Part shown: positions 1-64,000 of the stretch, piece after piece
How positions within the stretch are numbered: position 1 is the stretch's first letter
Layout of the letters: every line of letters starts with the position of its first letter
NCBI RefSeq assembly: GCF_902859645.1
Contig: NZ_CADIJR010000015.1
Location: forward strand, 1-64,000
DNA from: Achromobacter insuavis
GTDB lineage: Bacteria; Pseudomonadota; Gammaproteobacteria; Burkholderiales; Burkholderiaceae_B
Length of the DNA: 64,000 bases
Direction: 5' to 3'
The notes under the pieces: model-generated
Seen by the model: only the letters and a program-made list of their open reading frames with translations
Database searches by the model: none
Told to the model about the DNA's origin: nothing
Made by a program: the position numbers and the translations under genes

Positions 1-639
1 CTGGGCGCCGACCGGCCGCTGCGCGTGGCGGTGCTGGGCGGCTATTTCGACCACTGGGCCGGCCCCGAGGCGCGCCGCGCAGTGCGGCTTGCCGCGCAGG
101 CGCTCGCGGCGGCCGACACCGTCGAACTGGCCGGCGCCGAACAGGCCCGCGCCGCGGCCTTCATCATCACCTCGGCCGAAGGCGGCGCCCTGCACCGCCG
201 CCGCCTGATCACGAACTACGACGACTACGAGCCCTACTCGCGCGACCGCCTGGTCGCCGGCAGCCTGGTGCCCGCGGCCTGGGCCCAGCAGGCCCAGCGC
301 ATCCGCCATCGCGTCTATCGCGAGGCGCTGTCGCTGTTCGAACGCTACGACGTGCTGATCGCGCCCGCCACGCCGGTGCCGGCCACGCCCATCGGCACCA
401 CCAGCCTGACGCTGGCCGGCCAGACCCTGCCGGCGCGCGCCAGCATGGGCCTGCTGACGCAGCCCATTTCATGCATCGGCCTGCCCGTGTGCGCCGCACC
501 CGTGTGGCCCGGCATCGGCGCCGACGCGCACCTGCCGCTGGGCGTGCAATTGATCGCCGCGCCGTGGCGCGAGGCCGACTGCCTGCTGGCCGCGCAGCGG
601 CTGGAACAGGCCGGCGTCGCCCTCGTCCGCCCCGTCTAG
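1..639 (+). CDS. AtzE-type amidase, C-terminal part (5' end outside window)
   Basis: The reading frame is open from the first base and ends at TAG 637-639; only the last 212 residues are visible. They match the C-terminal half of amidase-signature hydrolases of the AtzE group: a run rich in Ala/Arg with YDDYEPYSRDR, a helix QQAQRIRHRVYREALSLF, the strand DVLIAPATPVPATPIG and the terminal block GVQLIAAPWREADCLLAAQ. The catalytic Lys and Ser-cis-Ser of the family lie upstream and cannot be checked. AtzE enzymes hydrolyse carboxybiuret-like amides in cyanuric acid and related nitrogen scavenging. The GntR gene starts 20 bp downstream, so both are probably co-transcribed. An AtzH/HpxZ-like gene 1.5 kb away supports a nitrogen-scavenging role. 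The exact substrate is not deducible. Confidence 0.8.
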   Translation: MGADRPLRVAVLGGYFDHWAGPEARRAVRLAAQALAAADTVELAGAEQARAAAFIITSAEGGALHRRRLITNYDDYEPYSRDRLVAGSLVPAAWAQQAQRIRHRVYREALSLFERYDVLIAPATPVPATPIGTTSLTLAGQTLPARASMGLLTQPISCIGLPVCAAPVWPGIGADAHLPLGVQLIAAPWREADCLLAAQRLEQAGVALVRPV

Positions 640-659
640 TCCATTCATCGAGGCCAGCC

Positions 660-1367
660 ATGGACTCCGCATTCGCCGTCATCGACACGCCCCGCAGCCT
701 GGCCGATTCCGCCTACGGCACGCTCAAGCGCGACATCCTCGATTTCCGCCTGGCGCCCGGCGACCGCTTCACCGAGACCGAGATCGCCGAGCGCCTGCGG
801 GTCAGCCGCACCCCGGTGCGCGAGGCGCTGTTCCGGCTGGAACGCGAGGGCTACCTGGAGGTGCGCCAGCGCAACGGCTGGCTGGTCAAGCCGCTGGACT
901 TCGACACGCTCGATCATTTCTACGAGCTGCGCAGCGTGCTGGAAATCGCGGCCGTGCAGGCCCTGTGCGCGCCCGGCCAGGTGCCGGACCCAGTGCGCGC
1001 CCTGCAGCCGCTGGTGGACCTGTGGCTGGTGGACAGCGCCCGCCAGTCGCACGACGGCGAGTGGCTGGCGGGGCTGGACGAGCGCTTCCACACGGACCTG
1101 GTGGCCGCCGCCGGCAACCCCGAGATCGCCCGCGTGCATCGCGCCGCCACCGAACGCATCCGCATCGTGCGGCGGCTCGACTTCACCCAAGCCGAACGCA
1201 TCACCCGCACCTACGCGGAACACGGCGCCATCCTGCAGGCGATCCTGCGGCGCGACGCCGAACAGGCCACCGCGCTGCTGCGCGCCCACATCGGCGACAG
1301 CCAGGCCGCCGTGCGCAAGATCACGCTGCACCGGCTGTACGCCAGCCGGCGCGCGCAGGCGGCGTAG
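660..1367 (+). CDS. GntR-family regulator, FadR/FCD subfamily
   Basis: 235 residues. The N-terminal third is a GntR winged helix (AYGTLKRDILDFRLAPGDRFTETEIAERLRVSRTPVREALFRL is the diagnostic stretch, in two pieces), and residues about 90-220 are the all-helical FCD effector domain with the expected acidic and histidine positions (DERFHTDLVAAAGN, HGAILQAILRRD). ATG 660 was chosen because family homology starts right after it. Only 20 bp separate it from the amidase stop, so it likely sits in the amidase operon and controls it in response to a small carboxylated or nitrogenous ligand (inference). Confidence 0.88.
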   Translation: MDSAFAVIDTPRSLADSAYGTLKRDILDFRLAPGDRFTETEIAERLRVSRTPVREALFRLEREGYLEVRQRNGWLVKPLDFDTLDHFYELRSVLEIAAVQALCAPGQVPDPVRALQPLVDLWLVDSARQSHDGEWLAGLDERFHTDLVAAAGNPEIARVHRAATERIRIVRRLDFTQAERITRTYAEHGAILQAILRRDAEQATALLRAHIGDSQAAVRKITLHRLYASRRAQAA

Positions 1368-1399
1368 CCGGCATGGCCGCGCCCCGGCGCCCGCCCGCG

Positions 1400-1945
1400 T
1401 CAGCGCGGCCGCAGCCAGCGGCCCAGCCGCCGCGTCACGAACGGAATGCAGACGAACACCATCACCGGCGTCATGGTCACGCTGGTGATCAGCGCGCGCC
1501 AGAACACCGGCAGCGCGCTGAGGTGTTCGCTCACCAGCAGCGTGAACGCCAGCAGCACCGGAAAGTACGCCAGCCAGATGCTCACGGCCTGCTTCCAGCG
1601 CGGCGGCGCGCCGGTGCCGCCCTGCGGGCCGAACCAGCTGTCCATGCCGCTCACGCGGCGCGCATGGCTGGCCCGCACCAGCGCGGCGCCGCGCTCCAGC
1701 CACATGCGGCGCGGCAGCGATTGCTCCCAGCGGTTGAGGCTGGCCTCGTCAACGAAGCGCAGCACGATCTGGTACTGGTCGCCGCCCTCGGGCGGTTGCA
1801 GCACGCCCGAGCCGAGAAAACCGGGAAAGCCCGCGGCCAGGATCTCGCCCTGGCGCATCCAGGACAGGAAATCGCTGTAGCGTTCGGGCGTGATGTGCCG
1901 GGTGACCAGCATGGTGACCGGGGCGGGAACGGCGGAACTGGACAT
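1400..1945 (-). CDS. antibiotic biosynthesis monooxygenase (ABM)-domain membrane protein
   Basis: 181 residues. The first ~100 form an ABM-like dimeric alpha/beta barrel (MLVTRHITPERYSDFLSW, the GFPGFLGSGVLQP loop, then a strand QYQIVLRF followed by SLNRWEQS). The C-terminal ~70 carry two predicted membrane helices (AVSIWLAYFPVLLAFTLLV and ALITSVTMTPVMVFVCIPFV), an architecture common in 'ABM family' membrane proteins of unknown substrate. It is transcribed toward the GntR gene. Upstream lie a textbook sigma54 -24/-12 element and two NtrC-type palindromes, so expression is probably nitrogen-controlled. No catalytic activity can be assigned from sequence. Confidence 0.82.
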   Translation of the reverse strand: MSSSAVPAPVTMLVTRHITPERYSDFLSWMRQGEILAAGFPGFLGSGVLQPPEGGDQYQIVLRFVDEASLNRWEQSLPRRMWLERGAALVRASHARRVSGMDSWFGPQGGTGAPPRWKQAVSIWLAYFPVLLAFTLLVSEHLSALPVFWRALITSVTMTPVMVFVCIPFVTRRLGRWLRPR

Positions 1946-1993
1946 GGTGAAACTCCTGGGGCGGCGTGCAGCGTGTTATGTGGTGTAAACCCT

Positions 1994-2009
1994 AGCAAGC
2001 CGCGTGCCA
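1994..2009 (-). promoter_or_regulatory. sigma54 (-24/-12) promoter for the ABM-domain gene
   Basis: On the minus strand this reads TGGCACGCGGCTTGCT, an exact fit to TGGCACG-N4-TTGCW. It lies 49 bp upstream of the ABM-domain start codon at 1945, giving a predicted transcription start near 1983. No GG-N10-GC element was found on the plus strand facing the HpxZ-like gene. Confidence 0.72.
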
Positions 2010-2084
2010 GCCTTGCACCGCAGCATCCGCCCGTGCGCAGCGTGATGGCCGCCCGCTGTCGCCGGATTTGCGCACCGCAACACA

Positions 2085-2127
2085 CACCATATTGGTGATT
2101 ACCCTAAATAACGCACCATCGTGGTGC
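2085..2127. promoter_or_regulatory. tandem NtrC-type enhancer sites
   Basis: Two dyads of the NtrC type (TGCACCA-N3-TGGTGCA): CACCATATTGGTG at 2085-2097 and GCACCATCGTGGTGC at 2113-2127. Centres are 29 bp apart. Relative to the predicted start of the sigma54 promoter they sit near -108 and -137, very close to the geometry of the E. coli glnA enhancer. The second site is 27 bp upstream of the divergent HpxZ-like start codon and could also affect that gene. Confidence 0.65.
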
Positions 2128-2153
2128 ATTCAACCCGGAGCCCGCCGCCCGCC

Positions 2154-2531
2154 ATGGATATCAACCTGCCCGACGTCGTCGCCGAAGTCACCGTGGCCTT
2201 CGCCCGCTATGAGGCCGCCCTGGTCGCCAACCACGTCGAGGTGCTGGACGAACTGTTCTGGAACAGCCCCCACACGCTGCGCTACGGCGCCGGCGAGAAC
2301 CTCTACGGCTACGACGCCATCCGCGCCTTCCGCGCCGGGCGTTCGCCGCAGGGCCTGGCGCGGCGCGTGCTGCGCACCGCCATCACCACCTATGGCCAAG
2401 ACTTCGCCACCACCAACATCGAGTTCCAGCGCGACGGCAGCGACCGCATCGGCCGCCAGAGCCAGACCTGGATGCGCACGCCGCAGGGCTGGCGCGTGGT
2501 CTCGGCGCACGTCAGCCTGATGGGCGCGTGA
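2154..2531 (+). CDS. hpxZ: AtzH/HpxZ-like protein (SnoaL-like fold, DUF3225)
   Basis: 125 residues, the usual family length. Features are an N-terminal helix ([18 protein letters not shown]), the LDELFW segment, [21 protein letters not shown], and closing strands [20 protein letters not shown] typical of the cone-shaped SnoaL/NTF2 fold. Relatives are called HpxZ (oxalurate catabolism) or AtzH (cyanuric acid/biuret side pathway) and lie next to AtzE-type amidases, as here. ATG 2154 fits the family N-terminus. An in-frame ATG further upstream at 2121 lies inside the NtrC palindrome and is unlikely to be the start. Precise reaction uncertain. Confidence 0.8.
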
Positions 2532-2618
2532 CCATAACCTTATGGGGCCGCCGCCATTGAGCCGTCATGAGGACAGGTCTACACTGGGCCTTCCCCCGTC
2601 CCCAGGAGCACCCGCCCC

Positions 2619-3173
2619 ATGAGCACCTACAAGATCGCTGTCTTCGTCGGCAGCCTGCGCGCCGCGTCGATCAACCTGCGCCTGGCCCGTGCGCTGGAAA
2701 AGCTGGTCCCCGCGGACTTCAAGTTCGATTACGTCAGCCTCGGCGATGTGCCGCTGTACAACCAGGACAACGAGAACAACCTGCCCGCCCCGGCCGCCAA
2801 GCTCAAGCAGCAGATCCTCGACGCCCAGGGCATCCTGTTCGTCTCGCCCGAGCACAACCGCTCGGTGCCCGCCGCCATCAAGAACGCGATCGACTGGGGC
2901 ACCCGTCCGTGGGGCCAGAACTCGTGGGCCGGCAAGGCCGTCGGCATCCTCGGCGCCTCGCCCAGCGCCGCCGGCACCGCGCTCATGCAGCAGCACCTGC
3001 GCAACATCCTGGCCGCCGAAGGCGCCAATGCCCTGACCACGCCGGAAGTCTTCCTGCAGTACACCGATGGCCTGGTCGATGACCAGTACAACATCACCAA
3101 CGAAGGCACGCGCAAGTTCCTCCAGGGCTGGATCGACCGCTACGTTGACTGGGTCAAGAAGTTCAATAGCTGA
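2619..3173 (+). CDS. NAD(P)H-dependent FMN reductase (flavodoxin-like fold)
   Basis: 184 residues with the hallmarks of the small FMN-reductase family (ChrR/YieF-like): a first strand and phosphate loop KIAVFVGSLRAASINLRLA, the strand-loop GILFVSPEHNRSVPAAIKNAIDW (shown in part), and GKAVGILGASPSAAGTALMQQHLR. These contact FMN phosphate and isoalloxazine in the family. Likely a soluble NAD(P)H:quinone/metal/azo reductase; the physiological acceptor is unknown. It stands alone with a strong hairpin-T terminator 70 bp downstream. Confidence 0.9.
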   Translation: MSTYKIAVFVGSLRAASINLRLARALEKLVPADFKFDYVSLGDVPLYNQDNENNLPAPAAKLKQQILDAQGILFVSPEHNRSVPAAIKNAIDWGTRPWGQNSWAGKAVGILGASPSAAGTALMQQHLRNILAAEGANALTTPEVFLQYTDGLVDDQYNITNEGTRKFLQGWIDRYVDWVKKFNS

Positions 3174-3242
3174 TCGCCGCCGTTGCCGGGTCAGGGGCGC
3201 CTCCCCGCCCGGCACCGATCGCCCGTCTACCTCCGGGCGATC

Positions 3243-3275
3243 AAGCCCTCCGGCTCAAGCCGGAGGGCTTTTTTT
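3243..3275 (+). terminator. intrinsic terminator after the FMN reductase gene
   Basis: A perfect 13-bp stem (AAGCCCTCCGGCT paired with AGCCGGAGGGCTT) with a 2-nt loop, followed by a T run, 70 bp after the stop codon. Confidence 0.9.
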
Positions 3276-3346
3276 ACGCGCGAAGCCCGCACCATCAACA
3301 CCCCGATCCCTGCGCCAACGAAAGCGCCCACCCTCCGCAAAAACAG

Positions 3347-3420
3347 CCGCCCGGCCGCCCGAAGGCCGGGCAGCCCCCTCGGGGGGCAGCAAGCGCGCAG
3401 CGCGCCGCGTGGGGGCCCAC
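3347..3420. repeat. GC-rich intergenic hairpin block (dispersed-repeat type)
   Basis: Non-coding block with stacked short hairpins: GGCCGCCCGAAGGCC and CCCCCTCGGGGGG, followed by alternating GCGC. From memory, similar GC-rich blocks with a CCCCTCGGGG core are scattered between genes in Burkholderiales genomes. No second clear copy is present in this window, so its repeat status is an inference. Confidence 0.35.
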
Positions 3421-3422
3421 AT

Positions 3423-3990
3423 ATCCCCGGCAACTGTGGAGAAGCTTGAGGACAGCCATGGGGAAGCTGCAAAAAAACCCATGGCAACAAGCACTTGCGG
3501 AATGCGGTCAAAAAATGCGCAATCCACCCGATGGATGATTTTTGGCGCACTTATCCACCGTCAAAGGGCGCAAACCGACGGTTCCCGGACGGCCGGCGCC
3601 ACCGCCCGGCGCGCTTGTGCATTTGTCCCAGCATTCTGTGGACAAGCATGAGGACAGAATGAGGGCAGGTCCGCTTTTCCCTTTCGCATCAATGACCTGC
3701 GAGGGGTGGTCAAGAAAGGCCCAACGCGGAGAAAAGCGGCGCCGGGTTGTCCCCGGGAAATGTGGATAAGGCTGAGGACAGCCTGCGGGCAGCCGCAAAA
3801 AACCCTTTGCCGCCAAGGCCTTGCGGGCGGCGGGCAATAAACGCCCAGGTCCGCTCCGCCGGCGCAGCCGCCGGGGCGGACCGACGCGGACCCTTCGGGA
3901 CCGCCGGGTTTGTCCCCACGAAATGTGGACAAACCTCTGAACAGTCTCATGACAAGCTGAAAAAAGCCTTATCCGGCAATCACTTGGAAG
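3423..3990. repeat. four degenerate ~55-100 bp units with paired DnaA-box-like 9-mers
   Basis: Four related units lie in the same orientation. Their core is TTGTCCC(C/A), 6-7 nt, then TGTGGAnAA, then TGAGGACAG or a decayed form. The TGTGGAnAA 9-mers are at 3435, 3637, 3761 and 3924; that at 3761-3769 is an exact DnaA box (TTATCCACA on the minus strand). TTGTCC and GGACAA make each core an imperfect palindrome. Units 1, 3 and 4 also share an A-rich tail (GCAAAAAA). A further box-like TTATCCACC lies at 3551. Apart from these units I see no gene between 3276 and 4016. The function is unknown; no dnaA or dnaN lies in the window. Confidence 0.6.
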
Positions 3991-4016
3991 GGCCGCTCAA
4001 AAAAGGAGCAAAGACC

Positions 4017-4235
4017 TCAGACGTCGTTGCCTTCCAGGCGCATGCCGATCTTCAGGCCGACCTGCCAATGCGCCACCTTGCCGTCCTTGATGTGGCCGCG
4101 CACCTCGGTGACCTCGAACCAATCCAGGTGCCGCAGCGTCTCCGATGCGCGCTCGATCGCCTTGCTGATGGCATCGTCGGTGGACTTGGTGGAAGAACCC
4201 ACCAGCTCGATCTGCTTGTAGACGTGATTCGACAT
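4017..4235 (-). CDS. dodecin (flavin-storage dodecamer)
   Basis: 72 residues, full length for bacterial dodecins. The pattern is clear: YKQIELVGSSTKSTDDAI, then LDWFEVTEVRGHI with the flavin-stacking Trp39, then HWQVGLKIGMRLE with the isoalloxazine-contacting Gln58. Dodecins bind flavins (or CoA) in the cytosol and buffer free flavin. An FMN reductase is 0.8 kb away, but the two are not one operon. ATG 4235 matches the family start. The gene ends directly at the repeat cluster. Confidence 0.93.
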   Translation of the reverse strand: MSNHVYKQIELVGSSTKSTDDAISKAIERASETLRHLDWFEVTEVRGHIKDGKVAHWQVGLKIGMRLEGNDV

Positions 4236-4425
4236 GGCTCATCTCCGTTGAGGGGGAAGCGTTGCGAATCGTCGGCCGCGCACGATGTTCCGGCGCTTAC
4301 GACCGGCAATCCATTCGAACACACAGGATACCGCGTGGGGCATAGAGTGGTGTTACGAGTTCCGTCCACGCGGCCTCGGCCGCGGCCCGGAACCCGCTTT
4401 CCGCAACGCAAGCCAGGAGGTTGTC

Positions 4426-4929
4426 ATGCCTGAACGAAAAACGCTGCAACGCGCCGAGCGCGACAGGAAGCAAGGCAAATCCGCATCCACCCAGGCGGGC
4501 GAATTCGTCCGCGAGGAAATCGAACACGTGCGCGAGGGCAAGCATGGCGTGCGCTCGACCAAACAGGCCATCGCCATCGGCCTGTCGAAGGCGCGCCGCG
4601 CCGGCGTCGATCTGGCGACACCGAAAAAGGCCAGCGCGTCCACCCGGCGCAAGGCCGAACAGGACAGCGAGGCCGCGCACGACGGCCATGCCAAATCCGC
4701 CACGCGCGCCCGCGCCACCACCCGCGCCCTCAAGCGTGAAAGCGCCAAACCGGCATCCAAATCCGCGCTGTCGCGGCATGCGTCCAAGACCGCCGCCACG
4801 CGCACGGCCGCGGATCGGTCCGCCGCCGCGAAGAAGGCCGCCGCCACCAAGGGCGCGGCGGGACGCTCGGCCGCGGCCAAGAAGGCCGCCCGCACCCGAG
4901 CAGCCAACCGCGCCGCCGCGCACCACTGA
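4426..4929 (+). CDS. Ala/Lys/Arg-rich DUF6496 protein (histone H1-like tail)
   Basis: 167 residues. ATG 4426 is preceded by a strong AGGAGG at 4415-4420, which fixes the start. Residues about 20-65 form the DUF6496 core (EFVREEIEHVREGKHGVRS then KQAIAIGLSKARRAG). The rest is low complexity, dominated by Ala, Lys, Arg, Ser and Thr with AAKKAA-type repeats, like eukaryotic H1 tails and bacterial H1-like nucleoid proteins. Probably a basic DNA- or RNA-binding accessory protein, acting in nucleoid or stress biology (inference). It is transcribed divergently from dodecin. Confidence 0.8.
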   Translation: MPERKTLQRAERDRKQGKSASTQAGEFVREEIEHVREGKHGVRSTKQAIAIGLSKARRAGVDLATPKKASASTRRKAEQDSEAAHDGHAKSATRARATTRALKRESAKPASKSALSRHASKTAATRTAADRSAAAKKAAATKGAAGRSAAAKKAARTRAANRAAAHH

Positions 4930-4961
4930 ACGAGGCGGTCCGACGCGGAGTGACCTGCGCC

Positions 4962-5882
4962 TCAGGGCGCGGCGGCGCCCGCCTCGAACTCGCGCAGACG
5001 TGTCTGCAGGAATTCACGCAGGCGCTTGACCGCGGGCGACAGCAGCATGCGGTGCACGCACAGCAGGTACAGCGGCGAAGGCTCGCCGGTGTAGTCGGGC
5101 AAGGCCTGCACCAGCCGGCCCGCGCGCAGGTCGCTCAGCACGTCGAAGCGCGACTTGTAGGCCACGCCATGGCCGGCCAGCGCCCAGCGCCGCACCAGGT
5201 CGCCATCGTCGCCCACCCGGTCGCCCTTGACCGGCACGGTCAGCGCGCCGCCCTCGTGCTCGAAGGCCCAGCGGTCGTGCAGCGATTCGCCCAGCACGAA
5301 GCACAGGCAGTTGTGGCGCCGCAGGTCGGCCGGTGTGCGCGGCATGCCGTGGCGCGCGAAATAGGCCGGCGAGGCGCACACCACCCGGCGGTTGTGCTCG
5401 CTCAGCGGCAGCGCCACCAGGCCGGAATCGCCGGGCGTGCCGTAGCGCAGCGCGATGTCGACGGGCTGCCGGTACAGGTCCGCCAGGCGGTCGCTGATGC
5501 GCACCTGGAAGTTCACGCGCGGATGCTGCTGCTGGAAGTCGTCCAGCCACGGCAGCAGCACATGGCGCCCCAGGTCCGACGGAATCGCCACCGACAGCGT
5601 GCCGGAGATCGCCGTCTTGTCGCGCGCCAGCGCGCTCTGCCCGGCCTGCAGGCTCGACAGCGCGGCGCGCGCATACTCCAGGTAGCGCTCGCCATCGCCG
5701 GTCAGCCGCAGGCTGCGCGTCGAACGCACGAACAGGCGGGTTTCGAGCGACAGCTCCAGCCGCTTGAGCGCGGCGCTGGCCACCGCCGGCGTCAGGTCCA
5801 GCTCGCGCGCGGCGGCCGAAAAACTGCCGTGGTCCGCCGCGGCGACAAAGATGCGCAGGTCTTCAAACCGAACCATGGGCAA
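4962..5882 (-). CDS. LysR-family transcriptional regulator
   Basis: 306 residues. The N-terminal winged helix is typical (FEDLRIFVAAADHGSFSAAAREL, then PAVASAALKRLELSLETRLF), followed by a periplasmic-binding-like effector domain (SGTLSVAIPSDLGRHVLLPWL, VDIALRYGTPGDSGLVALPL). Start is ATG 5882 or 5876 (MPMVRF versus MVRF). It is divergent from the SDR/oxidoreductase pair, which it very likely controls from the dyad at 5888-5906. The effector is unknown. Confidence 0.92.
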   Translation of the reverse strand: MPMVRFEDLRIFVAAADHGSFSAAARELDLTPAVASAALKRLELSLETRLFVRSTRSLRLTGDGERYLEYARAALSSLQAGQSALARDKTAISGTLSVAIPSDLGRHVLLPWLDDFQQQHPRVNFQVRISDRLADLYRQPVDIALRYGTPGDSGLVALPLSEHNRRVVCASPAYFARHGMPRTPADLRRHNCLCFVLGESLHDRWAFEHEGGALTVPVKGDRVGDDGDLVRRWALAGHGVAYKSRFDVLSDLRAGRLVQALPDYTGEPSPLYLLCVHRMLLSPAVKRLREFLQTRLREFEAGAAAP

Positions 5883-5887
5883 CCCAT

Positions 5888-5906
5888 TTTCAAAGAAATA
5901 TTGAAA
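5888..5906. promoter_or_regulatory. putative LysR operator between the LysR and SDR genes
   Basis: TTTCAAAGAAATATTGAAA is an interrupted dyad (TTTCAA-N7-TTGAAA) of the T-N11-A class recognised by LysR proteins, lying only 6 bp upstream of the LysR start codon in the 106-bp divergent intergenic region. Confidence 0.5.
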
Positions 5907-5988
5907 CTGAGTCCGATGCTAGCCGGTTTTTCATCGTCCGCCACTGGGTAATGATGGCGTCATCCCCGCAACGCTTTTGGAGTCCCCC

Positions 5989-6783
5989 ATGAAAATCGAA
6001 CTCGACGGCAAGAAAGCCCTGGTCACCGGCTCGTCCGGCGGCATCGGCCTGGCCATCGCCCAGGGCCTGGCCGAGGCCGGCGCCCAGGTGGTGCTGCACG
6101 GCCGCAACGCCGACAAGCTCAAGCAGGCCGCCGACACCGTTGCGCGCCAGCATCCAGGCGCCCAGGTCCACACCGTGCAGGCCGACCTGTCCACCGCCGA
6201 CGGCGCCGCCTCGATCTGCGCCGCCCATCCCGACGTCGACATCCTGGTCAACAACGCCGGCTACTTCGCGCCCAAGTCCTTCACCGAAATCACCGACGAC
6301 GACTGGCGCTACATGCTCGACACCAACGTCATGAGCGGCGTGCGCCTGTCGCGCTATTACCTGCCGCGCATGCTGGCCGCCGACTGGGGCCGCATCGTCT
6401 TCATCTCCAGCGAATCGGCGCTGCACATTCCCGCCGAGATGATCCACTACGGCGTCAGCAAGACCGCGCTGCTGGGCGTCTCGCGCGGCCTGGCCGAGCT
6501 GACCGCCGGCAGCGGCGTCACCGTCAATGCCGTGCTGCCCGGCCCGACCCGCTCCGAAGGCGTGGTCGACTTCTTCGCCGAAATGGCCAGGGAACAGGGC
6601 CTGCCGCAAGAGCAGATGGAACGCGACTTCATCGCCCAGCACCGCCCCAGCTCGCTGCTGCGCCGCCTGGCGACGGTCGAGGAAGTGGCCAACATGGTCG
6701 TCTACTCCTGCTCGCGCCAGTCGTCGGCCACCAACGGCGCCGCCCTGCGCGTCGACGGCGGCGTGGTCCGCACCATCGCCTGA
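5989..6783 (+). CDS. short-chain dehydrogenase/reductase (SDR)
   Basis: 264 residues with every classical SDR element: TGSSGGIGLAIA (dinucleotide loop), ADL and NNAG, the active-site Ser near 141, Tyr154 and Lys158 (YGVSK), the PG motif after the catalytic block, and a C-terminal GAALRVDGG. An Arg at the end of strand 2 (HGRNADKL) suggests NADP(H). The zinc-less MDR gene follows 27 bp later. The pair probably forms one operon controlled by the divergent LysR. Substrate unknown. Confidence 0.93.
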   Translation: MKIELDGKKALVTGSSGGIGLAIAQGLAEAGAQVVLHGRNADKLKQAADTVARQHPGAQVHTVQADLSTADGAASICAAHPDVDILVNNAGYFAPKSFTEITDDDWRYMLDTNVMSGVRLSRYYLPRMLAADWGRIVFISSESALHIPAEMIHYGVSKTALLGVSRGLAELTAGSGVTVNAVLPGPTRSEGVVDFFAEMAREQGLPQEQMERDFIAQHRPSSLLRRLATVEEVANMVVYSCSRQSSATNGAALRVDGGVVRTIA

Positions 6784-6810
6784 TCCCCTTTTCCCGTCCA
6801 GAGATCCCCC

Positions 6811-7824
6811 ATGAAAGCCATCGCCTACTTCCAGAACCTGCCCGCCACCGACCCGCAATCGCTGCAGGACATCACCGCGCCCGAGCCCGTGCCCGGCGAC
6901 CACGACCTGCTGGTCGAAGTCAAAGCCATTTCCGTCAACCCGGTGGATGTGAAGATCCGCGCCAACCGCAAGCCCAAGGACGGCCAGCCCGAGATCATCG
7001 GCTGGGACGCCGCCGGCATCGTGCGCGCGGTCGGCGCCAAGACCAGCCTGTTCGCGCCCGGCGACCGCGTCTGGTACGCCGGCGCCCTGACCCGCCCCGG
7101 CGCCAATAGCGAACTGCACGTGGTCGACGAACGCATCGTCGGCCGCATGCCGCAGAGCCTGGACTTCGCCCAGGCCGCCGCGCTGCCGCTGACCACCATC
7201 ACCGCCTGGGAGCTGCTGTTCGACCGCCTGCGCGTGCTCGACAACGCCGCCCCCAGCCAAGGCACGCTGCTGGTCGTCGGCGCGGCCGGCGGCGTCGGCT
7301 CGATCCTGGTGCAGCTGGCGCGCCAGCTGACCGGCCTGACCATCATCGGCACCGCCTCGCGGCCCGAGACTCAGGCCTGGGTCACCGAGCTGGGCGCGCA
7401 TCACGTCATCGACCACACCCGCCCGCTGGCCGAGGAACTCAAGCGCATCGGCCATCCGCAGGTCGGCTTCATCGCCGGCCTGACCCAGACCGACCAGCAC
7501 TTCGCGCAACTGGCCGAGTCCATCGCGCCGCAGGGCAAGATCGCGCTGATCGACGACCCCTCGGCCATTGACGTGCGCCTGCTCAAGGGCAAGTCGGCCT
7601 CGCTGCACTGGGAATTCATGTTCGCCCGGCCGCTGCACAACACCCCCGACCTGATCGCGCAGCACGAACTGCTGAACCAGGCCGCGCGGCTGATCGACAA
7701 CGGCACCCTGCGCACCACGCTGGGCGAACACTACGGCCGCATCAACGCCGAAAACCTGCGCCGCGCCCACGCCTTCATCGAGAGCGGCAAGGCGCGCGGC
7801 AAGGTGGTGCTGGAAGGCTTCTGA
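6811..7824 (+). CDS. zinc-less medium-chain oxidoreductase (quinone oxidoreductase-like)
   Basis: 337 residues. Features are an N-terminal GroES-like fold (VEVKAISVNPVDVKIRAN, GWDAAGIVRAVG, FAPGDRVWYAG), a Rossmann loop GAAGGVGSILVQLARQL, and the C-terminal block YGRINAENLRRAHAFIESGKARGKVVLE (split here: GRINAENLRRAHAF, then GKVVLE). Cysteine ligands for structural or catalytic zinc are absent, as in the ZADH/quinone reductase branch annotated 'zinc-binding alcohol dehydrogenase family'. Likely an NADPH-dependent enone/quinone reductase working with the preceding SDR. Confidence 0.9.
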   Translation: MKAIAYFQNLPATDPQSLQDITAPEPVPGDHDLLVEVKAISVNPVDVKIRANRKPKDGQPEIIGWDAAGIVRAVGAKTSLFAPGDRVWYAGALTRPGANSELHVVDERIVGRMPQSLDFAQAAALPLTTITAWELLFDRLRVLDNAAPSQGTLLVVGAAGGVGSILVQLARQLTGLTIIGTASRPETQAWVTELGAHHVIDHTRPLAEELKRIGHPQVGFIAGLTQTDQHFAQLAESIAPQGKIALIDDPSAIDVRLLKGKSASLHWEFMFARPLHNTPDLIAQHELLNQAARLIDNGTLRTTLGEHYGRINAENLRRAHAFIESGKARGKVVLEGF

Positions 7825-7833
7825 GGCGCCCTC

Positions 7834-7860
7834 CCCGTCCCCCGAAAAAATTGGGACGGG
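7834..7860 (+). terminator. hairpin after the oxidoreductase operon
   Basis: CCCGTCCC (7834-7841) pairs with GGGACGGG (7853-7860) across an A-rich 11-nt loop, 10 bp past the stop. There is no T tract, so its role as a terminator is tentative. Confidence 0.4.
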
Positions 7861-7941
7861 CGTCTCGCATTACAGCGAAGAAAGAGGTAAAAACTCGACT
7901 GCGCGCCGCGGGCTGCCAGCCCGCCGCCGCGCTTTCGGGAG

Positions 7942-8247
7942 TTGGCTCTGATTTCTCACCTGTTCGAACAAGCGCTGGAACCGATGCTCTGGGGCATGGT
8001 GGCGGTCGCCCTGCTGATGCTGCGGCTGGTGCCGCTGCAAGGCTGGAAGGCCGTCATCGTCGCCGGCATCACCGCCGGGCTGGTGTTCGACACCATCCAG
8101 TTCCGGGTCGGCCCGCCGCGCCTGTGGGATGCCCTGGTGCTCGGCTCGATCCTGGCCGCCTTGCTGGTGGCCGCGGTGCAGGAACTGCTGGTGCTGGTGG
8201 CGCGGCGCGTGCGCGCCGCCCTGGCGCGCGCCCGGGCCGGCGCCTGA
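7942..8247 (+). CDS. small membrane protein of unknown function
   Basis: About 101 residues if read from TTG 7942, or 87 from ATG 7984; neither start has a well-spaced ribosome binding site (GGGAG at 7936 is too close to the TTG). It shows three hydrophobic segments: ALEPMLWGMVAVALLMLRLV, WKAVIVAGITAGLVFDTIQF and ALVLGSILAALLVAAVQELL, then an Arg/Ala-rich cytosolic tail. Third-position GC and the hydropathy support a real gene. No family recognised. Confidence 0.6.
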   Translation: MALISHLFEQALEPMLWGMVAVALLMLRLVPLQGWKAVIVAGITAGLVFDTIQFRVGPPRLWDALVLGSILAALLVAAVQELLVLVARRVRAALARARAGA

Positions 8248-8400
8248 CCCCTCCCCGAGCCGCCGTTACATCCTGTCGGCGCCGCTCTACGTTTCTTCAC
8301 ACAGCTCGATCAAATGGCGCGAAGCCTGGCGCGCCGCTGGCGCCAGAATGGCACGTGTCCGGCCGGCCGGCGGCCCGCGACGCCTCCAGGAGATCGATCC

Positions 8401-8793
8401 ATGAAAGTAGCCAGAGCAGCCATGCTCATGTCGATGGCGGCCCTGTGCGCCGGCTGCGCCGACGGCACCGCCATTCCCACCGGCAACCGCCATGCGCCAT
8501 CGCTGGCGTCGGCGGTCAGGTTCTATTCTGATCCGCCGCATGCGCCGTATGAGGTGGTCGGGCTGGTCAAGGCCGAGAGCTCGGCCGGCCTCACCGCCCA
8601 GGAATCGATGGAATACGCCATCGAGGAACTGAAGAAGCAGGCCGCCAGCCTGGGCGCCAACGGCGTGCTGCTGACCGGCAACGGCGCGCGCACCACCGGC
8701 ACCGACATCACCTACAACAAGGACTCGGGCCAGATCTCCAGCAACAGCACCACGGCGCAATTCGTCGAAGGCCGCGCCATCCTCGTCAAATAG
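8401..8793 (+). CDS. putative lipoprotein
   Basis: 130 residues. A type II signal ends in the lipobox LCAGC with the acylated Cys at about 19, so the mature protein is anchored in a membrane facing the periplasm. The mature part has YEVVGLVKAESSAGLT and an amphipathic helix followed by AASLGANGVLL, reminiscent of YbjQ/RcsF-type small folds, but the family is not certain. ATG 8401 was chosen because the signal peptide starts there; the upstream extension is Arg-rich and unlikely. Monocistronic. Confidence 0.75.
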   Translation: MKVARAAMLMSMAALCAGCADGTAIPTGNRHAPSLASAVRFYSDPPHAPYEVVGLVKAESSAGLTAQESMEYAIEELKKQAASLGANGVLLTGNGARTTGTDITYNKDSGQISSNSTTAQFVEGRAILVK

Positions 8794-8832
8794 GCATGGC
8801 ATCCTCCGCGGCAACGCCGCCGCGCCGCCAGC

Positions 8833-9186
8833 TCAGGCCGCGGGCAGCCCGGGCAACACCAGGTCGTCGACCTGATAGGTGTGGAATTCGCTGGTCGATA
8901 CCGCATCGAGCTTGCGGAATTTCTCCAGGAACACCGGATCGGAAAAGAATTCGTCCACCTTGCCCGCCCCCGAGATCGCCTCGATGTTCACCACGGTCTT
9001 GCCGTCCGTGCTCTTGGCCAGGTTGCTCCACAGGAAACCCGGCTTGGTGCGCGCGACGTAATGCACCACGTCCTGGATCGCCTGGAAGGCGTCCTCCTGC
9101 CGGCCCGGATGGGCGTGGATCACATTGACGATGAATACCGTGCCATCCGGCGCGGGCTTGAAGGTGGCGGAAACGGGAAAGGCCAT
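8833..9186 (-). CDS. ABM-domain protein (antibiotic biosynthesis monooxygenase fold)
   Basis: 117 residues: a short lead (FPVSATFKPAPDG), then a dimeric ferredoxin-like barrel (VFIVNVIHAHPGRQEDAFQA, TKPGFLWSNLAKSTDGKTVVN in part, VFLEKFRKL). Small stand-alone ABM proteins act as heme-degrading or quinol monooxygenases, or have no known activity. The Asn and His pattern here does not settle which. Convergent with the upstream lipoprotein gene. This is the second ABM protein in the window but it is not closely similar to the one at 1400. Confidence 0.82.
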   Translation of the reverse strand: MAFPVSATFKPAPDGTVFIVNVIHAHPGRQEDAFQAIQDVVHYVARTKPGFLWSNLAKSTDGKTVVNIEAISGAGKVDEFFSDPVFLEKFRKLDAVSTSEFHTYQVDDLVLPGLPAA

Positions 9187-9320
9187 GTCGGCTCCTGCGG
9201 TGAAAAACAGGCAACACTATGGCCCGGCGCGACGCCGCGAAAAAGAGGCCGGCGGGCGCGAGAGTACGGACATGGCCGTCCGCAATCGCGCAGCGTCCTT
9301 GCCAGGCCTCCCGGCCCGGA

Positions 9321-9677
9321 TCAGGCGTTCCCGTCGCGCTTGGCGCGGGCGTGCGGATCGCGGATCTCGTCTTCCAGTTGCGCGATCAGCCACGCGAACC
9401 AGCCGTTCTCGGTGCGGGCATACACCGCCGCGGCCGGCGTCTTGCCGTCGCGCCAGCCCGGCTGGTGCGCGTCCATCCAGGCCGACAGGCTCTTGTGCGG
9501 CGCCAGCAGGCCCGACAGCCACGACCAGACATAGTCGGGCACGGTCCGCCGGAAGCCCTTGGCGCTGGCGTAGATGGTCGGCTCCAGCGGCAGGCTGCCC
9601 GAACGGGCCAGCCTCGCCTGCACCCGGCGCAGCGTCTCGGCGGCCGCCTGCAATTGTTCGGTGCTGAGCTTTTTCAC
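9321..9677 (-). CDS. conserved-looking protein of unknown function
   Basis: 118 residues from a GTG start at 9677, supported by AGGAG seven bases upstream. Soluble and slightly basic: an N-terminal helix (LSTEQLQAAAETLRRVQARLA), then PTIYASAKGFRRTVPDYVWSWL and YARTENGWFAWLIAQLEDE, rich in Trp. No family recognised and no catalytic pattern. It sits alone between an ABM gene and an epimerase gene on the same strand, 134 bp from the former. Confidence 0.65.
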   Translation of the reverse strand: MKKLSTEQLQAAAETLRRVQARLARSGSLPLEPTIYASAKGFRRTVPDYVWSWLSGLLAPHKSLSAWMDAHQPGWRDGKTPAAAVYARTENGWFAWLIAQLEDEIRDPHARAKRDGNA

Positions 9678-9775
9678 GTAACGACTCCTGGATTGGGTTT
9701 TGCCGGATTATCGCCGGAGCGTCCGGCCGTTGCCAGCGGCGCGCGCGCCTGCCTCAACGCCGGCCTTGGCCCGCC

Positions 9776-10681
9776 TCAACGCGCGCCGCGCGGCGGCCGC
9801 AGCGCCAGCAGCAGCGTCGCGCTGAAACGCTCGCCCGGCGCCAGCACCTGCAGCCCGGTGCGGGTCTCGCCCGCCGCCGCCAGATTGAAGGCATCGGCCA
9901 CGTTGGTCACCGGCTCCACGCACAGGAAATCCGAGCCCGGCGCGGTGTAGACCACCAGGTGCGCGAACGCCGCATCGGCGTGCAAGGCCAGTTCGTGCCC
10001 GTCCGGCCAGTGCAGCGTGGCGCGTCCGCCCCACTGCGATAGATAGGTATCGCAGCCTTCGGCCGACTGCCCCAGCTCGCGCACGTGCGTGGTCTGGCTG
10101 GCGCCGGGCAGGCCATCGGCGTCGGTCGGCCAGATGCGCCGCGCGTGCAGCGCCACGCGCGTGGCGGTGAAATACGGATGGATGCCGCAGCCGAACGGCA
10201 TCGGCGTCTCGCCCTGGTTGATCATCAGCAGCGTGAGCGACAACCCGCGCGAATCCAGCCGGTAGCGCTGCACGCATTCATACGGCCAGGGCCAGCCCAG
10301 CACGCCGGCCGGCTGCTGCAGCACCAGGTCGACCGCGTCGTCGGCCGCGTGGCGCACCTGCCAGGCCTGGTACAGGCCGCCGCCATGGATCGCCTGCGGG
10401 CGTCCCGGCAACGATTGCAGCGCATGGCGCGCCCCCTCGAAGGCGAACACGCCATCGCGCACCCGGTTCGAGTACGGCGTCAGCGGGTACGATCCGGCGC
10501 GCGGCCATTGCGCCGGCGGCCAGCCGGTCTCGGCCAGCGGCACGATCCAGTCATGCTCGCCAGTCGACAGCCGCGTCAGGCGTCCGCCCCCGCCCGGCGC
10601 GAACTCGGCGCGGTGGGAACCGTGGGCAATGGTCACGCGTTCGCTGGCGTCCAGCGTGGCGGGAAAGGGCAAATCAGGCAT
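9776..10681 (-). CDS. aldose 1-epimerase (mutarotase) family protein
   Basis: 301 residues from ATG 10681, chosen because GGGAG lies 7 bp upstream; a longer frame back to 10750 adds an atypical Arg-rich lead. The galactose mutarotase beta-sandwich is evident: PLTPYSNRVRDG (substrate Asn/Arg), the histidine in QAIHGGG, the second catalytic-type histidine in GCGIHPYF, and FLCVEPVTNVADAFN with the catalytic-base-type Glu. It probably interconverts sugar anomers in the cytosol. It is followed on the same strand by nothing closer than the unknown gene at 9321. Confidence 0.88.
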   Translation of the reverse strand: MPDLPFPATLDASERVTIAHGSHRAEFAPGGGGRLTRLSTGEHDWIVPLAETGWPPAQWPRAGSYPLTPYSNRVRDGVFAFEGARHALQSLPGRPQAIHGGGLYQAWQVRHAADDAVDLVLQQPAGVLGWPWPYECVQRYRLDSRGLSLTLLMINQGETPMPFGCGIHPYFTATRVALHARRIWPTDADGLPGASQTTHVRELGQSAEGCDTYLSQWGGRATLHWPDGHELALHADAAFAHLVVYTAPGSDFLCVEPVTNVADAFNLAAAGETRTGLQVLAPGERFSATLLLALRPPRGAR

Positions 10682-10772
10682 CGGGCGCTCCCGCGGCGCT
10701 GCAAACGGCCGCGTGGCGCCATTGTGCATGGCGCGGTCCGGCGCCAGCAAGCCGCGCGCGCCGGAGCCCGCG

Positions 10773-11783
10773 TCAAGCCGTGGCGGGCATCGCCGGCAGC
10801 GCTTGGGGCAGGCACCCCAGTCCGCGCAGCGTCGCCTCCACCGCCACGTCGAGCGGCGTGTGCGGCTCGGCGCCCAGCACCCCGACCAGGCGCGCGTTGT
10901 CCATGCGCAGCGGCTGGCGCCACAGGTAGCGCATCTGCATCAGTTCGCGCAGCGTCTCCGAGAACGGCGCCGCCAGCCACAGCAGTCCCCACGGAAACGC
11001 GCCCACCCGCGGCGCGGCCCCATGCCGGCGCGCGACCCGCACGATCGCCTCGGCCATCCGCGTGCCGTCCGCATCCCAATGCCCCGCCATGTGGAACGTC
11101 GCGAACGGCGCCAGCGCCTCGCGCCGCCCCAGCAGTTCGACCAGCGTCCGGCCCACGTCCGGCAGGTAGCTCCATTGATGCCCCACGCCGGGCGCCCCCG
11201 GCACGCTCACCCGCCGCAGCGGCCGTCCCGGCTTGACCAGCCCTTGCGAGAACCAGTTGTTGCCGGCGCGCGGCCCGAAGAAATCACCCGCCCGCAACAC
11301 CACGGCGCGCGCGCCCTGCGCGCTGGCCACCTGCAGGCGGCGTTCGAGCTCGACCCGGATCGCGCCCTTGCGCGTCAGCGGCTGCTGCGGCGAGGTCTCG
11401 CGCAGCAACGGAAAGGCGTCCGGCCCGTAGTTGTAGATCGTGCCCGGCAGCACGATCGTCGCGCCCTGCGCGGCCGCCACCGCGATGGTGTTGTCGATCA
11501 TCGGCAGCACCAGCTCGCCCCAGCGGCGATAGCCCGGCGGATTGACGGCATGCACGATCACCTCGCACCCCAGCGCCGCCCGCGCCACGTCCTGGCGGTT
11601 CATGGCGTCGCCGCGCAGCCACGTCATGCCGTCGCGCGCCGCAGTCTCGGTTTCCAGCCCGCGCGCCAGGGCGCGGATGCCCCAGCCCGCGTCACGCAGC
11701 TGGCGCGCCGCCTCGCCCCCCACGCCACCGGTGGCGCCCAGCACCAGCGCGGTGCCCGGCCGGCTCGATTCGATCGTCGTCAT
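10773..11783 (-). CDS. NAD-dependent epimerase/dehydratase-like (extended SDR)
   Basis: 336 residues from ATG 11783, preceded by GGGAG with a 6-nt gap; an overlapping ATG at 11789 is the alternative. Rossmann start ALVLGATGGVGGEAARQL, then a conserved-position IVLPGTIYNYGP, and AGDFFGPRAGNNWFSQ as in sugar-epimerase-like SDRs. The Tyr-x-x-x-Lys pair is not obvious at the usual place, so it may be an atypical or regulatory (NmrA-like) member. Divergent from the LysR gene at 11876, its likely regulator. The 92-bp gap separates them. Confidence 0.85.
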   Translation of the reverse strand: MTTIESSRPGTALVLGATGGVGGEAARQLRDAGWGIRALARGLETETAARDGMTWLRGDAMNRQDVARAALGCEVIVHAVNPPGYRRWGELVLPMIDNTIAVAAAQGATIVLPGTIYNYGPDAFPLLRETSPQQPLTRKGAIRVELERRLQVASAQGARAVVLRAGDFFGPRAGNNWFSQGLVKPGRPLRRVSVPGAPGVGHQWSYLPDVGRTLVELLGRREALAPFATFHMAGHWDADGTRMAEAIVRVARRHGAAPRVGAFPWGLLWLAAPFSETLRELMQMRYLWRQPLRMDNARLVGVLGAEPHTPLDVAVEATLRGLGCLPQALPAMPATA

Positions 11784-11875
11784 GGTCATCTCCCGTGAAT
11801 CCATGACGCCCATTCTGGCGCTGCGGCCATACAAAATAAATTGCCGAACTCAGCCTTGCAGCTATATATTTATGC

Positions 11876-12775
11876 ATGACCAAACCGATCGGTTGGGAAC
11901 TCTACCGCAGCTTTCTCGCCGTGCTCGCCGAAGGCTCGCTGTCCGGCGCCGCGCGCGCGCTCGACATCACCCAGCCCACAGTCGGCCGCCACATCGCGGC
12001 GCTCGAACGCGCCCTGGGCCAGGTGCTGTTCACCCGCTCGCAGACCGGCCTGCTGGCCACCGACGCGGCCCGGTCGCTGCGCGGCTACGCCGAAGCCATG
12101 CACAGCCACGCCGCCGCCCTGGAACGCGCGGCCGCCGCGCAGGGCCCGGGCGTCGCCGGCACCGTGCGGGTCTCGGCCAGCGAAGTCATCGGCATCGAAG
12201 TGCTGCCCCCGGCGCTCGCGCGCCTGCGCCAGGAACACCCGCGCCTGACCATCGAGCTGGCGCCCACCAATCGCGTGCAGAACCTGCTGCTGCGCGAGGC
12301 CGACATCGCCGTGCGCATGGCCCCGCCCCGGCAGGAACAACTGATCGCGCGGTCGGTCGGCCAGGTCGAGATCGGCCTGTACGCCCGCAAGGACTACCTG
12401 CGCCGCTGCGGCACCCCCGCCACCCTGGCCGACCTGGCCAGCCACGCCCTGATCGGCTACGACACCGAGACGCCCTTTCTGCGCGGCGCCAGCAAGCGCT
12501 TTCCGATCCCCTGGGGCCGCGAACGCTTCGCCCTGCGCGCCGACAGCGACCTGGCGCAACTGGCCCTGATCCGCGCCGGCGCCGGCATCGGCGTCTGCCA
12601 GGTGGCGCTGGCCCGCCGCGACAGGCAGCTGGTGCGGGTGCTGCCGGACCAGGCCGCGTTCCAGCTGGACACCTGGATCACCATGCACGAAGACCTGCGC
12701 GCCAGCCCCCGCTGCAAGACGGTCTTCGACGCGCTGGTGGCCTGTCTGCTGGCCCATACCGGCGCGGCAGGCTAG
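11876..12775 (+). CDS. LysR-family transcriptional regulator
   Basis: 299 residues; winged helix GWELYRSFLAVLAEGSLSGAARALD then PTVGRHIAALERALGQVLFTR, followed by the effector domain (VSASEVIGIEVLPPALARLRQ, EADIAVRMAPP). It belongs to the CrgA/AaeR-like branch by pattern. It is divergent from the epimerase-like gene and the shared AT-rich gap (AAAATAAATT, ATATATTTAT) is the expected control region. Start ATG 11876 is the first in frame and matches the family N-terminus. Confidence 0.92.
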   Translation: MTKPIGWELYRSFLAVLAEGSLSGAARALDITQPTVGRHIAALERALGQVLFTRSQTGLLATDAARSLRGYAEAMHSHAAALERAAAAQGPGVAGTVRVSASEVIGIEVLPPALARLRQEHPRLTIELAPTNRVQNLLLREADIAVRMAPPRQEQLIARSVGQVEIGLYARKDYLRRCGTPATLADLASHALIGYDTETPFLRGASKRFPIPWGRERFALRADSDLAQLALIRAGAGIGVCQVALARRDRQLVRVLPDQAAFQLDTWITMHEDLRASPRCKTVFDALVACLLAHTGAAG

Positions 12776-12839
12776 CGTTCCCCCCAGACCCGCAACGATG
12801 CGACATTCCCGACGGGAATCGGTCCGACGTTCGGATATA

Positions 12840-12855
12840 CTGTTCATCCATACAG
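12840..12855 (+). promoter_or_regulatory. LexA (SOS) box upstream of the 87-residue protein gene
   Basis: CTGTTCATCCATACAG fits CTGT-N8-ACAG and overlaps a TATACT -10-like element (12836-12841), so LexA binding would block the promoter. It ends 28 bp before the start codon at 12884. The other LexA-type box of this window, at 24032, shares the right ten bases. Confidence 0.65.
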
Positions 12856-12883
12856 TTATCCGACCGCAAGGGAACCCCGCCCC

Positions 12884-13147
12884 ATGACCAGTCTGATCAA
12901 TTCCCCGCCCAGCCGCAGCATCTGGCTCAGCGCCTTTCCGCGCCTGTCCGGCGTCAAGAACGGCGACTACCTGCCCCTGGACCGCCTGTGCGAAGCCACC
13001 GGCCTCGAAGGCGGCCAGAAGCTGCGCGAGGTCCTGGCCGCCGCCGAGCGCGAAGGCCTGCTGCTGATCGACCGCGGCGCCACGCCCGCCAGCTACCGGG
13101 CCACCTACGCGCTCGAGCGCCAGGTCACGCTGTTCGCGGCCGACTAG
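12884..13147 (+). CDS. small SOS-box-controlled protein, unknown function
   Basis: 87 residues, start ATG 12884 with AAGGGA upstream. Sequence suggests a compact winged-helix-like fold: DYLPLDRLCEATGLEGGQKL, LREVLAAAEREGLLLIDRG, then a beta hairpin RATYALERQ. No family recognised. A LexA-type box lies right at its promoter, so DNA damage should induce it. It could be a DNA-binding modulator or cell-cycle brake (inference only). No neighbour shares its direction closely. Confidence 0.7.
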   Translation: MTSLINSPPSRSIWLSAFPRLSGVKNGDYLPLDRLCEATGLEGGQKLREVLAAAEREGLLLIDRGATPASYRATYALERQVTLFAAD

Positions 13148-13227
13148 GGCCTGTTCAGGGAACGGCGTCCCGCCCCGGCTCCTGCGCCGAGCGAGTGCTA
13201 ACGATCCCTTGCAATGCTGTTACATCT

Positions 13228-13246
13228 GGGGAAATAGAATTTCCCC
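13228..13246. promoter_or_regulatory. perfect palindrome GGGGAAAT-AGA-ATTTCCCC
   Basis: Eight-base arms with a 3-nt centre, 26 bp upstream of a 23-codon ORF with a GGAG ribosome site. It could be an operator or an RNA hairpin in the leader. Confidence 0.5.
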
Positions 13247-13271
13247 GGAAATGCACGACACGGAGAAAAAC

Positions 13272-13343
13272 ATGCAAGAAGACACCGCCAAGCCCGAACC
13301 CACCCGCCGCCGCTGGCCCTTCGGCTACGGCCAGGAAGCGTAA
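13272..13343 (+). CDS. possible 23-residue basic peptide
   Basis: ATG 13272 to TAA 13341-13343 with CGGAG seven bases upstream. The peptide is hydrophilic then Arg/aromatic (KPEPTRRRWPFGYGQEA). Nothing in the flanks explains it. Evidence is only the ribosome site, the upstream palindrome and the codon pattern, so it may be spurious. The rest of 13148-13600 holds no convincing gene. Confidence 0.35.
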   Translation: MQEDTAKPEPTRRRWPFGYGQEA

Positions 13344-13600
13344 GACCGGCGCCGCTGGCGCCCTTGCCGCCCCGGGGCACCGGAATTCCTCCCGTCCCCC
13401 GCCTGCCTCCCGCTCGTAGCAGACCCTGTCGAAGAACTTATGTCGGCTGCCGCGGGCCCCCCCTCCCGCGATCAGGTGCAGGCGCAACAGGCCGTACAGG
13501 CCCTTCTGCTCCTGGCCCCACGGGTCATAACGCGTGGTCAGCGGCACATTCATGTCGGGATTCCAGGCATTGCGAGACGCGTGTGGCGGCGGCGGTTCCG

Positions 13601-14212
13601 CTACAGCATCTCGTCCCGCGCCTTTTCCGCGCGCGAAGCGCCAATGGCGGTTGCGACTTTTTTGACTTCCTCGGGCGGCGGCAGCACCGCCGGAAAGCCC
13701 AGTGCTTCGATCCACAACTCCCGCGTCCACCCTTTCGAGTGATACAGGTGGTGGTCTTCGTCCTGTTCCACCGCGTCGTGGGCCTTCTTCAGGATCTGCG
13801 CCACCTTTCCCGTCAGCTTTTCCGCCACCAGGCCGATCAGCTCCCAATTCTGGTGATCTTTGGTTTCGGCAAGCACGACGCATTCGCCCGCCGCGATCTG
13901 CGCGGCCGCGGGATCGCTCCCGCTTTTCGCCAGCGCGATGGCCGTGACCAGCGATTCCCCGTGGTGCCGGACCACGTGGCGGCTCGGCACGTACGCCATG
14001 GCGTCCAGGCCCAATTCTTCAAAAACGGTAAGCAGGACCTGCTTGTGGGTTTTGGTTTCCTCGAGATAGCCACGCCATTCCTTGGCCAGGTCCTCGTTGC
14101 TCGCGCAGGCGATTGCCGCGGTGTAGACATTGATGCCGCCTAGTTCGGTCTCCAGGGCCTGATACAGCAAGTCATGGATCATCTCCATGTTTCCCTTCGC
14201 GTTTGCAGCCAT
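13601..14212 (-). CDS. ferritin-like four-helix protein
   Basis: 203 residues from ATG 14212, which has GAGGAG upstream. Long helices with a diiron-like spacing: MIHDLLYQALETELGGINVY (Glu), EWRGYLEETKTHKQVLLTVF (Glu and His), LAETKDHQNWELIGLVAEKL, and DAVEQDEDHHLYHSKGW near the end. This looks like the ferritin/rubrerythrin or DUF892-type stress proteins; metal binding is plausible but unproven. A small acidic protein gene lies 66 bp upstream on the same strand, probably in the same transcript. Confidence 0.75.
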   Translation of the reverse strand: MAANAKGNMEMIHDLLYQALETELGGINVYTAAIACASNEDLAKEWRGYLEETKTHKQVLLTVFEELGLDAMAYVPSRHVVRHHGESLVTAIALAKSGSDPAAAQIAAGECVVLAETKDHQNWELIGLVAEKLTGKVAQILKKAHDAVEQDEDHHLYHSKGWTRELWIEALGFPAVLPPPEEVKKVATAIGASRAEKARDEML

Positions 14213-14277
14213 TTGTGGCTCCTCGGTGTGATGCGTGGGCGCGCGTCCAGGAACAGGACGCGCGCGCTGTCCCGGCG

Positions 14278-14484
14278 TCAATCCGTCCGCTGGTTGGCGG
14301 CCGGATCGCCGACAGGCTCCTCGGGCTCGAGGTCCTCCAGGTCCTGCTGCGCGTCTTCGTCCGCGTCGGGCGCGAGCGGCGTCGTGCCGGGTTGCTGTCC
14401 CGGCGGCTGGGTCGAATCGGACCGCGGGTCCTTGGGGGGCCGGTTGGTCTCCGGCAACGTGGATTGCGATTGCGATTGCGTCAT
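14278..14484 (-). CDS. small acidic, Pro/Gln/Asp-rich protein
   Basis: 68 residues, ATG 14484 with AAAGGTGA upstream. Starts MTQSQSQS and is entirely hydrophilic with many Pro and an acidic end (DEDAQQDLEDLEPEEPVGD), so it should be disordered. No family recognised. Located just upstream of the ferritin-like gene, co-oriented, suggesting a stress-induced pair. Confidence 0.62.
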   Translation of the reverse strand: MTQSQSQSTLPETNRPPKDPRSDSTQPPGQQPGTTPLAPDADEDAQQDLEDLEPEEPVGDPAANQRTD

Positions 14485-14712
14485 GGCATCACCTTTAGAC
14501 GGCCACCTGGCCGCCTCCCCTTACCGCAAGTGCCGCTCCCAAAACAGCGCCCGATCCAGGCACCGCGCGGCCTCCGCCCCGCGGCGGCGCGGCCGCGCCG
14601 GCAAGCAGCCTGCGGGGGGTGGCGGCGCACGGGTGCGCCTGGTATGGCCACACTATTGCGGCGCCCGCGCACGCGCCGCATACTGGTTCAACCAAAACCT
14701 TCCGGAGTCGCC

Positions 14713-14943
14713 ATGCGAGAAGACCTGCGCAAACTCGGCGCCGACGCCGCCCGCCAGGGGCTCGGTCTGCTTGATTGCCCCTATTTCCGGGCAGGGGCCA
14801 TGCCGGCACACACCGGTGAATCCATCTCAGAATGGTCGCGATGCGTCCAGGCCTGGGAAATGGGCTGGCGCGAAGCCACCGCCCAACGCCTGGCTCGCTG
14901 CGATCGCGCGGCAATGCTGGGCGCGCTGACACACAACCACTGA
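14713..14943 (+). CDS. ribosome modulation factor (Rmf)/CrpP-like small protein
   Basis: 76 residues, ATG 14713 with CCGGAG upstream. It carries the Rmf/CrpP pattern: a basic helix with GADAARQGL, then [11 protein letters not shown], then [19 protein letters not shown]. Rmf dimerises stationary-phase 70S ribosomes; CrpP-type homologues were once linked to ciprofloxacin but their role is disputed. Here it lies between a stress-type gene pair and mutS, with its own start. It is longer than E. coli Rmf by about 20 residues at the C-terminus. Confidence 0.72.
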
Positions 14944-15070
14944 CGTTCCGCCTGCATCCGTCGCGCCGATGGCGCCGACGCGACGGATGCCCCTTTGCCG
15001 CCCGCGCCATCGGCCCGCCGAAACCGTCCGGTCGTTCCCCGCCGGGCGCCCCGCCCCCGCCCCGGCCCGA

Positions 15071-15076
15071 TACAAT
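15071..15076 (+). promoter_or_regulatory. -10 element (TACAAT) of mutS
   Basis: TACAAT lies 7 bp before the mutS ATG, so transcription would begin at or next to the start codon and the mRNA would be leaderless. No good -35 and no Shine-Dalgarno are visible. Confidence 0.45.
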
Positions 15077-15083
15077 CACGGGC

Positions 15084-17738
15084 ATGAATTCCGCAACACA
15101 GACCACCGCCGCCGAGGCCCACGCCGGCCATACCCCCATGATGCAGCAATACCTCCGCCTGAAGGCGGAGGCCGGCCCCTTGCTGCTGTTCTACCGCATG
15201 GGCGACTTCTATGAAATGTTCTATGAAGACGCGGAACGCGGCGCGCGGCTGCTCAACCTGACGCTGACCAAGCGCGGCTCGTCCAACGGCACGCCGATCC
15301 CGATGGCCGGGCTGCCGGTGCACGCGATGGAGCAGTACCTGGCGCGGCTGGTGGCGATGGGCGAGTCCGTCGCCATCTGCGAACAGATCGGCGATCCCGC
15401 GGCCTCCAAGGGCCCGGTCGAACGCCGCATCGTGCGCATCGTCACGCCCGGCACGCTGACCGACGACGCGCTGCTGCCGGCCAAGGCCGACCGCGCGCTG
15501 GCCGCCGTGTTCGTGTCCGGCAATGCGCGCGCGCCGCGCGCCGGGCTGGCCTGGCTGAACCTGGCCAGCGGCGACTTCCGCGTCACCGAATGCGCGCCGG
15601 CGCAGCTCGAATCCGAACTGCATCGCGTCGCGCCGGCCGAGATCGTCTGCGCCGACAGCGCCGAATTCGACTTCCCGTTCGAAGGCGCCCGTTCGCGCGT
15701 GCCGGACTGGCACTTCGAAAGCGACGGCGCCCGCGCGCACCTGCTGGCGCATTTCAAGACCGACACGCTGGCCGGCTTCGACATCGAAGACATGCCGGCC
15801 GGCATCTGCGCCGCCGGCGCGCTGCTGCGCTACGCCGCCCGCACCCAGTCGCAGGCGCTGGCGCACGTGCAGAGCCTGTCGGCCGAGCGTCCCGGCCAGT
15901 TCGTGCTGCTCGATCCCGTCACGCGCCGCAACCTCGAACTGACGCAGACGCTGTCGGGCGAGGATTCGCCCACGCTGTTCTCGCTGCTGGACGGCTGCCG
16001 CACGCCGATGGGCAGCCGCCTGCTGCGCCGCTGGCTGCACCATCCGCTGCGCGAGAACGAACAGGCCCACGCCCGCCAGCAGGCCATCTCGACGTTGCTG
16101 GCCGGCCGCATGGACGTCGAACAGACCTTCGGCTCCGCGGGCCTGCTGGAAACGCTGCGCGGCGCGCTCAACGCCTTCCCCGACATCGAACGCATCGCCG
16201 CGCGGCTGGCGCTGCGCTCGGTGCGTCCGCGCGAACTGGCCAGCCTGCGCGACGCGCTGGCCGCCCTGCCCGCGCTGCGCGACCTGGTCGCGCCGATGGC
16301 CGCCTCGCCGCGCCTGAACGACCTGATCTCGCACCTGTCGGTGGACCCGGCGCTGGCGGCCCTGCTGGTGCGCGCCATCGCCGCCGAGCCGGCCGTGGCG
16401 ATCCGCGACGGCGGCGTGCTGGCCGCCGGCTTTGACGCCGAACTCGACGAACTGCGCGGCCTGGCCGCCGACGGCGGCGACTTCCTGGTGCAGCTGGAAG
16501 CGCGCGAACGCGAGCGCACGGGTATCAGCAACCTGCGCGTCGAATTCAACCGCGTGCACGGTTTCTACATCGAGGTCACCAAGGGCCAGACCGCCAAGGT
16601 GCCCGAAGACTACCGCCGCCGCCAGACGCTCAAGAACGCCGAACGCTACATCACCCCGGAACTCAAGACCTGGGAAGACAAGGTGCTGTCGGCGCAGGAC
16701 CGCTCGCTGGCGCGCGAGAAGTGGCTGTTCGAGCAGTTGCTGGACGTGCTGGCCGAACACGTGCGCCCGCTGTCCGACTGCGCCGGCGCGCTGGCCGAAC
16801 TCGACACGCTGGCGGCGTTGGCCGAACACGCGCGGCGCCACGACTGGATCGCCCCCGAACTGTCCGAGCAGGCCGACATCGATATCGACGCCGGCCGCCA
16901 CCCGGTGGTCGAGCAGGCCATCGAACGCTTCACGCCCAACGGCTGCCGCCTCGATCCGGCGCGCCGCATGCTGCTCATCACCGGCCCCAACATGGGCGGT
17001 AAATCGACCTACATGCGGCAGGTGGCCTTGATCGTGCTGCTGGCGCGCATCGGCAGCTTCGTGCCGGCGGCGCGCGCCCGCATCGGCCGCATCGACCGCA
17101 TCTTCACCCGCATCGGCGCCGCCGACGACCTGGCGGGCGGACGCTCGACCTTCATGATGGAGATGACCGAGGCCGCCGCCATTCTCGCGGCCAGCACGCC
17201 CAACAGCCTGGTGCTGATGGACGAGATCGGCCGCGGCACCTCCACCTACGACGGCCTGGCGCTGGCCTGGGCCATCGCCTGCCGCCTGCTGGCGCACAAC
17301 CGCGCCCTGACGCTGTTCGCCACCCACTACTTCGAACTGACGCGCCTGCCGGCCGAGCAGCCCGCCTCGGCCAACGTGCACCTGGCCGCGGCTGAATCCG
17401 CCGGCGGCATCGTGTTCCTGCACGAAGTGCGCGAAGGCCCGGCCAGCCGCAGCTACGGGATCCAGGTGGCGCAGCGCGCCGGCGTGCCCGCCGCCGTCAT
17501 CCGCCAGGCCACCCGCGAACTCGAACGGCTCGAAGCGCAAGGCGCGCCCACGCCGCAGCTGGGCCTGTTCTCGGCCGCGGCCGACGCCGACGCGCAGGCC
17601 TACGCCGCAGCCGATCGCGCCGACGCCATCGAGGCGCTGGACACGCTGCGCGAGGAACTCGCCGGCATCGACCCCGACAGCCTGACCCCGCGCGAAGCGC
17701 TGGACGCCCTCTACCGCCTGAAAAAGCACCTGCAATGA
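15084..17738 (+). CDS. mutS: DNA mismatch repair protein MutS
   Basis: 884 residues, full length. Domain I has the mismatch-reading FYE motif (GDFYEMF, Phe42 and Glu44). The clamp and lever regions follow, and the ABC ATPase carries Walker [11 protein letters not shown] near 633-642, the ST loop [12 protein letters not shown], Walker [17 protein letters not shown] and the switch His (FATHYFEL). A C-terminal helix ([14 protein letters not shown]) provides tetramerisation. It recognises mispairs and recruits MutL. Start ATG 15084 fits the family; the stop overlaps the next gene (ATGA), so roxA is translationally coupled. Confidence 0.99.
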
Positions 17739-18928
17739 ACCTCGACCATCCCCTGCCGCTGTTGGGCGACCAGAGCCCCAACGACTTCATGCGCCGCTAC
17801 TGGCAGAAGAAGCCGCTGCTGATCCGCCAGGCCATCCCGAACTTCAAGCCGCCGGTGACCATCGCCGCGATCAAGAAGCTGGCGCGCCGCGACGACGTCG
17901 AATCACGCCTGATCTGGCGCGAGAACGGCGAATGGCAGATGGAGAACGGCCCCTTCGCCCGCCTGCCCAAGGACAACGAAGGCGACTGGACCCTGCTGGT
18001 GCAAAGCGTCGACCTGCACAGCGACGCCGCGGCCGAGCTGATGCAGCAGTTCCGCTTCATCCCCGACGCGCGCCTGGACGACGTGATGATCAGCATCGCC
18101 AGCCACGGCGGCGGCGTCGGCCCGCACTTCGACAGCTACGACGTGTTCCTGCTGCAGGCCGCCGGCGAGCGCGAATGGCGCTACGGCCGCCAGAAGGACC
18201 TGTCGCTCGAGCCCGGCCTGCCGCTCAAGATCCTCAGCCACTTCCAGCCCGAGGAACAGGCCGTGCTGGCGCCGGGCGACATGCTCTACCTGCCGCCACA
18301 GGCCGCGCACGACGGCATCGCCGCGGGCGACGGCTGCATGACCATCTCCATCGGTTTCCGCGCCCCCACGCAGGCCACGCTGGCGCGCGGCCTGCTCGAA
18401 GCCGCCGCCGACCAGGTGATGGCGCGCGTCGGCCTGCTGGGCGGCCCCTATGGCGAACCGGCGCTGCCCGGCCCCAAGCTGTCGGCCGTCTACCGCGACC
18501 CCGCGCAGGCCGCCGTGGCCACGCCGGCGCAGGTGCCGGACGCGCTGGTCGAGGCCACGCTGGAGACGGTCAGCAAGCTGCGTTTCGACGACGCGCTGGC
18601 CTCGCGCTTCCTGGGCTGCTGGCTGACCGAGCCCAGCAACCTCAGCGTGTTCGACGGCCCTGAAGGCCTGGACGTGGACCTGGAAGAGGACTGGCCCGCC
18701 CACGGCAAGCTGGTACTGGACCGCCGCAGCCGCATGCTCTATCGCGGCAAGCAGCTCTTCATCAACGGCGAGACCGCCATGACGCCGGCCTCGCCCGCCC
18801 TGTGTAAGCTGGCCGACGCGCGCAGCCTGGACTGCGCCGATCCCGCCTGCGCGCGCCTGTCCGATGAGGCGCGCTCATGCCTGGCCGACTGGCTCGACTC
18901 CGGCTGGATCCATTACGTCACCTCGTAG
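17735..18928 (+). CDS. roxA: cupin/JmjC ribosomal protein L16 arginine hydroxylase (YcfD/RoxA)
   Basis: 397 residues. Starts [32 protein letters not shown] (shown in parts of the typical RoxA N-terminus). The 2-oxoglutarate/Fe(II) dioxygenase core carries His131-x-Asp133 ([10 protein letters not shown]) and a distal His192 (AAHDGIAAG). A C-terminal winged-helix domain follows, as in YcfD. The family hydroxylates an arginine of L16 in the 50S subunit. It overlaps mutS by 4 bp. Confidence 0.93.
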
Positions 18929-19145
18929 TATCCCGACACCTGCGCGTATCCAACTTGCACAGAACGCAATGAGGTCTATGCGCAGGGTCACATAAAGCAA
19001 GACATCACACCGCGCGGAAAGGTTTGTTGCCGTTGGGATGCGACCTTTTTAATTTCCACACTCGCATCGCTGACGGGTTCCTGTAGCCTGGGTTCTGGTT
19101 TCCCCTGAAGGGGTTTCAAGAGTCGTCATCTACAGGAGTCCAAAA

Positions 19146-19373
19146 ATGATGAGCAAAACCTTGATTATTGCGTCGGTGCTGGCCGTCTCGCTCAGCGCCT
19201 GCAACAAGAAGGAAGATGCCCCGGCGCCCGCGAACAACCCCACGCCGGGCGCCAGCACGCCCGCGCCTTCGAGCACGCCGCCGGCCACCTCGCCGGCGCC
19301 CGCGCCCACCCCTGGCACCACGCCCGGCGGCGGTTCCACCACCCCCGGCGGTTCGACCACGCCCGCGTCCTGA
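19146..19373 (+). CDS. small Pro/Thr-rich lipoprotein
   Basis: 75 residues with CAGGAG 7 bp before ATG 19146 (a second ATG at 19149 is possible). Signal ends with lipobox LSAC. The mature peptide starts NKKEDAPAPANNP and is a low-complexity Pro/Ala/Thr/Ser/Gly stretch, so it is an extended, disordered surface or periplasmic lipopeptide. The 217-bp gap before it contains only short dyads. A strong terminator follows 40 bp downstream. Resembles small lipoproteins often found in Alcaligenaceae; function unknown. Confidence 0.8.
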   Translation: MMSKTLIIASVLAVSLSACNKKEDAPAPANNPTPGASTPAPSSTPPATSPAPAPTPGTTPGGGSTTPGGSTTPAS

Positions 19374-19413
19374 TCGTATCGTCATCAGCGAATCCCCCCG
19401 CCGCTGATCACGA

Positions 19414-19444
19414 AAAAAGCCCTGGCCTCGCGCCAGGGCTTTTT
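19414..19444 (+). terminator. terminator of the small lipoprotein gene
   Basis: AAAAGCCCTGGC pairs with GCCAGGGCTTTTT across CTCGC; a T-rich tail follows on the plus strand. Confidence 0.88.
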
Positions 19445-19471
19445 GTTTGCGCGCGTGCCGGCGCAAAAAGA

Positions 19472-19494
19472 AAAAGGCCCCGTGGGGGCCTTTT
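19472..19494 (-). terminator. terminator of bamC
   Basis: AAAAGGCCCC pairs with GGGGCCTTTT across a 3-nt loop, and on the minus strand it is followed by TTTTTCTTTTT. It lies 44 bp past the bamC stop codon and faces the convergent terminator at 19414. Confidence 0.85.
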
Positions 19495-19537
19495 CGTACT
19501 GTCGCGAAGCGCCGGGAGGCGCCTCGCGGCGGACACC

Positions 19538-20662
19538 TTACATCTTGTCCTTCAGCACGCTCAGCAGGCGCTGGGCGGTGGCGCTGTTGTCGCGCTCGCC
19601 CTTGGCGTCGAGCACCGTCACCGTGGTCTGCTCGCCGCTGGCGGTCAGGTGGATGCGGTACTGCGGCGCCTCGGCCTTCTTGTCGCCCGAGAACATGCGG
19701 CTGAAGAAGCCCGGCTGGTCGATCTTCTCGCCGGTGTCGGTGTCGACGTAGCGCACGAAGTAGTCGCCGGCCGAACGATCGCGATCGTCCACCGAGAAGC
19801 CGCCGCCGTCCAGCGCCACGCCGACACGGCGCCAGGCGCGGTCGAACGATTCGCTGACGATCAGGGCGGCGCCCTGTGCACGGACATCCTGCTGCACCGC
19901 GGGCTTCTGCGGCGCGGCTTCCGCCTGCTGCACCAGCTTGCGGGCGTTGTCGACGTCGGTGCCCAGATAGACCATCATGCGCGCCAGCATGGCGGCGTTC
20001 AGGCCCGGATCTTCCTTGCCGTTCTGCCACTGCACTTGCGAGCCGTCGCCGCCGACGCGCTTTTCGAGCATCTGGCGGTGGCTGACGTAGATTTCGGTGT
20101 GGCCGTTGACGCGTTCGACGCGGGTGCGGAATTTCTCGCGCTCACCGCTGTCCCAGGCCGATTCCAACACCGCGCCCAGGGCCTGGCGCAGCCAGCTTTC
20201 CGGGATCTTGGCGCGGTTTTCCGCCCAGTCGGTTTCGATCAGGCCGGCGCCGGGGTTGTTGCTGGCGACCGTGAAGCCGTTTTCGGTCCAGAAGTCGACC
20301 AGGCGCGGGAACACGTCCTCGGGCGCGCGGTCGACCACCAGCCAGCGCAGGTCGCCGTCGCGTTCGACGCGCATGTCCTGGCGGCCGGGCAGCACGTTGC
20401 TGGCCTTGGGCGCGGTGGCCTGGGCCTGGCCCTGCTGCTGGAATTGCGAATAGGTGGTCGAGCCCGACGCCGGCGCGCGGTAGCGCGGATCGCTGGCGGC
20501 CTGGGTCAGGTCGGGCGGAATGCTCAACGGCTCGCCACGTTGCGTGACGGCGCTCTTGTAATTGACGGATTCTTCATTGCCCAGGAATTGGTTGACCTCG
20601 CTGCAGCCGGCCAACAACACCAGAGACATCAATGCCGACAAACCGGCATGACGCTTGTTCAT
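19538..20662 (-). CDS. bamC: outer-membrane assembly lipoprotein BamC
   Basis: 374 residues from ATG 20662 with GAGGA upstream. Type II signal with lipobox LAGC, then an unstructured N-terminal region including YKSAVTQRGEPLSIPPDL, the BamD-binding stretch of the family, and two helix-grip domains (WLVVDRAPEDVFPRLVDFW and ALIVSESFDRAWRRVGVAL). BamC is an accessory of the beta-barrel assembly machine in the outer membrane. Located 17 bp downstream of dapA, the same order as in other Proteobacteria. Confidence 0.95.
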   Translation of the reverse strand: MNKRHAGLSALMSLVLLAGCSEVNQFLGNEESVNYKSAVTQRGEPLSIPPDLTQAASDPRYRAPASGSTTYSQFQQQGQAQATAPKASNVLPGRQDMRVERDGDLRWLVVDRAPEDVFPRLVDFWTENGFTVASNNPGAGLIETDWAENRAKIPESWLRQALGAVLESAWDSGEREKFRTRVERVNGHTEIYVSHRQMLEKRVGGDGSQVQWQNGKEDPGLNAAMLARMMVYLGTDVDNARKLVQQAEAAPQKPAVQQDVRAQGAALIVSESFDRAWRRVGVALDGGGFSVDDRDRSAGDYFVRYVDTDTGEKIDQPGFFSRMFSGDKKAEAPQYRIHLTASGEQTTVTVLDAKGERDNSATAQRLLSVLKDKM

Positions 20663-20679
20663 ACGTATCCTCACGATAT

Positions 20680-21585
20680 TTAGAGCAGGCCCGTTTCCTG
20701 GAGCACGCGACGCACCGTTTCGTGGTGCTGCGCGCCCAGTTCCACCAGCGGCAACCGGTAGCCCAGTGCGGTGCGGCCCATTTCGGCCAGCGCCCACTTG
20801 ACGGGAATAGGATTGGCTTCAACGAACAAAGCCTTGTTCAGACGGGCCAGGTGCGCATTAAGTTCACGCACCTTCGGCACGTTGCCCGCCAGGGCGGCGG
20901 CACACAAGTCGCGCATCAGCTTGGGCGCGACGTTGGCGGTCACGGAGATGTTGCCGCGCGCGCCCAGCAGGATCAGGGCGGCCGCGGTGGGATCATCGCC
21001 GCTGAAGACCTGGAAGCTGGCCGGCGCTTCGCGCAGCAGCAGGCCGCCGCGCGCGATGTCGCCGGTGGCGTCCTTGATACCGATGATGCCCGGCACCTGC
21101 GCCAGGCGCAGCACCGTTTCGTTGCTCATGTCGGCCACGGTGCGGCCCGGCACGTTGTACAGGATGGTCGGCAGCTCGACGGCTTCCGCGATGGTGCGGA
21201 AGTGGCGATACAGGCCTTCCTGCGACGGCTTGTTGTAGTACGGCACCACCGACAGGCCAGCCTGCGCGCCCACCGCCTTGGCGTGGCGCGTGAGGTGGAT
21301 GGCTTCGTCGGTGGAGTTGGCGCCCACGCCGGCGATGACCGGAATGCGGCCGGCGGCATGCTCGACCGCCACGCGGATCAGCTCCGCATGCTCTTCCATG
21401 GAGACCGTCGGCGATTCCCCGGTGGTGCCCACCACCACCAGTGCATCGGTTCCTTCCTGGATATGCCAGTCGATCAACGACCGGTAGGCAGCGTAGTCAA
21501 GGCTGCCATCGGGCTGCATCGGGGTGACGAGGGCCACCATGCTGCCCTGGAAATTAACGCCTGCGGCGGTTGCAGGGGATGCCAT
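20680..21585 (-). CDS. dapA: 4-hydroxy-tetrahydrodipicolinate synthase
   Basis: 301 residues, a normal DapA. TIM barrel with GTTGESPTV, the Schiff-base Lys171 ([11 protein letters not shown]), Tyr143 and Arg148 (ILYNVPGRT). Condenses pyruvate with aspartate semialdehyde in lysine and peptidoglycan precursor synthesis. In an apparent operon with bamC just downstream. Confidence 0.98.
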
Positions 21586-21672
21586 AAATGAGGGGCTCCA
21601 AAGCCCGGTGGCGGGATGCCTCAGGGCCAGAATCAGTGAAACCGCTGAGTTTAACGGATATTGGCCAAAATC

Positions 21673-22320
21673 CTACAGAAACCACTGAACGATTGCCGTT
21701 CCCAACGCCAATACCGGACGCATCAATATCCAGAGTACGTCGGTCACCAGCAGCACCACCACGATCACCAGGCCATACGGCTCGATTTTCGAGTATTGCC
21801 AGGCCAGGCGGTTGGGCAGCAGGCTGAAGAGGATGCGTCCCCCGTCCAGCGGCGGAATCGGCAGCAGGTTCAGCGCCATCAGCACCAGGTTGACCTGCAC
21901 GCCGGCCATCGCCATTTCGAACCAGAAACTCTCCTGCATGCCGGTTTCGAGAAACAGGCGCAGGGAAAACACCCACAGGATCGCCATCAGCAGGTTGGCG
22001 GCGGGACCGGCCAGCGCCACCCACAGCATGTCCTTCTTGGGGCGGCGCAGCCGGCCGAAATCGACCGGCACCGGCTTGGCCCAGCCGAACAGCATGCCGG
22101 GGCTGCCCAGCAGCTTGGACATCAACAGGATCACCGCCGGCACCAGCAGGGTGCCGACCGGGTCGATGTGGCGCGCCGGGTTCAGGCTGATGCGGCCCGC
22201 CTGGTACGCCGTCGGATCGCCGAACATGCGCGCGACATAGCCGTGCGCGGCCTCGTGCAGGGTGATGGCGAAGATAACCGGTATCGCGTAGACCGCGATC
22301 GTCTGGATGATGTCATTCAT
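21673..22320 (-). CDS. M50-family membrane zinc metalloprotease (site-2 protease-like)
   Basis: 215 residues, five or six membrane helices. HEAAH at 22-26 in the first transmembrane region gives the zinc ligands and catalytic Glu; LNLLPIPPLDGGRIL carries the third ligand (Asp) and the NPDG-like motif. It lacks PDZ domains, as in the compact Rip/YwhC-type M50 proteins. Substrate unknown. It lies between yciO and dapA, on the same strand but with 87 bp to dapA. Confidence 0.93.
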   Translation of the reverse strand: MNDIIQTIAVYAIPVIFAITLHEAAHGYVARMFGDPTAYQAGRISLNPARHIDPVGTLLVPAVILLMSKLLGSPGMLFGWAKPVPVDFGRLRRPKKDMLWVALAGPAANLLMAILWVFSLRLFLETGMQESFWFEMAMAGVQVNLVLMALNLLPIPPLDGGRILFSLLPNRLAWQYSKIEPYGLVIVVVLLVTDVLWILMRPVLALGTAIVQWFL

Positions 22321-22439
22321 GGCGAAGCGGATTGTAGAGGAGCCGCGTGACGAACAGTGCGGCTAAATGAGGAGCGGCGCCATTGCGGCCGTCGCGGCGG
22401 CCGCAATGGCGCCGCCGCGTGAACGGGCGCTCAGCCGCG

Positions 22440-23066
22440 TCAGGCCAGGCCCAGCGTGGCGGGATCGCCGCGCCCCACCCGCACCACGACAGGGTCGTCG
22501 CCGGTCAGGTCGATCACGGTGGTCGGCGAATGCGGGCAGGCGCCCGCGTCGATGATGGCCGCCAGCTCATGGTCGTAGCGCTCGCGGATGGCCTCGGCAT
22601 CGTTCAGCGCGTCGGTCTCATCCTTCGGGATCAGCGTGGTCGACAGCAGCGGCGCGCCCATCTGTTCGAGCAGCCCCAGCATCACGGCATGGTCCGGCAC
22701 GCGGATGCCGATGGTCTTGCGCGACGGATGCGACACGCGCCGCGGCACTTCCTTGGTGGCCTCCAGGATGAAAGTCCACGGCCCCGGCGTGGCGGCCTTG
22801 AGCAGGCGGTACTGGCGGTTGTCGACGCGCGCGAAGTGGCCGATCTCGGCCAGGTCGCGGCACAGCAGCGTGAGATGGTGGCGATCGTCCAGGCCGCGCA
22901 GTCGGCGCAGGCCGTCGGCGGCGTTCTTGTCGTCCAGGCGCGCGACCACCGCGTAGCTGGAATCGGTGGGCACCGCCACCAGGCCCCCGTCGTTCAGCCA
23001 TTGGGCGGCCTGCTTGAGCAGGCGCGGTTGGGGATTCGCGGGGTGGATATCTAAATGAAGGGCCAT
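22440..23066 (-). CDS. yciO: YciO/Sua5-family threonylcarbamoyl-AMP synthase-like protein
   Basis: 208 residues. YrdC fold with the nucleotide-binding basic cluster: GLVAVPTDSSYAVVARL, LRRLRGLDDRHHLTLLC, PGPWTFILEA, SRKTIGIRVPDH and PLLSTTLIP. The KRxxx(K/R) pattern of TsaC is partly degenerate, as in the YciO branch, so it may be a weak or specialised TC-AMP synthase. Separated from the M50 gene by 119 bp. Confidence 0.92.
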   Translation of the reverse strand: MALHLDIHPANPQPRLLKQAAQWLNDGGLVAVPTDSSYAVVARLDDKNAADGLRRLRGLDDRHHLTLLCRDLAEIGHFARVDNRQYRLLKAATPGPWTFILEATKEVPRRVSHPSRKTIGIRVPDHAVMLGLLEQMGAPLLSTTLIPKDETDALNDAEAIRERYDHELAAIIDAGACPHSPTTVIDLTGDDPVVVRVGRGDPATLGLA

Positions 23067-23151
23067 GGGATTATCCTAACACTCTTGAAGGCCGCATCGT
23101 CAACCGCGGCCGACGCAACACATGGCGGCGCCAGCCGCCCGGAGACACAGT

Positions 23152-24006
23152 ATGCGCCTGGACGATTCCCGCGAAAGCGACAACGTGGAAGACCGCCGCG
23201 CCAGCGGTCCGCGCATCGGCGGCCGAGGCACCATCGGCATCGGCACCATCGTGCTGGCCCTGGTGGCCATGTATTTCGGCGTCGACCCCAGCGTGGTGCT
23301 GCAGATGGCCGAGGGCCCCGCCACGCAGCAACAGCAGGCTCCCGCCAGCCGCCCGCCCGCCAACGACCCGCAGGCGCGCTTCGTCTCCAAGGTGCTGGGC
23401 GAGACCGAGGACACCTGGAGCGCCATCTTCCAGAAAGACCTGAACCGCCCGTACGTGCCGCCCAAGCTGGTGCTGTTCCGCGGCGCCACGCCCACCGCCT
23501 GCGGCACCGGCCAGGCGGCGATGGGGCCGTTCTACTGTCCCGGCGACAGCAAGGTCTACATCGACCTGGCGTTCTTCGACGAACTGCAGAACCGCTTCAA
23601 GGCCCCCGGCGATTTCGCCCAGGCCTACGTCATCGCGCACGAGGTCGGCCACCACGTCCAGCACCTGCTGGGCATCTCCGATCAGGTCGACAACCTGCGC
23701 CGGCGCAACCCGTCGCAGGCCAACGCGCTGTCGGTGCGCATGGAACTGCAGGCCGACTGCTTCGCCGGCCTGTGGGCGCAGCGCGCCAACGCCGCCCGCA
23801 ACATCCTCGAAAGCGGCGACGTCGAGGAAGCGCTGGCCGCCGCCACCGCCATCGGCGACGACCGGCTGCAGAAGCAGAGCCAGGGCTACGTGGTGCCCGA
23901 CGCCTTCACCCACGGCTCGTCGGCGCAGCGCGTGCGCTGGTTCAAGCGCGGCCTGGACAGCGGCGATCTCAAGCAATGCGATACTTTCGCCGCCAGCTCG
24001 CTGTAG
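23152..24006 (+). CDS. ypfJ: neutral zinc metallopeptidase (YpfJ family)
   Basis: 284 residues, ATG 23152 preceded by GGAGACACAGT. One N-terminal membrane helix (TIVLALVAMYFGVDPSVVL), a low-complexity linker and the peptidase domain with CGTGQAAMGPFYCP and zinc motif AHEVGHHVQ (His163, Glu164, His167), then ELQADCFAGLWA with the third ligand Glu/Asp. Probably membrane-anchored with the active domain in the periplasm; substrate unknown. Divergent from yciO. The next LexA-type box starts 25 bp after its stop. Confidence 0.93.
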   Translation: MRLDDSRESDNVEDRRASGPRIGGRGTIGIGTIVLALVAMYFGVDPSVVLQMAEGPATQQQQAPASRPPANDPQARFVSKVLGETEDTWSAIFQKDLNRPYVPPKLVLFRGATPTACGTGQAAMGPFYCPGDSKVYIDLAFFDELQNRFKAPGDFAQAYVIAHEVGHHVQHLLGISDQVDNLRRRNPSQANALSVRMELQADCFAGLWAQRANAARNILESGDVEEALAAATAIGDDRLQKQSQGYVVPDAFTHGSSAQRVRWFKRGLDSGDLKQCDTFAASSL

Positions 24007-24031
24007 GACGCTGGCCGCGACGCGATGACCG

Positions 24032-24047
24032 CTGTATATCCATACAG
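24032..24047 (+). promoter_or_regulatory. LexA (SOS) box upstream of the unknown/DUF1828 operon
   Basis: CTGTATATCCATACAG fits CTGT-N8-ACAG and differs from the E. coli consensus CTGTATATATATACAG at only two positions. It sits 25 bp past ypfJ and about 190 bp before the next start codon, in the right place to control that operon. Confidence 0.7.
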
Positions 24048-24130
24048 CCAAAAGCCGAGACCGTCTTCATCTTGTAAGATTACGCCCCCGCGCACTCCCG
24101 CTGCGCGGGCCAGAGCTCCCCAGCGAGGGG

Positions 24131-24163
24131 GCTTTTCCCGTTGGCCGGCCCGACGGGAAAAGC
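24131..24163 (+). promoter_or_regulatory. leader hairpin before the unknown/DUF1828 operon
   Basis: GCTTTTCCCGT (24131-24141) pairs exactly with ACGGGAAAAGC (24153-24163). A second short stem (CCCGCGC/GCGCGGG) lies just upstream near 24085-24110. Together they would fold a leader of about 180 nt. No T tract follows, so it may be a regulatory structure rather than a terminator. Confidence 0.5.
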
Positions 24164-24236
24164 GTGCTCCCGCCCCGCGCGCCCTGCCGCGGCGACAGGG
24201 GTGGCACGGCGCATTTCCAGTTACTAGATCCGTTCC

Positions 24237-24773
24237 ATGGCCAACAAGTTCGAACCGTTAATCACCGTTGATGAGGTGCAAGAGATCCTTGCGGAGCCCA
24301 AGGAAACGGTCAAGCAGATCACCTGGATCCCGAAGCCGGCCGCCACCAGCATCCAATGGATGGAGTTCGCCAGCCCGTGCCGCGTCAAGGGCGAGGTGCG
24401 CGACGACGTCATCTTCCGCGCCATCTACCGCGGCGCCCGCACCGTGGTGCACGGCCAGGCCACCATCTTCCTGGCCGAGGCCTTCTGCGCCAGCCTGTTC
24501 GTCGGCCCGCACCGCGTGTTCGGCGTCGATACCGACGACTCGTTCCACACCAGCCTGGTGGGCGAAGGCCGGCCGCAGTACCGCAAACCGCTGGCGGACC
24601 GCAGCCATGAACACATCTGGGTGGACGAAGGCGAAGGCTATGCCGAGCCCATCGTGCCCGCCCTGCACACGGTCGCCGAGCTGATGCAGTATTTCCTGCC
24701 GAGGGCCAACCTGGCCCTGACCGGCGGTTTCGCGCATCCCCTCAAGGGCCGTCAAATCGAACTGATCCTATGA
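24237..24773 (+). CDS. 178-residue protein of unknown function (first gene of SOS-box operon)
   Basis: Soluble alpha/beta protein. Starts with FEPLITVDEVQEILAEPKETV, followed by an all-beta-looking middle (IQWMEFASPCRVKGEVRDD, VVHGQATIFLAEAFCASLF), a segment FGVDTDDSFHTSLVGEGRPQ and a conserved-looking HEHIWVDEGEGYAEP. No signal peptide or membrane helix. I do not recognise the family. It is coupled to the next gene by a 4-bp ATGA overlap and lies behind a LexA-type box and a long leader, so the pair likely acts as one unit in a DNA-damage-related process (inference). Confidence 0.75.
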   Translation: MANKFEPLITVDEVQEILAEPKETVKQITWIPKPAATSIQWMEFASPCRVKGEVRDDVIFRAIYRGARTVVHGQATIFLAEAFCASLFVGPHRVFGVDTDDSFHTSLVGEGRPQYRKPLADRSHEHIWVDEGEGYAEPIVPALHTVAELMQYFLPRANLALTGGFAHPLKGRQIELIL

Positions 24774-25537
24774 GCAATTTCCTGGAAGCCTCCGGCTGGA
24801 CCGTCCTGCCGGCGGGCGAACACGCCATCCGCGCCATCTCGCCGATGACGCTGGGCCTGGACGGCCAGCACGCCGCGTTCTTCATCGCCTACCCGGACGA
24901 CGCCACGTTCTATCTCACCGACGCCTGTGAGACGTCGATGCATGCCTCCAGCTACGGCATCGAGCTGGCGCCCAAGCGCATCGACATCCTCAATGAAACG
25001 CCGGGCGTGAGCCTGGCGCACTTCGACAAGTCGGGCGCCATCGTCGCCACGGGCCCCAACGAGCAATTGCAGGAAGCCCTGTGGGACGCGGTCAAGCTGG
25101 CCATGGCGCTGTCGTTCCAGTGCGCCAAGTGGATGCCGCGCTTCAGCCAGCTGCGTTTTCGCGCCCAGGTGGGCCGGGCGCTGGCGGCCGGCGTCGGTCC
25201 CAACCGCATGGTCAAGGGCGCGCGCGCCAAGGGCAGCAGCGGCCACACCGCCGACTTCGCCTTCGGCGTGCGCGCCGCCGGCAGCACCGCGCTGACGTAC
25301 ATCGAACCGATCGCGCTCAAGGCCGGCAAGAAAATGGACTGGACCCAGGTCTACCAGACCCACGGCAAGATGTCGGACGTGAAAATGGCCGATGCGCGCA
25401 ACTCGCGCATGGTGATCCTGGAAGACGGCGCGTCGGCCGAGGAACTCAAGAAGGCCGTGGCCATCCTGGAACAGTCGGCCAGCGTGCTGACGCTGGCCAA
25501 GACGCGCGACTGGAAGGCCGTGTTCGCGGCCGAGTGA
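24770..25537 (+). CDS. DUF1828-domain protein
   Basis: 255 residues. The first half matches DUF1828 by its pattern (TLGLDGQHAAFFIAYPDDAT, YLTDACETSMHASSYGIELA, FDKSGAIVA then LQEALWDAVKLAMALSF); the second half resembles DUF1829 (ADFAFGVRAAGSTALTYIEP, VILEDGASAEELKKAVAILE). Such proteins occur in phage- and plasmid-linked contexts, and no biochemical role is known to me. ATG overlaps the stop of the previous gene, so translation is coupled and stoichiometry may matter. Confidence 0.75.
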   Translation: MSNFLEASGWTVLPAGEHAIRAISPMTLGLDGQHAAFFIAYPDDATFYLTDACETSMHASSYGIELAPKRIDILNETPGVSLAHFDKSGAIVATGPNEQLQEALWDAVKLAMALSFQCAKWMPRFSQLRFRAQVGRALAAGVGPNRMVKGARAKGSSGHTADFAFGVRAAGSTALTYIEPIALKAGKKMDWTQVYQTHGKMSDVKMADARNSRMVILEDGASAEELKKAVAILEQSASVLTLAKTRDWKAVFAAE

Positions 25538-25619
25538 ATACGGCCGCCGCCGGGCGGCGCATCATGGCGACCGGCGCGCCGCGGCAGGGGCGCCGTGGAA
25601 ATTCCCTCGCCGTCAGGCG

Positions 25620-25922
25620 TCAGGATGGCACGTGGGTCAGGCCGTCGACGATCTCGCGCCCGTGCAGGATGGCGGCATGCACCGCCTCGCGCGGGCTGTA
25701 GACGAAGCCGCCTTCGGCAAAGCGTGGCACGGGGTATTCGTCGCCGCCTTCCAGCACGGCGCCCGCCTGGACCACCATGATCGATGCGATGAAAACGGGG
25801 CCGCTGGGCAGCGTCTGAACCTCTTCGCCCGCGCCCCGGGACACCTTGGCCGTCAGCCGGTATCCCTTGTAGATCAAGTTGTTCTGATGCACTTCGGATG
25901 CCCTCTTTCTGCGGACCAGCAT
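25620..25922 (-). CDS. small protein of unknown function
   Basis: About 100 residues. Start at ATG 25922 (MLVRRKRAS) or ATG 25937; GTG 25892 (VHQNNLIYKGYRL) is also possible, and no strong ribosome site decides. The conserved-looking part is YKGYRLTAKVSRGAGEEVQ, then a strand/helix unit FVYSPREAVHAAILHGREIV. A compact two-layer fold is likely. No family assigned with confidence. 190 bp beyond it to the next gene contain only a palindrome. Confidence 0.6.
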   Translation of the reverse strand: MLVRRKRASEVHQNNLIYKGYRLTAKVSRGAGEEVQTLPSGPVFIASIMVVQAGAVLEGGDEYPVPRFAEGGFVYSPREAVHAAILHGREIVDGLTHVPS

Positions 25923-26063
25923 ACCCCGGCTGTTCATGACAGTTCGGATAAGTTTTGTAACCTCGGCATTCGATAGAAACATTGTTGCAATGCACGAATT
26001 GCGTCCCCGTTTCCGCCGGACGCGGGGTACAGGCCGGACAGGCAGGCGGTGCGCGGCTGACAG

Positions 26064-26094
26064 CCAGATGACACTCGATGACACTGTCATCTGG
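26064..26094. promoter_or_regulatory. 10-bp dyad with repeated GATGACA motif
   Basis: CCAGATGACA (26064-26073) pairs with TGTCATCTGG (26085-26094); inside it GATGACACTGTCATC is itself a perfect palindrome. It lies 35 bp downstream of the acyltransferase stop codon and about 140 bp upstream of the small gene at 25922. It has no T tail, so an operator is as likely as a terminator. Confidence 0.45.
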
Positions 26095-26128
26095 CCGCCG
26101 CCGCGCTGATCCGTCCCGGGGATTTCCC

Positions 26129-26779
26129 CTATGACTGTTGCGAAAGCGCACTTTCGGGCGCCTGCATGCCGGTCGCCCGCAGGTAGTCGGGCCGGGTCCA
26201 GCCCCGTCCCAGCAGGAACATGCGGGTATGCAGGTCGCCCAGCACCGGCGGCGTCACCGTGGCGCCCAGATAGGTCAGGCGCTTGCGCCGCAGGTCGACG
26301 TAGCCCAGCTCGTAGTCGCGGGCCAGCCCCAGCCACAGGCGATGGGCGCCGGCCGACTGGCGCGCGCCGCTCATGATGCACAGGCCGGCCTCCAGCCCCC
26401 AGCGATAGACCGCGGTGGCCAGCCCCATGCCCTGGTAGGGCGCGGCGTACTTCGAGTGCGGCGCGCGCACGTAGGGATCGGCGCGCCGCCCCACCTCGAT
26501 CAGCCGGTTGAACACCGTATAGCCCGCCAGCCGGCCGCGCCGCGCGTCCACCACATACACGTAATACTCGCCATCGGCTTCGCGGTAGCGAAGCACCATG
26601 CCAGGGATGTCGGTTTGAACCTCCGGCAATCCATACAAGCGGTCCGAAGGACGATTCATGCGGTCGTGGATGGCATCGAGTTCCGTCTCCACTTCATGCG
26701 GAGCATGGTTGACGTCGATGCGCAGTTCCGTCGCGATTGGCAGAGTGCGGCGGAAAGCGTGCAGGGCCAGCGTAGGCAA
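26129..26779 (-). CDS. GNAT-type N-acyltransferase-like protein (TTG start)
   Basis: 216 residues when read from TTG 26779, chosen because AGGAGG sits 5 bases upstream (26785-26790); the longer frame to 26923 has a basic, codon-atypical lead. The acetyltransferase core is visible: VLRYREADGEYYVYVVDARRGRLAG (in part), then acyl-CoA loop QGMGLATAVYRWGLEAG, and an Arg-rich C-terminal half (DLRRKRLTYLGATV). It resembles the autoinducer-synthase-like fold only loosely. Possible peptide or small-molecule acyltransferase; the substrate is unknown. Confidence 0.72.
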   Translation of the reverse strand: MPTLALHAFRRTLPIATELRIDVNHAPHEVETELDAIHDRMNRPSDRLYGLPEVQTDIPGMVLRYREADGEYYVYVVDARRGRLAGYTVFNRLIEVGRRADPYVRAPHSKYAAPYQGMGLATAVYRWGLEAGLCIMSGARQSAGAHRLWLGLARDYELGYVDLRRKRLTYLGATVTPPVLGDLHTRMFLLGRGWTRPDYLRATGMQAPESALSQQS

Positions 26780-26929
26780 GGCCACCTCCTGTGCAGGGCA
26801 AATGCCCGATGAAAAAAGCGGTGCGTGCGCCGGCCCGGCCTGCCGGCCAAGGGGCGACGCGTGATGTCGATGGGGTCGTGCGGAAACCGCCGCGGCCTCT
26901 CGTCCGCGGCAAAGCGATTTCATGACGGG

Positions 26930-27673
26930 CTAGGCCGCGGCGTGGCCGCCGCTACGGCGCCAGTCCGCGCTATCGCCGGAGGCCTCGTCGGGCATGCCGA
27001 AGAACGCCGGAAACTGGCGCGCGCCCTTGCGTGTGACCGACAGCGCGCGCGAATCCAGGTCCTTGTCGATCCAGCCGCGCGCGAGCAGCGCCTCCAGCAA
27101 CGCGGCGCCGAGCGCGCCGCCCAGATGCGAGCGGCGCTCGCTCCAGTCCAGGCACGGGCAGGCGAAGCGGCGGCGGCGCTGGCGCGCCTGCGCCACGTCG
27201 ACCCCGACCTGCGCCAGCGAGGCCTCGCCCAGCGGCGTCAGCGCGTAGTCGCGGCCATCGGCCGCCAGCCACTGGCGCGCCAGCATCGCGTCGTGGATGC
27301 GCACGGCCAGCGTGCCAGCCATGTGGTCGTAGCAGGTGCGCGCCTCGCGCAGCGCCGACGGCGTGTTGGGCTTGAACGGCGTGCGCTCGGCGCCCGCCAC
27401 CACCAGCAGCGCCTCCAGCGCGCGCGCGACTTCGGCATTGGCCAGCCGGTAATAGCGGTGCTTGCCCTGCGCCGCCTGCTCCACCAGCCCCTGCTCGCGC
27501 AGGCGCTGGAAATGGCTGCTGGCGGTGGAGGCGCCGATCTCGGCGGCCGCGGCCAGTTCGGTGGCGGTGCGGGCGCGGCCGTCCAGCAGCACGCACAGCA
27601 TGCGCGCCCGCGCCGGATCGGCGATCGCGCCGGCAACGGCCGACAGGTTGATATCGGCGAACTCGGATTCCAT
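26930..27673 (-). CDS. ArsR-family transcriptional regulator
   Basis: 247 residues from ATG 27673. Winged helix IADPARARMLCVLLDGRARTATELAAAAEIGASTAS (family signature in two parts), QRLREQGLVEQAAQGKHRYYRL. A C-terminal half follows that is longer than in plain ArsR proteins and ends with a Trp/Arg-rich tail; a Cys pair (CPCLDWSERRSH) could bind metal or sense redox. Divergent from the MFS gene with a 91-bp gap, a standard regulator-transporter pair. Confidence 0.88.
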   Translation of the reverse strand: MESEFADINLSAVAGAIADPARARMLCVLLDGRARTATELAAAAEIGASTASSHFQRLREQGLVEQAAQGKHRYYRLANAEVARALEALLVVAGAERTPFKPNTPSALREARTCYDHMAGTLAVRIHDAMLARQWLAADGRDYALTPLGEASLAQVGVDVAQARQRRRRFACPCLDWSERRSHLGGALGAALLEALLARGWIDKDLDSRALSVTRKGARQFPAFFGMPDEASGDSADWRRSGGHAAA

Positions 27674-27764
27674 GATTCGGTCCCGGCCAAAGTGTTGTCT
27701 ACAGGGCCAAGCATACTGCGAGTCATCCCAACAAAACAGCCGGCGCCATCGCCAGCCGCTTGCC

Positions 27765-29027
27765 ATGCACACCCCACTGCGTTTTTTCGGCCGGAAAGTC
27801 CTTTACGCCACCTTCGTGCTGGCCATCTTCGGCTGGGGCGTCGGCTTCTATGGCCCGCCCGTGTTCCTGCACGCGGTGGTGCAGCGCACCGGCTGGAGCG
27901 TGGCGCTGGTGTCGGCCGCGGTCACCCTGCACTTCCTGTGCGGCACGCTGATCGTGGCCAACCTGCCGCGCCTGTACCGGCGCTGGGGCGTGCCGGCGGT
28001 CACCCTGGCCGGCGCCATCGCGCTGGCGCTGGGCGTGTCGGGATGGGCCCGCGCGGCCGCGCCATGGCAGCTGTACGCGGCCGCGCTGTTCTCCGGCATG
28101 GGCTGGGTCACGCTGGGCGCGGCGGCGGTCAACGCGCTGATCTCGCCCTGGTTCGTCAAGCGCCGGCCGGCCGCGCTGGGCATGGCCTACAACGGCGCCA
28201 GCATCGGCGGCGTGGTGTTCTCGCCGCTGTGGGTGTTCCTGATCGCGGGCTACGGCTTCGCGCAGGCGGCCTGGTGGGTCGGCGCGGCGATGGTGCTGGT
28301 GATCGCGGTGCTGGCGCGCAAGGTGTTCGCCGTCACGCCGCAACAGCTCGGCCAGCATCCCGACGGCGTGCCGCCGGACGCGCCGGCGCAGGCCGCCGCC
28401 GCCGCGCTGGCGCGCGTGCCGCGCCTGTGGCGCGACCGCGCCTTCCTGTCGCTGGGCGCCGGCATGGCGCTGGGGCTGTTCGCGCAGATCGGCCTGATCG
28501 CGCACCTGCTGTCGCTGCTGGCGCCGCTATTGGGCGCGCAGACCGCCGGCATCGCGATGGGCCTGGCCACCGCCAGCGCCATCGCCGGCCGCAGCCTGGT
28601 GGGCTGGCTGATGCCGGCCTCGGCCGACCGCCGCCTGATCGCCTGCCTGTCCTATGGCGCGCAGATCGCCGGCTCGCTGGTGCTGATGCTGGCGGTGGAC
28701 CATGCCTGGGCGGTGTGGGCGGGCGTGCTGCTGTTCGGCGCCGGCATCGGCAACGCCACCTCGCTGCCGCCCTTGATCGCGCAGGCCGAATTCGCGCGCG
28801 AGGACGCGGCGCGGGTGGTGCCGCTGATCGTGGCCATGTCGCAGGGCGCCTATGCCTTCGCGCCCGCCGTGTTCGGCGTGCTGCGCACGCTGTCCGGCCA
28901 GGAGCAGCATCCGCTGTTCTGGTTCCTCGCGGTGGCGGCGGCGCTGCAGGCGGCGGCCATCGCCTGCCTGGCGTGGGGCCGCGGCGCCGCGCGCCAGCGG
29001 CGCCTGCAGGCGGCTAGCGCGGCCTGA
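27765..29027 (+). CDS. MFS transporter
   Basis: 420 residues, 12 membrane helices. First helix begins ATFVLAIFGWGVGFYGPPVFL; a basic cytosolic loop after helix 2 (LPRLYRRWG) and a central loop near 190-215 separate two six-helix halves. The second half repeats motif-like RSLVGWLMP with DRR. The substrate is unclear; the neighbouring ArsR-type regulator suggests control by a small ligand or metal. Start ATG 27765. Confidence 0.93.
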   Translation: MHTPLRFFGRKVLYATFVLAIFGWGVGFYGPPVFLHAVVQRTGWSVALVSAAVTLHFLCGTLIVANLPRLYRRWGVPAVTLAGAIALALGVSGWARAAAPWQLYAAALFSGMGWVTLGAAAVNALISPWFVKRRPAALGMAYNGASIGGVVFSPLWVFLIAGYGFAQAAWWVGAAMVLVIAVLARKVFAVTPQQLGQHPDGVPPDAPAQAAAAALARVPRLWRDRAFLSLGAGMALGLFAQIGLIAHLLSLLAPLLGAQTAGIAMGLATASAIAGRSLVGWLMPASADRRLIACLSYGAQIAGSLVLMLAVDHAWAVWAGVLLFGAGIGNATSLPPLIAQAEFAREDAARVVPLIVAMSQGAYAFAPAVFGVLRTLSGQEQHPLFWFLAVAAALQAAAIACLAWGRGAARQRRLQAASAA

Positions 29028-29129
29028 TCGGGCCGCCTGCAGGCCTCGATCGGTGTCGGTCAACCCGTGTGATTCCAGCCGTGGCGTGCAACCGCCATGC
29101 TTCATCCGCCGCGATGCAGCGCCCGCCGG

Positions 29130-29762
29130 TCACGCCAGCCCGCCGCGACGCGCCACCAGTCCGGCCATCACGGCGTCGCCCTGTTCATCGGCCAGCCCCG
29201 CCGCCACGCCCTGGCGGTCGGCCACGGTGCGGTTCTGGCTGACCTTCCATTTGCCTTCGATGCGCGTGATCGCGATTTCGACGCCGACGATGGCGCGCAT
29301 CTGCGCCGCGATGAAATCCTCGGGCGCATCCTCGACGCGCCAGGGCTGCACCCGCGCCTTTTCCTGCGCTTCGGTCAGCGCGCCGATCTGCGCGCGCACC
29401 CAGACGGGATCGTCGTGCACCGTCGGCGTGCCCCACACATGCACGGCGACGAAATTCCAGGTCGGCACGACCTTGTGCGTCTCGGCCTTGGTGGCGTACC
29501 AGGACGGCGTGATGTAGGCCTGCGCGCCATGGAACACCAGCAGGCAGTCGCCGCCGGCGGCCAGTTCCTTCCATTGCGGATTGGCGCGCGCCATGTGCAG
29601 CCGCAGCACCCCGTGCGGCCCTTCCGGATACAGCAGACAGGGAATGTGGTTGGCCATCAGCCCGCCCTCCCCGCTGGTCATCAGCACCCCCAGGGGATGC
29701 GCGCGGATGAAATCGTGCTGGACCTCGAGGGAATCTTCACGGAAGGCGGACGGCAGGTACAT
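29130..29762 (-). CDS. PaiB-type FMN-binding negative transcriptional regulator
   Basis: 210 residues; MYLPSAFREDSLEVQHDFIRAHPLGVL (shown in part), GGLMANHIPCLLYPEGPHGVL, HMARANPQWKEL and YITPSWYATKAETHKVVPTWN. This pattern is diagnostic of the PaiB/split-barrel flavin fold. The C-terminus ends WKVSQNRTVADRQGV. Originally known from B. subtilis control of sporulation and degradative enzymes; in Proteobacteria the role is unclear. Start ATG 29762 has no strong ribosome site. Single gene. Confidence 0.9.
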   Translation of the reverse strand: MYLPSAFREDSLEVQHDFIRAHPLGVLMTSGEGGLMANHIPCLLYPEGPHGVLRLHMARANPQWKELAAGGDCLLVFHGAQAYITPSWYATKAETHKVVPTWNFVAVHVWGTPTVHDDPVWVRAQIGALTEAQEKARVQPWRVEDAPEDFIAAQMRAIVGVEIAITRIEGKWKVSQNRTVADRQGVAAGLADEQGDAVMAGLVARRGGLA

Positions 29763-29940
29763 GGCGGAATAGGCGCGGGAAAGGGAAACACACACCATAG
29801 CGCCGCGCTGGCTCCATTGCCAGAGCCATATAACCCTCAATTCATGGAGCCACAATGCGCGTGGCTCCCCGGCGACGGCGCCGCCGGCAGCCGATCACAT
29901 CAACGGATCGCACCCGCGCATCCCGCCACCGCCCGCCGGA

Positions 29941-30426
29941 TCACGCCAGCGCTTTCACCAGCAGCACCGTCGTGAAACCGCTGTCCCATTCCTCGTCGGG
30001 ATAGGTGTCGACCTCGGCATAGCCATGCTTGGCGTAGAACGCGCGGCTCTGCGTATTGAAGGTGTCGGTCTCCAGCCGCGCCTCGCCGAAGCCGGCGGCG
30101 CGCATGCCATCCTCGGCCAGCGCCAGCAGCGCCGCGCCGACCCCGCGCCGCTGCTGCGCCGGATGCACGTGCAGGGCCCAGATGAAGTTCTTCTCCCAGT
30201 CCACCATGCCCGCCACGCGGCCGCCGGCCTCGCACACCTGGAAGCGCGCGCCGCGCTCGGCGACGTATTGCGGGATCTTGCCGCTATCCAGGAAGTGCTG
30301 GTACTTCTGCGGCGTCATCTGCGGCCGCCAGGTGCCTTCATAGGTTTGCGTCAATATGTCCTCCAGCGCCGCCACATCGTCGGGGCGCGCCGGTCGGATC
30401 GTCAGGGAAGTCCGGGTTTGCGTCAT
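29941..30426 (-). CDS. GNAT N-acetyltransferase
   Basis: 161 residues. IRPARPDDVAALEDILTQTYEG at the N-terminus, the pyrophosphate-binding loop of motif A (HVHPAQQRRGVGAALLALAE) and a motif B (NTQSRAFYAKHGYAEVDTY). A standard acetyl-CoA-dependent acetyltransferase. Acceptor not predictable. Close to an unknown gene upstream on the same strand (30 bp). Confidence 0.92.
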   Translation of the reverse strand: MTQTRTSLTIRPARPDDVAALEDILTQTYEGTWRPQMTPQKYQHFLDSGKIPQYVAERGARFQVCEAGGRVAGMVDWEKNFIWALHVHPAQQRRGVGAALLALAEDGMRAAGFGEARLETDTFNTQSRAFYAKHGYAEVDTYPDEEWDSGFTTVLLVKALA

Positions 30427-30456
30427 GCGCGGCAGTGTAGCAACCGCGCGCGCGCC

Positions 30457-30651
30457 CTATCGTCGGACGCGTTCGTAGGCCTGGTTCATGCGCTCGCGCG
30501 CGGCCGTTTCATGCGCATAGGCGCGGTCGTAAGTGGCCAGGCAGGCCGCCGTCGGATCGGGCCATTTGATCGCGGCGACGGCCGCGGTCAATTCGTCGCG
30601 CGCGCGCTGCCATTCCTTGACGGCGGCGTACCATTCCTTGGTCGTGTCCAT
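30457..30651 (-). CDS. 64-residue helical protein, unknown
   Basis: ATG 30651 with GGGAGGGA upstream. Nearly all-helical, charged, Trp/Tyr-containing (KEWYAAVKEWQRARDELTAAV, YDRAYAHETAARERMNQAYERV). It may be a small regulator or subunit. It precedes the GNAT gene by 30 bp, so both may be one operon. Confidence 0.7.
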   Translation of the reverse strand: MDTTKEWYAAVKEWQRARDELTAAVAAIKWPDPTAACLATYDRAYAHETAARERMNQAYERVRR

Positions 30652-31175
30652 AGTTCCCTCCCTATGTGCACGGCCCCATCGTAGTCCCGCCCGCGCCGGC
30701 CGCGACTACTGCTTTCAGCGACGCAAATGGATGAGTCCGACCCCGCGCCGGATGGCGACTTTGCGCCGCATCGAGCGCGCTGTTCGCCCGCCAGGCCAGG
30801 GCGCCGCGCGGCCAAGGTAAAATGATCGGATGCAACCGGGACCAGCATCGCGGCAGGCGCCGCGGCGGTCCCTTGCATGGATGCCGCGGACGCGGCTTCC
30901 CGCCAGCGCCGCCATGACGCCGCGGCCCGCACGGGCCATTCACGCAATGCGCTCATGCGGCGAAATCCAGACACAACGCCTCCAGAAATGAACGCTGCGC
31001 CGCCGCGGTGGTCGTAGGGTAGCCGGCCCGCCGCGCCATCGCCCGCCGCACCGCACCCGCGGCGCCGCGCCCTCCGCTTTCCTCATATCACGATGTGATG
31101 AATATTGACGTCAACCCTCACTTACTCACGGCCACGGCAAATGCTACTGTTCCGCCTGTGCAAGGAGTACAAGCA
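30652..31175. other. non-coding stretch
   Basis: No convincing gene. The best signal is a TAAAAT -10-like box at 30818-30823 followed by short weak ORFs. Candidate promoter bases for the 31176 gene are TTACTC, a 17-bp gap, and TACTGT around 31120-31152. Confidence 0.5.
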
Positions 31176-31343
31176 ATGGATCAGAAAACGAAACCCTGGG
31201 CCTTTCCCAAACCCCATCCGGAAAACACCCCGCGGGGCGAACGAAACAAACAGGAGTTCGACACGCCGCCGGTGAGCGAAACGCCCGCGGCCAAGCCGCG
31301 CGGCAAGAAAAGCGCCACCACGGCCGCCGCCGCCAAATCATGA
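31176..31343 (+). CDS. 55-residue hydrophilic protein, unknown
   Basis: ATG 31176 with AAGGAG ten bases upstream, better than the longer frame from 31095, which starts inside the upstream promoter-like region. Sequence: KTKPWAFPKPHPENTPRGER then a Pro/Lys tail KPRGKKSATTAAAA. Disordered, probably nucleic-acid- or protein-binding. Function unknown. Confidence 0.65.
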   Translation: MDQKTKPWAFPKPHPENTPRGERNKQEFDTPPVSETPAAKPRGKKSATTAAAAKS

Positions 31344-31474
31344 CGCGTCATTGACGGCCGTCCACCCATGCGCCCGCCCGCCACCGCGCCGATCCCCGCC
31401 GCCTTCGCGCGGCCGGTGCGCGGCCCGCGAGGCCTGAATCCGCCGCGCGCCCCGGGACGCCGGCCGCATCAATC

Positions 31475-33094
31475 ATGAACGCGTTCATGAATCCGGCGCT
31501 GCGGGGCGCCGGCCGGATCACCGGCGTGTTCTTCCACCCGGCCGGCGACATCGTCGCCGTGGCCTCCGCCTTTCCCCTCCTGATCAATCCGCCTGCGCGC
31601 GCCGCCTATGGCGGCGCCGCGCTGCGCTACCGCGTCGGCCTCTACCGCCGCGGCGATCCCGTGCCGTTCGCGGCCTGCGACGCGCCGCGCCTGCCCATCA
31701 ACGACGTCGCCTTCCATCCGGACCAGCCCGTCATCGCCATCGGCGCGGGCAGCTACGACGGCGGCTATCTGTTCGAGGGCGAACTGATCGCCTGGAATTG
31801 GCAAAGCGGCGCCAGCCGCCGCCCCTTCCTCAACGTGCCCGAAGTGGTGCGTTGCCGCTACCTCGACGACGGCCGCATCCAAGCCTGGGTGCGCCCCTGG
31901 GATGAATCGTGGGACGAGCAGGACGGCGACGTCCCGCCCGCTTTCGAAACGCTGCTGCCGGTATGGGCCGAGGCCGACGCCGCGCCCGTCACGCCGGACC
32001 TGGACCCCGCCGCCGCCGTCCTCGACCCGGCCATGCCACGCGATGACGGCGACCCGGCCTCGCGCCTGGCGCAATGGCTGGGCCTGCCCGACCTGGGCCT
32101 GCGCGGCGCCATCTGGGACCTGGCGTGGCTCGACGCCGACACGCTCGCCGCGGTCCACGACGGCTGCCTGCTCGAGCGCTACCGCGCCGACGGCGCGTTG
32201 CTCGCGCGTCACGACGGCGGCGGCCGCGGCGCCGAGATCCTGCGCACCACGCCGCTCGTCGTGCACGCGATCGCCCCGCCCGATCCCGCCGACCGCTTCC
32301 GCCGCGACTCGCGCTTGTACGCGCTGCGCGACGGCGAGCTGACGACGCTGCGCGACGAGGATGGCCAATACACCTTCTGCGCCAGCGCCGACGGCCGCCT
32401 GCTCGGCCGCCGCGACCGCATCGATGCGCGCCGCCGCGGCGCCGGCGACGTCCTGCTCGATGCCACGCTGACCGACGCACGGCGTCTCGATCTCGGCCAC
32501 TACGACTGCTTCAACCACTACATCGGCATCAACGGCGCGCCCGATCTGTTCACGGTGCAGGGCACGCCGCCCGATTCGCACGAAGGCAAGCACCTGTGCC
32601 GGGTCCACGCCGATGGTCGCCTCGAACGCCTGTGGCCATTGCTCAAGCCGGACGGCACGCCCGCCAGCCACGCCATGGAATGCCGCGGCGCCTACGTCGA
32701 TGACGCGCTCGGCGCCGGCCTGGTGATCGCCGGCAAGCACTACTCGCCCACGGTCGGCAACGCCTATCGCGGCTTCATCTACCGCAAGTCGCTGGCGCGC
32801 GGCCAGGAACGCTGGCGCCATGCCACCCCGGCCTCGGCCAGCGCCATCGTCGTGGCCGACGGCCTGGTGCTGGCGGCCTTCCTCGACGGCACCCTGATGC
32901 TGATCGACGCGGACAGCGGCGACCTGCTGCTGGCGTCCCGGGTCCGCATCGGCGGCATCGCCACCGTGCTCTACGCCCTCGCCGCGCACGGCGGCAGACT
33001 GGCCGTCGGCGCCATCGACGGCCGCATCGCGCTCGTCGACCTGGCCGCGCTGGCCGCCCTGCGCCCGACCCGCGGCGGCATCGATCTGGCATGA
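31475..33094 (+). CDS. beta-propeller (WD40/quinoprotein-like) cytosolic protein
   Basis: 539 residues without signal peptide. Repeated short beta blades with GxDG/GxxxxLD and alternating hydrophobic strands: GRITGVFFHPAGDIVAVAS, NDVAFHPDQPVIAIGAGSYD, IWDLAWLDADTLAAVHDGCL, and at the end LVLAAFLDGTLMLIDADSGD plus LAVGAIDGRIALVDLAALA. These suggest a seven-blade propeller. No catalytic residues and no family recognised; such proteins usually scaffold interactions. It ends 54 bp before the CsaA-like gene. ATG 31475 lacks a clear ribosome site (ATG 31487 is the alternative). Confidence 0.75.
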   Translation: MNAFMNPALRGAGRITGVFFHPAGDIVAVASAFPLLINPPARAAYGGAALRYRVGLYRRGDPVPFAACDAPRLPINDVAFHPDQPVIAIGAGSYDGGYLFEGELIAWNWQSGASRRPFLNVPEVVRCRYLDDGRIQAWVRPWDESWDEQDGDVPPAFETLLPVWAEADAAPVTPDLDPAAAVLDPAMPRDDGDPASRLAQWLGLPDLGLRGAIWDLAWLDADTLAAVHDGCLLERYRADGALLARHDGGGRGAEILRTTPLVVHAIAPPDPADRFRRDSRLYALRDGELTTLRDEDGQYTFCASADGRLLGRRDRIDARRRGAGDVLLDATLTDARRLDLGHYDCFNHYIGINGAPDLFTVQGTPPDSHEGKHLCRVHADGRLERLWPLLKPDGTPASHAMECRGAYVDDALGAGLVIAGKHYSPTVGNAYRGFIYRKSLARGQERWRHATPASASAIVVADGLVLAAFLDGTLMLIDADSGDLLLASRVRIGGIATVLYALAAHGGRLAVGAIDGRIALVDLAALAALRPTRGGIDLA

Positions 33095-33148
33095 TGGGGC
33101 CATCGCGGGCATCGCCGCCCGCCCCCCTTGAACCGATCGCCCACGCCC

Positions 33149-33520
33149 ATGCACTACACCCAGGACCCCGCCACCCCGCCCGCCCCCACCGTCAGCTTCG
33201 ACGACTTCATGAAGGTCGACATCCGCGTCGGCACCATCATCGCCGCCGATCCCTTTCCCGAGGCGCGCAAGCCGGCCTACAAGCTGACCATTGATTTCGG
33301 CGCCGGCGTCGGCGTCAAGAAAAGCTCGGCGCAGATCACCGGCCGCTACACGCTCGAGCAACTGCCGGGCAAGCGCGTGCTCGGCATCGTCAACTTCCCG
33401 CCGCGCCAGGTCGGCCCGGTGCGCTCGGAAGTGCTGGTGCTGGGGCTGGCCGACGCCGCCGACCAGACCGTGCTGGTCACGCCCGAGCTGGACGTGCCCA
33501 ACGGCGCCCGGCTGACCTGA
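33149..33520 (+). CDS. CsaA/YgjH-like tRNA-binding protein (OB fold)
   Basis: 123 residues. VSFDDFMKVDIRVGTIIAAD, the signature of EMAP/tRNA-binding domains, then FPEARKPAYKLTIDFGAGVGVKKSSAQI (in parts), a KRVLGIVNFPPRQVGPVRSEVLVLG core and VLVTPELDVPNGARL. CsaA homologues bind tRNA and have chaperone-like activity. Start ATG 33149, with TTG 33128 as a weaker alternative. Encoded just after the propeller gene. Confidence 0.93.
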   Translation: MHYTQDPATPPAPTVSFDDFMKVDIRVGTIIAADPFPEARKPAYKLTIDFGAGVGVKKSSAQITGRYTLEQLPGKRVLGIVNFPPRQVGPVRSEVLVLGLADAADQTVLVTPELDVPNGARLT

Positions 33521-33565
33521 ACCTGAAAATTTCGCCCCGGCGCCCCGCGCCCTTTGCTACACTGC

Positions 33566-33747
33566 AAGCCTCCCTGGGGAGTAGCCTCTTCCGGCCCCGT
33601 CCGGAAGCGCCCGCGTCAACACTCTTGGCCCTTCTGGCCATGGCGCCGGCAACCGACACGGTTTGGCGAGACCACGGACTTTTCCATAGCTTCTGACCGG
33701 GCGATATGGAAAGTCTGTGTGTTTCGCCCGGTCGGAGCCTCTCCCGC
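33566..33747 (+). promoter_or_regulatory. yybP-ykoY (Mn2+) riboswitch controlling mntP
   Basis: The aptamer signature is present: GGGGAGTAGCC at 33576 and CGTCAACA at 33615-33621, with hairpins between. A TACACT -10 box sits at 33558-33563. Downstream two mutually exclusive stems overlap: 33677-33688 with 33705-33715, and GACCGGGCGA 33695-33704 with TCGCCCGGTC 33724-33733, the latter lying next to the CGGAG ribosome site of mntP. Mn2+ binding should favour the first stem and expose the ribosome site. Confidence 0.93.
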
Positions 33748-34311
33748 ATGAACGCCCTTTCCACCCTCATCCTGGCCTTCGCCATGTCCACCGACGCCTT
33801 CGCCGCGGCGGTCGGCAAAGGCGCCGCCCTGCACAAGCCACGGCTGTCCGAAGCGCTGCGCACCGGCGTGATCTTCGGCGTGATCGAAGCCATCACGCCC
33901 GTGATCGGCTGGGCGCTCGGCTCCATGGCCGCCCGCTTCGTGCAGGACTGGGACCATTGGATCGCCTTCGGCATGCTCTGTATCCTGGGCGCGATGATGA
34001 TCCGCAACGGCCTGGGCGCCGACCACGAAGAAGCCGCGCCGGTCGGCCGCCATTCGTTCTGGCTGCTGGCCGCCACCGGCTTCGCCACCAGCATCGACGC
34101 CATGGCCGTCGGCGTCAGCCTGGCCTTCATCGACAACAACATCGCCGTCACCGCGCTGGCCATCGGCCTGGCGACCATGCTGATGGTGACCCTGGGCGTC
34201 ATGATCGGCCGGCTGGTCGGCAACGTCGCCGGCAAGCGCGCCGAGGTGCTGGGCGGCCTGGCGCTGATCGGCATCGGCGCCACCATCCTGTACGAGCACT
34301 TGAAGGCGTAA
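33748..34311 (+). CDS. mntP: manganese efflux pump MntP
   Basis: 187 residues, six membrane helices in two pseudo-repeats. The conserved Asp pair is visible: [15 protein letters not shown] in helix 1, and [17 protein letters not shown] in helix 4. An inner-membrane exporter of Mn2+. It is preceded by a complete Mn2+ riboswitch and followed by a perfect 12-bp hairpin. Start ATG 33748. Confidence 0.98.
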
Positions 34312-34314
34312 GAC

Positions 34315-34344
34315 GCGCGCCCGCCACACGCGTGGCGGGCGCGC
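34315..34344 (+). terminator. GC hairpin after mntP
   Basis: GCGCGCCCGCCA pairs exactly with TGGCGGGCGCGC across a 6-nt loop, 4 bp after the stop; only a weak pyrimidine tail follows. Confidence 0.6.
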
Positions 34345-34518
34345 CGATCTCTCGGAAAATAGCGGACGGAATGACCCCGATCGCGCCGTGGGATCGGGCT
34401 ATCCTCACACGCTTGTTGCAGCGCATATGCATGATCCGCCCCTGCCCGGGCGCATCGGCGCGCCGCAGCGCCCGCCCGCGCGCCGGGCCGGGAACGACGC
34501 GAACAGGATGCTCCCCCC

Positions 34519-35742
34519 ATGGCCTTGAAACACTACCGCGACCTCGACGTCCACGAAGCCGCGAAGGCCCGCATCCGGCTGGTGTTCCAGCACTTCGAGC
34601 GGGTCTGCGTCGCCTTCTCCGGCGGCAAGGACAGCTCCGTCACCCTGCACCTGGCGCTCGAGGTCGCGCGCGAAATGGGACGCGGCCCGGTGCACGCGGT
34701 CTTCATCGACCTCGAAGGCCAATACCAGGCCACCATCGCCCACGTCACCGCCATGTTCGATCGCGCCGACGTCCACCCCTGGTGGATCTGCCTGCCGATC
34801 AACCTGCGCAACGCCTCGAGCCTGCGCGAACCCTACTGGTGCGCCTGGGAGCCCGGCCGCGAGGCCGACTGGATCCGGCCGCTGCCGCGGCATCCGTCCG
34901 TCATCAACGATCCCGGCTATTTCCCGTTCTACCGCCATCGCATGGAATTCGAGGAATTCGTGCCCGAATTCAATCATTGGCTGGCGCGCGACGCGACCAC
35001 CGCGTTCCTGGTCGGCATCCGTTCCGACGAATCGCTCAACCGCTATCTCGCCGTCAAACGCCGCACCAAGAAATGCGCCTGGACGCCGCCCGGCGCGCAC
35101 AAGCCGCTGGCCTGGAGCACCCGCGACAAGCAGCGCGACAACGCCGTCACCTTCTTCCCGATCTACGACTGGAAGTTCGAAGACCTGTGGCGCTACACCG
35201 GCGAAAACGGTCACGCCTACAACCGCCTCTACGACCAGATGCTGCGCGCCGGCGTGCCGTATTCGCAGATGCGCATCTGCCAGCCCTACGGCGACGACCA
35301 GCGCAAGGGGCTGGACCTGTTCCACAAGCTCGAACCCGCCACCTGGTTCCGCACGGTCAAGCGCGTACAGGGCGCCAACTACGCGGCGCGCTATTGCCGC
35401 CAGCGCTTCCTCGGCTATCGCGGCGGGCTGGGCCTGCCGCCCACCTTCGACACCTGGCGCCAGTACAGCCAGTTCCTGCTCGCCAGCATGCCCGTTGCGC
35501 TGCGCCAGGTGTACACGCGGCGCATCGACGTCTTCATCGCCTGGTGGGAACAGCGCGGCCATCCGCTGGCGATGTGGCCCGACGCCGGCATCCCCGACCT
35601 CGAGAATCGCAAGGTGCAGCCCTCCTGGCGCCGCATCGGCCTGTCGCTGCTCAAGCAGGACATGGCGCGCTCGCTGTCCTTCGGCCCGGCGCGCCGCGAC
35701 ATCGACAGCCTGCTTCCCGACCCGCACCGCTCCGCGCCATGA
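34519..35742 (+). CDS. ibrA: IbrA-type PAPS-reductase-like ATP pyrophosphatase (DUF3440)
   Basis: 407 residues. PP-loop SGGKDSS at 34-40 inside VAFSGGKDSSVTLHLALEVA, as in PAPS reductases, DndC and TtcA-type thiolases. Then VFIDLEGQYQATIAHV, PWWICLPINLRNA, a C-terminal DUF3440 region (RMEFEEFVPEFNHWLA, KRRTKKCAW, YCRQRFLGYRGGLGLPPTFDTW). E. coli IbrA belongs to this type and is required with IbrB for eib immunoglobulin-binding adhesin expression; its chemistry is not known. The gene overlaps the next by ATGA (35739-35742). Probable role: ATP-dependent activation, possibly sulfur transfer, on a nucleic acid or nucleotide (inference). Confidence 0.9.
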   Translation: MALKHYRDLDVHEAAKARIRLVFQHFERVCVAFSGGKDSSVTLHLALEVAREMGRGPVHAVFIDLEGQYQATIAHVTAMFDRADVHPWWICLPINLRNASSLREPYWCAWEPGREADWIRPLPRHPSVINDPGYFPFYRHRMEFEEFVPEFNHWLARDATTAFLVGIRSDESLNRYLAVKRRTKKCAWTPPGAHKPLAWSTRDKQRDNAVTFFPIYDWKFEDLWRYTGENGHAYNRLYDQMLRAGVPYSQMRICQPYGDDQRKGLDLFHKLEPATWFRTVKRVQGANYAARYCRQRFLGYRGGLGLPPTFDTWRQYSQFLLASMPVALRQVYTRRIDVFIAWWEQRGHPLAMWPDAGIPDLENRKVQPSWRRIGLSLLKQDMARSLSFGPARRDIDSLLPDPHRSAP

Positions 35743-36287
35743 CGCATCCCCTGAAACACTACGATTTCCTGCTGCTGCGCTCATACGACGACGAGCCCGC
35801 CTTCTTCGCGCAGATGGGCCGGTTCTTCGCCAGCGCCACGGTGCGCCGCGACTGCGGCGGTTATCCCCTGAACGACAGTCCCCGGCACCGCTGGTTCATC
35901 GTCCGGCGGCATAACCATGCGCGCGTGCTCGGCTTCATCAGCATCGAACTGCAAAGCGGCACGGTGCGCATCCGCGACGGCTACATCCGCCCCGAAGCGC
36001 GCCAGCTCGGCCTGTTCCGGGCGCTGCGCCAGCGCGTGCTCGACTACATCGACGACCTGGACCAGCCCTGCACCCTGCGCGTGCCCTGGCTCAGCGCCGC
36101 GCTGCTGCAACCATACGGCTTCCAGCCCCACACCAGCCGCGGCAACTGGACCACCTTGAAAAGGAATGCGCATGCCACTTCTCGACAGCCTGGAGAACCG
36201 GGCCAGGATGCTGTTCAACGAACTGGACAGCCTGCCGATCCGGCAACGGATCGAAGCCATCAACCGGATCCGCCTGTGCCTGCATGA
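35739..36287 (+). CDS. GNAT-like protein coupled between ibrA and ibrB
   Basis: 182 residues as an open frame. Residues 1-140 show an acyltransferase-like core: HYDFLLLRSYDDEPAFFAQM, IVRRHNHARVLGFISIELQS, the CoA-loop-like RQLGLFRALRQRVLDYID and LRVPWLSAALLQPYGFQP. The last ~40 residues are read from the out-of-frame start of ibrB, so translation overlaps it by 116 bp; the true core ends near 36170. Start ATG overlaps the ibrA stop. Acceptor unknown. Confidence 0.75.
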   Translation: MTHPLKHYDFLLLRSYDDEPAFFAQMGRFFASATVRRDCGGYPLNDSPRHRWFIVRRHNHARVLGFISIELQSGTVRIRDGYIRPEARQLGLFRALRQRVLDYIDDLDQPCTLRVPWLSAALLQPYGFQPHTSRGNWTTLKRNAHATSRQPGEPGQDAVQRTGQPADPATDRSHQPDPPVPA

Positions 36288-36807
36288 ACACAGCCCCTTC
36301 GCCGCCGAGCCGGTCGACTGCGTGCAATGGATCCCCGGCGAGGCCGTCGAAGCCAACGACTACAACCCCAACAGCGTCGCGCCGCCGGAAATGCGGCTGC
36401 TGGAGCTGTCGATCGAGGCCGACGGCTACACCCAGCCGATCGTCGCGCACCAGGCCGGCCCCGACCGCTACGTCGTCGTCGACGGCTTCCACCGCCAGCG
36501 CGTGGGCAAGAAGAAGGGCCCCATCCGCCAGCGCCTGCAGGGCTATCTGCCCATCGTGGCGATCCGCCCCGGGCGCGCCGGCGCCGCCGACCGCATCGCC
36601 GCCACCATCCGCCACAACCGCGCCCGCGGCGTGCACGGCGTGATGCCCATGACCGACATCGTCGTGCGCCTGCTCCGTGCCGGCTGGAACGAGGCCGACA
36701 TCGCCCGCCAGCTCGGCATGGACGACGACGAGGTCCTGCGCTTCAAACAGGTGTCGGGCCTGCCCGAGCTGTTTCTCGATCATCGCTATTCGCGCTCCTG
36801 GGACTGA
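36172..36807 (+). CDS. ibrB: IbrB-type ParB/Spo0J-fold protein
   Basis: 211 residues from ATG 36172; AAAGGA seven bases upstream favours it over ATG 36166. The ParB-N/sulfiredoxin fold is clear: MRLLELSIEADGYTQPIVAH, then the ParB-type VVVDGFHRQRVGKKKGPIRQR (in part), followed by RHNRARGVHGVMPMTDIVVRL and an HTH-like end (WNEADIARQLGMDDDEVLRF). The G-x-HRxR motif binds nucleotide in ParB CTPases and phosphoryl groups in relatives. It works with IbrA in E. coli. The tail overlaps the kinase gene on the other strand by 65 bp. Confidence 0.9.
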   Translation: MPLLDSLENRARMLFNELDSLPIRQRIEAINRIRLCLHEHSPFAAEPVDCVQWIPGEAVEANDYNPNSVAPPEMRLLELSIEADGYTQPIVAHQAGPDRYVVVDGFHRQRVGKKKGPIRQRLQGYLPIVAIRPGRAGAADRIAATIRHNRARGVHGVMPMTDIVVRLLRAGWNEADIARQLGMDDDEVLRFKQVSGLPELFLDHRYSRSWD

Positions 36808-38008
36808 CGCCGGCGGCCAGCGGCACGCTCAGGCGGCAGCGCAGGCCCGCGCCCGGCGCCGACTCCAGCGCCAGCGTGCCGCCGTGGCGTCGCGCGATGG
36901 CGGCCACGATCGACAGCCCCAGCCCCGCGCCCTCGCCCTGGCGCCCGCCGCGCCAGAAAGGTTCCACCGCCTGCGCGCATTGCGCCGGGGTCAGCCCCGG
37001 CCCGCGGTCGCGCACCGTCACCACCAGGTCGGCCGCCACGACCGAGACGCGGACCTCGACCTCGGCCTGCGCCGGCGAATACTTGAGCGCGTTGTCCACC
37101 AGATTGCGCACCGCGCAATCCAGCAGCGCATCCGGCAGCGCCGCCCAGGGCTGGCCGGCGGGCAGGTGCCAGCGCACCCGCGCGGGCTTGCGGCTGGCCA
37201 CCCGCGCCAGCACCGCGAGCGCGTCGCAGGCCGCGTCGGCGCCGTCATCGTCGGCGCGCGCCAGCATCAGCAGTTGCTCGATCAGGCGCTCCAGCCGCGC
37301 GGTGCCCTGCAGCGCATGGGCCACCGCCTGGCGGCTGGCCGCGTCCCCGACGGTCGCCGGCAAGCGTTCCAGCACCTGCAGGTGCGCCTTGATGGCCGTC
37401 ACCGGCGAACGCATCTCGTGCGCCGCGTGGTCCGAGAAATGCCGTTCGCGCAGCAGCATGTCCGCCATGCGCCGCGACAGGCGCGCCAGGCCCTGGCCGA
37501 CGCCGAACCACAGCAGCCCGACCCCCACCAGCAGGCCGGCCACGCCGGGCAGCAGCGCCATCCAGGCCATCTGCCGGTGCAGGGCCGCGCGGATGTCCAT
37601 GCGGCCGGCCGTGGCGATGCGCACCCCGTCGCGTTCGATGGCGTAGGTGCGCCACGGGCCGCCAGCGTGCGCGAGCAGGCCGAACCCCAGCGGCGCGCCA
37701 TCCAGCGCCGGCCCGCCCGGCGCCCGCGCCCGCGCCGGCGCGTCGCCGGCAGGTCCGCTGACTTCGCAAGCCAGGCCATCGCACAACGGCAGGCCGACCG
37801 CGGCCGCCATCTCCACGGCGTCTTCCCGCGGCGCGCGCGGCCATTGCGTCATCAGCCGCGCCACCATCACCGCCGATGCCGCCAGCCGCGAATCCAGGGC
37901 CGCGTCCAGCTCGGCGCTGGCATGCTGGAACGCCCACAGCGTGACGGCGCCGCCGAACACCAGCCAGACCGCGCCCAGCAGCAGCAACAGGCGGGCGCGC
38001 AGGCTCAT
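36743..38008 (-). CDS. two-component sensor histidine kinase (QseC-like)
   Basis: 421 residues. Membrane helix 1 (LLLLLGAVWLVFGGAVTLWAF), a ~110-residue periplasmic sensor, helix 2 (WMALLPGVAGLLVGVGLLWF). The phosphoacceptor is in FSDHAAHEMRSPVTAIKAHL (H-box). N-box RNLVDNALKYSP, then DRGPGLT and GAGLGLSI. The natural end RLSVPLA is followed by about 22 residues encoded by the antisense of the ibrB tail, so the original stop has been lost. ATGA overlap with the response regulator at 38005. Confidence 0.95.
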   Translation of the reverse strand: MSLRARLLLLLGAVWLVFGGAVTLWAFQHASAELDAALDSRLAASAVMVARLMTQWPRAPREDAVEMAAAVGLPLCDGLACEVSGPAGDAPARARAPGGPALDGAPLGFGLLAHAGGPWRTYAIERDGVRIATAGRMDIRAALHRQMAWMALLPGVAGLLVGVGLLWFGVGQGLARLSRRMADMLLRERHFSDHAAHEMRSPVTAIKAHLQVLERLPATVGDAASRQAVAHALQGTARLERLIEQLLMLARADDDGADAACDALAVLARVASRKPARVRWHLPAGQPWAALPDALLDCAVRNLVDNALKYSPAQAEVEVRVSVVAADLVVTVRDRGPGLTPAQCAQAVEPFWRGGRQGEGAGLGLSIVAAIARRHGGTLALESAPGAGLRCRLSVPLAAGVSPRSANSDDRETARAGPTPV

Positions 38009-38670
38009 GGCGCCGGCATCCCCAGGCGGTAGCCCCAGCCGCGCACCGTCTCGATCAGGTCGGCGCCCAGCTTGCGGCGCAGCTTGTGGATGTGCACGTT
38101 GACCGCGTTGCTCTCGACCCGGTCGTCAAAGCCATACAGGCTGTCGCGCAGCTGGTCCATGGTGAGGATCTGCCCGGGATGCTGCAGCAGGGTCTTGAGC
38201 AGCGCCAGCTCGCGCCGCTGCAGCGTGACGCGCCGGCCGTCGCACAGCACTTCGCCGCGCGACAGGAACAGGGTCAGGCGGCCGTGGTCGATGCGGTCGG
38301 CGCCATGGCCGGCGGCGCGCCGTATCAGCGCCTGCAGCCGCGCGCCCAGTTCGTCCAGGTCGAACGGCTTGAGGACGTAGTCGTCGGCGCCCGCGCGCAG
38401 GGCGCCGACGCGCTGCGCCACCCCCGACCGGGCGCTGAGCACCAGCACCGGCAGGTTCTGGCGCCGCGCGCGCCATTTCGCCAGCAGCGTCACGCCGTCG
38501 CCGTCGGGCAGGCCCAGGTCCAGCACACAAGCGCTGACGTGGGAGGTCTGCACCGCCAGGTCGGCCTGCCGCAGATCGCCGACCGCATCGACCACGAAGC
38601 CCTGCAACCCCAGGCCGGCCTGCACCGCCAGGGCGATGGAGGCGTCATCCTCGACCAACAAAATCCGCAT
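38005..38670 (-). CDS. OmpR/QseB-type response regulator
   Basis: 221 residues from ATG 38670. Receiver with Glu7-Asp8, phosphoacceptor Asp51 (CVLDLGLPDGDG), switch Ser (VLVLSARSG) and Lys (DYVLKPFD); winged-helix domain RREVLCDG-like then LALLKTLLQHPGQILTMDQL, VHIHKLRRKLG. Upstream of and coupled to its kinase. Cognate signal unknown. The gene is divergent from the TauE exporter, its possible target. Confidence 0.96.
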   Translation of the reverse strand: MRILLVEDDASIALAVQAGLGLQGFVVDAVGDLRQADLAVQTSHVSACVLDLGLPDGDGVTLLAKWRARRQNLPVLVLSARSGVAQRVGALRAGADDYVLKPFDLDELGARLQALIRRAAGHGADRIDHGRLTLFLSRGEVLCDGRRVTLQRRELALLKTLLQHPGQILTMDQLRDSLYGFDDRVESNAVNVHIHKLRRKLGADLIETVRGWGYRLGMPAP

Positions 38671-38739
38671 GGCGGGCTCTCCGTTCCGGCGCGCTATACT
38701 TATTTGAAGTAATAAGCTAATTGCCAAAAGTAATTAATC

Positions 38740-39534
38740 ATGATGACCGCGACCCTGCTGGGACTGTGCATCGGTGTCTCCCTGGGCCTGACGGGCGCCG
38801 GCGGCGGCATCCTGGCCGTGCCCGCGCTGATGTTCGGACTGGGCCTGACGCTGACGCAGGCGGCGCCGGTGGCGTTGATCGCCGTGGGCATCGCGTCGGC
38901 GGTCGGCGCCCTGCAGGGCCTGATGCGCGGACTGGTGCGCTACAAGGCCGCCCTGTTGATGGCCGCGGTGGGCGCGCTGACCGCACCGGTGGGATTGTCG
39001 CTGGCGCGCCGCTTGCCGGCGCATTGGCTTAGTCTGACTTTTGCGGCGGTGATGCTGCTGGTGGCCGCGCGCATGGTGCAGCAGTCGCGCCGCCAGGCGC
39101 CGGCCCCGGGCGCGGCCGACGCCCCGCCCAAGGCCTGCCGCCTCTCGCCCGAGACCGGCCGCTTCGTCTGGAACCGCCTGACGGCCGCCACGCTCGGCGG
39201 CATCGGCGCCGTATCCGGCCTGTGCACCGGCATGCTCGGCGTGGGCGGCGGCTTCATCATCGTGCCGGCGCTGACGCACTTCAGCGACGCGCGCATGATC
39301 AGCATCGTCTCGACCTCGCTCATGGTGATCGCGCTGGTATCGGCCGCCACGGTCAGTTCCGCGCTGCTGCACGGCCTGACGCTCTCGGCCGCGCAATGGG
39401 CCTTCGTGGCGGCGGCCATCGCCGGCATGGCGGCCGGCCGCACGCTGGCGCCGCGCGTGCCGCAAGCGGTGCTGCAACGGGTGTTCGCCGCGGTCTGCGT
39501 GGTGGTCGCCGCCGTGCTCGCCTGGCGCGCCTGA
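38740..39534 (+). CDS. TauE/SafE-type sulfite/sulfonate exporter
   Basis: 264 residues, eight predicted membrane helices in two similar halves. Each opens with the family glycine motif: LGLTGAGGGILAVPAL and CTGMLGVGGGFIIVPALTHF. ATG 38740 (or 38743). Divergent from the kinase/regulator pair with a 69-bp gap, so probably controlled by them. Substrate could be sulfite, sulfonate or another anion. Confidence 0.93.
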   Translation: MMTATLLGLCIGVSLGLTGAGGGILAVPALMFGLGLTLTQAAPVALIAVGIASAVGALQGLMRGLVRYKAALLMAAVGALTAPVGLSLARRLPAHWLSLTFAAVMLLVAARMVQQSRRQAPAPGAADAPPKACRLSPETGRFVWNRLTAATLGGIGAVSGLCTGMLGVGGGFIIVPALTHFSDARMISIVSTSLMVIALVSAATVSSALLHGLTLSAAQWAFVAAAIAGMAAGRTLAPRVPQAVLQRVFAAVCVVVAAVLAWRA

Positions 39535-40077
39535 CGCCCGTCCGGCGCCCCACCCGGGCGCCCTGCGGCGCCCCGGGATCGCCCGCGCTTTCCTGACACC
39601 GCTTCCCCGAGCGCCCCGCCTGGGCGCCGCGCCCCGGCACCGCCGCGGCTTCCGATCTGATGCGAGTTAACGCTCAGATAATCCGGACCATGCAAGATGG
39701 CCAGCATGACGGAAATATCTCATATCCCTCTGCACGCGTGGCGCTCGAGCGCGGCCCCGCCCGCCTGGCCTGGCTTCATGCTCGCCTCGCCGCATCCGCG
39801 CCCGCCGCCCGCGTTCACGCCACCCTTGGCCGACCCTTGTTCCGCCGCGTGAACAAGCGCCCCCACGCCGCGAGCGGCACATCCGCATCGCCGTCCCCGA
39901 CGAACCGCGAAACGCCTCGACATTCCATGCGAATGAAATAGATCCCCTTTCGGGCGGAAGAAAAACCGGCGCCAAGCCGACCCATAATTTTCTGCGCCCG
40001 GCGCATCCGTTTTTTTCAACCACTGCGCGGCATCCAGCGCAGGCAAGCCCCCCCTCGGATATCAATAAGGACTATCC
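39535..40077. other. non-coding region before the fimbrial operon
   Basis: No convincing gene. Upper half is GC-rich with small dyads (GGCGCCCTGCGGCGCC). Lower half holds the likely fimbrial promoter: CATAAT at 39984-39989 and a run of seven C at 40048-40054, 24 bp before the pilin ATG. Confidence 0.5.
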
Positions 40078-40650
40078 ATGTTTAAGAAGACGCTCCTCGC
40101 CACCGCAACCACCGCCGCCCTCCTGGGCCCGGTCGCGGCGTTCGCCGCTGGTGATTTCGGCCAAGGCACCATCACGTTCACCGGCTCGGTCACCGAAGCG
40201 CCTTGCAGCATCACGGCCGCGGATTCCAACCTGGCCATCGATCTGGGCCAGGTCTCCAAGAAAGACCTGACCACCACAGGCAAGTTCTCCACCTCGGTGC
40301 CGATCAACGTCCACCTGATGGGGTGCACGTTTGACACGGATACCGGCACTAGCCCGAACCCGAACGGCAAGCTGTCGAAGATTGGCGTGACGTTCACTGG
40401 CGCCTCGACCACCCCGGCGTCGGGCTATCTCACCAACACCGGCAATGCCGCCAACGTCGTGGTCCAGCTGCTCGACAAGGACAACAACACGCCGATCAAG
40501 ATCGGCACCGCCCCGACGGCGGCGACCGCACAGCAGATGACGACTGGCAACGGCAACGTGCTGAACTTCTTCGCCCGCCTGATGGCGACCGGCGTGGGCG
40601 CCGCCGGCTCGGTCAACAGCTCGGTGACCTATACGTTGACGTATTTCTAA
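40078..40650 (+). CDS. type 1-like fimbrial major subunit
   Basis: 190 residues with a Sec signal peptide cleaved near AAFAAGDF. Mature pilin: GTITFTGSVTEAPCSI with the first Cys, matching Cys in VHLMGCTFD, and the C-terminal beta strand VNSSVTYTLTYF, with the penultimate aromatic (Tyr) expected for donor-strand exchange. First gene of a three-gene chaperone-usher operon. Start ATG 40078. Confidence 0.96.
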   Translation: MFKKTLLATATTAALLGPVAAFAAGDFGQGTITFTGSVTEAPCSITAADSNLAIDLGQVSKKDLTTTGKFSTSVPINVHLMGCTFDTDTGTSPNPNGKLSKIGVTFTGASTTPASGYLTNTGNAANVVVQLLDKDNNTPIKIGTAPTAATAQQMTTGNGNVLNFFARLMATGVGAAGSVNSSVTYTLTYF

Positions 40651-40807
40651 GCGGCCCGCCGCCGCGACTCCCCGCGCCCGAGAACCCCGCCGCCCACGCG
40701 GCGGGGGTATCCGACGCCCTCCATTCCGTACCGAGGTGGCCGCGCCGCCACATCGCTGCCGAGGTTTTCCGGCAATCCCTGAGGCCGGAGATACGGCAAA
40801 AGACATC

Positions 40808-43297
40808 ATGATCCTGGCCCGCTTGGCATCACTCATGGCAATCAGTACCTTTGTGCTGTCGGCACAGGCCACGGAATTCAGCAGCGGCTTTCTCAATACC
40901 AAAGACAAGCGCAACATCGACCTGTCGAGCTTCAGCCGCGACGGCTACCTCGCGCCCGGCAGCTATCTGGTCGACTTCTACCTGAATCAGCGCCTGATCC
41001 AGGGCCAGTACCTGGTCAAGGTGGTGCCGGTGATCGACGACGGCAGTGTGTTCTGTATCACTCCGGCGATGCTCGACATGCTGACGCTCAAGGACGACGC
41101 CGTGGCGCGGCTGGCCAACGTCAACACCGAGGCCGGCCCCTGCATCGACCTGGACACGCCCGACAGCAAGGTCGAGTACCGGCCCGACAGCCAGTCGCTG
41201 ACCGTGACGCTGCCGCAGGCCTGGCTGCAATACCAGGACCCCGACTGGGTCCCGCCGGCGCGCTGGAGCGACGGCGTCAACGGCGTGATTCTCGACTACA
41301 ACCTGCTGGCCAACCGCTACATGGCGCAGCAAGGCGGCAACACGAGCAGCTACACCTTGTACGGCACCGCCGGCGTGAACCTGGGCGCATGGCGCCTGCG
41401 CAGCGATTACCAATACAACCGCTACGACAGCCGAGGAGCCTCGCAATCCAGCTTCAGCCTGCCGCAGACCTACCTGTTCCGGCCGCTGCCGCAGTGGGGC
41501 GCGAAGCTGACGCTGGGCCAGACCTATCTGTCATCCTCCATCTTCGACTCGTTCCGCTTCGCCGGCGTCACGCTGGCCAGCGACGAGCGCATGCTGCCGC
41601 CGTCGCTGCAGGGCTATGCGCCGCAGGTGACCGGCATCGCCAACAGCAACGCGCAGGTGACGGTCAGCCAGAACGGCCGCCTGCTGTACCAGACGCGGGT
41701 GTCGCCGGGCCCCTTCGTGCTGCCCGCGCTGAACCGCAACATCAGCGGCAACCTGGACGTGACGCTGCAGGAAAGCGACGGCAGCACCCGCAGCTGGCAG
41801 ATCACGACGGCCAGCGTGCCGTTCATGACGCGCAAGGGCAACCTGCGCTACCAGGTGTCGGCCGGACGGCCGTTGTTCGGCGGCCGCGCCAACAACCAGA
41901 TAGCGGCCCCCGGCTTCGTGATGGGCGAGGCCACCTGGGGCGCGTTCAACGACACCTCGCTGTATGGCGGCGTGATCGCCACCAACGGCAACTACCAGGC
42001 GCTGGCGCTGGGCGCCGGCCAGAACCTGGGAGTGCTGGGCGCACTGTCGGCCGACGTGACCCGCTCGGATGCAAAACTGCCGTTCTCGAACGCGCCGCGC
42101 CGCATCGGCTACAGCTACCGCGTCAACTACGCCAAGACCTTCGACAGCCTGGGCAGCACCATCGCCTTCATGGGCTACCGGTTCTCGGGGCGGCACTTCC
42201 TGTCGCTGCAGGAATACATTTCGCGCGCGGCCATGCGTGGCGAGTACTTCCGCGACGAGAAGCAAAGCTACACGGTGGCGTACAGCCAATACATCCGTCC
42301 GCTGGAAATGAGCGTGTCGCTGTCGCTGAGCCGGCTGAACTACTGGAACGACGGCGCCACCAACAACCACTACATGCTGTCGCTCAACAAGAACGCCAGC
42401 TTCGGCTGGCTGCGCAACGTCAACCTGTCGCTGTCGTTCGCCCGCACCCAGAGCTTCTACGGCGAGACCGAGAACCAGATCTACGCCATGGTCAGCATTC
42501 CCCTGGGCGACAACCGCCAGGCCAGCTATGGCTACCAGAACAGCGGCAACGGGCGCATGCAGCACACCGCCAGCTACACCGACTTCAGCAGCGCGGACAC
42601 CACCTGGAACCTGAGCGCAAGCGACGAGCGCAGCGGCGCCGCCCAGCGCCAGAACGTGAGCGGCAACATCCAGACCCGCACGCCCTATGGCCGCGCCAGC
42701 GCCGACTTCACCATGCAGCCCGGCCAATACCGCAACGTGGGCCTGAACTGGTATGGCTCGCTGACGGCCACGGCCGCCGGCGCGGCGTTCGGCCAGCCGG
42801 CCGCCGGCAACGAACCGCGCCTGATGGTCGACACCGACGGCATTGGCGGCGTGCCGGTGGACAACGGCAGCGGCGTCACCAACCGCTTCGGCATCGCCGT
42901 GGTCAACAGCGTGTCGAGCTACCACGAAAGCAGCGTGGCGGTGGACGTGAACGCCCTGCCCGACGATGTGGACGTGGCCGACTCGATCATCAGCCAGGTG
43001 CTGACCGAAGGCGCCATCGGCTACTCGCGCGTCCGCGCCAGCCAGGGCGAGCAGGTGCTGGGCCACGTGCGGCTGGCCGACGGCCACAGCCCGCCGCTGG
43101 GCGCCCTGGTGCTGTCCACCCGCACCGGCAGGACAGCCGGCATGGTGGGTGACGACGGGCTGGTCTATCTGACCGGCGTGGCAGCGGAAGACCGCGACGC
43201 GCTCACCGTGACCTGGGCCGGCGAAAAGGAATGCCATCTGACCCTGCCCGACCCCGCGGCCTTGGCCGAAGGCCCGCAGCCCCTGCCCTGCCGATGA
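40808..43297 (+). CDS. fimbrial outer-membrane usher
   Basis: 829 residues. Signal peptide MILARLASLMAISTFVLSAQA, then an N-terminal domain (FLNTKDKRNIDLSSFSRDG), a 24-strand barrel with a plug domain (AQVTVSQNGRLLYQTRVSPGPF) and two C-terminal domains with VRASQGEQVLGHVRLADG, Cys near the end (KECHLTLPD). Exports chaperone-pilin complexes across the outer membrane. ATG 40808 fits the signal sequence. It begins 158 bp after the pilin gene and is followed 48 bp later by the chaperone. Confidence 0.97.
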   Translation: MILARLASLMAISTFVLSAQATEFSSGFLNTKDKRNIDLSSFSRDGYLAPGSYLVDFYLNQRLIQGQYLVKVVPVIDDGSVFCITPAMLDMLTLKDDAVARLANVNTEAGPCIDLDTPDSKVEYRPDSQSLTVTLPQAWLQYQDPDWVPPARWSDGVNGVILDYNLLANRYMAQQGGNTSSYTLYGTAGVNLGAWRLRSDYQYNRYDSRGASQSSFSLPQTYLFRPLPQWGAKLTLGQTYLSSSIFDSFRFAGVTLASDERMLPPSLQGYAPQVTGIANSNAQVTVSQNGRLLYQTRVSPGPFVLPALNRNISGNLDVTLQESDGSTRSWQITTASVPFMTRKGNLRYQVSAGRPLFGGRANNQIAAPGFVMGEATWGAFNDTSLYGGVIATNGNYQALALGAGQNLGVLGALSADVTRSDAKLPFSNAPRRIGYSYRVNYAKTFDSLGSTIAFMGYRFSGRHFLSLQEYISRAAMRGEYFRDEKQSYTVAYSQYIRPLEMSVSLSLSRLNYWNDGATNNHYMLSLNKNASFGWLRNVNLSLSFARTQSFYGETENQIYAMVSIPLGDNRQASYGYQNSGNGRMQHTASYTDFSSADTTWNLSASDERSGAAQRQNVSGNIQTRTPYGRASADFTMQPGQYRNVGLNWYGSLTATAAGAAFGQPAAGNEPRLMVDTDGIGGVPVDNGSGVTNRFGIAVVNSVSSYHESSVAVDVNALPDDVDVADSIISQVLTEGAIGYSRVRASQGEQVLGHVRLADGHSPPLGALVLSTRTGRTAGMVGDDGLVYLTGVAAEDRDALTVTWAGEKECHLTLPDPAALAEGPQPLPCR

Positions 43298-43344
43298 GGC
43301 GAGGCCTCCCCGCATCCCACGACGACTCCCTTGAAAGCACAGAC

Positions 43345-44091
43345 ATGAAAATCAGCCATATGTCCGGACCGATTCTTGGCGCCTTGCTGGCTCTGCCCGC
43401 AGCTGGCCAGGCCGCGGTCAACGTGGACCGCACCCGCATCATCATGGGCGCCGAACAGAAATCGGTGTCGATCGTCCTGACCAATGAAAGCACCGATACG
43501 CCTTACCTGGCGCAGTCCTGGATCGAGGACCACGACGGCAAGATGACCAACGACCTGCTGGCGCTGCCCCCGCTGCAACGCATCGACGCGAGCAAGAAGG
43601 CGCAGGTGCGGATCATGCAGATGAACGCCGCCGCCAAGGCGCGCCTGCCGCAGGACCGCGAAACGCTGTTCTATTTCAACGTGCGCGAGATTCCGCCGGC
43701 GCCCAAGGACAAGAACGCCAGCATCCTGCAGCTGACCACACAGAGCCAGCTCAAGCTGTTCCTGCGGCCGGCCAATCTCGCCGAACGCGGCGAGGCGGCG
43801 CCGGAGCAGGTCTTGCAGGCGCGCACCGACGGCCACACGCTGACGCTCAAGAACGCCTCGCCCTACTACGCTACCGTGATCTGGCTGGGCCAGACCGTCA
43901 AGCAACGGCTGCCCGGCTTCGATGCCCCCATCATGCTGGCGCCGTTCTCCGAGCAGACCCTGAAAGCGCAACTGCCCGCGAGCGCCACGGAACTGATGCT
44001 GGGCAATGTGGACGACTACGGCGGCCTGCGCATGAACCGCTACCGCTGCGCGGCGGGGGAATGCGTGTTCAAGGAGCGGATAAGTGAATAG
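43345..44091 (+). CDS. periplasmic fimbrial chaperone (PapD family)
   Basis: 248 residues, signal peptide ending AAGQA. Ig-like two-domain fold: VDRTRIIMGAEQKSVSIVLTN (split here), then TLFYFNVREIPPAP, the signature for PapD chaperones, followed by SQLKLFLRPANL and a C-terminal domain with a Cys pair (RCAAGECVF). Folds pilin by donor-strand complementation. Last gene of the operon; the next gene is convergent and no adhesin follows. Confidence 0.96.
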   Translation: MKISHMSGPILGALLALPAAGQAAVNVDRTRIIMGAEQKSVSIVLTNESTDTPYLAQSWIEDHDGKMTNDLLALPPLQRIDASKKAQVRIMQMNAAAKARLPQDRETLFYFNVREIPPAPKDKNASILQLTTQSQLKLFLRPANLAERGEAAPEQVLQARTDGHTLTLKNASPYYATVIWLGQTVKQRLPGFDAPIMLAPFSEQTLKAQLPASATELMLGNVDDYGGLRMNRYRCAAGECVFKERISE

Positions 44092-44130
44092 GCGAAGACG
44101 GCGTGGCCCCGCCTGCCCGCCGCCTCGCCC

Positions 44131-44343
44131 TCAGCGTCGACAGACCCAGTAGGCGATGGCCAGCATCCCGACCAGGGTCCAGCCAATGGCCATCGCGGCG
44201 TGTTCGCCCTGATGCGAGCCATGGAGGTACAGGCCGCAGACTGCCGCGGCGGTGAACACGATCAGCACCCCAAGCACGAAGGGGCGCCAATGCGTGCGTG
44301 CGGCGCGTAAGCGCCCGCTCGATGCAACTCGGGGTTTGCGCAT
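44131..44343 (-). CDS. small two-helix membrane protein
   Basis: 70 residues from ATG 44343 (MRKPRVASSGRL); an in-frame ATG 44421 adds an atypical lead. Two membrane helices, VLGVLIVFTAAAVCGLYLHG and AMAIGWTLVGMLAIAYWVC. No strong ribosome site; function unknown. It lies between two convergent/unrelated genes. Supported by hydropathy and codon bias only. Confidence 0.5.
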   Translation of the reverse strand: MRKPRVASSGRLRAARTHWRPFVLGVLIVFTAAAVCGLYLHGSHQGEHAAMAIGWTLVGMLAIAYWVCRR

Positions 44344-44439
44344 GGACTGGGAAATTGTTTTGCCGGAGTTACATTCCGCCAAATTTCCCATGAACGGAAC
44401 AGTGTGTTCCGTTATTCGCACTAATGAGACGATTCACTC

Positions 44440-46059
44440 TTATTTCGCCGCCGGCAGCGCGGGCAGCGGACGCACCGCCAGGACCCGCGCGCCGACGGTC
44501 GCATCGACCTGGAAGCGCCGGACCAGTTGCGTCAAGCGGCCGGCCTGCTCGCGCAGGCTGGCGGCCGCGGCGGCGGCCTGTTCCACCAGCGCGGCGTTCT
44601 GCTGGGTGACGCCATCCATCTGCGCCACGGCCTGGTTGACCTGGCCGATGCCGGTGGATTGTTCGGCCGAGGCGCCGGCGATTTCGCGCACCAGCGTCAC
44701 GGCCTGGCCGACGCTGGCCACCACTTCGCGCATGGTGCGGCCGGCGGCGTCGGCCTGGCGCGCGCCGTCTTCGACGCGGCTGGCGGACTCGTTGATGAGG
44801 GCGTTGATCTCCTTGGCGGCCACGGCCGAGCGCTGCGCCAGGGTGCGCACCTCGCCCGCCACCACGGCAAAGCCGCGGCCCTGCTCGCCCGCGCGCGCGG
44901 CCTCGACCGCGGCATTCAGGGCCAGGATGTTGGTCTGGAACGCAATGCCGTCGATCACGTTCGTGATATCGGCGATGCGGCGCGAGCTGTCGGAGATGGC
45001 CTCCATGGTGCGCACCACGCCGTCGACCTCGTTGCCGCCGCGCACCGCCACGGCCGAGGCCTGGGTGACGAGCTGCTCGGCCTGGCCGGCATGGCTGGCG
45101 TTCAGTTGCACGGTGCCGGTCAGTTGCTCCATAGAGGCGGCGGTTTCCTCCAGTGAGGCGGCTTGTTCCTCGGTGCGCTGCGACAGGTCGGCGTTGCCCT
45201 GGGCGATCTCGGAGGAGGCCGAGGCGATGCCCTCGCAGCCGTCGCGCACGTCGCGCACGATGCCCGCCAGGTTGTGGTTCATGGCCTGCAGCGCGGCCAT
45301 CAGGTCGCCGGTCTCGTCGCGGGTAGCGACGCGGATGTCGCCGGTCAGGTCGCCGGCGGCCACTCGCCGGGCGGCGTCGACGGCCTGGCCAAGCGGGCGC
45401 ACGATACCGCGCGTCATGAGCCAGCCCAGCAGAAGACCGAGCACGACGCCGGCGATCGACAGCGCGATCATGAAATCGCTCACGCGCTGGTACAGGCCAG
45501 ACGCTTGCGCGACCGATTCCGCCGTGACCTCTTCCTTGTTGGCCGCCAGTTCGCTCAAGAGCGCATCCAGCTTCTCCGAAGACGCGATCACGTGTTGCTC
45601 GATCTCGGCGGCGCGCGGGTCCTTCTGTATCGGCGGCAGGGCGCTGGCGGCGGAGAAGAAGGCCTCGGCGTCACGCTTCCAGGCGTCTTCAAGCTGCTTG
45701 AAGCGGCTCAGCAACTGGCGCCCCCGCGGGGTGTGGTAATAGCCGTCGGCGCGTTCGCGCAGCCTGTCCAGGGCTTGCACGGCATCGTCGAACTGTTTGC
45801 GCACGGCCTGGCGTTCGCGCTCGGTGGAGGCCGCCAGGTAGCTGTTGCGGGCGCGGCCGGCGTAGACCAGTTGTATGTTGGCCTCCCTCATTTCGGACAA
45901 TCCGCGCAGCTCGACGTCATAGAGTTCGCTGTTCATGGCGTTGATATGGGCCATGCCCCAGACGCCGAAGGCGCCGATCGCCCCCCCAAGCACCGCCACC
46001 AACAGGAACGCCGCCGACAAGCGGGCGCGAATACGCAAACCAGAGAACAGCCGAAACAT
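44440..46059 (-). CDS. methyl-accepting chemotaxis protein
   Basis: 539 residues, Tar/Tsr type. Helix 1 ([21 protein letters not shown]), periplasmic four-helix sensor with the N-terminal [17 protein letters not shown], helix 2 ([20 protein letters not shown]), HAMP, methylation helices with [12 protein letters not shown] and the invariant tip [30 protein letters not shown]. No C-terminal CheR-tether pentapeptide (ends PALPAAK). Ligand unknown. Upstream AT-rich intergenic region contains a palindrome. Confidence 0.97.
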
Positions 46060-46496
46060 GCTTACTTCCTATATCTGCCCCGGCGGAATGGCGCATGGCC
46101 TCTAGCTCTTGTCCGGGGCGGTGTTGAACCGGACCAAGAATCGTGATTCTTGGTGGTAGCCAGGGATCCCCCTGGGAACGTCTGACTTGTCAGACCGTTC
46201 AACCGAATAAATAAAGCATTTTCTTAATGACATTATGGATTTCATTAATAAGTAGGACTCCACGTAAGACTGAATTTCCAGGCATACGGCATTCGCACGA
46301 CGGCGAGGACGGCGCCGTTCTGGCGTCCGATATTGCGACGGCAAACCGCGCCATCGCTCGCTGCTAATGGCGGGTTAATGCAGGGCAACGAGCATTGCTG
46401 CGAAGGTGTCCATGCGTGCGCAACGCGTGGGCATTCTTATTGCGTCAAAGGTTCCCGATGGTCGGCAGCCACGACGCTCGAGGAAGCTCCACCGCC
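46060..46496. other. AT-richer divergent intergenic region with palindrome
   Basis: No gene. GTCTGAC-TT-GTCAGAC at 46180-46195 is a perfect 16-bp dyad, followed by a clearly AT-rich stretch (46200-46270) that should hold promoters for the receptor and, on the other side, for the autotransporter. Confidence 0.6.
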
Positions 46497-49400
46497 ATGC
46501 GTCACCCGCCGTCCCTCCCGTTCGCGTCCAGACTCGCCGTCTCGATCCTGAGCCTCGCCATCCTGGCCGCCTGCGGCGGCGGTGGCGGCGGCGATCATGA
46601 CCATGCCGGCGGGAGCCTGCCAGGGGCGGGAGGGACCGGTGGGGGTAGCGGTGGCGGCGGTAGTGGCGGCACGGGTGGCGGCGGCGGGACCGGCTCGGTC
46701 GGCGCGCCCGTTCCGCCTGTCGCGCCTGTCAACCCCGTGCCGCCCGCCGTGCCGGTCGATCCCGTCAATCCCGCTCCGCCGGCGACACCACCTGATCCCG
46801 TCACGCCCACTCCGCCCGCGACACCGCCTGATCCCGTCACGCCCACTCCGCCCGCGACGCCGCCTGATCCCGTCACGCCCACTCCGCCAGCGACGCCGCC
46901 TGACCCCGTCACGCCCACGCCGCCGGCAGCACCGCCTGACCCGGTTCCGCCCGCGACGCCGCCCGATCCCGCGGACCCCGCTCCGCCCCTGGCCCCGATC
47001 GATCCCGACGCCCCGGTCGATCCCGGCGGCGCCGGCATCGCTGGCTGGCGGCCCACCTCGCCCACGCCGGTTGCGCCGGCCGCGGCAGCCTTCGATGGCG
47101 CCGGCGTCAACGTCGGCGTGATCGACAATGGCTTCCCTGCCGATCCCACCACGGACCACCACCAGGCGGCGATTGCGGGCGTGCTGCGCCGGGTCATCGC
47201 GCCCGAGGCCGCCGAAGCCACCGACGAGCACGGCGCCATCAAGACGCACGGCGCCATTGTCAGCCGCATCATCGGCGGCCAGGTCGTGGCTGGCGACAGC
47301 TTCCCCAAGGGCTCGGCCACGGGCATCGGCCTGTACCAGGCGAATCTGCCGTCCACGTTCAATGCCCTGGTGCTGCATGCCCGGTTGACTTCCCTGACCG
47401 CGAGCGGAGTCACTATCGTCAACAACTCCTGGTCCTTCGCCACCGAGCCCGAATACGCCTTGCCTGGCGGCGACCAGGCCAAGGCCGATTCACCGATCGT
47501 GATGAGCTTCTTCCCGATCCTGGACACCGCCGTGACCCGCAATGGCCAGCTGCTGATCTGGGCCAACGGCAACGAATCCCAGCCCAACCCCTACCTGCTG
47601 GCCGGCGCGCCCTATGTCGCGCCGCCGCTCGAACGCGGCTGGCTGACGGTGGCCCAGCTGCTGGCCGACGGCAACCTCGCGCCATGGTCGAACGCCTGCG
47701 GAGTGGCGGCGAACTGGTGCATCAGCACGCGCTCGCCGGACGACGCCAAGCTGACGGGCACCTCGTTTGCCGCCCCGGTGGTCGCGGCGACCGCGGCGCT
47801 GGTGTCGCAGGCCTACCCCTGGATGGACAACAGCGCCTTGCGCCAGACCTTGCTGTCGACCGCCGACGACATGGGCGACCGCGCGCGCTTCGGCTGGGGC
47901 CGGCTGAACCCGGACCGCGCGGTGCGCGGCCCGGCGCTGTTCGACACGCGCCTGACGCTGAGCGGCGATTTCGTGGCCGACTTCAATGCCCGGCAATCGG
48001 CCTTCTTCAATGACATCGGCGGCAATGCCGGCCTGACCAAGAACGGCACTGGCGAGCTGGTCCTGTGGGGCGCGAACCACTATGCCGGCGCCACGACCAT
48101 CAACCGGGGCACCCTCACGCTGTACGGCAGCGTCGCCAGCGACATCGCGATCCAGGCGGACGGCGCGCTGGGCGCCGACGGCGGCGTGGCGGGCGGGTCA
48201 GTGCGCAACAACGGCGCGCTGGCGGCCTACGGCAACGGCCTGCACATCATGCGGGACTACGACGCCCTGCGTCCGGAGGCGAAGCTGACGATCCAGCTCG
48301 GCACGACCGTCACGATCGACGGCCAGGCAGCCCTGAACGACTCCGGCCTGGTGATCGCCAAGCCCGACGATTCCTACCTGGTCCGGCATCGCGAAACCGC
48401 CCTCAAGGCAGGACAGGTCGCCGGCCGCTTCGGCACGGTGGCCGGGTCGGCGGGCCTGCTGTATTCGGTCAGCCCAAATTACTCCGCGACCCAGGTCGAC
48501 CTGGACGTGGCGCGCAACAACGTGGCCACCGTGGCGCACAGCCTGTATGCCGGCCAGACCAGCCGCCTGGCCGCCGCGCAGGCCGTCGAGACGGCGTTCC
48601 AGGCCGCCGACGCGACTGCGCTGGGCGACGACGCGAACGTCAGCGATACCTTCATGCGGGCGGCGGCGAAGCTGCAGGCCGTCGGCGACGCGGCGGCGCT
48701 GGCCACGGCGCTGGACAGCCTGAGCGGACAGATCCACGCCTCGTCGCAGGCGCTGACCTTCCAGCAGTCGCAAGCCGTGAACCGCGTGCTGTCCAACCGC
48801 GTCGACGACCTGTCCCTGCCGGGCGCCCGGACCGGGCCCTGGGTCGACATGGCCGGCGGCAACGGCCGGCTCAGGCAGGCCGGCTTTGCCGGCGCCGACA
48901 CGCGCCTGTTCGGCGGTCAGTTCGGCGTCGACCAACGCCTGGGCGATGCCGGCATCGTCGGCGTGGCGTTCAACTGGTCCGAGGCCAAGGCGGACTTCGA
49001 CCGCTACGGCGGCCGCGCCAGGAGCCAGGGCACCGGCCTGTCGCTCTATGGCCGTTACGGCGCTGACGGCGGGCCGTATGTGGCGGGCCGCGCCGGCCAC
49101 GCCTGGATCCACGCCGACATCCAGCGCGACATCCTGGCCGGCGGCGCCGACCACCTGGACAGCGGCCGCGATGACCGCCTGATCTCGCTGTATGTCGAGG
49201 CGGGCCATGCGTTCGACCTGGACGGCACGCGCCTGACGCCGTTCGTGGGCCTGTCCCACGACCACCTGCGGCGCGGCGCGATCCATGAGCGCGACAGCGC
49301 CTTCGGCCTGAAGGCCGACGCCAAGTCCTACGGCCAGAGCGCCGCGCTGCTCGGCCTGCGGCTGCAATCGTCGCCGCTCGACTGGGCCGGCGGCGCCACC

Positions 49401-49658
49401 ACCTTCAGCGGCTATGGCGCGTACCGCTATGGCAACGCGACGCCGCTCGATTTCACCGCTGCGTTCGCGGGCGCGCCCGACGCGTCATTCCAGGTCCAGG
49501 GCATCGGGCTGCCGCGCCACACCGGCTGGCTCGGCCTGGGCGCCCACTCGCTGCTGGGCAACCGGGTGTCGTGGTTCATCCAGGGCGATCTGCAGTTCGG
49601 CCAGGGCGGCCTGGCCAACACGGTGTTGTCGACGGGGCTGCGGTACTGGTTCGATTGA
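46497..49658 (+). CDS. sphB1: SphB1-like subtilisin autotransporter lipoprotein
   Basis: 1053 residues from ATG 46497 (GAGGA 12 bp upstream). Signal peptide ends in lipobox ILAAC (Cys26), then a Gly-rich and a Pro-rich linker with 12-residue repeats (PPATPPDPVTPT). A subtilisin domain follows: Asp210 (VGVIDNGF), His251 (KTHGAI), Ser423 (LTGTSFAAP). Passenger linker with TLTLYGSV, and a C-terminal autotransporter barrel from about residue 790 ending SVLGTGLRYWF-like LSTGLRYWFD. In Bordetella SphB1 is the surface-anchored maturase of filamentous haemagglutinin. Presence of the lipobox, Gly/Pro linker and triad supports the same class; the substrate here is unknown. Confidence 0.9.
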   Translation: MRHPPSLPFASRLAVSILSLAILAACGGGGGGDHDHAGGSLPGAGGTGGGSGGGGSGGTGGGGGTGSVGAPVPPVAPVNPVPPAVPVDPVNPAPPATPPDPVTPTPPATPPDPVTPTPPATPPDPVTPTPPATPPDPVTPTPPAAPPDPVPPATPPDPADPAPPLAPIDPDAPVDPGGAGIAGWRPTSPTPVAPAAAAFDGAGVNVGVIDNGFPADPTTDHHQAAIAGVLRRVIAPEAAEATDEHGAIKTHGAIVSRIIGGQVVAGDSFPKGSATGIGLYQANLPSTFNALVLHARLTSLTASGVTIVNNSWSFATEPEYALPGGDQAKADSPIVMSFFPILDTAVTRNGQLLIWANGNESQPNPYLLAGAPYVAPPLERGWLTVAQLLADGNLAPWSNACGVAANWCISTRSPDDAKLTGTSFAAPVVAATAALVSQAYPWMDNSALRQTLLSTADDMGDRARFGWGRLNPDRAVRGPALFDTRLTLSGDFVADFNARQSAFFNDIGGNAGLTKNGTGELVLWGANHYAGATTINRGTLTLYGSVASDIAIQADGALGADGGVAGGSVRNNGALAAYGNGLHIMRDYDALRPEAKLTIQLGTTVTIDGQAALNDSGLVIAKPDDSYLVRHRETALKAGQVAGRFGTVAGSAGLLYSVSPNYSATQVDLDVARNNVATVAHSLYAGQTSRLAAAQAVETAFQAADATALGDDANVSDTFMRAAAKLQAVGDAAALATALDSLSGQIHASSQALTFQQSQAVNRVLSNRVDDLSLPGARTGPWVDMAGGNGRLRQAGFAGADTRLFGGQFGVDQRLGDAGIVGVAFNWSEAKADFDRYGGRARSQGTGLSLYGRYGADGGPYVAGRAGHAWIHADIQRDILAGGADHLDSGRDDRLISLYVEAGHAFDLDGTRLTPFVGLSHDHLRRGAIHERDSAFGLKADAKSYGQSAALLGLRLQSSPLDWAGGATTFSGYGAYRYGNATPLDFTAAFAGAPDASFQVQGIGLPRHTGWLGLGAHSLLGNRVSWFIQGDLQFGQGGLANTVLSTGLRYWFD
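46774..46917 (+). repeat. 36-bp tandem repeat in the autotransporter linker
   Basis: Four near-identical 36-bp units (46774, 46810, 46846, 46882) encoding the 12-residue PPATPPDPVTPT-type repeat; degraded units follow to about 46950. Unit length is a multiple of three, so copy-number change would alter linker length without frameshift. Confidence 0.9.
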
Positions 49659-50429
49659 CGCGGGCCGGCCTGCTCCATCGACACGGCAAGCGCCGGCGGC
49701 GCCAGGGCGTTGATCAGGTTCATCGGCAAGGCGATGGCGGCCATCGCCGCCGCATAGCCGGCCTTGTCGAAGAACACCAGCGGCATGGTGGCCCGCGCCA
49801 CCGCGAAGGCGCCGCTGCCGACCCCGAACAGCAACAGGTAGCCGACGACCGGCAGCAGGCCGGCGCCGCCGATCCAGATGGCGACCAGCCCCAGCGGGAT
49901 CACCGCGCCCGCGGCGATGCCGGTGGACAGCCCGTCCCAGCGTCCTCCGCCCAGCAGGTCGAGCACGCGCCCGCCGACCTTGAAAACGCCCAGCAGCGAC
50001 GCGACCGCGACGGCGCGCGCCAGGTCCATGCCCATGGCCTGCAGCAGCGGCACGCCCACGGCCTGGATGCCGAACGTGACGAAGCTGTTCAAGGCAATCG
50101 CGGCCACCAGCAGCACGAAGATCCTGCCATGGGAGCCGGCGCCGCGCCGCGCGGCCACTGCCGCCGTCGCTTCGGTCGCGGGCAGGCCGAACCAGAGCAG
50201 CGGGCCCACGGCCAGCGCCATGACGGCGGCGTACACGAGCAGCGCATCGCGCCAGCCGATCAGGTGATCGAGAAACGCCGTGACCGGCAGGAACACGCTG
50301 CCCGCCAGGCCCGTCACCAGCATCAGCGTGCCGATGAGGCCGCGCGCCTGTTCCTGCGCATATTCCACGACGTAGGCATAGGCGGCGGTCGTCAGGAAGG
50401 CGGCGCCCGCCTTCCCGCCGCGCGCCGGC
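49659..50429 (-). pseudogene. MFS transporter remnant, truncated at both ends
   Basis: A frame on the minus strand shows MFS-type helices (GTLMLVTGLAGSVFLPVTAFL, ALNSFVTFGIQAVGVPLLQAM, LPVVGYLLLFGVGSGAFAVA, AIALPMNLINALAPPALAV). Homology begins directly after the stop of the lipoprotein gene (50430-50432) with no N-terminal half and no real start, and fades at about 49665 exactly where the autotransporter ends; beyond that the frame is antisense to it. About 130 N-terminal and 50-60 C-terminal residues are missing. A relic, not a functional transporter. Confidence 0.8.
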
Positions 50430-51476
50430 CTAGCGCCCCTTGTCCATCGACAGCGGCACGCCCCAGATCGGATCTTCCATGCCCTGCTTGCCCAGCGGCG
50501 TGATCTGCATGGGCTGCAGCTTGGCCAGCAGCGCCTGGTGCTCGGCGCTCAGGGTCCGCTGCGCCAGGTACTTCTGCGCGAACTCCATCGGCGCCGGGCG
50601 GGTGTAGACGGTCAGGTCCTCCAGCGGGCACTCGATCATCTTGGGGTCGACCGCGCGGCAGGCCGACTGGCGGAACTTGTAGCTGGGCGTCTTCAGGTGC
50701 ATGCGCTGGCTCAGCACCAGTTGACCGCCCTGCAGCGTGAAGCTGGCCAGCGCCTGCTTGGGCGGGATGCGCGCCTGCACCTTGATGGCGGGAATATCGC
50801 GCGAATCGGTTTCCTCGTAGTAGCCCGCCGGCATCCCCGCCGAGGTCTCGGTGTATTGCTGCTCGCCCCAGCTCACGCAGGCGCCCGAAGCCACGTGCAC
50901 GGCCGTGCAGACCTGGCGCGTCTTGGTCTCGCTGTGGGTGGTGGCGTCGCGCCACGCCTCCTGCCTGTAGAACTCGCGATAGAGTTCCGGCGAAAGATAG
51001 GCGGTGCCGTTGGCGCCGCGGCCCGATCCCTCCGGCCCGCGCTTGGCCCCGACCTGATCGAGCAGCGCATTCAGCTTGTAGTCGTCGCCGCCGGTCAGCA
51101 GGTATTTGCCGGGCGGCAGGATATGCACCTCGAACGCCTGGAACAGGTAGGTTTCCTTCGGGTCGCGCTTGAGCGCATTGGTCTGGAACTTGCGGCTGAA
51201 GGTCACCTGCGGCGCCTTCTCGTGCATCCAGATCACGGTCGGAGTCCACTGCGTCATGGTCAAGGCGTCTTTCAGCGTCGCGTGCGGCATCAGGTCGGCC
51301 ACCAGCACCACGGCCATGTCCGATTTGAGCGCCTCGTTGATCAGGTCCAGCAGTTGCCCGTAGCGCGGATCGTCGCGGGTGCCGTATCCGTTCGAGGACG
51401 GCATGTTCACGCACCCCGACAGCGCCAGCGTAAGCGTCAGGAGGGACAAGGCAAGGCGCGGGCGCGGCAAGGTCAT
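50430..51476 (-). CDS. putative lipoprotein, unknown function
   Basis: 348 residues from ATG 51476 with AAGGA six bases upstream. Signal ends in lipobox LSGC. The mature protein has LLDLINEALKSDMAVVLVAD and a TILPPGKYLLTGGDDYKL-like strand run (HILPPGKYLLTGGDDY), and Cys-containing loops (ASGACVSWGEQQ). A beta-rich periplasmic or surface protein by prediction. No family recognised. It abuts the MFS relic. Confidence 0.8.
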   Translation of the reverse strand: MTLPRPRLALSLLTLTLALSGCVNMPSSNGYGTRDDPRYGQLLDLINEALKSDMAVVLVADLMPHATLKDALTMTQWTPTVIWMHEKAPQVTFSRKFQTNALKRDPKETYLFQAFEVHILPPGKYLLTGGDDYKLNALLDQVGAKRGPEGSGRGANGTAYLSPELYREFYRQEAWRDATTHSETKTRQVCTAVHVASGACVSWGEQQYTETSAGMPAGYYEETDSRDIPAIKVQARIPPKQALASFTLQGGQLVLSQRMHLKTPSYKFRQSACRAVDPKMIECPLEDLTVYTRPAPMEFAQKYLAQRTLSAEHQALLAKLQPMQITPLGKQGMEDPIWGVPLSMDKGR

Positions 51477-51986
51477 GGATCGGTCCTTAAATGAGGCAGA
51501 ATCGTTCTGAGCGCGCATGCTACTGGCTGGCGGCGGAATGGCAATGGCCGCGTGCTCGCCTGAAACATAAGGCCGCGTTGTCCGTCTGGCGGCCTGGGCC
51601 GTCCGTCGCGCGCCACGGACGGCGCAACACCTGCAATGGCGCGGCCCGGGGGCAGCATGGCGGGTCAGGATCGAGCATCCGCGGGCCGGCCGGACCGGCC
51701 GCCCGATGACAATTATTGTTGCGATTGTTTCCTGTTGAGGCCGCCGCGCATGATCAATGGTCCGCGCCGTTCTATCTGTCCCAGGTCGGCTTTCTGATCC
51801 TGGTGCTCTGCCTCGCACCGATCTCATTGCGAGGGACGCCTCGCAAATATCAGACTAACAGTAAGACCAGAGAGCGCGTTTTCCGACACGAGCAAATCTA
51901 GAATCGGATTGGCATCGTTTCCGCGATGCGCCGCGGGAAGCGCCCAGGCCTGTCCTCCCCGCGGTCGACGCAATCCGTGGCCAGGG
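51477..51986. other. intergenic region
   Basis: No convincing gene. A short TTG-started frame (51716-51901) has one hydrophobic segment (SQVGFLILVLCLAPISL) but poor codon use; rejected. The AT-richer part (51705-51735 and 51840-51905) probably contains the promoters for the lipoprotein and the response regulator. Confidence 0.5.
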
Positions 51987-52709
51987 ATGACCAGTGCAGG
52001 TATGCGCGTTCTTGTCGTTGAAGATCAGCCGGAATGGGCCGAAAGCGTGTCGAACCACATCGCCGGCCTCGGGCGCACGGTGCAGGCCTGTGGCACCCTG
52101 CAGGACGCGCTGGCCCACATCAGGCAGGACGCGCCCGGCATCCTGGTGACGGCGGCATCGCTGCCTGACGGCGACATGCTCGACCACATCGCCTCGCTGC
52201 GCCGCACGTTTCCCGCCATGGGCATCATCGTGCTGACCGACAACGTGCGCATGCCTGCGCAGCTGCAAAGCCTGAGCGACGGCGCCGACCATTACCTGAT
52301 CAAGCCGATCCAGCTCGCGCTGCTGGCCGCCACCGTCTGCGCGCTCGAGCGCCGGCTCGTGACCGCGATGCCCGGCGTCGACACACGCCGCAACTGGACC
52401 CTGAACGTGCAGTCGCGCCAGCTGCGTTCATCGGACGGCGAACAACTGGAACTGACCGCCAAGGAATCCATCATCCTGGCGTCACTGATCCAGAGTCCGA
52501 AATTTCCCATCAGCCACAAGCGCATGTCGCAGAATCTCGGCTACCCGGAAGTCATCTACGACCAGCACCGCATCGACGCGCTGCTCTATCGGGTCCGCAA
52601 GAAACTCGCGACCCTGCGCGACGCGCCCATGCAGATCCGCAATATCTATTCCGAAGGGTCCTTGCTGGTGATGCGCGAAAGCACGATCCGCATCGCCACG
52701 CATTCCTGA
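51987..52709 (+). CDS. atypical OmpR-type response regulator lacking the phosphoacceptor Asp
   Basis: 240 residues from ATG 51987 (ATG 52002 is possible). The receiver keeps the acidic pair Glu12-Asp13 (VVEDQPEW), switch Thr84 (GIIVLTDN) and Lys106 (YLIKP), but the phosphoacceptor position is Ala56 in ILVTAASLPDG, where homologues have Asp. The winged helix is intact: ESIILASLIQSPKFPIS, IDALLYRVRKKLATL. It should thus be phosphorylation-independent and controlled by ligand, expression or partner. No kinase lies nearby. Flagellin is the next gene downstream. Confidence 0.85.
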   Translation: MTSAGMRVLVVEDQPEWAESVSNHIAGLGRTVQACGTLQDALAHIRQDAPGILVTAASLPDGDMLDHIASLRRTFPAMGIIVLTDNVRMPAQLQSLSDGADHYLIKPIQLALLAATVCALERRLVTAMPGVDTRRNWTLNVQSRQLRSSDGEQLELTAKESIILASLIQSPKFPISHKRMSQNLGYPEVIYDQHRIDALLYRVRKKLATLRDAPMQIRNIYSEGSLLVMRESTIRIATHS

Positions 52710-52729
52710 TCGACGCGCCGCCTTGTTCG

Positions 52730-52774
52730 ACAACGCCGACAACGCCGACAACGCCGACAACGCCGACAACGATA
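52730..52774. repeat. five tandem 9-bp units
   Basis: GACAACGCC four times and GACAACGAT once, starting 20 bp after the stop of the atypical regulator gene. Out of any recognised ORF; a possible variable-number locus. Confidence 0.85.
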
Positions 52775-52852
52775 GGACCCTGGCGGCTCGCGATTGTTGC
52801 GCCGTCGAGTATTTATGAGTTTTCAGCAACGCGAAACGCCTACACTGCAGGT

Positions 52853-52928
52853 GTCTTGCAACTTTCCCCAAGAGAGACAAGGCCGAAGGCCCCACCCGCT
52901 TATCCGCGTGTGGGGCCTTCTTCTTTTG
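52853..52928 (+). ncRNA. candidate small RNA with terminator
   Basis: TACACT -10-like box at 52841-52846 with TTTTCA about 15 bp upstream, then ~75 nt ending in a strong hairpin (GAAGGCCCCAC 52885-52895 with GTGGGGCCTTC 52910-52920) and TTCTTTT. There is no ORF inside. It lies between the atypical regulator and flagellin. It could also be the terminator of a longer transcript from the regulator gene. Confidence 0.5.
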
Positions 52929-53146
52929 CGACGGCAAGCATGCGTCTTCAGCCCGCGATTTCCGCATCAAATCTCATAAAAAATCATAAGACTGCCGTTT
53001 GCCCGGCAATCATCTAAAGATCATTTTCGCCATGTCGTAGTCCTGGCAACGGACGAACCTGAACGCTGATTCTCAGTTCATCACGTTGGCAATCGGGCAG
53101 CTCCCTGCCCGGTGCGATCAAGCCTTTCTCTGCTAGGAGCTAACAC

Positions 53147-54853
53147 ATGGCCGCAGTCATCAATACCAACTATCTGTCGCTGGTCGCGCAGAACAACCTC
53201 AACAAATCGCAGTCGGCGCTCGGCACCGCGATCGAGCGCCTGTCCTCGGGCCTGCGCATCAACAGCGCCAAGGACGACGCGGCCGGCATGGCCATCGCCA
53301 ACCGCTTCACCGCCAACGTCAAGGGCCTGACGCAGGCGGCGCGCAACGCCAACGACGGCATCTCGCTGGCGCAGACCACCGAAGGCGCCGCGGCCGAGAT
53401 CAACACCCACCTGCAGCGTGTGCGCGAGCTGGCGGTGCAGGCCGGCAACAGCAGCTACTCGCAAGAGCAGCGCAATTCGATGCAGGACGAAATCAACCAA
53501 CGCCTGTCGGACATCGACCGCATCTCGGAACAGACCGACTTCAACGGCGTGAAGGTGCTGTCGGCCAAGGCAGAGCCCCTGACGCTGCAGGTCGGCGCCA
53601 ACGACGGCGAAACCATCAGCCTGAACCTGTCGGAAATCAGCATCAAGACGCTGGGCCTGGACGGCTTCAACGTCAACGGCTCGGGCGTGACCCAGAACCG
53701 CACGGCCACGGTGACCGACCTGACCGCGGCCAACGGTACCCAAACGGGCAACGACTGGGTCGTGCAGACCAACCACGCCTCGGCCACTGCGGACCAGGTA
53801 TTCGGCAAGCTGGAAAACGGCAACAAGGTCACGCTTGGCGCCGTCGTGCCGTCGTCCGCCACCACGTACACCTACGACGCCGCCAACAACAACTTCTCGT
53901 TCGTCGACAAGTCGGCCTCCGACGCAGCTTCCGTCACGGCCCTGGCCAACTCGCTGCGCCCGCCCACCGGCACCGCCACCGGCACCTACGTCCATGCCAA
54001 CGGCACCGCGTCGACCACCTTCGAAGTCGACGCCACGGGCGCCATCAAGGTCAATGGCTCGGCGGCATACCTCGACGCCGGCGGCAACATGACCACCAAC
54101 AGCGCCAGCGGCACGGCGGCCACGCTCGACACGGTGATGACGGCCGTGTCGAACAACACCGCCGCCGCCGGTAACTCGTCGCTGTCCATCGGCGGCAAGA
54201 CGTACCAGAACATGGGGGGCGCCGCCTCCGCCGCGGCCCATGTCACGTTCATCAGCACCTCCTCGTCCGATGCATTGCTGGCCAAGGCCAAGGCCAACGC
54301 CACGGCCAACGACGTAACCGTCACGCTGGGCTCGGGCATCGCCTCCGCCACCGTAAGCTTCACCAGCGGCACGTCGACCAACACCTACGTCGATGACAAG
54401 GGCGCATTCACGACCACCGCGAACTTCCAGACGAACTACCACGTCGACCCCACCTCGGGCCAAGCCACCGTGACGGGCGGCACCGGCACGGGCGACTACG
54501 CCCCCAAGACGGGTTCGCTCGCCTACGTCAGCGCGTCGGGCAAGCTGACCACCGATACCACCAGCAAGGGCACGCTGACCGCCGATCCCATGAAGGCGCT
54601 GGACGCCGCCTTCACCAAGCTGGACAAGATGACCGGTGAACTGGGCGCCGTGCAGAACCGCCTGGAATCGACCATCGCCAACCTGAACAACGTGATCAAC
54701 AACCTGGCCAACGCCCGCTCGCGCATCCAGGACGCTGACTACGCCACGGAAGTGTCGAACATGTCGAAGGCCCAGATCCTGCAACAGGCCGGCACGTCGG
54801 TCCTGGCGCAAGCCAACCAGGTGCCGCAGACGGTGCTGTCGCTGCTGCGTTGA
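53147..54853 (+). CDS. fliC: flagellin
   Basis: 568 residues. Conserved N-terminal D0/D1 (INTNYLSLVAQNNLNKSQ, LGTAIERLSSGLRINSAKDD), and C-terminal D1/D0 (NNLANARSRIQDADYATEVS, ILQQAGTSVLAQANQVPQTV). The central ~250 residues are a Thr/Ala/Gly-rich variable region with no Cys. It is larger than the ~390-residue flagellins typical of Bordetella. No signal peptide; exported by the flagellar type III apparatus. Start ATG 53147 with AGGAG upstream. No convincing FliA-type promoter was found (TAAAAAAT with GCCGTTTG at 52977-53000 has a short gap). Confidence 0.97.
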   Translation: MAAVINTNYLSLVAQNNLNKSQSALGTAIERLSSGLRINSAKDDAAGMAIANRFTANVKGLTQAARNANDGISLAQTTEGAAAEINTHLQRVRELAVQAGNSSYSQEQRNSMQDEINQRLSDIDRISEQTDFNGVKVLSAKAEPLTLQVGANDGETISLNLSEISIKTLGLDGFNVNGSGVTQNRTATVTDLTAANGTQTGNDWVVQTNHASATADQVFGKLENGNKVTLGAVVPSSATTYTYDAANNNFSFVDKSASDAASVTALANSLRPPTGTATGTYVHANGTASTTFEVDATGAIKVNGSAAYLDAGGNMTTNSASGTAATLDTVMTAVSNNTAAAGNSSLSIGGKTYQNMGGAASAAAHVTFISTSSSDALLAKAKANATANDVTVTLGSGIASATVSFTSGTSTNTYVDDKGAFTTTANFQTNYHVDPTSGQATVTGGTGTGDYAPKTGSLAYVSASGKLTTDTTSKGTLTADPMKALDAAFTKLDKMTGELGAVQNRLESTIANLNNVINNLANARSRIQDADYATEVSNMSKAQILQQAGTSVLAQANQVPQTVLSLLR

Positions 54854-54873
54854 TCGCATAAGCGGCCCCGCCC

Positions 54874-54922
54874 GGCCGGCCCCCGTCCGTCGCGCATCGC
54901 GGCGGGCGGGGGCCGGCCTTTT
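54874..54922 (+). terminator. fliC terminator
   Basis: GGCCGGCCCCCG pairs with CGGGGGCCGGCC across a GC-rich loop, followed by TTTTCT, 21 bp after the fliC stop. Confidence 0.85.
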
Positions 54923-54973
54923 CTATCGGTCGAGCGGATCTACAATGCGGACTTCCTTTTCGGGAGTCCTTCC

Positions 54974-55591
54974 ATGCTCGGTGTCACCGACTATGGCGCA
55001 TTCGTCCTCGCCTTCATCATGCTGCTGATCATCCCCGGCCCGGGCAATTTCGCCCTGCTGACCGCCACCGGCAAGGGCGGCATCAAGGCGGGCCTGGCGG
55101 CGACCTGCGGCGTGATCCTGGGCGACCAGGTGCTGATGTGGCTGGCCGTGGCGGGCGTCTCGGCCCTGCTGGCCGCCTACCCCACCGCGTTCCATATCGT
55201 GCAGTGGGCCGGCGCCGCGTATCTCGCCTGGCTGGGCCTGCAAATGATGCGCAGCAAGCCCGGCGCCGCGCCGCGCCCGAGTCGCATGGACAATGGCCAT
55301 TACCTGCGCCAGACCGCGATGATCACCTTGCTGAACCCCAAGGCGATCATGTTCTACATGGCATTCTTCCCGCTATTCATCGATCCGGTCCGGCACCAGG
55401 GGCTGGTGACCTTCGCCTTCATGGCGGTCACGGTGGCGGCGCTGACGTTTCTCTACGGCCTGGCGGCGGTGCTGCTGACGCACCACCTGGCCGAACGCAT
55501 GCGCGCCAATCCGCGCGTGGCGAACCTGCTGGAGCGGCTGGCGGGGGTGTTCCTGCTGGGGTTCGCGGTGAAGCTGGCAGCGATCCGGTAG
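54974..55591 (+). CDS. LysE/RhtB-family amino acid exporter
   Basis: 205 residues, six membrane helices. Family motif at the end of helix 1, LIIPGPGNFALLTATGKGGI, then GLAATCGVILGDQVLMWLAV; a charged loop (MRSKPGAAPRP) and the closing helices ALTFLYGLAAVLL and GVFLLGFAVKLA. Probably exports homoserine-lactone-like or amino acid substrates. Start ATG 54974. No regulator gene is adjacent. Confidence 0.95.
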   Translation: MLGVTDYGAFVLAFIMLLIIPGPGNFALLTATGKGGIKAGLAATCGVILGDQVLMWLAVAGVSALLAAYPTAFHIVQWAGAAYLAWLGLQMMRSKPGAAPRPSRMDNGHYLRQTAMITLLNPKAIMFYMAFFPLFIDPVRHQGLVTFAFMAVTVAALTFLYGLAAVLLTHHLAERMRANPRVANLLERLAGVFLLGFAVKLAAIR

Positions 55592-55625
55592 GCCAAGCCG
55601 ATACGGCCGGCAACCTGGCATGCGG

Positions 55626-55946
55626 TCATGCGGATTGCAGCACTTTCACGGCGACTTCGGGCGCGCGTTCCACGATCTTGAGCAGTGCAATGGCAGGCCC
55701 GGTGGGATTGCGATGCCGCTGCTCCCAATTCTGCAGCGTGCGAGTGCTGACATGGATGGCCGCGGCGAATTCGGCCTGGGACATCTGGACACGCTCGCGA
55801 ATGGCCCGCACATTGATGGGCCCCAGCTTCGTGACCCGTCCGGGCGTCAGTTGGCCCTTGCGGATCGCTCGCACCTGGTCCAGGCCTTCGCTCAAGAGAT
55901 CGAACGTGGATGGTTCCGTAGTCTTTGGTTTGGCTTTCTTGGGCAT
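55626..55946 (-). CDS. NadS-type HTH antitoxin (orphan)
   Basis: 106 residues from ATG 55946 (MPKKAKPKTTEP); ATG 55970 is an alternative. The NadS pattern is striking: LLSEGLDQVRAIRKGQL, then an XRE HTH (RERVQMSQAEFAAAIHVSTRTLQNWEQ, in part), and the RRNPTGPAIALLKIVERAPE end. Relatives pair with an upstream HigB/RelE-type toxin. Here I find no toxin in the 300 bp upstream (55947-56246) or downstream, so this is orphan or its partner has been lost. Confidence 0.85.
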   Translation of the reverse strand: MPKKAKPKTTEPSTFDLLSEGLDQVRAIRKGQLTPGRVTKLGPINVRAIRERVQMSQAEFAAAIHVSTRTLQNWEQRHRNPTGPAIALLKIVERAPEVAVKVLQSA

Positions 55947-56246
55947 GCAGATCATTTCGTCCCGGGACATCCTCACATTCTGGATTCTCTCTCTCAGAAG
56001 ACCATCCGTGTGCAGCAAGCACACAACCTTGGGACGCTTTCCTTGTCACCCGGCGACCCGCCACACGTCAATGGAAAGCCTGACGGCGGCGATGACCCAA
56101 TAGGCTGGCGCCGCGTCCGCTTGAACGGCTATGCTGGGACACGCTCAGTCGCGACGACTCACACGGCCGGGCGGCAACCGCGGCAACCCGATACCCGCAG
56201 GCGTACGCGCCGGCCCCACCCTCCCCCCCGCACCGGCGCTCGCACC

Positions 56247-56654
56247 ATGACGACCAACTACACGGAAGCCTTCATCACGGTCTCTCCCGACAGCACCGCC
56301 ACGGTGGGGACCACGCCGACCAAGGCGGGTTCGATCGCGCAGATCCAGCACGATCTGCTGACGCGGCAGCCGTATCACTACACCAGTGACGACCTGCTGT
56401 TCGAGGTGCACGCCATCCGCCACGGTATCGCGGCCAAGGACAGAAAGCCGGCGCGCGAGGCGTTCTTCGCCAAGTCGCAGGCGTGCCTGCGCGCCTCGCC
56501 GCTGGTCAAGCAGTTCGGCTGGGGCCTGCATCACGACGCCGAGTCGAAGGTCGCGGCCTATGGCGTCGACACCCAGGCCTACCGCGACCTCAGCGCGCGC
56601 GCCGATCTCAAGATCGTGCCCGGCATGCGCAGCAAGCGGGCCGCCGTTTCCTGA
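56247..56654 (+). CDS. DUF6157-family protein
   Basis: 135 residues from ATG 56247. TNYTEAFITVSPDSTATVGTTPTK at the start (in part), IQHDLLTRQPYHYTSDDLLFE and LVKQFGWGLHHDAESKVAAYG with a His pair. A compact soluble protein family of unknown function, widespread in bacteria. A lone gene with its own promoter region; the upstream 300 bp hold no other gene. Confidence 0.85.
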   Translation: MTTNYTEAFITVSPDSTATVGTTPTKAGSIAQIQHDLLTRQPYHYTSDDLLFEVHAIRHGIAAKDRKPAREAFFAKSQACLRASPLVKQFGWGLHHDAESKVAAYGVDTQAYRDLSARADLKIVPGMRSKRAAVS

Positions 56655-56720
56655 CGCAGAGATGCCTGTGCTTGCAGTACCAGACGGTGAAGGCCACCGG
56701 ATCGCGGCCCGACGACGGCT

Positions 56721-57089
56721 TCAATCCGCCGGCCGATGACAGACGGCTTCGACGTTGTGCCCATCCGGCCCGATCACGAAAGCCGCATAGTAATTGGAAT
56801 GATAGTGAGGACGCAGTCCCGGCGGACCGTTGTCTTTTCCGCCTGCCGCCAGCGCCGCGGCGTGGAACAGGTCCACCTGTTCCCGGGAATCGGCGGCAAT
56901 GGCGATATGCAAGGGCGCGCTGACGCGGGACTGCGCATACAACCACAGCGACGGCTTGCCCTGCCTGCCCAGGCCGATGCTTCCCGGCCCTTCCATGGCA
57001 AGACCCACGCCGAGAGGCGCAAACGCCTTGAGAAAAAACTCGCGGCTCCGATCCATGTCGCTGACACCAAAACCGATGTGATCAAACAT
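56721..57089 (-). CDS. VOC/glyoxalase-fold protein
   Basis: 122 residues from ATG 57089 with GCGGAGAAG upstream; ATG 57119 would add an atypical lead. Two beta-alpha-beta-beta-beta repeats: HIGFGVSDMDRSREFFLKAF and PLHIAIAADSREQVDLFHAA, with metal-site candidates His4, His72 and Glu115-type (HNVEAVCH). Related to small glyoxalase/bleomycin-resistance-like proteins. Substrate unknown. Co-oriented with the CGNR gene upstream. Confidence 0.88.
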   Translation of the reverse strand: MFDHIGFGVSDMDRSREFFLKAFAPLGVGLAMEGPGSIGLGRQGKPSLWLYAQSRVSAPLHIAIAADSREQVDLFHAAALAAGGKDNGPPGLRPHYHSNYYAAFVIGPDGHNVEAVCHRPAD

Positions 57090-57208
57090 ATTCTTCTCCG
57101 CTGCCGTCGCCACCGGCACGTACCGTCATAGGCGTTCGGGCCAACTGATTTCGGGCATGCGAGTCGGTCCACGCCTTGCGCGACGGACACGCGAGATCCC
57201 CGCAGGGA

Positions 57209-57793
57209 TCATTCCCCCTTCTTGCGCGAGCGGAACGCCGCCACCTTCATGCGGTTGCCGCACACGGCCATGCTGCACCAGCGGCGCCGGTGCGACTTGG
57301 TCTTGTCGTGGAACATCAGCGTGCAGTCGTGCGCCTCGCATTGCCGCACGAGTTCCAGCTGCGTATCGGTCAGCAGACGGACGACGGCCTGGGCGATGGG
57401 TTCGAGAAAGCTGGCCGCGTCGTCGTGGCGGCGCTGCCTGATCACCTTGAACGACGCGCTGGCGTCGTCCCACCGCAGTTCCTTGGACGCACGGCCAGCC
57501 AGCAGCACCTGGTTGACGACGCTGGCATCCGACGCGCCCTCGTGCTTGGCGGCATGCACCAGCGACCTGGCGTTGTCGCGCAGCCGCAGGGCCAGCGCCC
57601 GCAGCCCCTTGGGCGCCGCGCCGACGTCCTCGGGCAACGCGCCGGCCAGCTTCAACCAGGCCAGCACGGCCTCGTCGTCGGCGAAACAGTCGTGATGCGC
57701 CGCCCCGACGCCGAATTCACTGTTGATGAAATCGAGCGCGAGGTCGTCCCCGACGAACATCGGGGCTTTTGGGGTTTTGGCGGTTTCCAGCAT
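57209..57793 (-). CDS. CGNR zinc-finger regulator
   Basis: 194 residues. N-terminal ABATE domain (FVGDDLALDFINSEFGVG, AVVRLLTDTQLELVRQCEAHDC (in part)) and a C-terminal CGNR zinc finger (CTLMFHDKTKSHRRRWCSMAVCGNR, cysteines spaced C-x4-C then C-x5-C). DNA-binding stress regulators of this class usually lie next to a hydrolase they control, as here. Divergent from the alpha/beta hydrolase across a region with nested GGTTAC inverted repeats. Confidence 0.92.
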   Translation of the reverse strand: MLETAKTPKAPMFVGDDLALDFINSEFGVGAAHHDCFADDEAVLAWLKLAGALPEDVGAAPKGLRALALRLRDNARSLVHAAKHEGASDASVVNQVLLAGRASKELRWDDASASFKVIRQRRHDDAASFLEPIAQAVVRLLTDTQLELVRQCEAHDCTLMFHDKTKSHRRRWCSMAVCGNRMKVAAFRSRKKGE

Positions 57794-57802
57794 TCGCCCA
57801 AT

Positions 57803-57874
57803 GTAACCGATAAAAAATTAATTGACCAGTTACCCAAGCTATGAGTAACCTTTTAAATCCAATTTATCGGTTAC
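57803..57874. promoter_or_regulatory. nested GTTAC inverted repeats, likely CGNR operator
   Basis: Outer arms GTAACCGATAAA (57803-57814) and TTTATCGGTTAC (57863-57874) are exact complements. Inner arms GTTACC (57829-57834) and GTAACC (57845-57850) form a second dyad. Together they fill the 94-bp gap and overlap both likely promoters; the last repeat ends directly before the hydrolase AAGGAG. Confidence 0.75.
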
Positions 57875-57887
57875 AAGGAGATTTGTC

Positions 57888-58823
57888 ATGGTTACGAAGA
57901 CATTGATGGGCGCGGCCGGGCTGGCGGCGCTGGTGCTGGCCGGCGGCGCCCAGGCGGCCGACCTCCAGGTCCACCACCGCTTCGAACAGGTGGGCGACGT
58001 GAAGGTGTTCTACCGCGAGGCGGGCGCGCCCGATGCGCCGACGGTGCTGCTGCTGCACGGCTATGCCGCGTCGTCGTTCATGTATCGCAACCTGATTCCG
58101 ATGCTGGCGGACAAGTACCACGTCGTCGCGCCCGACCTGCCGGGCTTCGGCTTCACCGAAGCGCCCGCCCGCGGCAAGTACGCCTACACGTTCGACCAGT
58201 TGGCCAGGACCATCGACCAGTTCACCCAGCAGCTGAAGCTGGACCGCTACGCCATCCAGGTCTTCGACTACGGCGCGCCGGTGGGCTGGCGCCTGGCGCT
58301 GGCGCATCCCGACCGCATCACCGCGATCATTTCGCAGAACGGCAATGCGTACGAGGAAGGACTGGGACAGGGCTGGGCGCCGATCCAGCGCTATTGGAAG
58401 GAGCCGTCACAGGCCAATCGCGAGGCGCTGCGCGACTTCCCGACGCCGGCGTCGATCGAATGGCAGTACCTGGAAGGCGTGCCGGACAAGAGCCTGGTGG
58501 CGCCGGATGCGATCGCGCTTGAGAGCTATCTGGTGTCCCGGCCGGGCAACGCCGAGGTGCAGCTCGACCTGCTGCTGGACTATGCGTCGAACGTGGCAAA
58601 GTATCCGGCGTTCCAGGCGTATTTTCGCGAGCACCAGCCACCGCTACTGGCGGTCTGGGGCAAGAACGATCCGTTCTTCCTGCCGGCCGGCGCCGAGGCG
58701 TGGAAGCGGGATATTCCGGGCGCGGACGTACGGCTCTATGACACGGGGCACCTGGCGCTGGAGACGCATGGGGTGGAGATCGGGGGGGTGATCCGGGAGT
58801 TTCTGGATCGGAATGTGAAGTGA
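57888..58823 (+). CDS. secreted alpha/beta hydrolase (haloalkane dehalogenase/epoxide hydrolase-like)
   Basis: 311 residues. Signal peptide MVTKTLMGAAGLAALVLAGG, cleaved near AQAAD, so periplasmic. Oxyanion loop LLLHGYAASSF, nucleophile Asp127 in QVFDYGAPVGWR, acid Asp in VWGKNDPFFLP and His288 (DTGHLALE). An Asp nucleophile fits the dehalogenase/epoxide-hydrolase branch. GGAG precedes ATG 57888, immediately after the operator. Controlled by the divergent CGNR protein (inference). Confidence 0.93.
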   Translation: MVTKTLMGAAGLAALVLAGGAQAADLQVHHRFEQVGDVKVFYREAGAPDAPTVLLLHGYAASSFMYRNLIPMLADKYHVVAPDLPGFGFTEAPARGKYAYTFDQLARTIDQFTQQLKLDRYAIQVFDYGAPVGWRLALAHPDRITAIISQNGNAYEEGLGQGWAPIQRYWKEPSQANREALRDFPTPASIEWQYLEGVPDKSLVAPDAIALESYLVSRPGNAEVQLDLLLDYASNVAKYPAFQAYFREHQPPLLAVWGKNDPFFLPAGAEAWKRDIPGADVRLYDTGHLALETHGVEIGGVIREFLDRNVK

Positions 58824-58891
58824 TAATGAGATCGCGCATACGCGCGTGCACTACGGATAACTCCACCCGAAGGATTCGTCCTGTGTAAGAC

Positions 58892-58918
58892 AAACCGCCC
58901 ATGCGGGCGGTTTTTCTT
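58892..58918 (+). terminator. terminator after the hydrolase gene
   Basis: AACCGCCC and GGGCGGTT with an ATGC loop, followed by TTTTTCTTT. Its other face points toward the convergent antitoxin gene. Confidence 0.9.
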
Positions 58919-58938
58919 TGGCGAGGTTCCTCAGCCTG

Positions 58939-59316
58939 CTACGCAGCTTTGCGCATGTCTTCAGTGAGATGCATATCGATGTGGATATCAGCGAATGGGC
59001 ATATCAACCCGCCCTCCACGTCTTGCTCCAGAAGCCCAAGATCGACGAGAGCGCGCGCATCCTGGTGAACGCGCCTCACATCCCGGCCCAGGCGGCGGGC
59101 CAGCTCGCGCACGCCGACTCGACCTGCGCCCAACATCTCCCGCACCATGTTCCACCTCAGCTCCGTCAACTGCCCGAAGAATGCCGCTGCGGATTCGAAA
59201 TTCAGCCTTTCCCCCTGATACCCGCCGGACTGCGCCCCGGCGACGGCCCGCTTGCTGGCGCTGGTCAGAAAGGCACGCCAATCCTGATTGATAGTGATAG
59301 TCAGAGTTCGCTTCAT
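58939..59316 (-). CDS. HTH antitoxin (HVO_A0114-type), partner of the TumE-like toxin
   Basis: 125 residues from ATG 59316 with GAGGA upstream, overlapping the toxin stop by three bases of spacing (toxin stop 59319-59321). A ribbon-like N-terminus (RTLTITINQDWRAFLTSASK) and an HTH (ARRLGRDVRRVHQDARALVDLGLLE). This family of putative DNA-binding proteins is regularly encoded after DUF6516/TumE toxins. It should neutralise the toxin and bind the operator upstream of it. Confidence 0.85.
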   Translation of the reverse strand: MKRTLTITINQDWRAFLTSASKRAVAGAQSGGYQGERLNFESAAAFFGQLTELRWNMVREMLGAGRVGVRELARRLGRDVRRVHQDARALVDLGLLEQDVEGGLICPFADIHIDMHLTEDMRKAA

Positions 59317-59318
59317 GT

Positions 59319-59600
59319 TCAGGTCCTCCATTTCGTGACCTCAGCGACGAAGTCCTCCAGCAATTGCGCCACACCGCGAAATTCGTAGGGAAACTCTTCG
59401 TCTCCCTGGTGCATGTGGTCGCCCTTACCGCGCTCGTTATCGAAACCAACGATCCGCTGCCCTCCACGGGCATACACCAACCGGTACTTGAACCCGTGTG
59501 AGGTCGGCGGAACTGGCTGTGGCACCTTCCAGATAACAATTTGCATAATGCCGCCTTCGGCATCGACGCTTTTCTCGCTGAGAATCAGAGTAGCGTTCAT
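59319..59600 (-). CDS. TumE-family toxin (DUF6516)
   Basis: 93 residues from ATG 59600. NATLILSEKSVDAEGGIMQI then VIWKVPQPVPPTSHGFKYRL, GFDNERGKGDHMH and the C-terminal helix AQLLEDFVAEVTKWR. The pattern matches TumE/DUF6516 toxins. There is no Shine-Dalgarno before ATG 59600; the operator half-site begins at the next base, so the mRNA is probably leaderless. A second in-frame ATG (59546) has AAGGCGG upstream and could give a shorter form. Overlap with the antitoxin is a few bases. Confidence 0.85.
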   Translation of the reverse strand: MNATLILSEKSVDAEGGIMQIVIWKVPQPVPPTSHGFKYRLVYARGGQRIVGFDNERGKGDHMHQGDEEFPYEFRGVAQLLEDFVAEVTKWRT

Positions 59601-59649
59601 GTTGTCAATCTTGCCAACAAAGAACGAGTGTTGTCAAGATTGACAACAC
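59601..59649. promoter_or_regulatory. TumE-type TA operator with TTGTCAA half-sites
   Basis: Arms of 19 bp (59601-59619 and 59629-59647) are complementary with one mismatch; the right part (59628-59649) is itself a perfect dyad GTGTTGTCAA-GA-TTGACAACAC. Together there are four TTGTCAA-like half-sites directly upstream of the toxin start codon: strong autoregulation is likely. Confidence 0.8.
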
Positions 59650-60017
59650 TCTAAATGAAGTACTGAGCCAGGCCCCGTCCCGCAAGAATTGGCGGGCGTT
59701 GCGACAATGAGGGATCCGAGCTGCTGTGTCAGCACAAGACGCGCAAAAGCGGATGCATTCACGCCTCAGGAGGTCGGGGAGCCCCGGCCTCCTGAGACTT
59801 TTATCCTGCTTGTTTCTGAATCGCCGACTATTGGCCGGGTTCGTATCCACCGGCTAGCTCTCGGTGACACGCTGCGTGTCTTGCCAGCATCAACAGAGTT
59901 TGGCTTGACCACGGGATTGGACTGGTAGGCGCCTGCGGTGCAGGCCCTTCGCGCAATGAAAAAAGGCACTCCGCTTTCGCGTAAGTGCCTTTTCCATGCC
60001 GTTTCCAGCGAATTCTT
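59650..60017. other. non-coding stretch between the TA pair and tRNA-His
   Basis: No convincing gene. It holds a GC-rich hairpin (CTCAGGAGG 59765-59773 with CCTCCTGAG 59788-59796, containing GGGG/CCCC) followed by ACTTTT, which may terminate leftward or rightward transcripts, and the tRNA terminator at 59959-59993. Confidence 0.55.
59959..59993 (-). terminator. terminator of tRNA-His
   Basis: AAAAGGCACT and AGTGCCTTTT form a stem with a T run on the minus strand, 25 bp past the tRNA CCA end. Confidence 0.85.
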
Positions 60018-60094
60018 TGGGGTGGCTGATGGGACTCGAACCCACGACAACTGGAATCACAATCCAGGACTCTACCAACTGAGCTACAGCCACC
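60018..60094 (-). tRNA. tRNA-His (anticodon GTG), CCA encoded
   Basis: Cloverleaf on the minus strand: extra G-1 pairing with C73, acceptor GTGGCTG/CAGCCAC, D arm AGCTCAGTTGGTAGAGT, anticodon loop with GTG, T arm GGTTCGAGTCCC, then encoded CCA (60018-60020). Single tRNA; no integrase beside it. Confidence 0.97.
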
Positions 60095-60311
60095 ACTGGG
60101 GTGTTTCTCTTTGCCGCCGGGCCCGTTGTTTCGTGCCCAACCGCGAAGAGGCCGAACTATAGCACGATTTTTCGGGCTGTGTAAAACAGTCCGCCCCCAG
60201 CCAGCGATCCGCCCTCCCGGCAGCCCGCCCCGGCCGGACTTGCCACCCGCGCCGGCCTTGCTATCCTTGGCGCTCGGATCATTCTCTGGAGGCCCGCGCC
60301 GCGCCGTTGCC

Positions 60312-61769
60312 ATGGATCGCATACACCAACTACTGATTGATTACTGGCCCCACATGGTGTTCACCATCAGCGTGGTGGCGGGCGCGGGCGCGGCGGTGCA
60401 TGCGGCCATGACCAAGCAGGATGTGCGGTCGGCCATCGGCTGGGTGGGGCTGGCGCTGTTTTCGCCGTTGTTCGGGGCGCTGGCCTATTTCGTGGCGGGG
60501 ATCAACCGGATCCGCAAGACGCGGCTGTCGCAGCAGCGCGACGAGGCGATGCTGGTGGATGCGGCGCTGGTGGAGACGCCGAGCGTGGACGTGGCGCCGA
60601 TCTCGGGGCCGCAGTTCGCGTCGCTGAAGGTGCTGGGCGACCGGGTCAGCCGCTTCCGGCTGCTGGGCGGCAACGCGGTGCGGCCGCTGGCCGGCGGCGA
60701 CGAGACCTATCCGGCGATGCTGCAGGCGATCCGCGAGGCGCGGCACGCGGTGGCGATGCAGAGCTATATCTTCGACAACGACGCGATCGGGCGCGAGATG
60801 GCGCAGGCGCTGATCGAGGCGCACGGGCGCGGGGTGCAGGTGCGGGTGCTGATCGACGCGATCGGGGCCAAGTATTCGCGGCCGCCGATCGTGCGGATGC
60901 TGGCGCGCGGCGGGGTGCCGGTGGCGCGCTTCATGACCAATCCGCTGGGGGTGCTGCGCATGCCGTACGCCAACCTGCGCAGCCACCGCAAGGTGCTGGT
61001 GGTGGACGGGCGCGTCGGGTTCACCGGCGGGATGAACGTGCGGGCGGCGTTCGTGACGGCGCTGTCGGGCCCGGCGACCAATGTCGATACGCATTTCCGG
61101 GTGGAAGGACCGATCGTGACGCAGCTGATGTCGGTGTTCGCGCACGATTGGAATTTCACGACGCATGAGTCGCTGCCGGCGCAGCCGTGGTTCGATCCGC
61201 AGGCGCAGCCGCCGCATGGGGCGGTGCCGATGCGCTGCGTGCCGTCGGGGCCGGACCGCGCCCTGGGCAGCGCGCACAGCATCCTGCTGGGCGCGCTGGC
61301 GGTGGCGCAGCGGCATGTGCGGATCCAGTCGCCCTACTTCCTGCCGGACCAGCCGCTGATCGGCGCGCTGGCGACGGCGGCGCGGCGCGGGGTGGTGGTG
61401 GATATCGTGATTCCGGGCAAGAACAACCTGCGGCTGGTCGACTATGCCATGACGGCGCAGCTGGACCAGGTGGTGCGCACGGGCTGCCGGGTGTGGCGCT
61501 CGCAAGGGGCGTTCGACCACTCGAAGCTGATGACGGTGGACGACGGCTGGGCCTATGTGGGATCGTCGAACCTGGATCCGCGCAGCCTGCGGCTCAATTT
61601 CGAGCTGGATACCGAGATCTACGACGTGGACGTGGCGCGCTGGGTGGGCGCCCGGATCGACGCGCAGGTGGCCGGGGCGCGCCGCCAGACGCTGGAGGAG
61701 CTGCTGCAGGCGCCGTTCGCCAAGCGGCTTCGCAACAAGGTGATCTGGCTGGCGACGCCGTATCTGTAG
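60312..61769 (+). CDS. cardiolipin synthase-like phospholipase D family enzyme
   Basis: 485 residues. Two membrane helices at the N-terminus (MVFTISVVAGAGAAVHAAM, AIGWVGLALFSPLFGALAYF), then two HKD motifs: His225 (SHRKVLVVDG) and His403 (DHSKLMTVDDGWAYVGSSNLD). The first domain has QSYIFDND. This is ClsA/ClsB-like architecture, condensing phosphatidylglycerol or related headgroup donors at the inner membrane. ATG 60312 fits. It stands alone downstream of tRNA-His. Confidence 0.95.
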   Translation: MDRIHQLLIDYWPHMVFTISVVAGAGAAVHAAMTKQDVRSAIGWVGLALFSPLFGALAYFVAGINRIRKTRLSQQRDEAMLVDAALVETPSVDVAPISGPQFASLKVLGDRVSRFRLLGGNAVRPLAGGDETYPAMLQAIREARHAVAMQSYIFDNDAIGREMAQALIEAHGRGVQVRVLIDAIGAKYSRPPIVRMLARGGVPVARFMTNPLGVLRMPYANLRSHRKVLVVDGRVGFTGGMNVRAAFVTALSGPATNVDTHFRVEGPIVTQLMSVFAHDWNFTTHESLPAQPWFDPQAQPPHGAVPMRCVPSGPDRALGSAHSILLGALAVAQRHVRIQSPYFLPDQPLIGALATAARRGVVVDIVIPGKNNLRLVDYAMTAQLDQVVRTGCRVWRSQGAFDHSKLMTVDDGWAYVGSSNLDPRSLRLNFELDTEIYDVDVARWVGARIDAQVAGARRQTLEELLQAPFAKRLRNKVIWLATPYL

Positions 61770-61796
61770 GCCGATGCCAGGCACAGGGCCGGCCGT

Positions 61797-62225
61797 TCAG
61801 CCGTCCGAGGTCGGCACCGCCGCCTGGCGCACGGCGAAGACGGCGCTGGCCTTGAGCACCAGGCGTTCGTCCACTTTCAGGTGGCAGGTGGCGTAGATCA
61901 GGCGCTTGCCGCGCTTGTCGATGGTGACGTGGGCTTCGAGCCAGTCGCCGGGCATGACGGCGTTGAGGTATTCGACCGACATCTGCGCGGTGACGACCGA
62001 GGCCTGGCACTGGTGGGCGATGACGAAGCCGAGGGCGCTGTCGGCCAGGGTGGCGAGCAGGCCGCCATGGGCCATGCCGTGCATGTTGCCGTGGGCCGGG
62101 CCGATGCGCATGGCCAGCACGTCGTCGGCGTCGCGCCGGTAGAAGCCGCCCAGGTCCGCCAGGTGGCGCATGAATTGGCTGCTGGGAAGCCAGGGCGCGA
62201 AGCCGGCGGGAATGGTGTCTGTCAT
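61797..62225 (-). CDS. PaaI-type hotdog thioesterase
   Basis: 142 residues. Hotdog fold with NMHGMAHGGLLATLADSALG, which carries the catalytic-type Gly-Gly and Asp, then MSVEYLNAVMPGDWLEA and VLKASAVFAVR. Likely an acyl-CoA thioesterase of broad substrate range, perhaps aromatic acyl-CoA. Convergent with the cls-like gene. Start ATG 62225. Confidence 0.93.
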   Translation of the reverse strand: MTDTIPAGFAPWLPSSQFMRHLADLGGFYRRDADDVLAMRIGPAHGNMHGMAHGGLLATLADSALGFVIAHQCQASVVTAQMSVEYLNAVMPGDWLEAHVTIDKRGKRLIYATCHLKVDERLVLKASAVFAVRQAAVPTSDG

Positions 62226-62396
62226 GGCGAGGGGGAAGGTGCGCTGCGCAATGCCCCACGGTAGCGCAAACCGCCGCGCGCGCGCCAGCGCCGGCGCGGG
62301 GCGACCGGTGAGCGGACAATATCTGGCGCAACTGGCGCCGGCGTCGCGCCGGCGCTACAGTCTGCCCATGCAATTGCCCGTTTCTTCACCGCCCGC

Positions 62397-63302
62397 ATGA
62401 ACCGCATCAAGACCTACGGCATGGCCGAGCGCGCGGATTATTTCGATTTCGATATCCGCGCGCAACAGGTGCGCGAGCCGCTGGAACAGCCGCACCGGCA
62501 CGAGTATTTCCAGATCCAGGTGAACCTGGAGGGCGACACGCGCCAGACCATCAGCGGCACCACGCGGCCGTTTCCGCGCGGCGGGATGAGTTTCGTGCTG
62601 CCGTACCGGGTGCACCTGGTGCCGCATCCGCCGGGCGCGCGCTACATCATCATCAATTTCGCGCAGCGTTTCCTGTGGCCGGAGCTGGCGGTGGATCCGC
62701 TGGACCTGGAGGACGTGCCGATGACGCAGGCGCCGGCGCTGGCGCCGTTCCTGTTCCAGGAGTATCTGGATTTCGCGCTGGACGCGGACGGGCTGGCCGA
62801 GGCCGAGGCGCTGATCGCGCGCCTGATGGACGAGAACCGGCGCCGCGGGTTCGGTTCGTCCACGACCATACGCGGCCTGCTGCTGCAGCTGATCGGGCTG
62901 GCCTGCGGGCGCTACGAGACCGACCTGCTGCATCTGGCGCGGCACCATGCGGGCAGCAGCCGGCGCGAGAGCGTGCGGCGGGTGCTGGCGCACATCGGCG
63001 CGCACCTGGCCGAGAACCTGACGCTGAACGACGCGGCGGCGGCGGCGTTCCTGTCGCCCAATTACCTGGCGCACCTGCTGAAGAAGGAAACCGGCAAGAC
63101 CTTCACCGAGCTGGTGGCCGAGCGCCGCATGGCGCTGGCGCGCGACCTGCTGGCGCATACGGCGCGCACGGTGGCGCAGGTGGCGCATGCGGCGGGGTTC
63201 GCCGACGAGGCGTATTTCTCGCGCCGCTTCCGCCAGCTGGAAGGGGTCAGTCCGACCGGCTACCGCGAGCGCCTGCGCGGCGGCGAGGCCGAGGCGCGTT
63301 GA
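62397..63302 (+). CDS. AraC-family transcriptional regulator
   Basis: 301 residues. N-terminal cupin-like effector domain (HRHEYFQIQVNLEGDTRQTI, in part), C-terminal double HTH with ENLTLNDAAAAAFLSPNYLA and the second-helix FADEAYFSRRFRQLEGVSP. ATG 62397. Followed 140 bp later by the fumarylacetoacetase-family gene that it probably controls (inference). Effector unknown. Confidence 0.95.
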   Translation: MNRIKTYGMAERADYFDFDIRAQQVREPLEQPHRHEYFQIQVNLEGDTRQTISGTTRPFPRGGMSFVLPYRVHLVPHPPGARYIIINFAQRFLWPELAVDPLDLEDVPMTQAPALAPFLFQEYLDFALDADGLAEAEALIARLMDENRRRGFGSSTTIRGLLLQLIGLACGRYETDLLHLARHHAGSSRRESVRRVLAHIGAHLAENLTLNDAAAAAFLSPNYLAHLLKKETGKTFTELVAERRMALARDLLAHTARTVAQVAHAAGFADEAYFSRRFRQLEGVSPTGYRERLRGGEAEAR

Positions 63303-63444
63303 GGGACGAGGCGGGGCCAAGGTCGCCACAGGACGCGCGGCGAAATGCGCGGAATCGTCCACGGATTGCGTAATCGTCTCCAGGCGGGGCGGGCGGGGCC
63401 GACCTAAGCTGGCGGCAACCCTCGCAACCTTCAGGAGACCCGCG

Positions 63445-64000
63445 ATGACCCAAGCCGTCCAGACCCCGTTTACCGTGGCCCAGACCACCGTGCCGATCGC
63501 CGGCAGCGACCTGCGCTTTCCGGTGCGCCGCATCTATTGCATCGGACGCAACTACGCGGCCCACGCCATCGAGATGGGATCGGACCCGAGCCGCGAGCCG
63601 CCGTTCTTCTTCCAGAAGCCGACGGACGCGATCCAGGTGGTGCCGCCGGGCACGGTGACCGACCATCCGTACCCGCCGCTGACCCAGAACTACCACTACG
63701 AGGTGGAGCTGGTGGCGGCGCTGTCCAAGGGCGGCCGCGACCTTCCTCTGGACAAGGCGCTGGACTGCGTCTACGGCTACGCGCTGGGCCTGGACATGAC
63801 GCGGCGCGACCTGCAGCGCGGCATGGGCGACCAGAAGAAGCCGTGGGAGATCGGCAAGAGCTTCGACCACGCGGCGCCGATCGGCCCGATCCATCCGGTG
63901 GCCCAGACCGGCCACTACAAGGAAGGCGACATCTGGCTGGCGGTCAACGGCGAACGCAAGCAGCAGGCCACGCTGTCGCACATGATCTGGTCGGTGGCCG
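63445..64000 (+). CDS. fumarylacetoacetate hydrolase family protein (3' end outside window)
   Basis: At least 185 residues, start ATG 63445 with AGGAGA upstream. FAH-fold signature visible: PVRRIYCIGRNYAAHAIEMG, then FFFQKPTDAI, the metal-site strand HYEVELVAALSKGG with YGYALGLDMTRRDLQ, and WEIGKSFDHAAPIGP. Family members are decarboxylases or C-C hydrolases (for example in aromatic or 4-hydroxyphenylacetate degradation). Cut at the window edge before its C-terminus. Confidence 0.95.
   Translation, partial: MTQAVQTPFTVAQTTVPIAGSDLRFPVRRIYCIGRNYAAHAIEMGSDPSREPPFFFQKPTDAIQVVPPGTVTDHPYPPLTQNYHYEVELVAALSKGGRDLPLDKALDCVYGYALGLDMTRRDLQRGMGDQKKPWEIGKSFDHAAPIGPIHPVAQTGHYKEGDIWLAVNGERKQQATLSHMIWSVA

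Follow-up and report, generated by a model that had tools for sequence, protein, structure and literature searches.

Described systems related to the locus

The protein pair IbrA-IbrB is known from Escherichia coli ECOR-9 (Sandt 2002, as cited in excerpts of PMC10434257 and PMC6008420), and ybdN-ybdM is the pair of K-12 (excerpt of PMC9068703). Similar components occur in other systems. In DNA phosphorothioation of the Dnd/Ssp type, DndC is a PP-loop enzyme and DndB is ParB-like (excerpt of PMC10853773). BRC systems contain a GNAT together with a TGT, and Dpd systems possess the ParB-like DpdB (excerpt of PMC12839542). In the open-licence literature searched, neither the gene trio and slot presented here nor any chemistry for the IbrA-IbrB pair was described.

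Organization of the locus and identity of the encoded proteins

The window, i.e. the whole stretch of DNA analysed, comprises 64,000 nucleotides of Achromobacter insuavis (GCF_902859645.1, contig NZ_CADIJR010000015.1, positions 1 to 64,000, forward strand). An earlier note on this DNA had claimed a trio consisting of an IbrA/DUF3440-type PP-loop protein, a GNAT-like protein and an IbrB-type protein, linked by an ATGA and a 116-bp overlap, and the coordinates of the open reading frames as well as domain matches confirmed this. All three genes lie on the plus strand. The gene ibrA (ATG 34519 to TGA 35742) encodes a PP-loop ATP-pyrophosphatase-type enzyme of 407 amino acids with a DUF3440 domain, and is followed by a gene for a GNAT-family acetyltransferase (ATG 35739 to stop 36287; 182 amino acids, conserved core from residue 1 to about 143) and by ibrB (ATG 36166 or 36172 to stop 36807; 213 amino acids, or 211 from the second ATG). 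According to the gene coordinates, ibrA and the GNAT gene share an ATGA start/stop overlap (35739-35742, plus strand), which may serve translational coupling. The tail of the GNAT frame overlaps the start of ibrB by 116 bp (36172..36287, plus strand), or by 122 bp if ibrB starts at 36166.

Inspection by eye revealed a perfect inverted repeat of 11 bp, with a loop of 4 bases, between mntP and ibrA (34317..34342, plus strand). It is possibly the transcript end of mntP; it has no T run and was absent from the output of the terminator scan. At the other end, a convergent open reading frame (36743-38008), which encodes a kinase with HisKA and HATPase_c domains, overlaps the 3' end of ibrB by 65 bp. 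A second GNAT gene is present in the window at 29941-30426, 4 kb upstream of the trio.

IbrA matched DUF3440 (PF11922) with 92.5 bits (cut-off 25) and the broad Pfam domain PAPS_reduct with 63 bits (cut-off 22.5), and its profile matched the structures of CysD and PAPS reductase. The PP-loop S-x-GKDS (S34, G36, K37, D38, S39) was present in all 151 IbrA rows. PAPS reductases (CysH) carry the C-terminal catalytic motif ECGLH. This motif occurred in 0 of 151 IbrA rows, and the NCBIfam PAPS reductase models yielded only 18-23 bits at cut-offs of 154-254, so IbrA was not assigned to CysH. Membership in DndC was also rejected, at 24 bits versus a cut-off of 290 for the NCBIfam model; in PADLOC, IbrA gave partial matches to DndC (30 bits) and BrxP (13 bits), and the GNAT and IbrB gave none. 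The link to phosphorothioation drawn earlier is not supported, the DndC cut-off not being reached and ECGLH being absent from the IbrA rows. As regards the iron-sulfur cluster cysteines of DndC, no column of the 151 rows is invariantly cysteine; four positions are often cysteine, all four in 84 rows, and IbrA of the bacterial trios retains three of them.

The window GNAT by itself remained below the cut-off of the Pfam GNAT domain (E 0.0048; 17.6 bits, cut-off 20.7). All three slot GNATs scanned from other loci (L055, L080 and L084) exceeded the Acetyltransf_1 cut-off, and with an E-value limit of 0.001 a family profile of 17 rows found 48 different GNAT sequences of solved structure, the best at 1.9e-8; this secures the assignment. 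The motif R/Q-x-x-G forms the acyl-CoA loop of GNATs, and its residues R88 and G91 were each found in 21 of 22 rows. Selection on the GNAT core is purifying (mean dN/dS 0.307, 15 Achromobacter pairs). In the tail, the GNAT frame shows nearly equal dN and dS, the ibrB frame being weakly constrained there as well, and in one genome (G097) the GNAT frame ends at residue 158; the tail was thus rejected as a functional domain and is a run-on. A relation of the slot GNATs to EctA was likewise dismissed, as no EctA model was among the NCBIfam matches listed for them. The window GNAT found no match in annotated phages and plasmids or, searched singly, in viral contigs, nor did L084 in annotated phages. 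In 398 genomes of the phylum, the GNAT profile gave seven weak matches besides the window (21-25 bits), with no ibrA or ibrB within 3.1-3.3 kb around them.

IbrB, which is encoded adjacent to IbrA also in the window, matched phrog_2159 with E 8.8e-66 and stayed below the cut-off of Pfam ParB_N (21.7 bits, cut-off 26.3). Its ParB-like domain shows the motifs G-x-T-x-P, DGFHR and RHNRARG, and its profile matched chains of ParB, Noc and, weakly, SbnI (5uje, E 0.00064). Judging from weak matches, IbrB probably also carries a helix-turn-helix.

Distribution in bacteria and site of the trio

Relatives of IbrA were detected in 215 records of phages and 602 of plasmids, and IbrA-IbrB relatives in phages, plasmids, bacteria and one archaeal plasmid; of 399 genomes sampled from the order, two had IbrA at E up to 1e-30. 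The complete trio was identified in 11 bacterial genomes, eight of them among the 268 genomes of the family and the others from Pseudothauera, Dyella and one Lysobacteraceae MAG. Gene order and overlaps are conserved in all 11, spanning Beta- and Gammaproteobacteria; the ibrA/GNAT overlap is 4 bp in ten and 13 bp in one, with starts picked mechanically. Two genomes of the genus possess ibrA-ibrB without the GNAT gene. The earlier note had named a lack of conservation of the GNAT gene with ibrAB as the outcome that would speak against the trio; the trio survived this comparison, in the 11 bacterial genomes and with the GNATs in the gaps of viral loci.

The site of the trio is common to six species, and three relatives lacking the trio diverge directly after mntP. 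Both observations give partial support to the former view of an integrated module; against it, a repeat search over 33600-37600 revealed no convincing pair flanking the trio, and no integrase was found among the nine window neighbours scanned, which also lacked PglZ, HerA and TGT.

Viral loci and the slot between ibrA and ibrB

The viral loci come from two scans, each of which contributed its 80 best; IbrA rows of the GNAT type were most of the seeds of the second scan, and the set includes near-copies, so that all proportions given here are biased. In this set, ibrB accompanied ibrA in 130 of 133 distinct loci. Twenty-four loci have a gap between the two genes, which holds a GNAT in 10, an EctC-family cupin in 12 and neither in 2. 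A third small unnamed family (W120) was present in 65 of the 133 loci and is fused to IbrB in six; 108 loci had neither a GNAT nor an EctC-like gene, and 58 had none of the three families. GNAT and EctC-like genes occurred together in 0 of 133 loci, so a sequential action of these two is not supported. The fusion search found no fusion of a GNAT to IbrA or IbrB.

Ten changes have to be assumed for the GNAT trait on the tree of IbrA, and well-supported branches force eight of them. Together with the 24 gap loci, this marks the gap as a slot in which tailoring enzymes recur. Recurrence in the slot is linkage and does not identify the target; GNATs also act on proteins and small molecules. Among the Pfam matches of sampled flanking open reading frames (140, in 62 families) helicases lead, and in two named phages the module lies amid genes of replication or recombination. 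This setting fits a role on nucleic acid.

The cupins of the slot belong to the ectoine-synthase family. Three scanned members matched PF06339 with 3.3e-31 to 1.8e-44, and their profile matched solved L-ectoine synthases with 6.5e-36. The iron ligands of EctC (E57, Y84, H92) are retained in all 15 EctC-like rows. Eight residues (S25, R27, T42, Y54, E59, Y87, H95, F109) are invariant in these rows; they correspond to the three iron ligands and to five of the seven other ligand contacts in an excerpt of PMC6344544. At position 40, where the solved enzyme has its carboxylate contact N38, just one of the 15 rows has N, and the W21 position is F in eight and a gap in seven. With W21 and N38 not kept, the substrate is not simply N-acetyl-diaminobutyrate. 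Three of the 12 cupins in the gap are fused to IbrB, and the fusion search gave EctC-IbrB fusions in 4 loci; gp104 of Mycobacterium phage Gaia, annotated as 'ectoine synthase/ParB multidomain protein', adjoins a PAPS-reductase-like gene.

Putative function of the trio

The explanation which we favour, with a probability of roughly 45%, is that IbrA-IbrB is an ATP/NTP-using modification pair, acting probably on nucleic acid, and that the amine or amide of its product is the substrate of the GNAT or EctC-like enzyme. The trio would then be a variant of IbrA-IbrB with a tailoring enzyme in the gap between the genes. We infer the following steps and their order: IbrA might adenylate the target group by means of its PP-loop and introduce or uncover a group that carries nitrogen, while IbrB, a ParB-like protein of the NTP-binding type with a probable helix-turn-helix, would guide the reaction to a nucleic acid, which is probably DNA. 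The GNAT could acetylate the amine of the product, and in other phages the ectoine-synthase-like cupin may form a ring from an acetamido/amine pair. Mom of Mu represents a GNAT-type DNA modification. The alternation of GNAT and EctC-like enzymes in the slot suggests an amine-bearing product which is finished by them, and with the cyclase-IbrB fusions it speaks for a product with an amine or amide. The mass shifts to expect would be +42 for acetyl and the loss of water on ring closure. The bacterial trio is tied to a large phage gene system, and the question is open to a direct test by mass spectrometry. The earlier note's reading as a modification system gains from the EctC-like enzymes in the gap and their fusions to IbrB, while its phosphorothioation and eib parts were not supported. 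Neither a substrate nor a product was observed, and most pairs (108 of 133 viral loci) lack a slot enzyme, which counts against the favoured explanation. The effect could be the marking of self-DNA, evasion of host enzymes or the switching of genes, as by ibrAB for eib in E. coli.

It appears doubtful that the trio is a regulatory system which leaves nucleic acid unmodified, with IbrB as a DNA-binding regulator, IbrA producing its effector or modifying it, and the GNAT acetylating a protein (a target regulator, or IbrA or IbrB itself). In E. coli, IbrAB is reported to activate eib genes of prophages (Sandt 2002, cited in excerpts of PMC10434257 and PMC6008420), the K-12 pair ybdNM sits beside and under the regulator CitR (excerpt of PMC9068703), and the ParB-like domain and weak helix-turn-helix matches of IbrB agree with such a function. 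A slot cupin with intact iron ligands, fused to IbrB, fits protein regulation poorly. Furthermore, a YadA_anchor search for eib-like proteins had no match in the strain's own draft genome, although the E. coli control matched, which leaves the eib-type target considered earlier without support.

A function in defence or counter-defence, with the ParB-fold protein as effector (a nucleotidase or a nuclease) and a modified nucleotide that the enzymes produce or detect, is unlikely. Excerpts of PMC10853773 and PMC12839542 discuss ParB/Srx proteins that have nuclease as well as NTPase activity and are linked to defence, and the distribution of IbrA in the order is patchy. Only the partial DndC and BrxP matches of IbrA came from PADLOC, however; the four flanking proteins scanned at the three non-Achromobacter trios were not defence genes, and the phage and plasmid records fit a use by phages equally.

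A more specific form of the favoured explanation is quite unlikely as a whole: IbrA would be a TilS-like amine ligase attaching an amino acid or diamine to a nucleobase (e.g. an arm resembling diaminobutyrate) at positions selected by an NTP-loaded IbrB clamp, after which the GNAT would acetylate the free amine or the EctC-like cupin cyclise the arm. If true, an acetylated or ectoine-like base would constitute a new class of nucleic-acid hypermodification that phages and bacteria have in common, and it would supply the chemistry that IbrAB lacks so far.

EctC cupins elsewhere are metabolic enzymes. A role in small-molecule or sulfur metabolism, with IbrA as a PAPS-type sulfotransferase or reductase, IbrB as a kinase of the SerK/SbnI kind and a compatible solute or sulfur amino acid that the GNAT or EctC-like enzyme completes, is nevertheless decidedly unlikely. 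IbrA passes the Pfam PAPS_reduct cut-off and resembles CysD and PAPS reductase structures, and the IbrB profile weakly matches SbnI, but the missing ECGLH motif, the NCBIfam scores, the lack of an EctA model among the matches listed for slot GNATs, the lack of an aminotransferase among the 25 of 62 families listed for flanking reading frames and the DNA-metabolism genes around the module in the two named phages argue against it. That the GNAT is a passenger or chance reading frame between ibrA and ibrB is very improbable: its score below the Pfam cut-off, the two genus genomes without it and the commonness of ordinary GNATs (another lies 4 kb upstream) are outweighed by a gene order and overlaps that all 11 trios share, purifying selection, repeated presence in the slot and the absence of a GNAT family among the same 25 listed families.

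Comparison with known systems

Like Dnd/Ssp, the trio combines a PP-loop enzyme with a ParB-superfamily partner, but IbrA falls far short of the DndC models (24-30 bits; NCBIfam cut-off 290). With BRC and Dpd it shares a GNAT or a ParB-like ATPase, proposed in the excerpts as part of nucleic-acid modification; in contrast to these systems, it has a PP-loop enzyme and no PglZ, HerA or TGT among the nine neighbours scanned. The trio also resembles IbrA-IbrB and ybdN-ybdM of E. coli, in which a DUF3440 PP-loop protein is followed by a ParB-domain protein; the window IbrA shows 41-43% identity at 94-96% coverage to the full-length rows listed from enterobacterial plasmids and one E. coli phage. 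Two enterobacterial copies viewed have ibrB directly behind ibrA without a GNAT gene, and the draft genome differs from the E. coli setting in having no match for an eib-like adhesin. As in the window, IbrA is followed by an enzyme and IbrB in Mycobacterium phage Gaia and Pseudoalteromonas phage XCL1123; there, however, a cupin of the EctC family stands in place of the GNAT, as a fusion with IbrB in Gaia and encoded by a separate gene in XCL1123.

Gene arrangement of the trio

An earlier note had described the genes ibrA (PP-loop, DUF3440), a GNAT-like gene and ibrB (ParB-like) at 34519..36807 as a possible nucleotide or DNA modification module, and the three-gene arrangement at this position was confirmed in the window sequence. 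ibrA (34519-35742, plus strand) encodes a protein of 407 aa with matches to DUF3440 and to PAPS-reductase-type PP-loop proteins. The second gene, also on the plus strand, starts within the stop codon of ibrA (ATGA) and ends at 36287. The third, ibrB (plus strand), extends from 36166 or 36172 to 36807, and thus overlaps the GNAT gene by 122 or 116 bp. Downstream of ibrB, a sensor kinase gene (36743-38727; HisKA, HATPase_c) is located on the strand opposite to the trio, with its end (36743) inside ibrB, resulting in a convergent overlap of 65 bp. Upstream of the trio are a tRNA_bind-domain gene (33128-33520), which we take to be csaA-like, and mntP (33706-34311). The interval between mntP and ibrA contains a perfect 11-bp inverted repeat with a 4-base loop, without a T run (34317-34342). 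A second, ordinary GNAT gene (29941-30426; Acetyltransf_1, 56.6 bits) precedes the trio by about 4 kb and is kept at this site in relatives both with and without the trio.

The middle gene product of the window alone scored 17.6 bits against Acetyltransf_1, which is below the cut-off of 20.7. A viral relative with 55% identity (locus L055) reached 26.3 bits, the proteins in the same slot between ibrA and ibrB at loci L080 and L084 reached 30.2 and 50.7 bits, and a 17-row family profile matched 48 solved GNAT sequences (E up to 0.001); the gene is therefore assigned to the GNAT family. Of 22 GNAT rows, 21 keep R88 and 21 keep G91 in the acyl-CoA loop. In 15 Achromobacter gene pairs, the mean dN/dS was 0.307 for the GNAT core; the values for ibrA and for the non-overlapping part of ibrB were 0.168 and 0.185, respectively. 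At the end of the GNAT frame inside ibrB, dN was close to dS, and in genome G097 the frame terminates at residue 158; this end is thus a run-on.

Distribution in bacteria

Among 43 genomes of the genus, IbrA was matched in nine and the GNAT in six. The nine include G004, with a match over 60 residues only (C5:356841-357035; 45% identity to IbrA residues 3-62, within another long frame). All six GNAT genomes possess the trio at one common site, between the csaA-like gene and the kinase gene, with mntP between the csaA-like gene and the trio in three of them. Two genomes (G010 and G023) carry ibrA-ibrB without the GNAT gene at other sites, and in three relatives lacking the trio (G006, G029 and G031) synteny ends at the mntP end. 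The sensor kinase was matched in seven of the 43 genomes (E up to 1e-60), six of them with the trio; the match in G018 contains two internal stops.

The GNAT is rare. It was detected in 8 of 268 family genomes, and in a phylum sample of 398 genomes the window gave the sole strong hit; seven others were weak (21-25 bits), and neither ibrA nor ibrB was found in the stretch examined around each. A scan of named genomes yielded six loci, three from Achromobacter and one each from Pseudothauera nasutitermitis, a Lysobacteraceae MAG and Dyella sedimenti. The order ibrA-GNAT-ibrB and the overlaps on both sides were found in all 11 distinct trios. The neighbours of the three outside trios differ (EAL and HAD genes at L030, thiC at L031, a lipase gene at L032; four proteins scanned), which suggests that the trio moved horizontally. 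A further divergent bacterial case is L138 (genome G430).

A recurrent slot in viral loci

The viral loci comprise the best 80 matches from each of two viral-contig scans (158 locus ids, 133 distinct), and their proportions are biased, since only best matches were taken, GNAT-type IbrA rows made up most of the seeds of the second scan, and some loci nearly duplicate others. IbrB was present at 130 of the 133 loci and was not found in the examined stretch of the other three. ibrA and ibrB were adjacent at 81 loci, ibrB came first at 25, and a gap followed ibrA at 24. These gaps contained a GNAT (10), an ectoine-synthase-family cupin, here called EctC-like (12; nine separate genes and three fused to IbrB), or neither (2). 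One of the latter holds a 352-aa ORF that weakly matches the zinc-finger-type families DUF4379/DUF723 (L066:6140-7195), and the ORF in the other (L202) resembles a frame-broken start of ibrB. In total, a GNAT occurred at 11 viral loci, an EctC-like protein at 14 and a third small family, W120, at 65. GNAT and EctC-like proteins together were found at none of the 133 loci; 108 had neither, and 58 lacked W120 as well.

The GNAT at L184 is a weak match and looks like a member of another GNAT subfamily, and the one at L055 belongs to the subfamily of the window; its surroundings, which include an integrase and a tail-tip gene, are prophage-like. Against the bacterial trio profile, seven of ten divergent GNATs (L184 left out) scored 29-47 bits and three 10-20 bits; the seven outscore the best non-window hit of the phylum sample (24.9 bits). 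All ten had been found with this same profile and its iterations.

The slot is recurrent and does not go back to a single old insertion. In a tree of 151 IbrA sequences (133 viral, 11 from trios, 7 others; quick method without bootstrap), the GNAT trait takes 10 gains or losses, and well-supported branches force eight of these; L084 and L109, two of the GNAT rows, sit on long branches. The EctC trait takes one change.

EctC-like cupins between ibrA and ibrB or fused to IbrB (L168:6314-6694, L186:2285-2665 and others) have intact iron ligands. All 15 sequences agree at the positions of the ligands E57, Y84 and H92 and of S23, R25, T40, Y52 and F106 (numbering of the solved enzyme), and judged by these residues the enzymes look active. 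The W21 position is F in eight and a gap in seven, and one of the 15 has N at the N38 position. According to PMC6344544, N38 and W21 contact N-acetyl-diaminobutyrate at its carboxylate and carbon chain; the substrate is therefore probably a relative of the one used in ectoine biosynthesis and not identical to it. The EctC domain is joined to IbrB in four ORFs and W120 in six; the fusion search of the loci found no GNAT fusion. W120 proteins (L094:4624-5010, L178:4570-4989, L197:4606-4998 and 62 further viral loci) are encoded beside ibrA/ibrB, share the pattern RIYHxWxKWE...CEHxLTxxxxNRxAWLGQAxxC and gave no convincing Pfam or PHROG match.

Features of IbrA and IbrB

All 151 IbrA proteins carry the motif S-x-GKDS; among solved structures, profile comparison places CysD, FAD synthase and PAPS reductase nearest to them. 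The CysH motif ECGLH was found in none of the 151 and CxxC in one. Four positions are often Cys (all four in 84 of 151; three kept in the 11 bacterial trios), so that IbrA may have a role in metal binding or sulfur relay. In IbrB, G-x-T-x-P and DGFHR are conserved (140 of 141 for each of D, G, H and R) and line up with the region of ParB and Noc that binds nucleotide; RHN-x-ARG further along is also kept and resembles the third motif of ParB. Judged from the family, these motifs would bind NTP. Weak matches hint at a putative helix-turn-helix.

Relatives of ibrA occur in 602 plasmid records. A Klebsiella IncFIB plasmid (L025) carries ibrA-ibrB near iroBC and transposase genes, and a plasmid of the archaeon Natrinema thermotolerans (L027) an ibrA-ibrB-like pair amid a run of hypothetical genes.

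Proposed function

Of 464 ORFs flanking the viral loci, 140 were drawn at random for a Pfam scan, led by Helicase_C (9), SNF2 (8) and ResIII (5); nuclease, NinG and methyltransferase families were represented by one or two ORFs each. No GNAT or ectoine-synthase family was among the 25 families listed of 62, the others having at most one ORF each. In Mycobacterium phage Gaia and Microcystis phage Mwe-JY13 the module lies amid helicase, primase or recombination genes; L055 differs, with the module beside tail genes. From the helicase-led flanks and the context in these two phages, nucleic acid is the preferred, not proven, target.

The analysis showed linkage of the genes, their conservation, the recurrence of the slot and retained catalytic residues. 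The reading with the best support is that of a modification pair whose finishing enzyme can be exchanged; its substrate, target and order of steps we infer. IbrA would activate with ATP and IbrB would direct the reaction; a GNAT in the slot would acetylate, and an EctC-like enzyme would condense an acetamide with an amine. Since most pairs lack a finishing enzyme, this step would be an option and not the core.

Comparison with known systems

In E. coli, IbrAB turns on the eib prophage adhesin genes (Sandt 2002, as cited in PMC10434257 and PMC6008420), and K-12 ybdNM is controlled by CitR (PMC9068703). The YadA_anchor domain gave no match in the source genome, a 6.8-Mb draft of 199 contigs, and the E. 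coli control was matched; the eib-type target class thus appears to be absent from this draft. The IbrA-IbrB pair and the annotation of the Gaia fusion were already known, and nothing on the GNAT trio or a GNAT/EctC slot was found in open-licence papers. In Gaia, the EctC-IbrB fusion, annotated as 'ectoine synthase/ParB multidomain protein', adjoins a PAPS-reductase-like gene, and in Pseudoalteromonas phage XCL1123 the EctC-like and IbrB parts are two genes. A precedent for the reaction proposed for IbrA is TilS, in which a PP-loop enzyme activates a base by adenylation and links it to an amine.
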